This document shows positions 1 to 21,024 of a stretch of 21,024 nt of DNA, piece by piece. The notes below the pieces were generated by a model. The model saw nothing but the letters and a program-made list of their open reading frames with translations. It did no database searches and was not told where the DNA came from. Position 1 is the first letter of the stretch, and each line of letters starts with the position of its first letter. The translations under genes were made by a program, and so were the position numbers. Origin of the DNA: a virus; the IMG/VR virus record IMGVR_UViG_3300037189_024496, positions 1-21,024 of that record, one strand, 5' to 3'.

Positions 1-1
1 A

Positions 2-301
2 GCAGGGGGCTCCAGTCTCGCTCAAATTTGCTTGCACGGATCAGGTACCACTGTGACAGGTGGGGAAAGTATTTTCTCTTTCTTCATCTATACACCTAAT
101 GTTACTCAACAAGATTTGTCTCTTGTTCGTGATTTGGGCAACAGCATTCTTGGTGGTGGCACAACAGCTACTGTTCCGACTACAACTGCAAACTTATATC
201 CAGATGGCCCTGATGTGGTCACTATTAAAGTAACCAACGTCAGCGCGCAAGCCACCAACTCTATTCAAGCACGTCTTTCTTGGACTGAAGCACAGGCATA
301 A
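2..301 (+). CDS. Virion-type protein, 3' part only
   Basis: The reading frame is open from the left edge of the window, so only the C-terminal 99 residues are seen and the true start lies upstream. The visible part is rich in Thr, Ser, Gly and Val with alternating hydrophobic residues, as in beta-sandwich phage surface proteins. The tail contains the stretch DVVTIKVTNVSAQ and ends in RLSWTEAQA. It is followed after 2 bases by the next plus-strand gene, so the two are probably co-transcribed. A structural (tail, neck or capsid decoration) role is inferred from the neighbours only; no family was recognised. Confidence 0.6.
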   Translation, partial: AGGSSLAQICLHGSGTTVTGGESIFSFFIYTPNVTQQDLSLVRDLGNSILGGGTTATVPTTTANLYPDGPDVVTIKVTNVSAQATNSIQARLSWTEAQA

Positions 302-303
302 TT

Positions 304-645
304 ATGTCCGTTCATCCTGCTACTTACGACGATACAATCAGGACGCAAGCCGTCTATGATATGACGTTGCAATTTCAAGATAGCCAAAGCCGCACTATTG
401 ATTTAACGGGATGGGGAGTTTCAGCGCAAATCTGGAACCTTACTAAAACAACGCAGTATGCAACATTTTCAGTTAATAATTCAGAAGCAGCAACTGGAAC
501 AATTGTTTTAAGTTTAACAGTGGCGCAAACAAGTTCTTTGCCTATTGGTACTGCTTATTACGATGTATTGTTAACGAATTTATCTGGACGTAAAGAGTAT
601 TATTTAAAAGGTACTTTTTATGTTCAACAGGGCTACTCAACATGA
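304..645 (+). CDS. Small beta-rich tail/fibre-associated protein
   Basis: A 113-residue protein with an ATG start 2 bases after the previous stop. The pattern (an N-terminal strand with VYDMTLQF, then IDLTGWGVSAQIW, then YYDVLLTNLSGRKEYYLKGTFYV) resembles the Ig-like N-terminal domain of phage upper-baseplate or receptor-binding-adaptor proteins (BppU-like). That is pattern recognition rather than a verified match. Its stop overlaps the start of the collagen-like gene (ATGA), which suggests translational coupling. The role as a fibre adaptor is inferred. Confidence 0.6.
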   Translation: MSVHPATYDDTIRTQAVYDMTLQFQDSQSRTIDLTGWGVSAQIWNLTKTTQYATFSVNNSEAATGTIVLSLTVAQTSSLPIGTAYYDVLLTNLSGRKEYYLKGTFYVQQGYST

Positions 646-821
646 CGGTAGGAATCTATCAAATTGTTGTAACAACAACGAATAGTTCTGTTCTTGTTAC
701 TGTCAGTGATACTCAAACTGTTAATATAGTAACAGCAGGTCCACAAGGTCCTAAAGGTGATACAGGTCCGCAAGGGCCTCAAGGTAAAAACCCCGTACCC
801 TACGTAATTGCTCTAAGCTAA
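642..821 (+). CDS. Collagen-like short fibre protein (59 aa)
   Basis: This small gene starts at an ATG that overlaps the upstream stop (ATGA) and ends in a TAA that shares its last base with the ATG of the next gene (TAATG). The first 30 or so residues are beta-prone (MTVGIYQIVVTTTNSS). They are followed by six Gly-X-Y triplets (GPQGPKGDTGPQGPQGKN, residues about 33-50) and a short tail PVPYVIALS. Gly-X-Y repeats form collagen-like triple helices and occur in phage tail fibres as trimerisation or spacer segments. The prolines sit at the X position. Coupling on both sides argues that it is real despite its size. It may work as a complex with the proteins encoded on either side. Confidence 0.75.
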   Translation: MTVGIYQIVVTTTNSSVLVTVSDTQTVNIVTAGPQGPKGDTGPQGPQGKNPVPYVIALS

Positions 822-2143
822 TGGCAAAGAAATTAGTTACAAGCTATACGTTTACACCTGGAGGTTCAGGTGTAGGGACTGTTGTAGTTTCTGGTACTTA
901 CACGTTAGAACAATTCTTACTAATTACAAATGTAACTAAAAACGTAGTTATTTATGAATTTGATTCTAGTGCTCAAGGTGGATCAATTAGTACAGGCGGG
1001 GGTAATACTACTTTAACTTTAATTTACGACACCAGTACAATGAGCGCTGGTGATCGTCTCCAAATCTTTTTAGATGATGGAATTGCTCCTCAAACTTCAT
1101 TAGCAAGTATTGACAGTAAAGTACCAAGCAATCTAACTGTCTCTAGTTCCAAGCTGCTTGTTGATGGCTCTGGCGTCACGCAACCTGTTAGTGGCCCGCT
1201 GACTGACACTCAGCTGCGTGCAACGGCTGTCCCGGTTTCTGGCACCGTCACGGCCAACGCTGGCACCAACCTCAACACATCGGCGTTGGCGCTTGAATCT
1301 GGCGGCAACCTGGCCAGCATCAACACAAAGCTGCCCGCGTTGACATCTGGCAGTGTTCCGGTGCTGGTGCAAAACGGTCAGCTTGAAATTACAAACGACA
1401 GCGGCAACGCCATTCCGGTTGGTCCTGCTGCAATGCTGCAGCTCACTGGTTCGGCATCGACGTTAAACGCTGATTTGTTCTCGGTTGATTGCAGTGCCTA
1501 CAGAAGCATCAATTTCCAAATCACTGGCACATGGGTTGGAACCATCGCGTTTCAAGTCAGTAATGACAACACAAACTGGAACTCATTGGGGTTATCTACC
1601 ACATCTGGAGCCACTACTACAGGGACTACTGCAACCGTTAACAACTCATATTTCGGAACTCTTGGTGGGTTCAATTATGTTCGCGCTCGTTTCACGGCCT
1701 ACACAAGCGGCACGGCAAGCGTTGTTGGTTATTTGTTGCGTGAACCAGTTAGTATTGCAATTAACGCCAATACATCAACATTTCCAATTGTTGGAAGTTC
1801 ATCAACCTCTGGCGTTACCCTTTACACCCTCAACAGCGCCGCCACCACCAACGCTGCATCTATCAAAGCCAGTGGCGCGAACGTCTTTGGCCTGAGCGTG
1901 ATGAATGCCAGCGCCGCCACCAAATACGTGCGCCTGTTCAACCTGACCACCGCACCAACTGTGGGCACTAGCGTGCCGATCATGGTGGTGGCTGTCCCCG
2001 CAACCAGCAGCAAAGAAATCGAATACGTGCCTGCCCTGCGTTTTGGCACCGGCTTGGCTGTAGCGATTACAGGTGGCGCTGCTGCAACGGATAGCACTGC
2101 GGTAGCTGCTGGTGATGTCCAATTGCTGGTGAGTTACCTTTAA
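821..2143 (+). CDS. Large mosaic fibre/surface protein (440 aa)
   Basis: A Thr/Ser/Ala/Gly-rich protein with almost no cysteine and many predicted beta strands, as in phage fibres. Residues about 1-95 look like an N-terminal domain written in AT-rich codons. Residues about 105-200 hold a module with VDGSGVTQPVSG, TDTQLRATAVPVSGTV and SINTKLPAL, a pattern familiar from tail or structural proteins of many unrelated phages, here in visibly GC-richer codons. Residues about 205-310 form a beta-sandwich-like domain containing FQVSNDNTNW. Residues about 325-440 form a second GC-rich module (LFNLTTAPTVGTSVPIMVV). The composition steps fit assembly by recombination. A fibre or receptor-binding role is inferred. 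The start ATG overlaps the previous stop. Confidence 0.7.
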   Translation: MAKKLVTSYTFTPGGSGVGTVVVSGTYTLEQFLLITNVTKNVVIYEFDSSAQGGSISTGGGNTTLTLIYDTSTMSAGDRLQIFLDDGIAPQTSLASIDSKVPSNLTVSSSKLLVDGSGVTQPVSGPLTDTQLRATAVPVSGTVTANAGTNLNTSALALESGGNLASINTKLPALTSGSVPVLVQNGQLEITNDSGNAIPVGPAAMLQLTGSASTLNADLFSVDCSAYRSINFQITGTWVGTIAFQVSNDNTNWNSLGLSTTSGATTTGTTATVNNSYFGTLGGFNYVRARFTAYTSGTASVVGYLLREPVSIAINANTSTFPIVGSSSTSGVTLYTLNSAATTNAASIKASGANVFGLSVMNASAATKYVRLFNLTTAPTVGTSVPIMVVAVPATSSKEIEYVPALRFGTGLAVAITGGAAATDSTAVAAGDVQLLVSYL

Positions 2144-2187
2144 TAAAGCAGTTCTCTGGTTAAACTGTTGGTACTCACAGCAAAATT

Positions 2188-2532
2188 ATGAGTTATTTTG
2201 AAAGTTATCAGCAAACAGTATTTTTCTTCCCAGCGCCGCTGACAATCCCTGGGGTTACGGACGCTTATGACGTTTATACAACTAACTATCTTTCAACGCG
2301 TAATTATACTTTAACCGCAATTGTTCAAGACATTGATACTAATGTTATTGTTCGTTTAGAAGGCAGTCTAGATGGAACTAATTATGCTGCCATGATTTCT
2401 AATACCATCAGTGTTAATGGTGTGTATACCTATAACGTTAGTGGCTTCCCTATGAAAAAAATTCGTGCTAACTTTCTGCAGCGCACTGGCGGCAATAATG
2501 CAATTGTTACATTCCAAATGGCTGCCAATTAA
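2188..2532 (+). CDS. Small beta-sandwich virion protein (114 aa)
   Basis: ATG start 44 bases after the 440-residue protein. The segment VRLEGSLDGTNYAAM followed by KKIRANFLQ has the same layout as the central domain of the upstream protein (FQVSNDNTNW then VRARFTAY). The two may therefore share a carbohydrate-binding or decoration-type fold; this is inference from spacing and a few residues. It is AT-rich, unlike parts of its neighbour. It is the last gene of the first plus-strand block, and its stop overlaps the convergent oxygenase gene by 4 bases. Confidence 0.6.
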   Translation: MSYFESYQQTVFFFPAPLTIPGVTDAYDVYTTNYLSTRNYTLTAIVQDIDTNVIVRLEGSLDGTNYAAMISNTISVNGVYTYNVSGFPMKKIRANFLQRTGGNNAIVTFQMAAN

Positions 2533-3320
2533 ATTAAAGACCAGCTTCGGAACCACTTTGTAATTACATACTTATTTCCACTTATTGGTGGACAGGCTTC
2601 ATGCAGTGTTTTGGGATTTGGAATTCCGTTTTTGTAAAGGTTATTCCAAATAACTGCCATGCCTTTTTTCGGTTTAATCTTTTTATTAAGCGCCAGGAAA
2701 GATGTTTCTCCGCCTTCTTCAACATCATTTAAATAACACATAAAAGTATAAGTACGCTGCCCCATCCACTCTGTATACACCTTATATTCTTTTGTTATTG
2801 GTGTAAAATAATCGCAATGTTTTTTATAGTACTGCCCTGGCTTGTACTTTTGAGATTGAATTGTTTCCCCAATGAAAGGATTGACTCCTAAAAAGTTACA
2901 AATTTTTTTATCTAATTGGTTGTAAAAAGGAGAAGCAAGGTAGTGCAGGTCTGCTGTTTGACTAGTACGATAGTTTGAAATTTTGTTATTATCTTCAGGA
3001 TTGGAAACTACAGAAGGCCGTAAATTTTGATCAACTAAGGATATCAATGTTCCACACTCTTCTGTAGATAAAAAATTATCAATAGTTCCAATCTGAGTAA
3101 AAGGGAAATTAAACCAATCAACGGGTTTTTCTTTGAAGTTATTATAAAACCATTTGTAATCAATTTTATTAGGCGCTGTTTTAAAGTTGCATAGCTGGAC
3201 TAACTGATGAATTTGTTCAAGTGAGCAGCCATATTGCGTCTTGAAATGCCGAAATACTTGGGTTTTGCTGGCGCCAGAAACAGCAGCCTTCATGAAATCT
3301 GTCGCCAGTTCCGCGCTCAT
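2529..3320 (-). CDS. 2-oxoglutarate/Fe(II) dioxygenase, prolyl 4-hydroxylase type
   Basis: A 263-residue protein on the strand opposite its neighbours, starting at ATG. Residues about 78-260 carry the prolyl-4-hydroxylase-like double-stranded beta-helix. The iron ligands are H168 and D170 (KKHCDYF) and H240 (TLHEACPP), and K250 in GNKYVITKW is placed to bind 2-oxoglutarate. The segment TYTFMCYLNDVEEGGETSF is the typical core strand region. These enzymes hydroxylate proline or other residues and turn 2-oxoglutarate into succinate. The N-terminal 60 residues are not recognised. Such oxygenases are common in cyanophages, with substrates mostly unknown. A nearby collagen-like protein (642-821) is a possible but unproven substrate. 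Confidence 0.88.
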   Translation of the reverse strand: MSAELATDFMKAAVSGASKTQVFRHFKTQYGCSLEQIHQLVQLCNFKTAPNKIDYKWFYNNFKEKPVDWFNFPFTQIGTIDNFLSTEECGTLISLVDQNLRPSVVSNPEDNNKISNYRTSQTADLHYLASPFYNQLDKKICNFLGVNPFIGETIQSQKYKPGQYYKKHCDYFTPITKEYKVYTEWMGQRTYTFMCYLNDVEEGGETSFLALNKKIKPKKGMAVIWNNLYKNGIPNPKTLHEACPPISGNKYVITKWFRSWSLI

Positions 3321-3464
3321 TTGCCTTTTGAGTTGATACTTGAGTAAAATATAGAGGTTCAGGAATGTATTTGCAAGTGGAAGCGGCGCTTTTATTCATA
3401 ACGGCCTATAGCGGTGCCTACTTCGTCGAAACCTTTTTGTTAAACCGTTTTTTAAAGTACTCTG

Positions 3465-3626
3465 ATGTCAAGTCAAGCCCCCGCTTCACGCATTTTTCTA
3501 AAACAGTACGTTTCAGAACGCCTACCCCAGTTACATCAAGGTGATTTTGAGGCTCCAGGTGATCCACCTAGCTTCACAGTGGATCAACGTTATGTCCCGA
3601 TTCACGACCCGACTTATCGGGTTTGA
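3465..3626 (+). CDS. Small conserved-type protein of unknown function (53 aa)
   Basis: ATG start. The protein begins MSSQAPASRIFLKQYV and ends RYVPIHDPTYRV, is rich in Pro and polar residues, and has no membrane segment or metal motif. Its stop (TGA) overlaps a TTG that opens the next frame (TTGA), so the two genes look translationally coupled. The 144 bases upstream (3321-3464) hold no other gene and should carry the control region of this plus-strand block, although no convincing promoter was identified. No family is recognised. Its pairing with the NblA-like gene is the only hint to a role. Confidence 0.6.
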   Translation: MSSQAPASRIFLKQYVSERLPQLHQGDFEAPGDPPSFTVDQRYVPIHDPTYRV

Positions 3627-3898
3627 CATTTTTTAAATCACGGCTGTTAGAATTACGCTATGGATTGGGCGATTTGATGGACGCCAATGGTCTGAACCTT
3701 CCAATGGATGCTGAATTCGCTATCCATGCAGCCGCTTTTGCCATCCGTGAGATGGACAGAGACGATTTAGAAGAGAACTTTTTAGACCTTCTTCATCAAC
3801 GTGCTGTGGACCGACAAATGTTTTTAAGCATTTTGAAAGATCACGGCATTGATGCCGACATCAAATTCAATTACCTCACGCAAAGCCAACTCTCCTAA
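3623..3898 (+). CDS. nblA: NblA-like phycobilisome-degradation adaptor (candidate)
   Basis: A 91-residue protein. The TTG at 3623 overlaps the previous stop; an in-frame ATG lies at codon 18. Residues about 26-77 (from LPMDAEFAIHAAAFAI to LKDHGID) follow the layout of NblA: L-x-x-(E/D)-x-x-F-x-(I/L), a helix ending in a Met followed by (S/D)R(E/D), then two helical turns and a final ILK/LLK-H-x-x-(G/L)-(I/L)-D. NblA binds phycobiliproteins and recruits the Clp protease to dismantle the light-harvesting antenna. Phage-borne nblA is known from Microcystis phages and from an uncultured marine cyanophage. The N-terminal extension of about 25 residues and the C-terminal tail are unusual for NblA (typically about 60 residues). 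The match is by eye, so another short helical cyanophage family remains possible. Confidence 0.5.
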   Translation: MTFFKSRLLELRYGLGDLMDANGLNLPMDAEFAIHAAAFAIREMDRDDLEENFLDLLHQRAVDRQMFLSILKDHGIDADIKFNYLTQSQLS

Positions 3899-3903
3899 CA
3901 ACA

Positions 3904-4290
3904 ATGGCCGTCACTCGTACTATTAAAGGCACCCTGGATAAACTGCAAGTCAGTGGGGGTACCGAAATCACCTACCTGGGACCGACAACTTCAGGTAATG
4001 TTGGGGATTTAACTCGTGCATTTCGTGTAAATCCAGCCAGCACTGGCGACATTATTGTAAAGATTGACAAAAGCGCTGCTTTAATTGACATTGAAATTTT
4101 TCAAGAAGATTCCTATACTGCAGGCTCACCTCCGACTGGTTATTTTAAATTCTTCAACATTTTCAAAGCAGGAAAAGGTAAGGGTGCAGTAGCTGTTACC
4201 GTCACTAACGCTGCAAAGGACTATATTGTGTTGATGACTTTTGATGATTATAGTGAAGCCTCCTACGTCGGTAGCGTTGTCGTCCCCTAA
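3904..4290 (+). CDS. Beta-rich virion-type protein, possibly PPC-like
   Basis: A 128-residue protein with an ATG 5 bases after the upstream stop. The order is a short N-terminal strand (MAVTRTIKGTLDKL), then RAFRVNPASTGDIIVKID, then FKFFNIFKAGKGKG, then VTNAAKDYIVLMTFDDYSEASY. Alternating strands ending in a (Y)-(I/L)-V-L-x-(T/S)-F-D-D element resemble bacterial pre-peptidase C-terminal (PPC) or similar jelly-roll domains that decorate secreted or surface proteins. It overlaps the next gene by 14 to 47 bases depending on the start used there. A structural role is inferred from position; no catalytic motif is seen. Confidence 0.55.
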   Translation: MAVTRTIKGTLDKLQVSGGTEITYLGPTTSGNVGDLTRAFRVNPASTGDIIVKIDKSAALIDIEIFQEDSYTAGSPPTGYFKFFNIFKAGKGKGAVAVTVTNAAKDYIVLMTFDDYSEASYVGSVVVP

Positions 4291-4987
4291 AAAATACAGC
4301 AGCCCTTTTCTCAGCGATACAGCCGTTAAATTAATCCAATATTACACTCCGGCCAGAACCCAATGTGGTTTTGGCCGTTTTGCTGCCTATAAAACGGAAC
4401 ATGGGGAATGGTGCATCGGATATGGAAGCAAGAGAATTGGTAAGCGCTGGGTCGGTGCTTTTACTAGAGCAACTTTAAAAGAAATTGAAGAGCAGCTGGT
4501 TCGAGACCTTGAGGAATTTGCTCCAAAGGTGGCGCATTATGTCGCCATGCCAACTAATTTAAAAAGACGAGCGGCGCTTCTCAGCTACGCTCATAGTATT
4601 GGATTGGCTGCTTTTAAAGAGTGTCGCCTCTTGGAACTGATCAATTCATATGCTTCTAAGAACGCAATCATTAAAGAGTGGAGCCCCTACATCAATGTTA
4701 AATATCGTTACGCAGACCCCTTTTTAAAAGAGCGTCGGCGCGTTGAACTTAATACATTCTTGGCGCCAGACGATCAAGTTCCGCTTTTTACCAAACATAA
4801 GTGTCCCTTAAAGCATTGCCTGCTTAATATAGGAGAAACTTATATGGGCACACCCAATCAAATCAAGGCAATTGAGTACTTAGAACGAAAAGTTTTGGAA
4901 TGGGATCCCACTGGAGAAACTATTCGGCGGTTTTTTCGATACTGGAATCAACCCCAAGGTGGGCTGGGATCTCCAAAGAATTTGTAG
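4244..4987 (+). CDS. GH24 lysozyme-fold protein with degenerate active site
   Basis: Residues about 25-175 follow the phage lysozyme (GH24) layout. YKTEHGEWCIGYGS corresponds to the catalytic-loop strand, then comes a helix with EEQLVRDLEEF, then AALLSYAHSIGLAAFKECRLLELIN and RRRVELNTFL, all standard C-lobe landmarks. The catalytic Glu-Asp-Thr triad of T4 lysozyme is not preserved. The Glu position falls in LIQYYTPAR (Thr), the Asp position is Thr and the Thr position is Cys, and there is an insertion before the loop. About 65 extra residues follow the fold. It may be a divergent endolysin or a non-catalytic virion protein. The start is uncertain: ATG at 4244 overlaps the upstream gene by 47 bases, and TTG at 4277 would overlap it by 14. 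Confidence 0.65.
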   Translation: MIIVKPPTSVALSSPKKYSSPFLSDTAVKLIQYYTPARTQCGFGRFAAYKTEHGEWCIGYGSKRIGKRWVGAFTRATLKEIEEQLVRDLEEFAPKVAHYVAMPTNLKRRAALLSYAHSIGLAAFKECRLLELINSYASKNAIIKEWSPYINVKYRYADPFLKERRRVELNTFLAPDDQVPLFTKHKCPLKHCLLNIGETYMGTPNQIKAIEYLERKVLEWDPTGETIRRFFRYWNQPQGGLGSPKNL

Positions 4988-4991
4988 TCCC

Positions 4992-5006
4992 TTGGAGCCA
5001 GTCCAA
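4992..5006. terminator. Small hairpin after the lysozyme-like gene
   Basis: A perfect 5-bp stem (TTGGA / TCCAA) with a 5-base loop begins 4 bases after the stop codon, in the 62-base gap between two convergent genes. There is no clear T tract, so a terminator role is weakly supported. Confidence 0.2.
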
Positions 5007-5049
5007 CATGTCCAGCACTTGCCAGCTTTCGTCGTATTCTTCCAAGATT

Positions 5050-5400
5050 TCAGAAGATAGTGACTTCATCGTATGTAGAAAGCAAACGATTTAAATACCA
5101 TTGAGCTTTTTCTAAATCCTGTTTAGGATTTCCTTTACTTTCGTAACGCCAAATATATTTTTCAATGTTACCTTTTAAGTAACCACGGAATGCTTCTTTT
5201 GTTAACGAAGCTTTAATTGCTTCAATGCATTCAATTTCACCGTTTTTGTAGTGTTCTGGACTGTTGACAGCATCTTTAATTTTTAAAGAATCGCAACCCA
5301 ATGACAAAACTGTATCGTTTGTGTTGAAATTAAAATAATCATAGTAACCAAAGGAGAGGGTATCTTCCCCACTGGCGCCCAATAAAGTTGATGCGTACAT
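5050..5400 (-). CDS. DUF3310-like small phage protein
   Basis: A 116-residue protein if started at the ATG at 5400. A longer frame reaches an ATG at 5451 but would overlap the divergent gene that begins at 5431, so 5400 is preferred. The C-terminal half (residues about 48-112) has the DUF3310 signature. It contains SPEHYKNGEIECIEAI, a helix with FRGYLKGNIEKYIWRYE, and GNPKQDLEKAQWYLNRLL. This family is frequent in phages and is sometimes called nucleotide-kinase-like; its biochemical role is not settled. The N-terminal half, rich in Asp, Asn and aromatic residues, is not part of the usual domain. Confidence 0.75.
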   Translation of the reverse strand: MYASTLLGASGEDTLSFGYYDYFNFNTNDTVLSLGCDSLKIKDAVNSPEHYKNGEIECIEAIKASLTKEAFRGYLKGNIEKYIWRYESKGNPKQDLEKAQWYLNRLLSTYDEVTIF

Positions 5401-5430
5401 GTCAGTATTTGTATCTGCCAGAATACTAGT

Positions 5431-5769
5431 ATGGGCATTCAGACAAGTCAAGATTATTCAGTAGATAACCGTTATGGTGGGGTTAAATCTGCTGCAGATA
5501 ACACAGCTGGAAAACAGTTTCTTGACAGCTTCCTAAGAGAAGAAAAAAGTGTTGGTGTCCGCAGTGCCGGTACTTTACAAGCAAGAGATCTTACTCAACA
5601 GCGCAGCCAGGATAATCATTTTCTTTTGGGTGGCATGGGAGGTACTATACCAGTTGGTGCCCTGGGTCTTGGTCAACAAATTTCCAATACGGACACTGCT
5701 TATCGATTTAAAAATGCTTTTGGATCAATGCAATCTCCGGTTGAACGTCGCACTGCTAGGGTCACTTAA
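5431..5769 (+). CDS. Hypothetical protein, virion-like composition
   Basis: A 112-residue protein with an ATG start, the only plus-strand gene between 4987 and 7838. It is rich in Gly, Ser, Gln and Arg, with a Gly-rich centre (FLLGGMGGTIPVGALGLGQQ) and no cysteine. Similar low-complexity small proteins occur among virion genes elsewhere in the window (7838-8377 and 12432-13282), so a structural role is plausible. No family is recognised. It converges on the methyltransferase gene with a 4-base overlap of stop codons, and a 6-bp hairpin lies just beyond. Confidence 0.55.
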   Translation: MGIQTSQDYSVDNRYGGVKSAADNTAGKQFLDSFLREEKSVGVRSAGTLQARDLTQQRSQDNHFLLGGMGGTIPVGALGLGQQISNTDTAYRFKNAFGSMQSPVERRTARVT

Positions 5770-6386
5770 TAAATTACTTTCCCAATATGGGAAAAAATTT
5801 CAATAAACCGATCTGCCTGGTTGAATCCTAACTCTGCCCTAGGTAAGTAAACAAAATAACCCCAAGTAAAGGGGCCAGCAGTAACTGTTAAGACTTTGCC
5901 GTGAATAAGATTACAACGATCTTTAGGAATACAAACCGGATAATCCCAAATAGAAGGACACGTGCGCATCACTTCGTGATTTGTTGTAAAAAACAATGCT
6001 TCTGGAATATTTCTTAGCTTCCATTCCCTTTCTAATCTTTTAAACCACGCCACAGAAGGGGCTTTAACACCTGCTCCATGAGCGCGTAAACTCCAGCGCC
6101 AGGTACCTCTTTCTTTACTAAAAGAACAACGCCCATAGGTGGGCGGGAACAAGTAAGTTTTTCCGGTCCAAGGGATTTCAATATTTAAACCGTCGTCTTG
6201 TAACGTATAAATCTGTTTTGCTCTTAAAAATTGATTATTGGCTAAGTGTGTTGAACATGGATCTAAATCAATGTCCCCAAGTAAGGCATCAATATAGGGA
6301 AGATACTCAACTGGTGTCAGCCAATCATCAACAACATTTGAAATGCGTGATAGATAGGCATATTTAGGGTGCGGAAAGACCCTCAT
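5766..6386 (-). CDS. Phage DNA N-6-adenine methyltransferase (Dam-like)
   Basis: A 206-residue protein of the phage Dam-like family (PF05869 type). LTPVEYLPYIDALLGDIDLDPCS at residues about 23-45 is the usual N-terminal signature with the SAM-binding D-x-D-P element. LANNQF, IYTLQDDGLNIEIPW and GKTYLFPPTY follow in the expected order. Family members transfer a methyl group to adenine N6 in DNA. The usual Asn/Asp of the (N/D)PP(Y/F) motif is replaced by Phe (LFPPTYG), which could affect catalysis or mark a divergent subfamily. The C-terminal half (KAPSVAWFKRLEREWKLRNIPEALFFTTNHEVMR) is well ordered. The start ATG overlaps the stop of the upstream gene (TAATG), so the two are coupled. Confidence 0.75.
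   Translation of the reverse strand: MRVFPHPKYAYLSRISNVVDDWLTPVEYLPYIDALLGDIDLDPCSTHLANNQFLRAKQIYTLQDDGLNIEIPWTGKTYLFPPTYGRCSFSKERGTWRWSLRAHGAGVKAPSVAWFKRLEREWKLRNIPEALFFTTNHEVMRTCPSIWDYPVCIPKDRCNLIHGKVLTVTAGPFTWGYFVYLPRAELGFNQADRFIEIFSHIGKVIY
5778..5794. terminator. Hairpin at the convergent gene ends
   Basis: A perfect 6-bp stem TTTCCC / GGGAAA with a 5-base loop lies 8 bases after the stop of the plus-strand gene and inside the last codons of the minus-strand methyltransferase. On the plus strand it is followed by A and T runs. It could stop plus-strand transcription, but chance cannot be excluded. Confidence 0.3.
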
Positions 6387-6796
6387 TATGTGATAATCAG
6401 GCCGCCTTTGGTTGGTTTTTCAATGTTGTAGTGAATAAGCGACATTTGTTTCTCATCCTGAATGATAAACAAAGCTTCTTTGTCTGCTTCCAGTGCCTCT
6501 GCCCTGGCAATTGCCTTTTGCATGACCTCTGCAGGACCCTCCATGTCTTTGTTGCGGAAGTCATCTAACGCATTGATCATGTGCGGAACGGTCAAATAAA
6601 ACATGCTGTCCTTCTCCTCTTCCGCTCGTGGAACGTACACGATAGCACCTGGGCCCTCATTTGCATAGAAGAACAGGTAGTGGTCGCACATGTCAGCACA
6701 GATGCGCTCAATTGTCAACTGAATTAGGGTTTGTTCTGATTCTGTTGGGTTAGACAGATAAAGACGGGAGAGAAGCTCTTTACGGCGGTTAGTCAT
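6386..6796 (-). CDS. Hypothetical protein (136 aa)
   Basis: The ATG at 6796 (MTNRRKELLSRLYLS) was chosen over a TTG ten codons upstream because the latter lies only 4 bases after the previous stop. The protein is mostly helical and charged, with IERICADMCDHYLFFYANEGPGAIVYVPRA at residues about 30-60 and a helix with EVMQKAIARAEALEADKEALF near residues 95-120. No domain is recognised. It is coupled to the downstream methyltransferase through a TAATG overlap, so it may take part in the same DNA-modification or takeover function. Confidence 0.65.
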   Translation of the reverse strand: MTNRRKELLSRLYLSNPTESEQTLIQLTIERICADMCDHYLFFYANEGPGAIVYVPRAEEEKDSMFYLTVPHMINALDDFRNKDMEGPAEVMQKAIARAEALEADKEALFIIQDEKQMSLIHYNIEKPTKGGLIIT

Positions 6797-6830
6797 AGTA
6801 CTGTTTGATTGGCTGTATTTTAACAAGAAT

Positions 6831-7427
6831 TTAAGAAATTTCAGCAGGAACTTTTTCTTCTGAGGAGAGTCGAATGAAATCCGATAACCCAGAACGCTTC
6901 AAGGTTTCCCGAATTTTTGGCAATGGGCAATAAATAACGACTTGTTTATTTAGATTGCCCATTTTTTTGATGAGTTTACCGTTTTCATCTTTAAGCTTTG
7001 TTAGCTCATTTTGCCTGATTAGGTACTCCGCTACACAACGATATCTGCGTTTGGTTTGTAAATCAATATCGGTAAACCGTTCACAAATTGTGGCAGGTTG
7101 CATGTCACTAAACGTGATTCTGATTTGATCTGCTAGGGATAGTCCTAAGATTATGTCATTGCTGCTAGTTTCGTACCCTTTTAAGAGTTCAAGGTAGCGT
7201 TGCAGGTCTGGCGTTTTAAAGCTACCTGAGGGAGGAATAAACATGCTGATTTGCTCAGCCAAAGAAGGTTTAAGCTTTTCTTTATAATTCTCTACTGTTA
7301 CGTCGGGAATGTTAAGGTCTGTAAAGCGATAGCTCAAATAACTCCGTGGTGCTTTAGGAGAATCAATAATGTATTCTTCACTTTCCTCCTCTTCCAGGAG
7401 AGTGTCATCCCAATAATCTTGTTCCAT
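6831..7427 (-). CDS. Hypothetical protein, acidic N-terminus (198 aa)
   Basis: ATG start. The first 25 residues are strongly acidic (DDTLLEEEESEEY). Residues about 50-115 are helical (LAEQISMFIPPSG, LQRYLELLKGYE), and residues about 125-165 form a basic helical stretch (KRRYRCVAEYLIRQNELTKLKDENGKLIKK). The C-terminus has a hydrophobic strand (KQVVIYCPLPKIRE). An acidic tail plus a basic helical region could mean nucleic-acid or protein binding, but no fold is recognised. It lies in a run of four minus-strand accessory genes. Confidence 0.6.
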   Translation of the reverse strand: MEQDYWDDTLLEEEESEEYIIDSPKAPRSYLSYRFTDLNIPDVTVENYKEKLKPSLAEQISMFIPPSGSFKTPDLQRYLELLKGYETSSNDIILGLSLADQIRITFSDMQPATICERFTDIDLQTKRRYRCVAEYLIRQNELTKLKDENGKLIKKMGNLNKQVVIYCPLPKIRETLKRSGLSDFIRLSSEEKVPAEIS

Positions 7428-7449
7428 CTAAACATTTGTTTGTATTTCG

Positions 7450-7779
7450 TCACAGCTTAGCGAATTTTTTTGAATTTTTCCACTGTCTACGATGTTCCAT
7501 CCGTAAAACCCATTCGTAATACAACCGTTTGTCTTCCATGTCACGAAGATTCCCGGGTAACGGCTTTCCTCCGTAGTTACAAGCTTCCCATAGTGCTAAT
7601 GCCAGGTTCTTTTGTTGTGCGGTCAAGAGACTGACCATTGTTTTAGTGGACATTATGGATAAAAGTTCGTTAAAATGCTCCCATACCGGACTATCTTCAT
7701 CATGCGTAGGCCAATCACTGTTGCCGAACTCTTGCTCATCCTGATCTTGGGACCCTTGGGGTTCGTTGGGGTTCAACAT
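7450..7779 (-). CDS. Hypothetical protein (109 aa)
   Basis: Start taken at the ATG at 7779; a TTG 14 codons further upstream is less likely. The N-terminus is polar and acidic (NEPQGSQDQDEQEF). It is followed by a helical part (VWEHFNELLSIMSTKTMVSLLTAQQ) and a basic C-terminal helix (YYEWVLRMEHRRQWKNSKKFAKL). No domain is recognised. It is the first gene of the minus-strand accessory run and diverges from the plus-strand gene at 7838, so the 58-base gap between them probably holds control signals for both. Confidence 0.6.
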   Translation of the reverse strand: MLNPNEPQGSQDQDEQEFGNSDWPTHDEDSPVWEHFNELLSIMSTKTMVSLLTAQQKNLALALWEACNYGGKPLPGNLRDMEDKRLYYEWVLRMEHRRQWKNSKKFAKL

Positions 7780-7837
7780 CTTTACGGATTCGTGACTGAT
7801 AAAATAAGCATACAAGTCCAAATTAAGAAGTAAAGCC

Positions 7838-8377
7838 GTGAGCCCTGGCGCCCCCTCTGCACCTGTATCTTACATTCCGACCCCAACGGCTCCCATCACT
7901 TACCAGTCGTTGATTCCGCAATTCAGCTACCAGGATGCAGCAGAGTATTTAAAAGGTACGACAGACCAACTAAATAAACAACTACAAGTTCAGTATCAGC
8001 AAGTCGGAACTCCTGCTGAACTTGGTGCACGTGCTGCAGGTACACGTATGGCTGCAGATGCTGCCTATCTTGCTTCCATGCCAAGGGAAACGCAAGGTAC
8101 TGCAGCATATAACGCATTATCAGGAAAGTTGGCACAGTCGCAACAAGACTACGGAACTGCTGTACAACAAGCTAAGATCGCACCTCCGTACAACCAATTT
8201 ACCTATCAAACTCCTTCTTGGGCTACGCATCCAGATTCTGCGTGGGCAGTTAAAGATACAAGCAAAGACACAAGTACTAAAACTTCTACAAGTAATCCTA
8301 CGGAAGCTGAAAAAGAAGCTCAAGCTACTTCAACAACTCAATCTAATAGCTTATATTCTCAATACGGAATAATGTAG
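7838..8377 (+). CDS. Gln/Ala/Thr-rich virion-type protein (179 aa)
   Basis: GTG start preceded by a purine-rich AAGAAG about 10 bases upstream. The N-terminus is Pro/Ser-rich (PGAPSAPVSYIPTPTAPI). A helical centre follows (YLKGTTDQLNKQLQVQYQQ, LGARAAGTRMAADAAYLASM), then a Thr/Ser/Lys-rich low-complexity tail ending SLYSQYGIM. There is no cysteine. The composition matches other presumed virion proteins in the window (11413-12429 ends similarly, with QYFNPGGQ). An internal virion or tail-associated role is inferred. It ends at a bidirectional hairpin shared with the convergent antitoxin gene. Confidence 0.6.
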   Translation: MSPGAPSAPVSYIPTPTAPITYQSLIPQFSYQDAAEYLKGTTDQLNKQLQVQYQQVGTPAELGARAAGTRMAADAAYLASMPRETQGTAAYNALSGKLAQSQQDYGTAVQQAKIAPPYNQFTYQTPSWATHPDSAWAVKDTSKDTSTKTSTSNPTEAEKEAQATSTTQSNSLYSQYGIM

Positions 8378-8378
8378 T

Positions 8379-8405
8379 GCTGACCTGTTTAAATCAGGGC
8401 TCAGC
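8379..8405. terminator. Bidirectional terminator-like hairpin
   Basis: A 9-bp stem (GCTGA+CCTG pairing with CAGG+TCAGC, with a 2-base bulge) and a 7-base AT loop lie exactly between the stop codons of two convergent genes (TAG at 8375-8377, and TGA of the minus gene at 8394-8396). The placement supports transcription termination from both sides. There is no long T tract. Confidence 0.5.
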
Positions 8406-8642
8406 GTCTGCAACATATTCAATAGGAAGCTGGTGAGGATCAAACCCCTCTACTGGTGGAATATTTTGGGGTTCTTCTACCCAATCAGTGTAAACATCTT
8501 TTAAAACATCATAAGATTCAATCGGGATCAACATCACGTCTCCACTTTCGTGTTGGATCCGGTAGTGCTCCTTATTGCCAGTCACGTCATCGAGGATCTC
8601 ATCAAAGTTTTCTTCAAATTGTTGAAGCGTAACGACTTTCAT
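8394..8642 (-). CDS. Phd/YefM-family antitoxin-like protein
   Basis: An 82-residue protein with an ATG start. Residues 1-50 follow the Phd/YefM pattern. They begin MKVVTLQQFEENFDEILDDV and continue with a strand reading YRIQHESGDVMLIPIESYDVL, the usual hydrophobic strand followed by S/E-x-Y. Family members are type II antitoxins that dimerise, bind operator DNA and use a flexible acidic C-terminus to block a toxin. The C-terminus here is indeed acidic and Pro-rich (EEPQNIPPVEGFDP). No toxin gene lies on either side, so it is an orphan. A phage could use it to neutralise a host toxin or as a regulator. Confidence 0.7.
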   Translation of the reverse strand: MKVVTLQQFEENFDEILDDVTGNKEHYRIQHESGDVMLIPIESYDVLKDVYTDWVEEPQNIPPVEGFDPHQLPIEYVADAEP

Positions 8643-8685
8643 GACTTTAGATGCCTAACTGGTGAACAGCTTAACAGAAATTACG

Positions 8686-9447
8686 CTAAGGAGATACCCC
8701 TGCCCTGGTATATCCCAGACCACTTGTAGAACTGTAGGGATAGTTGGCCTTTGTTCCTGTGAGTGTCACTACGCTGCCAAAGTCGTAAGAACGATCAGGT
8801 GTCCCGCTGGTGTCAAGACCAAAATCAAGAGATTCAATGAATGCTTCGGACACGTAACGCCAATCTCCAAGTGAGGTATTTAACGTAAAAGAATACGTTG
8901 TTTCCAAATAGCGAATATCGTTTGTAATTAAGATTATGTAAGTGCCTACATCCAATAGATCGCTTGGGTAATCAGCTTGATAACCTGTTGTATCCGAATC
9001 AGAGTCACCTTCTGTCAAACTTGTTTGACTGTAAACATAGCCTGAATCATTGATAGGCAACTCTCGCCTGTGGGTACCGTCTTCAATTTTATAAACAGAA
9101 ATAACAGTATTTCTGTTTGTGTTGGCTTGGTATGAAGTTGGACTGTAATTTTGGGTAACTGAAATCAATCTTGGCGACGTTAGCCGTACTTGATAAAAAC
9201 TGGATTGAATTCGACTTTTACCACCATGTGTATTCGTAATATTAATGCTACGGAAAATTGAAGTAAAGTCCCCTAGGTCTACGGGATTATTGATACTATC
9301 CCCTGCACGAGCAGGAAGAGGATCACTCCCAAAAAATGACGTAGGACCATACGCAGTAGGGCCACTTCCGCCTACAGGATACGCCTCTACAGTACCAAGG
9401 TTATAGAAACCCAGGTTTACCGGAATCGTTGTTAAAAACCTAGCCAT
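8686..9447 (-). CDS. PPC-like beta-sandwich protein (253 aa)
   Basis: ATG start. Residues about 45-185 look like a pre-peptidase C-terminal (PPC)-like domain: NNPVDLGDFTSIFRSINITN, then SSFYQVRLTSPRLISVTQNY, a central TVISVYKIEDG, and a closing DVGTYIILITNDIRYLETTYSFTLNTS. Such domains are common on secreted and surface proteins of cyanobacteria and also occur on phage virions. The N-terminal segment is Gly/Pro-rich, and the last 50 residues (SLDFGLDTSGTPDRSYDFGSV) look like a repeat-type tail. It has no cysteine, as expected of a virion protein. It sits on the minus strand away from the main structural block, so a moron-type surface protein is possible. Confidence 0.6.
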   Translation of the reverse strand: MARFLTTIPVNLGFYNLGTVEAYPVGGSGPTAYGPTSFFGSDPLPARAGDSINNPVDLGDFTSIFRSINITNTHGGKSRIQSSFYQVRLTSPRLISVTQNYSPTSYQANTNRNTVISVYKIEDGTHRRELPINDSGYVYSQTSLTEGDSDSDTTGYQADYPSDLLDVGTYIILITNDIRYLETTYSFTLNTSLGDWRYVSEAFIESLDFGLDTSGTPDRSYDFGSVVTLTGTKANYPYSSTSGLGYTRAGVSP

Positions 9448-9495
9448 TTCTTAATCCTTAATAGATTAAGTTTAGCAAAGGCATCAAGAAGATTT

Positions 9496-9834
9496 TTATT
9501 TGTTATTTGCCATTAGACCTGTATACAAACCGTTAGTTCTACCGCTTTGTTGATATAGATTCTCAATTGCAATAGCGCGTTCTGGGTAGTAACCTTCGCC
9601 CTCTACAGTCTCAATTAACTCATAGCTAAGCCGCTTTTCCAAGCACCGACGCTCTAGCTCAGCATCACCCCTGGTGTCAAACCATTCAGTAAAATGGCTT
9701 TCAGGACCAATCCGAACATGTCCCGCATATTTAGGGTTTGGTTTATGCCAGCAGCTTGGTACGATCTGACTAAGTTTTGAATCTACTTTCAATGAGGTCT
9801 TGGTTTTCTCTTGCGTGTTCAAAGATGTTTCCAT
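9496..9834 (-). CDS. Hypothetical protein (112 aa)
   Basis: Start placed at the ATG at 9834 (METSLNTQEKTKTSLK). This overlaps the upstream HNH-like gene by 65 bases, and no other in-frame ATG gives a sensible protein. Residues about 23-60 contain SCWHKPNPKYAGHVRIG and HFTEWFDTRGDAELERRCL. The C-terminus ends GLYTGLMANNK, a heptapeptide (GLMANNK) also found inside the protein at 19988-20326. No family is recognised. The long overlap suggests coupling to the nuclease gene or a gene fused onto it by recombination. Confidence 0.5.
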   Translation of the reverse strand: METSLNTQEKTKTSLKVDSKLSQIVPSCWHKPNPKYAGHVRIGPESHFTEWFDTRGDAELERRCLEKRLSYELIETVEGEGYYPERAIAIENLYQQSGRTNGLYTGLMANNK

Positions 9835-10387
9835 AGGACAGATTAACGACTGCAATTTCGGTTGGTGCGGGAATTGATTCTACTTCACGAAGCCTCAGAT
9901 GAAGAGGATTACAGCAAAGAATTGAACATCCGGGCTTGTGAAAGGTTCGTAATTTACCAGTAAAACCACGAGATGTCCAGAATGCAACACGTGCTGCGGA
10001 CTGGGTTTTTCCGCTAAAAAAGGGAGCTGGGAAATAAGCTTGTGTTTCTGTTCCTTCTTTTTTCACCGAACCCAACCAAGGCCAGCACTCATCTTGACCG
10101 CGAATATCAACCTTTTCCCAAAATTTCTTTACGGTCCAATAAGTATCAAAATCAAAATTCTTAACATCAATCTCACACCGACCTCTTTCTATTTCTTCCA
10201 TGCAATCTAAACATTGGCTTCTTAAACCAAAATTATTGACGTGCCTGGAGTGATTGCGTTTATGCCAAGGACACTGGATAATATTATTTACTTTTTCTTT
10301 AGGTTTCGTTACTTTAGTTTCTCGTGGTTTTGCCTTCTCTAGATCATCCATTTGATTTAATAGAATGCTACGAAGATCGTCATTCAT
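9770..10387 (-). CDS. HNH-type endonuclease-like protein (205 aa)
   Basis: ATG at 10387, overlapping the stop of the upstream gene by 8 bases (ATGAATGA); an in-frame codon at 10477 is less likely. An N-terminal Cys/His cluster, CPWHKRNHSRHV...SQCLDCMEE, looks like a small zinc finger. FWEKVDIRGQDECWPWLGS and ARVAFWTSRGFTG follow, then TFHKPGCSILCCNPLHL, the His...Cys-Cys-Asn-Pro-x-His pattern of phage HNH homing-type nucleases. These enzymes nick or cut DNA and spread as selfish genes. The usual basic His-x-Cys core is partly altered (TFHKPGC), so activity is uncertain. Confidence 0.7.
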   Translation of the reverse strand: MNDDLRSILLNQMDDLEKAKPRETKVTKPKEKVNNIIQCPWHKRNHSRHVNNFGLRSQCLDCMEEIERGRCEIDVKNFDFDTYWTVKKFWEKVDIRGQDECWPWLGSVKKEGTETQAYFPAPFFSGKTQSAARVAFWTSRGFTGKLRTFHKPGCSILCCNPLHLRLREVESIPAPTEIAVVNLSYGNIFEHARENQDLIESRFKT

Positions 10388-10931
10388 AGGACAAATACCG
10401 GCAGATACCCCGTACAACATGGTAGGGCAGCTTGTAGGACTTGGCAAGAGAGGTAAGTGATGTATTTTGGAATTCATATTTTTCCCTTAATTCCTCCACC
10501 AATTGAGGTGTCACCCTACTTCCTCTTCGCCACCCGCGTTCAAAACATATATCTTTTTTTGTACCAAAATAATAATGATTGGGATTGATACAGTGCGGAG
10601 ACTTGCATTCGTGGTGTCTAACCACTAAAGGTTTTTCCCAATTAGGGTATTGATCTAGCACAGCCAATAATAGTGGCCTGGCATCAATACCTTTGAAAAA
10701 AGGTTTTGTTGAATGGCTAGTGGAAAATCCTTTCACTTCTGATTTTGTTACTGTTTTCAAGCACCAACAAGCTTTTGCTCCATAGGTAGTTTCAAATTTT
10801 TGCAGTGTTTCAATGAAACGGTAGAGCTCTTGACTGGTTAGATAGTGCTCATTGAATAGGGCCAGCAGCTTGCTCAATTTAGGAGAGATGCAGATTTTGA
10901 GTAACGTACCCCAAAACCAGCACCTTGTCAA
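10380..10931 (-). CDS. HNH endonuclease-like protein with C-terminal helix-turn-helix (183 aa)
   Basis: Residues about 100-125 show the HNH core VVRHHECKSPHCINPNHYYFGTKKD (His-x-Cys, Cys-x-Asn-Pro-x-His), followed by a basic region (CFERGWRRGSR). The C-terminal helix-turn-helix type segment (VEELREKYEFQ, SLTSLAKSYKLPYHVVRGICRYL) is typical of homing nucleases that carry a DNA-recognition helix. There is no ATG. The TTG at 10931 gives the longest form, and a later TTG near codon 19 is possible, so the N-terminus is uncertain. It is directly coupled to a second HNH-like gene downstream. The two may be duplicates that diverged, or partners. Confidence 0.7.
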   Translation of the reverse strand: MTRCWFWGTLLKICISPKLSKLLALFNEHYLTSQELYRFIETLQKFETTYGAKACWCLKTVTKSEVKGFSTSHSTKPFFKGIDARPLLLAVLDQYPNWEKPLVVRHHECKSPHCINPNHYYFGTKKDICFERGWRRGSRVTPQLVEELREKYEFQNTSLTSLAKSYKLPYHVVRGICRYLSYE

Positions 10932-11174
10932 GAGTTTGATGGGTAGGGGAATTTAAGTGGCGCTTTAGCTGTTCTGAGGCCTATAAATCCCTATAGAAAC
11001 AAAAAGGGGTTCTACCTCGTAAGTTAATTTTTTAATGTACAGGGTATAACCCCTATTTGCTTCCCATAGAGTTTTGCCGACTTCAAACGGTTAATTCGTA
11101 CTTAAATTCCAAATCAACTGCACTGCAGTCATTCTCAACACTTCTCAATAAGGCCCCCTACCTAAAATATAACG
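10932..11174. other. Non-coding stretch with inverted repeats
   Basis: A 243-base gap between minus-strand genes, one of the longest non-coding stretches of the window. It has no supported gene on either strand. It holds a 5-bp inverted repeat CTATA/TATAG at 10981-10996, the larger inverted repeat at 11005-11054, and an AT-rich core. The string TATAAATC at 10982-10989 resembles the T4-type late promoter box TATAAATA. It could be a control region, an RNA gene or a replication/recombination site. Nothing decides between these. Confidence 0.5.
11005..11054. repeat. Inverted repeat, 11 of 12 bp paired
   Basis: The left arm AGGGGTTCTACC (11005-11016) pairs with the right arm GGTATAACCCCT (11043-11054) with a single mismatch. 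The arms enclose a 26-base AT-rich loop. It lies in the non-coding stretch between divergent transcription to the left and the structural block to the right. It may be an operator, an attenuator or an RNA stem. It has no T tract, so it is not a standard terminator. Confidence 0.55.
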
Positions 11175-11357
11175 TTACTTGTCATATTTCTTGAAATACT
11201 CCTCATATTGTTGAGCATATACAAGGGCACAGTGATACGGTTCGACATATCTGCACATTGAAGCTGATGCATTGCACACACGATGTACTTGATTACCGTG
11301 ACAATCTTTACCGAATTCGATAGTGGAACCGTTGGGAAAGGTTTGAATGACTTCCAT
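11175..11357 (-). CDS. Small hypothetical protein with three cysteines (60 aa)
   Basis: ATG start. The protein begins MEVIQTFPNGSTIEFGKDC, continues GNQVHRVCNASASMCRYVEPYHC and ends in a charged aromatic tail (EEYFKKYDK). Four Cys and three His residues are spread without a clear CxxC spacing, so a zinc site is possible but not evident. It is divergent from the structural block that starts at 11413, and a fair promoter match lies just upstream. No family is recognised. Its location, size and position behind a promoter suggest an early, host-directed small protein. Confidence 0.55.
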   Translation of the reverse strand: MEVIQTFPNGSTIEFGKDCHGNQVHRVCNASASMCRYVEPYHCALVYAQQYEEYFKKYDK

Positions 11358-11383
11358 GGCGATGATTAATTGCTGCTGTTAAT

Positions 11384-11412
11384 ATTGTAGGTAAGGAATT
11401 GTAGTAAGTTAA
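11384..11412 (-). promoter_or_regulatory. Candidate sigma-70 promoter for the 60-aa gene
   Basis: On the minus strand, TTAACT (4 of 6 to TTGACA) is followed after exactly 17 bases by TACAAT (5 of 6 to TATAAT). The expected start would leave a leader of about 20 bases before the ATG at 11357. It lies directly beside the GTG start of the divergent structural gene. Confidence 0.35.
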
Positions 11413-12429
11413 GTGGCTGTCTTTGATCGGACATTTTCAGGTCTTGTGTCAGCAGGACTGAAGGCTAATCCTTTTAATTTCACGGGTGCGGCACCAGTTC
11501 AACCCTCTCAGAAAACGCAGAAAGGTCTTCAGTTCGGCCTTCAGAACTTGAACCGTGCTCTCGGTGCGGCTGAAGGAATCCCTGCCATGCCTGCGTTTGG
11601 TGGCACTGGCGTCACTCCTGGCTTCGATATTCAGAATCTGTTTGCCAAATCTCAAGCTCTTGGCGCAACACCAGCCCCTGGAGGTGTTGGTGGTGGCGGC
11701 GGTAGGCCTGCACCTATTGTTCAAGCAGCGGACGAAGAATACAAACGTTTGATGTCGCAGTATGGCGGCGCCCCTGGCGTGCAACAGCTTGCGGGCATGA
11801 CCTCCCTGCCAACAGGTTTCACCCCCACTGGGGCAAATCAAGCAGCAAATCTTAAAGATTATTACGCTGCTCAGAACCTGCAGGGCAATGCCAACCTTGG
11901 CACCATCATCAATGCCATGGGTTACACGGGTGACATGGAGAAATGGGCACAAGCCAATCCGATGCTTGCCCAGCGTGAATATGCCAAAAAATTCGGTATG
12001 GCTGCTGCTGGTGTAAATCCTGTAGCAGGTTTTGGTATGCCTCAGCAGTTAGCAGGAGAAACGCCTGCTGCATACCAAGGTGAACCCGCTGGACAAGTCT
12101 TCGCTGCTCCCAAACCTCCCGTCAATCCAATGCTGGGATATGGATTAAATGATTCTTTAGTTTCTGCAGTATCTCCGCAAGCAGATTTTAGTGCCAAGTT
12201 CGGCCTTAATGGAAATTTTGGCACTCCTGGCACTGCAGATAATTCTGTACTTGCGGGAGCTGCTAATTTCACTCCTGCACCGCCTGCTGAAACTCAATCA
12301 AAAACTGATGAATTCAATAATCGAGTTGAAGCCACTGCAGGTCTAAGGGCAAAATTAAGCCCTCAATATTCTTCAACATTTAATACTCCGCTTAACTTCT
12401 CTCAATACTTTAATCCCGGAGGGCAGTGA
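11413..12429 (+). CDS. Gly/Ala/Pro-rich virion-type protein (338 aa)
   Basis: GTG start. The N-terminus MAVFDRTFSGLVSAGLKANPFNF is followed by long low-complexity stretches rich in Gly, Ala, Pro, Gln and Asn (for example GATPAPGGVGGGGGRPAP near residue 92). A more ordered centre at residues about 105-200 holds EEYKRLMSQYGGAPGVQQL and GTIINAMGYTGDMEKWAQANPMLAQREYAKKFG. The C-terminus ends LNFSQYFNPGGQ. There is no cysteine and no transmembrane segment. It opens the main plus-strand virion block and is probably an internal virion or tail protein. The first third uses more GC-rich codons than the last third. Confidence 0.65.
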   Translation: MAVFDRTFSGLVSAGLKANPFNFTGAAPVQPSQKTQKGLQFGLQNLNRALGAAEGIPAMPAFGGTGVTPGFDIQNLFAKSQALGATPAPGGVGGGGGRPAPIVQAADEEYKRLMSQYGGAPGVQQLAGMTSLPTGFTPTGANQAANLKDYYAAQNLQGNANLGTIINAMGYTGDMEKWAQANPMLAQREYAKKFGMAAAGVNPVAGFGMPQQLAGETPAAYQGEPAGQVFAAPKPPVNPMLGYGLNDSLVSAVSPQADFSAKFGLNGNFGTPGTADNSVLAGAANFTPAPPAETQSKTDEFNNRVEATAGLRAKLSPQYSSTFNTPLNFSQYFNPGGQ

Positions 12430-12431
12430 TC

Positions 12432-12704
12432 ATGGGTGACACTTCTACTACACCAAATACACCGCAAGCTGCTGTAGCTGCTTCTAACAAGTGGAAGCAG
12501 TATCTAGCTAATCAAGCCCAACAACAATCTGGCGGTGTCACGCTTAACTTACCAACAATCGATGGTTTTGGTGGTGGACAAGTTCAAATCGGTGCACCCA
12601 ACTCAACATTAGGCCAAGTTCCAGTCAGCCAGCGCCCCTTGGGTGGGATTGTAAGCGGCGGTTTATACGGCGGTAACAACACCAGCATTAACGTACTTTC
12701 TTAA
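12432..12704 (+). CDS. Small virion-type protein (90 aa)
   Basis: The ATG at 12432 was chosen because GGAGGG lies 8 bases upstream, a strong ribosome-binding site placed inside the end of the previous gene; a GTG two codons earlier is less likely. The protein begins MGDTSTTPNTPQAAVAASNKW and is rich in Gly, Gln, Asn and Ser (NQAQQQSGGVTLNLP, GGLYGGNNTSINVLS). No family is recognised. It is followed after 2 bases by a gene with a closely similar start (MGDT). Confidence 0.6.
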   Translation: MGDTSTTPNTPQAAVAASNKWKQYLANQAQQQSGGVTLNLPTIDGFGGGQVQIGAPNSTLGQVPVSQRPLGGIVSGGLYGGNNTSINVLS

Positions 12705-12706
12705 TC

Positions 12707-13282
12707 ATGGGCGATACTGATTTTCCTACAATTTTAGGCAATGGAGGAAATTCCTATGGATTCCTTCAAGGCTGGAAAGAACGTTTACAAGGAGGAAGTG
12801 TAGATAATACACAACTTCCAACAACCGGAGAATATGCTCAATACCAACAAACAATGCAGGATGGACAATTTTCTCCTGTAGATGTTGATTACGGTCAGTT
12901 TGTCAGCAACCCACAAGGAAGTACCGGTGGTAGCACGGGACCATTTGATCCAGCTTACCTCCAGAAAATGAGTCAACCCGGCACACCAATGCCTGAGTGG
13001 ATGCGCCGTAATCCATCCACGCCTCAAACACCTGGGGAGAGCGGAGCAAAGCAAGCCTTTGATGGTATTCAGTTTCCCACACCGTTTGGTGGAAGTAGCT
13101 TTGATATTGCCGCTGGACCCAGCTTTGACATTCCGAAAGGTCAAGGGGCATTAGGGGGACGGAGTGGCGAGCAATTGTTAAGGCTGCAACAAGGTAGCGG
13201 AAATATGCAGAATCAACAATTACAAAATGAATTACAGCGTCGTGGTATGCTGCCTAGCGGGATTCAATTACCGCCTGTATAA
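12707..13282 (+). CDS. Gly/Gln/Pro-rich virion-type protein (191 aa)
   Basis: The ATG follows the previous stop after 2 bases. It begins MGDTDFPTILGNGGNSYGFL and has a Gly/Ser/Thr-rich centre (NPQGSTGGSTGPFDP), a repeated short pattern (GSSFDIAAGPSFDIPKG at residues about 129-145), and a Gln-rich C-terminal helix (LLRLQQGSGNMQNQQLQNELQRR). There is no cysteine. The composition places it with the surrounding virion proteins. The Gln-rich helix could form a coiled coil. No family is recognised. Confidence 0.6.
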   Translation: MGDTDFPTILGNGGNSYGFLQGWKERLQGGSVDNTQLPTTGEYAQYQQTMQDGQFSPVDVDYGQFVSNPQGSTGGSTGPFDPAYLQKMSQPGTPMPEWMRRNPSTPQTPGESGAKQAFDGIQFPTPFGGSSFDIAAGPSFDIPKGQGALGGRSGEQLLRLQQGSGNMQNQQLQNELQRRGMLPSGIQLPPV

Positions 13283-13284
13283 AC

Positions 13285-13464
13285 ATGCCAACTCAGTTGA
13301 TTAAACGGTATCTTGAAGAGCTTGCCCGTTGGATTCGTAACGATTCGGAATATGATGACTTTGAATATGGGACTGAACCCATTCGAGGTGATCGCACCTG
13401 GTGCAAAAAATGCACAAGCTGCGGATGTAAATCAAAAGAAACTAATCAAGATACCGTAAAATAA
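13285..13464 (+). CDS. Small cysteine-cluster protein (59 aa)
   Basis: The ATG lies 2 bases after the previous stop. An N-terminal amphipathic helix (LIKRYLEELARWIRN) and an acidic middle (SEYDDFEYG) precede a tight cysteine cluster, WCKKCTSCGCKS, with Cys at 40, 43, 46 and 48. The CxxCxxCxC spacing suggests a small metal site, either zinc or possibly iron-sulphur. The protein would be too small for an enzyme. It is unlike its cysteine-free virion neighbours and is probably a regulatory or binding protein carried within the operon. No family is recognised. Confidence 0.65.
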   Translation: MPTQLIKRYLEELARWIRNDSEYDDFEYGTEPIRGDRTWCKKCTSCGCKSKETNQDTVK

Positions 13465-13483
13465 AACAAAGTAGATTTGAATT

Positions 13484-14704
13484 ATGTCGTATATTGGCAA
13501 TCAACCAACTGCTGGGTCATATCGCAAATTAACTGATATTTCAGGTAGTTTTAACGGATCTACGACATCTTTTCAACTATCAGTACCTCCAGGCACAAGT
13601 AACTATTATGTTACGCCGCTAAGCCCATATCAACTATTAATTTCAGTCAATAGCGTTGTACTAAATCCCGGGGTTGATTTTACTCTTAATGGTAGTCAAA
13701 TTGTTTTTACTACTGCCCCCGTAGGTGGAGTAACTTTCTTTGGCATTGTGATGGGCGATGCCGTCAACATTGGCGCGCCTGCTGCTGGAACAGTAACATC
13801 TTCTGCTTTATCTAATGATTTAACAATTGTTCATAATGCAGGCAGTGTTACAACACCTAGTATCACAACAACAGGTAATCTAAATACCGGTGTTTATTTC
13901 CCTGCTACAAATAATGTAGCTGTTACAACTAATGGTACGCAACGCATTCTTTTTGATGCTAGCGGAAATACCAATGTCATCGGATCTCTGCGTTTATCTG
14001 GTGCTACATCAGGCTATAACGGGTTCAAGGCGGCTTCTGTTGCAGGCTCTACTGTCTGGACCTTACCAACTACAGATGGAACTTCCAATCAAATACTTAA
14101 AACGGATGGTTCAGGAAATCTTGGCTGGGCTACGGCTTCTGGTGATGTCCTCCTAGCAAACAATAACGCCTTTACTGGTGCCAATACATTTACAAATACA
14201 ACAGGGCAAACGGTTCGTAATGCCGCTACACAAGACGGCATTATTTTAAAAGGAAGAGCAGGTGGTACCAGCAGCTATTCAGTTGCATTACAACCAACTA
14301 CATTAACTGCAAGTCAAACATTAACGCTTCCTAATGTAACAGACACTTTTGCAGTTCTTGGAACTGTTCAAAGTTTCAGTGCAGCACAACGCGGTACCGT
14401 AAGTGCACTTACGGATGGTGCAACAATCACTCCAGATTTTAACGCTGCAAATAACTTTAGCGTTACGCTTGGTGGGTCAAGAACTTTAGCAAACCCAACT
14501 AATCAAACTGCAGGCCAATCTGGCATCATTGTTATTACTCAAGATGCGACAGGAAGTCGGACACTGGCATATGGATCCAATTACAAATTTGCTGGGGGTA
14601 CCGCACCCACGCTAACAACAACTGCAAACGCTGTAGATGTTCTGGCATTTTATGTAGAGTCAGCTACACGAATTACGTGTAAATTGCTCAACGATGTTAA
14701 GTAA
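13484..14704 (+). CDS. Tail fibre-type protein (406 aa)
   Basis: ATG start 19 bases after the previous gene. The N-terminal domain (residues 1-95, MSYIGNQPTAGSYRKLTDIS and FNGSTTSFQLSVPPGTSNYYV) is the type used by cyanophage tail-fibre-like proteins to attach to the tail. The middle (residues about 105-300) is built of fibre modules: STVWTLPTTDGTSNQILKTDGSGNLGWAT, then ANNNAFTGANTFTN, then LTASQTLTLPNVTDTFAVL. The last 100 residues form a beta-rich C-terminal domain (FNAANNFSVTLGGSRTLANPTNQ ... LLNDVK). It is Thr/Asn/Ser-rich with very few charged residues. Its role is probably host recognition or fibre structure, the second fibre system of the window. Confidence 0.75.
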   Translation: MSYIGNQPTAGSYRKLTDISGSFNGSTTSFQLSVPPGTSNYYVTPLSPYQLLISVNSVVLNPGVDFTLNGSQIVFTTAPVGGVTFFGIVMGDAVNIGAPAAGTVTSSALSNDLTIVHNAGSVTTPSITTTGNLNTGVYFPATNNVAVTTNGTQRILFDASGNTNVIGSLRLSGATSGYNGFKAASVAGSTVWTLPTTDGTSNQILKTDGSGNLGWATASGDVLLANNNAFTGANTFTNTTGQTVRNAATQDGIILKGRAGGTSSYSVALQPTTLTASQTLTLPNVTDTFAVLGTVQSFSAAQRGTVSALTDGATITPDFNAANNFSVTLGGSRTLANPTNQTAGQSGIIVITQDATGSRTLAYGSNYKFAGGTAPTLTTTANAVDVLAFYVESATRITCKLLNDVK

Positions 14705-14706
14705 GG

Positions 14707-14841
14707 ATGGATCGTACAGCGGTTGAAAAATGGGCAAAAGTGAAAGGAGCCTTAGAGGCTGCTGGTAAAACAAATACTGATTATTACAGGCGAGCATGTG
14801 AAGTAATTAAGACCGGAAAAGATCCAGGACCTAGCAAATAA
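14707..14841 (+). CDS. Small helical phage protein (44 aa)
   Basis: ATG start 2 bases after the fibre gene, with AAGG just ahead. The protein, starting MDRTAVEKWAKVKGALEAAG, is a basic helical peptide ending ACEVIKTGKDPGPSK. Small proteins of this kind next to fibre genes look familiar from cyanophage genomes, but no function is known to me. The close spacing and sensible start support it as real. Confidence 0.6.
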   Translation: MDRTAVEKWAKVKGALEAAGKTNTDYYRRACEVIKTGKDPGPSK

Positions 14842-14875
14842 CATAGTTTAAAATAAGAGAAAACAACGCTCAACA

Positions 14876-15250
14876 ATGACTGTTACCTATACTTGGTCAA
14901 TCACCAACCTTTCCGTGTACGATTCTGACGAGCATAAAGATGCGGTGCATGAGGCGACCTGGAAAGTAGTTGGCGATGATGGAACAAGTCAAGCTGAAGC
15001 AACAGGCATTGCTGTTTTTGGTATGCCCGATAATTCTTTTATTCCGTACAAAGACTTAACAGAAGATGATATTCTGGGCTGGACCAAGGCCAGTTTGGGT
15101 GAGGTACGTGTGGCTGAGGCAGAGAATACTGTGTATGGTCAGCTAGCCGTAGCAAAATATTCAGATAAACCGCTACCCTGGAACCAGCCAAAAGCAGCGC
15201 CTGCTACGCTTAAAAATTCTCAACAAAAACCCCCAGCCGAAGGGAGCTAG
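14876..15250 (+). CDS. Conserved cyanophage-type protein (124 aa)
   Basis: ATG start. The N-terminal two thirds (MTVTYTWSITNLSVYDSDEHKDAVHEATWKVVGDD) form a beta-sandwich-like domain of a type widespread in cyanophages and close to DUF7936-like proteins; this is recognised by pattern only. Residues about 95-124 are a Pro/Lys/Gln-rich tail (PWNQPKAAPATLKNSQQKPPAEGS) written over the left arm of the terminator hairpin. The final codons and stop lie within the first copy of the 33-bp tandem repeat. Last gene of the plus-strand virion block. Confidence 0.65.
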   Translation: MTVTYTWSITNLSVYDSDEHKDAVHEATWKVVGDDGTSQAEATGIAVFGMPDNSFIPYKDLTEDDILGWTKASLGEVRVAEAENTVYGQLAVAKYSDKPLPWNQPKAAPATLKNSQQKPPAEGS

Positions 15251-15256
15251 GGGTTT
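15227..15256. terminator. Bidirectional intrinsic terminator
   Basis: AAACCCC(C)AGC pairs with GCT(A)GGGGTTT around an 8-base loop, giving a 10-bp stem with one C/A mismatch. The stop codon of the plus-strand gene lies in the stem. Read on the minus strand the stem is followed by a run of five T, so it also terminates the convergent primase-helicase transcript. It sits exactly between two convergent operons. Confidence 0.7.
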
Positions 15257-15300
15257 AATCCATACCCAGCCGAAGGGAGCTAGGGGTTTAATCCATACCC
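15235..15300. repeat. Perfect 33-bp tandem duplication
   Basis: Two identical 33-bp copies lie head to tail at 15235-15267 and 15268-15300. Copy 1 contains the last codons and stop of the upstream gene and the right arm of the terminator. Copy 2 repeats that arm (GGAGCTAGGGGTTTAATCC) in non-coding sequence. The absence of any mismatch suggests a recent slippage or recombination event. Confidence 0.95.
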
Positions 15301-15328
15301 GCCGTTGGAACACGGTGGAGTAGTTATT

Positions 15329-17932
15329 TTACTCTGTTTCTTTCCCTTCTGAAAGGACTGTCGGATAATCCCTGAACTTTTGATCTGAGCTGCGAACAGC
15401 AATACCTTTAAAGAACAGGCGACCGTTCTTGCTGAAGGTAGAAACCTTGTCCAGATCCAGCTGGTTTTTGCAGACATCAAGGAGCAGGTTAATGAACCGT
15501 TTCTGACCGACTGCTTTGGAGCCGGTACTTTCGCAATACTCACAATAGGAGGGATAAAGATGACTGCTGCTGTTGTAGTAGCGCTCGGGCTTCTCTTTAT
15601 CAGTATTAGGGATCTTTTTACCAACACAGGAGACGTGGTTTTCTACAACAACACATTCAGATTGCAGGAACTCGATCAAGTTGTTGCTGTTCAACAAGAT
15701 GTTGTTACGTACCTTCCGAAGAGAAGGGACCATTTCGTTGGTATCCAACAGATATTGACGCATTTCTTGCTCTGACATAGCAAGAACCCAATTCACTAAG
15801 CCGGGTAAATAATCCTTCCAGTAACCAGTAATGCGCCCCTGATCGATTTTGATCATGTCGCGTGCTTCGGAACTCTTGTCATAGAGTTTCCTATTGAACT
15901 CGATTGTTAAGCGGCGACGAGCTAGGCCAGAGGTGTTATCGGTGGTCTGGATGGGTTCGTTGGCAACTACCATGACCATACCGGTGTACACAAATGGTTC
16001 ACCTACCGCCTTAAGCTTTTCTTCATAACGGAGAGAGTCACCACCAGTCAACGCTTTGAAAGTTTGAGCAGAGCCGCCATATCGCTCAGAATCGTTGATT
16101 AGTGTCAGACGTTTACCCTTGATCGAAGACAGCTCAAAGCGACTTTGTTCCAGCTGGTTGAGGGTTGTACTAGCGTAATTCCCGAGACCAACCAAAGCAC
16201 AGCAAAGATTTGCGTAGGTGGACTTTCCTCTACCCCCTGGACCAATAACCTCTAGGAAACGCTGGATCTCATTACCTTTACCGACAAGACAGGCACGTAG
16301 CCATGCTCGTAAAACCTGTAGACGGCCTTGATCTCCGTATTGGCTGCGGTACAACCAGTCAACGATAGGACCGGGATCTGTGCTGGGGTCATAAGCAAAA
16401 TCCAAACCCCAGGTCATGTAATTCTTGGCGTCATGCTCAAGAAATTCACCAGTATCGATCTCTAAAACACCGTTACGGAAAGCAAGAAGTGACGGGTCGT
16501 TTTCCCATGAATAATTGACGAGATGGCCTTGAAGTAGGTTACATACATCGTTAATTAAATTAGTGGAGTAACCATTGGGAAGATTTAGATTGCAAAGCAA
16601 GAATTGAATTTCATGATTGAAAGACTTGCTATGATCTTGTTTTTCCCAAATACCGGTAGTTTTGTTATATTGTAAATAGCAATCGTATTTTGCATCGTAG
16701 TGCCACCCAATTTTTTGTACCATTGGGTAAAGAAAGTCAGCAATTTCAGAAGCAGGAGGATTGCGTGAACCTTTCTTTTTGTTACCAAAATAATCAGGTC
16801 CGTCATCGTCCCCATCGTCTTCGTCATCATCAGCCTGATTAGAGGAGGAGCTCTTTTTAGGCTTTTTAAAACTACCTAGGATTAGGCCAGCCATTTGCTC
16901 GCCTAAATCTTCTTCCATTTTTCTTTGGATTGCCTGTTCGGAGGGAACTTCAAATCCACCAAAATCAACGTAATTATCTTCTTTTGCTTTAGCACGTAAA
17001 GTCTGCAAACCCCTTGCCCCTTCAGGGGATGGGCCACCTGGTAAACGTTCAAAACTAGCCCATTTTGCTTCGCAGCAACCATCTTCAAAATGATCAGATT
17101 GCGCAGACCATTCAATCCAAGCTTCTAAAAATTCATCCCCACATTGATGTAGGGCCATCCCAACAGCCAACCATTCTTCATAATCGTCAGCCCTTTCAGA
17201 ATTAAGAATATCAAGATACTCTTTAATTTCATCAGCCAATGCTTCTTTATAAAACTGACTATCAACTTCGTAACCAATATTAATATTTTGCGCTACTAAG
17301 ATATTCGGTCCTGCTACTCCACGTTTACGATATTTATTTGAAGGATAAGCACTAGAAATAGCAGCATATAACCATTCAGGCAACTCGGGCAGTTTTTTGG
17401 CATACTCAAAACCACCAAGTTTTGTTGTTGAATAGCCCTCTGTATCGGGATGAACGCCCATGATGGCGCCCTGTCTGCTTCGCCAAAGCAGCTCTAGTGG
17501 TGCAGCGCCAATCTTGATTGTGGCTTTATCCGGAATCCTGGTGATATTTTCATTAGAAATCCGATATAGCAGCCGCAGCCTTCCTGGCTTCCCAGAAGTG
17601 ATGGTCAGTGTCGGGGGAAGAATGGATTCAAGGGACCCACCTGCTAGCTCTTCAAGGAAGGGTGTAGCTTCAGGACCATCTAAATCAAGCCAGATCAGAC
17701 CATACTCATTGCAGTGCTGGCCAGTCAGCAAGCCAATACCCGTGGCGCGACCTGACTGCAGTTCCTCTTGGATTTGCCCCAAGGTGTAGGGGGAACTGGT
17801 CCAACCAGGGATGTATGCCCTTTTACCGTTAAGGGGAGTTAAAGCCCATTCAGAGGGGATCCAGTCGATCCGGATTTCGCCCGGTTTTAACTCTTTGTAG
17901 GGGGGTTTGGGGTCCGGAGCTGAGATGGTCAC
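15329..17932 (-). CDS. Primase-polymerase / SF3 helicase replication protein
   Basis: An 867-residue protein from a GTG start. Residues about 20-195 form an archaeo-eukaryotic primase-polymerase domain: the metal-binding D-x-D is WLDLDG at 81-86, with SGKPGRLRLLYR at 113-124 and GVHPD at 159-163. Residues about 235-300 resemble PriCT-2. An acidic linker (DDDEDDGDDDGPD near 368-380) joins a D5-type N-terminal helicase region to an SF3 ATPase. That ATPase has Walker A GPGGRGKST at 564-572, Walker B LTLINDSE at 609-616 and motif C MVMVVANEP at 652-660. The protein would make primers and unwind phage DNA at the fork. It appears complete, with all key motifs intact. Confidence 0.92.
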   Translation of the reverse strand: MTISAPDPKPPYKELKPGEIRIDWIPSEWALTPLNGKRAYIPGWTSSPYTLGQIQEELQSGRATGIGLLTGQHCNEYGLIWLDLDGPEATPFLEELAGGSLESILPPTLTITSGKPGRLRLLYRISNENITRIPDKATIKIGAAPLELLWRSRQGAIMGVHPDTEGYSTTKLGGFEYAKKLPELPEWLYAAISSAYPSNKYRKRGVAGPNILVAQNINIGYEVDSQFYKEALADEIKEYLDILNSERADDYEEWLAVGMALHQCGDEFLEAWIEWSAQSDHFEDGCCEAKWASFERLPGGPSPEGARGLQTLRAKAKEDNYVDFGGFEVPSEQAIQRKMEEDLGEQMAGLILGSFKKPKKSSSSNQADDDEDDGDDDGPDYFGNKKKGSRNPPASEIADFLYPMVQKIGWHYDAKYDCYLQYNKTTGIWEKQDHSKSFNHEIQFLLCNLNLPNGYSTNLINDVCNLLQGHLVNYSWENDPSLLAFRNGVLEIDTGEFLEHDAKNYMTWGLDFAYDPSTDPGPIVDWLYRSQYGDQGRLQVLRAWLRACLVGKGNEIQRFLEVIGPGGRGKSTYANLCCALVGLGNYASTTLNQLEQSRFELSSIKGKRLTLINDSERYGGSAQTFKALTGGDSLRYEEKLKAVGEPFVYTGMVMVVANEPIQTTDNTSGLARRRLTIEFNRKLYDKSSEARDMIKIDQGRITGYWKDYLPGLVNWVLAMSEQEMRQYLLDTNEMVPSLRKVRNNILLNSNNLIEFLQSECVVVENHVSCVGKKIPNTDKEKPERYYNSSSHLYPSYCEYCESTGSKAVGQKRFINLLLDVCKNQLDLDKVSTFSKNGRLFFKGIAVRSSDQKFRDYPTVLSEGKETE

Positions 17933-18030
17933 TGGGATTTTACGGCAGGCAGGAAGCGGACACCGCAGGTAGAATAGCCTGCTTTTTCAGGTTTTTCTAG
18001 GGCGGTCCACTTTTCTTTATGATTTCAATT

Positions 18031-18076
18031 TACAGGGCAGAAGCCTGTACTTGACCAAGGTCAAATTTTTTTTTTT
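18031..18076 (+). terminator. Two hairpins followed by an 11-T run
   Basis: TACAGG/CCTGTA (6 bp, 7-base loop, 18031-18049) is followed one base later by TTGAC/GTCAA (5 bp, CAAG loop, 18051-18064), then A and eleven T. This is the form of an intrinsic terminator for the plus strand. All genes here are on the minus strand, so it would end an antisense or small RNA. It may also protect the minus operon from transcription coming the other way. Confidence 0.5.
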
Positions 18077-18956
18077 ACTCGTTCTCTTGTTTTTTAGCTT
18101 TAATTTCATCATAGAATTTATCTACAGTATCCCACCATTTTTGTTTATATTTTTCAATTGTTGTCCCCTGAATAGCAAAAACTTGTGTGGCTTCCTCTGT
18201 GCACACGAACGTCATCAAGATCTCAGGCTTTATGCCGATTGTGTGCTCACATGCTAATGCATAAGAAGCCATTTGACGTTGGCATTTTTCATATTTCAGG
18301 AAACCAGCCCGTTTTAATCCGTACTCAGACTTAAGAGTTTCTGGACCTGGCCACTTAGCGTAATAGCGGTTTGCGCTTGTCTTAAGGTCACCTAATACAA
18401 TTTTTCCTTTCCATTCAAAAATTAAATCTGGGGCGCCTGCCCAGCCGCGCACCTCAGTTTCATGCCTACCAGGATGCCAAACCCTAGAAATTCCATCTGC
18501 ACCAACACACCAAGGGAACGCACCTTGAAGGGGATTTTCCGCCCAAATGCAACGTCCCAGCTTATCTAGATTGGCAGGAAGACCGCGCCAAAAAGGTTCT
18601 ACAGCAGGCTCAATTTCAAAGTCACGTTCTCCCAGCATGTAGCGTTCCATGTAGGAGTGAACAAGAGTTCCCCTTTTAGCCGCCTCATCCCTTTTACCTG
18701 GATTTTTTTGATTCCAGCGCTCCAGTGCTGCTTTATTTCCGCCTGTTGCTGACAGAATTGTAGTCGTTGAGGCCAAGGCACCATAAGGTGTCCGGTATAG
18801 ACGCCCAATGTCATCTTGGAGCCGTGTATCACCCTCAGACCTGTAATCCACGAACTGCTTATACGATGCAGTCCGACAGTAAGCTGTATAAACTTTCGTT
18901 TCTTGAACAAGTTGCTCCAGAACTTCTGAAGGTTTTTCAAGAAGTTCTTGGGGCAC
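18075..18956 (-). CDS. PD-(D/E)XK nuclease, RecB/Cas4 type
   Basis: A 293-residue protein from a GTG start. The nuclease core spans residues about 90-260: RGTLVHSYMER (His100), WAEN (Glu140), GAPDLIFEWKGKIVLGDLKTS (Asp177, Asp190, Lys192) and CQRQMASYA (Gln226/228, Tyr232). These are the expected order and spacing for RecB-family single-strand or exonuclease domains like those in Cas4 and AddB. No Cys cluster for an iron-sulphur centre is visible, unlike Cas4. The first 60 residues are helical. It is the gene before the primase-helicase on the same strand, 142 bases apart, and probably processes DNA ends in replication or recombination. Confidence 0.88.
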   Translation of the reverse strand: MPQELLEKPSEVLEQLVQETKVYTAYCRTASYKQFVDYRSEGDTRLQDDIGRLYRTPYGALASTTTILSATGGNKAALERWNQKNPGKRDEAAKRGTLVHSYMERYMLGERDFEIEPAVEPFWRGLPANLDKLGRCIWAENPLQGAFPWCVGADGISRVWHPGRHETEVRGWAGAPDLIFEWKGKIVLGDLKTSANRYYAKWPGPETLKSEYGLKRAGFLKYEKCQRQMASYALACEHTIGIKPEILMTFVCTEEATQVFAIQGTTIEKYKQKWWDTVDKFYDEIKAKKQENE

Positions 18957-19033
18957 GTAGGGGAAACAACTCTCAGAAGGATAGCAGATTTTCTTGATAC
19001 CACAAGGGTTTCCGCTGATTCACTGGTACTAAA

Positions 19034-19423
19034 ATGATAAAAAACTATTTGTGCAGAGCGTTGAATGAGGTTGTGGGACGCCACGTTATTGTAGAGCTTT
19101 TGGGCGGAAATCCGAATCTCCTCAACGATGAGAGGTACATTGTCGCCATACTGAGAGAAGCAGCCGAGCGGGCTGGTGGCACCGTCCTCAACGTGAGCTC
19201 CCATAAGTTCACACCTCAAGGCGTAACTGCTTTGGCACTATTGTCTGAAAGCCACCTTTCGATCCACACTTGGCCCGAACATGGTTACGCTGCAGTCGAT
19301 GCATTTACCTGCGGTTCACACACGGATCCGCAGCTGGCGTGTGATTTTCTAAAGAAATCCTTGTTCTGTACTGAGGAGAAGGTGCGGGTACTAGATCGTG
19401 GAATGGCTGTTAGCGTGAGCTAA
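19034..19423 (+). CDS. speD: S-adenosylmethionine decarboxylase proenzyme
   Basis: A 129-residue protein with an ATG start. The enzyme makes decarboxylated SAM, the aminopropyl donor for spermidine. It is made as a proenzyme that cuts itself between Glu72 and Ser73 (SESHLSIHTWPE) to form the pyruvoyl cofactor. The conserved His78 and Cys93 (DAFTCGSHTDP) are present, and the length matches prokaryotic SpeD. speD is a known auxiliary metabolic gene of marine cyanophages, thought to support polyamine supply during infection. It is divergent from the nuclease gene, with 77 bases between starts, and no clear promoter was identified. Confidence 0.95.
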   Translation: MIKNYLCRALNEVVGRHVIVELLGGNPNLLNDERYIVAILREAAERAGGTVLNVSSHKFTPQGVTALALLSESHLSIHTWPEHGYAAVDAFTCGSHTDPQLACDFLKKSLFCTEEKVRVLDRGMAVSVS

Positions 19424-19475
19424 GGATCAAAAGTTTAGGCAAGTTATCTTTGCGTGAAGTTTTATTGACGCATCA

Positions 19476-20024
19476 GTGTCCCTGGTAATTCAAGATTGTC
19501 TTGGAAAACTACCTAGAACAAGGAAAGAAGCGCAAAGAAAGGGTGTTTTGCACTACTTCACAGGTAAGCGTTGCAAGTACGGGCATGCGGCAGCACGCTT
19601 TACGTCTACCCGATGCTGTATACAGTGTAATAAAACGCATTCTCAACAGTGGACGAAATTAAATTCAGATAAAGAGAATGCAAAAACTGCTCGAAGACGT
19701 GCCCATAAAAAAAATGCAACGCCTTTTTGGGCTAACCAAGCGGAGATAACACGTTTTTATGTAAAAGTTAAAGAATTTGAGCAATTAACAGGTATAGATC
19801 ACCATGTTGATCATATCTACCCACTCAAGAGTGACTTCTTATGCGGACTTCATGTCGAAAACAATTTACAGATATTGACTGCTGAAGAAAATATTTATAA
19901 ACATAACAAAATGTGGCCTGGGCAGTTACCTTGCCAAACAGGAAGAGGCATGGACCACGACTGGTGGCGCAAACTTAATGAAAGAATTCAGTCTCCGTCT
20001 ACTTCCGGAGGCCTTTCATTGTAG
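19476..20024 (+). CDS. HNH endonuclease with N-terminal zinc finger (182 aa)
   Basis: GTG start 52 bases after speD; the next in-frame start is less likely. Residues 33-51 hold CKYGH ... RCCIQC, a treble-clef type zinc finger often fused to phage HNH nucleases. Residues about 109-145 show the HNH catalytic region HHVDHIYPLKSDFLCGLHVENNLQILTAEENIYKHN with the DH pair at 112-113 and Asn130. It may be a homing endonuclease or a nuclease acting on host or phage DNA. Placement right after speD fits the spread of free-standing HNH genes next to auxiliary genes. Its end overlaps the convergent gene by 37 bases. Confidence 0.85.
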   Translation: MSLVIQDCLGKLPRTRKEAQRKGVLHYFTGKRCKYGHAAARFTSTRCCIQCNKTHSQQWTKLNSDKENAKTARRRAHKKNATPFWANQAEITRFYVKVKEFEQLTGIDHHVDHIYPLKSDFLCGLHVENNLQILTAEENIYKHNKMWPGQLPCQTGRGMDHDWWRKLNERIQSPSTSGGLSL

Positions 20025-20326
20025 GTTTGATGTGGAGGCACCTCAGGATGAGCCTGAAATGCTTCATCGACAGTCGCTGCAAATGCTAGGTTTTGATAGT
20101 TTGCTACGTGACGTTGGATCTTTGAGTAGATCTCAAATGAGGATTTGATGGCATCATCGGGCCGCAGGTTCAATTTATTATTTGCCATCAAACCTGCAGT
20201 CAACACGCAGATTCCAAGTTCATGCGGATTATTAATAAATGAACGAAGGGATCGTCCATTATCCGTAAATGAAGCAAGCAGATCGACTAAATCAGAAGCA
20301 TAGTTTCTACCTTGTTCTGAAGCCAT
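19988..20326 (-). CDS. Hypothetical helical protein (112 aa)
   Basis: ATG start. Helical throughout: YASDLVDLLASFTDNGRSL, INNPHELGICVLTAGLMANN, AIKSSFEIYSKIQRHVANYQNLAFAATVDEAF. The C-terminus is Pro/His-rich (HPEVPPHQTYNERPPEVDGD) and overlaps the HNH gene end by 37 bases. The heptapeptide GLMANNK is shared with the end of the protein at 9496-9834. It abuts the winged-helix gene upstream with no gap between that gene's stop and this start, so the two are likely coupled. No family is recognised. Confidence 0.65.
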   Translation of the reverse strand: MASEQGRNYASDLVDLLASFTDNGRSLRSFINNPHELGICVLTAGLMANNKLNLRPDDAIKSSFEIYSKIQRHVANYQNLAFAATVDEAFQAHPEVPPHQTYNERPPEVDGD

Positions 20327-20584
20327 TCAATCCTCCTGCTCTTCTTTAACAGCATACAACGTCCCGTAATCTTTCTTAATAAGAATCTCTAACAAACCTA
20401 CATTTTTCAATACCGAGATACGGCGATTGATTGTCCGATGATTCTTTTCAAATTTCTTAACAAGTGCCGTAATGGGCAGCAGGACCAGCCTGCCACCCTG
20501 GAACGGAGTAGATTCTTCTAAAAGGTATTCATGGATTTGGTTGGCGAGATCGTCAACCACATCACCCATGCACGGACGTACCAC
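20327..20584 (-). CDS. Winged-helix DNA-binding protein candidate (85 aa)
   Basis: GTG start preceded by AAAGGA about 10 bases upstream; an ATG five codons later is an alternative. Residues about 35-75 (LPITALVKKFEKNHRTINRRISVLKNVGLLEILIKKDYG) have the helix-turn-helix plus wing layout of small phage regulators: a helix, a recognition helix with NHRTINRRISVL, then a two-stranded wing. Such proteins act as repressors or activators. It is the middle gene of a three-gene minus-strand run and could control it or the divergent transcription nearby. Confidence 0.7.
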   Translation of the reverse strand: MVRPCMGDVVDDLANQIHEYLLEESTPFQGGRLVLLPITALVKKFEKNHRTINRRISVLKNVGLLEILIKKDYGTLYAVKEEQED

Positions 20585-20598
20585 TGATCTTTATTCCT

Positions 20599-20859
20599 TT
20601 ATTTAAGTTCAGTTGATTCTAAAACGCTTAACCCAGGCACTGGAACCTCGGGGCAACCGGCCTCTTTCCATTTCAGTACACCCTTCTTAGCTGTTTCCAG
20701 ATCCGTGGTCCAACAGGGTTCAAAATCTTCAGTTCGTGGAGCACGATACAGGATGTGACGAGTGTTCCCGTGGCGCAGAACCTTGATTTCATAGTCCTCG
20801 AACATGATGGATTCCATGATCTCGGAAGGACCGCCCTTGTATTTTGTGCGGATTTTCAT
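20599..20859 (-). CDS. Hypothetical protein (86 aa)
   Basis: Start placed at the ATG at 20859 (MKIRTKYKGGPSEIMESIMF). A GTG at 20901 gives 14 more hydrophobic residues and is less likely. The protein has strands with YEIKVLRHGNTRHILYRAPRT and a C-terminal part with ETAKKGVLKWKEAGCPEVPVPG. No known domain is recognised. It is the first gene of the minus-strand run at the right end, and is 14 bases from the winged-helix gene. Confidence 0.6.
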   Translation of the reverse strand: MKIRTKYKGGPSEIMESIMFEDYEIKVLRHGNTRHILYRAPRTEDFEPCWTTDLETAKKGVLKWKEAGCPEVPVPGLSVLESTELK

Positions 20860-20947
20860 GGCAGGGAAGAAGAACAACGGATTTAGTTTAAGGCTGTTCA
20901 CCTGGGGCAGAACCGTTTAAACTAATCAAACGTAAGCGGCAGAAACT

Positions 20948-21024
20948 ATGGCAACCATTATTGATTCAGGCGATCTCAACAGGTATGAGGTTATCAAAAT
21001 GTCGCCGTACAATGATGCGCCGAC
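20948..21024 (+). CDS. Start of a plus-strand gene, truncated by the window
   Basis: An ATG opens a frame that stays open to the end of the window. The 25 complete residues read MATIIDSGDLNRYEVIKMSPYNDAP with no stop. It is divergent from the minus-strand run to the left, with an 88-base gap that holds the palindrome GTTTAAAC near 20914. Function unknown; too little is visible. Confidence 0.5.
   Translation, partial: MATIIDSGDLNRYEVIKMSPYNDAP

Follow-up and report, generated by a model that had tools for sequence, protein, structure and literature searches.

Organisation of the locus and start of the NblA-like gene

The DNA analysed here (the window, a 21-kb virus record of 21,024 nucleotides) contains an open frame of 91 codons, counted from a TTG, at positions 3623-3898 on the plus strand. 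An earlier note on this DNA had read the whole frame as a phage-encoded NblA-like protein with two features claimed as new, an N-terminal extension of about 25 residues and translational coupling to a small upstream gene; neither holds. Judged by alignment of its relatives, the NblA-like gene is the shorter frame at 3677-3898 (+), which starts with the ATG at 3677 and encodes 73 amino acids; the start is supported by 76 distinct homologues, and the assignment to NblA by profile homology and a structure model (below). The methionine aligned with ATG 3677 is common to nearly all relatives, with GTG in its place in a few genes of the type carried by Synechococcus phage S-EIV1 (the S-EIV1 type). 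Upstream of this shared position the relatives diverge or meet in-frame stops, and we therefore place the true start at ATG 3677. The supposed extension is interrupted by an in-frame stop in L002-L007, the six closest divergent relatives. Across the 76 distinct sequences, the open stretch upstream of the shared methionine ranges from 0 to 38 codons and mostly does not exceed 13; a start codon at least 10 codons upstream occurs in only five, two of which are the window and the near-identical contig L001, that is, the same gene. The in-frame stops and the lack of a usable upstream start codon in nearly all relatives rule out the extension as part of the protein, and positions 3623-3676 (+) are non-coding leader DNA; the apparent conservation of the "extension" arises because this leader is itself conserved and carries a promoter-like element. 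Purifying selection on the NblA-like gene is indicated by a median dN/dS of 0.12 over the 14 comparisons with finite dS, dS being saturated in most comparisons.

Upstream, at 3465-3626 (+), lies a conserved small gene of 53 amino acids with the motif ...YVxERLPxLxxGxxExPxDxPxFTVDQRYxP. Its protein had no match in Pfam, PHROG or NCBIfam, and the gene is missing at the corresponding place in several groups of relatives. The partner gene named in the earlier note is thus real, with homologues in 87 loci, but its proposed translational coupling to nblA is not supported: it ends 50 nt before ATG 3677, and the promoter-like element lies between the two. The coupling was apparent only because the TTG at 3623 had been taken as the start.

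The nblA-like gene lies in a lysozyme cluster. A conserved 128-amino-acid gene (3904-4290, +), with no significant match to a Pfam or PHROG family, directly follows nblA in a conserved gene order, and is followed in turn by a T4-type lysozyme or endolysin gene of uncertain start (4241-4987, +; Pfam PF00959, E=5e-13; PHROG endolysin). The nblA-like gene therefore stands two genes before the lysozyme in the window's type; in S-EIV1 it stands directly after it. Tail-type genes lie upstream of nblA, and the conserved, syntenic upstream neighbour on the minus strand (2529-3320) encodes a 2OG-Fe(II) oxygenase (Pfam PF13640, E=7e-18). An oxygenase cluster of the 2OG-Fe(II) type is also found near the nblA of phage S-SCSM1.

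The leader contains an extended -10 promoter-like element, TCACGGCTGTTAGAAT, at 3638-3653 (+), which corresponds to a conserved pattern, TCANNNCTGNTANNAT, in related loci. In the window, its TG occupies 3645-3646 and its hexamer TAGAAT 3648-3653, with the ATG 23 nt downstream, and the pattern fits an extended -10 promoter (TGnTAnnAT). When the flanking stretches of related loci were scanned (568 kb, 75 distinct loci), all 49 occurrences of TCANNNCTGNTANNAT (49/49) lay just upstream of nblA; the exact string GCTGTTAGRAT was present in 83 of the related loci compared, once in each. Alignment of the sequences on the element shows 95-100% conservation at its T-G, T-A and A-T positions; with two exceptions, the 12-base core lies 21-25 nt from the ATG. 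TAGAAT or TAAAAT occurs at a similar distance in several S-EIV1-type genes as well. Within the window alone, GCTGTTAGRAT with two mismatches allowed was found 11 times against 10.7 expected, a chance frequency that rules it out as a general promoter of this phage. The element derives its meaning from conservation upstream of one gene, nblA, and not from frequency in the window. We infer that it is a host-type extended -10 promoter of nblA, from which the gene would be transcribed on its own.

Relationship to NblA

The earlier note had picked out by eye an NblA-like segment at residues 26-77 of the open frame, and weak NblA matches do fall there, at residues 26-71 and 25-72. Taken singly, the window protein lies below all curated NblA cut-offs. 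It scored 15.5 bits against the NCBIfam NblA model (NF045916), for which the curated cut-off is 100 (E=0.024 for the 91-aa form and E=0.015 for the 73-aa form), its best PDB chain was 3cs5 (E=0.031), and it matched no Pfam family, including PF04485, and no PHROG. Neither the window protein nor one relative gave a match by direct tblastn against annotated phages, even at E=10.

At the profile level, the proposed homology is borne out. The protein has approximately 330 relatives in viral contigs. With a profile of 10 close relatives, the two NblA structures already took the top two ranks in the PDB (0.0022 and 0.013), and a 67-member profile matched 3cs5 at E=4e-7 and 1ojh at 1.3e-5, both of them NblA, with the next chain at 0.66. 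Of these 67 members, 62 reached E<=1 with the NCBIfam NblA model (best 1.8e-8). The PF04485 check that had been proposed for the window protein gave no match for that protein itself, but 21 of the 67 members did match (best 9e-6). Since 24 members match PRK08217 (NF006072) as well (best 5e-4), single-sequence E-values are noisy here. In profile-profile comparison with 11 cyanobacterial NblA sequences, we obtained P=1.1e-6 for the window's type alone, P=2.5e-7 for the S-EIV1 type and P=2.4e-9 for both types together; in a column-shuffle control of 200 trials, the maximum score was 19.8, as compared with 35.0 observed for the window's type. A reverse search of 244 cyanobacterial genomes with the subfamily profile found five places, four of which coincide with PF04485 genes, while the fifth is an NblA-like frame of 64 residues that aligns like NblA. 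Together, these comparisons indicate that the window gene is an NblA by remote homology: shared ancestry holds, with the curated family cut-off not passed.

The predicted structure is in keeping with this assignment. AlphaFold, run on 67 sequences, modelled a helix-loop-helix hairpin with helices spanning residues 10-24 and 28-55 (pLDDT about 90 in the core, mean 79.8); this run supersedes an earlier one on 10 near-identical sequences (pLDDT 62). Eleven of the 67 rows were S-EIV1-type homologues; as the input contained neither cellular NblA sequences nor templates, the model was not shaped by cellular NblA. NblA is a small protein, of 63 amino acids on average (PMC4103541), with a helix-loop-helix fold (PMC4103541, PMC7966870), and the window protein, with its 73 amino acids and two predicted helices, agrees in size and fold. 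The structure prediction that the earlier note had called for thus gave a two-helix hairpin for the monomer, and the family profile matches NblA. A Foldseek search with the monomer model recovered no NblA from the PDB and gave no significant match in BFVD, which is weak evidence against NblA given a query that is a 46-residue hairpin.

Compared with cyanobacterial NblA (PF04485, NF045916; PDB 1OJH, 3CS5), a core of roughly 50 residues aligns without internal gaps at about 19% identity, and the window protein falls below the curated cut-offs. Common to both are LxxxxxF close to the first helix, D/S-R-E/D in the turn and a second helix that is long and terminates in (L/I)K, within a predicted helix-loop-helix. 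In contrast to cyanobacterial NblA, the window's type has no aromatic residue at the WGL position, where it carries HGI, and it has about 15 additional, conserved residues at the protein end. This C-terminal tail, HGIDAxIxFNxxTxxQxS, is conserved beyond the NblA core, with HGIDA invariant in the window's type; S-EIV1-type proteins have an acidic C-terminal tail. Residues I52 and K54 of the window protein align with L51 and K53 of Anabaena NblA, which we take to be its C-terminal phycobiliprotein-binding residues. K54 is invariant in alignments A1-A3 of the window's type and absent in the S-EIV1 type, and the two types may therefore differ in target. The C-terminal tails of the two types, which NblA lacks, could tune the target.

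Phage nblA is already known from Microcystis, Planktothrix, marine and estuarine cyanophages. The NblA proteins of the Microcystis myophages Ma-LMM01 and MaMV-DC are likewise phage-encoded but much closer to host NblA (54 bits with the A4 profile, as compared with about 12-13 bits for the window family profile), and their gene overlaps nrdA, whereas the window family gene lies in the lysozyme cluster. Marine cyanophage NblA has been described by Nadel et al. 2019 (via PMC9602691); such NblA (S-SCSM1 ORF237, QFG06501.1) also belongs to phages of picocyanobacteria and was recognised by distant-homology methods only. QFG06501.1 had no match to the window-family profiles. None of the profiles matched the cyanopodovirus Syn5, which was therefore rejected as a possible source of a related NblA. 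By these sequence comparisons, the window family is a new, very divergent branch of nblA, some members of which may already figure in the environmental data set of Nadel et al. 2019.

An nblA-like core gene in the S-EIV1-like lineage

The primase/helicase of the window has its best match in Synechococcus phage S-EIV1 (36% over 98% of its length). Other matches to S-EIV1 are speD (52%), a tail-fibre-like gene (43%), the gene g6831 (53%) and the exonuclease g18075 (38%), and these common replication and structural genes place the window phage among the S-EIV1-like viruses. The S-adenosylmethionine decarboxylase gene (19034-19423) lies near the primase, as in S-EIV1. Strongly conserved, common to S-EIV1 and without a PHROG match, g6831 (6831-7427) is a good marker of the lineage.

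Cultured S-EIV1 carries a counterpart of the nblA-like gene beside its lysozyme, followed by the same genes as in the window's type. This counterpart, AHV82245.1 (KJ410740.1, 73902-74222; L091:41902-42222), is annotated as "hypothetical protein" and has 31 relatives in viral contigs. It shares a homologous core with the window protein (E=1.7e-5 in a search of the S-EIV1 ORF set; profile P=7.5e-9 between the two types). The two proteins are about 28% identical; unlike the window protein, AHV82245.1 has an acidic C-terminal tail and lacks both the HGIDA tail and the conserved lysine.

To assess how general the gene is within the lineage, we fetched contigs by means of the unrelated neighbour gene g6831 (alignment A7), a choice of bait that avoids circularity. 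All 62 contigs that extend 4.5 kb or more towards nblA (62/62) contained an nblA-like gene, 2.8-3.4 kb from g6831. These testable contigs were drawn from the best 80 of more than 500 relatives, and the most distant members are therefore under-sampled. The nblA-like gene is thus fixed in position and universal in the contigs tested, and we assign it to the core gene set of the S-EIV1-like cyanophages.

Among 16 large relatives, psbA was present in four and hli-like genes in four. Together with the primase/helicase match to S-EIV1 and the S-adenosylmethionine decarboxylase gene, these genes point to a cyanobacterial host. In the contig behind L107 (G273:C1:63595-64498), psbA is split into two overlapping frames, 63595-64275 and 64220-64498, perhaps through an intron, a frameshift or an assembly error. 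A survey of marine cyanophage genomes reported hli and ptoX in environmental genomes of the S-EIV1 group and lists no photosynthesis gene for S-EIV1 itself (PMC5332604).

Proposed function and its alternatives

In the host, the small protein NblA targets the light-harvesting antenna for breakdown. It binds phycobilisome rods, core subunits and ClpC (PMC7966870), and other phage nblA genes are reported to cause antenna loss on expression (PMC9602691). We consider it probable that the window gene encodes a divergent phage NblA that acts in the same way during infection. The 73-residue helix-loop-helix protein would form a dimer, which, by homology, would bind phycobiliproteins together with the host chaperone ClpC; the phycobilisome would then be handed to the host Clp protease and the antenna lost. 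The amino acids freed and the lowered light absorption could benefit the phage.

Among the alternatives, the one with most in its favour, though still unlikely, is that the NblA fold has been retargeted, such that the protein binds ClpC or a phycobiliprotein and delivers some other protein of the host, or shields the antenna during infection by blocking the host's own NblA. The great divergence from host NblA points this way, as do the C-terminal tails (a conserved HGIDA... tail beyond the NblA core in the window's type, an acidic one in the S-EIV1 type) and the occurrence, in some relatives, of psbA and hli-like genes, which sustain photosynthesis. However, the alignment to NblA spans the whole core and takes in the lysine at the Anabaena K53 position, and the other phage NblA proteins tested promote antenna loss (PMC9602691). 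We regard as distinctly improbable that the protein is instead a lysis or virion accessory factor with a function unrelated to NblA. Its place close to the lysozyme, which it precedes by two genes in the window's type and immediately follows in S-EIV1, with tail-type genes upstream, would suit such a role; yet no membrane-spanning stretch is evident by eye, which argues against a holin, and the gene has its own conserved promoter-like element and a specific NblA profile match.

A chance resemblance between NblA and a short amphipathic helical hairpin would account for the sub-threshold single-sequence scores and the negative Foldseek result. This explanation is close to refuted, since the profile search of the PDB and the shuffle control favour NblA, the reverse matches fall reciprocally on NblA genes and two subfamilies align with NblA over their full length. 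Thus, degradation of the host antenna by a divergent phage NblA is the reading that we prefer.

Phage nblA is usually described as an occasional auxiliary gene. Here, all testable contigs of a widespread lineage carry a divergent nblA at the same position, preceded by a single conserved promoter-like element. Standard annotation misses such genes, as the "hypothetical" label of the S-EIV1 copy illustrates. We tentatively suggest, as a possibility that goes well beyond the proposed function, that in the S-EIV1-like lineage an NblA-derived protein has become an obligatory core gene with its own promoter and a new tail, and that antenna remodelling or the hijacking of ClpC may be essential to infection, with a target that is possibly not phycocyanin. 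S-EIV1 and its host provide an isolated, testable system in which to ask whether dismantling of the antenna is essential to infection.
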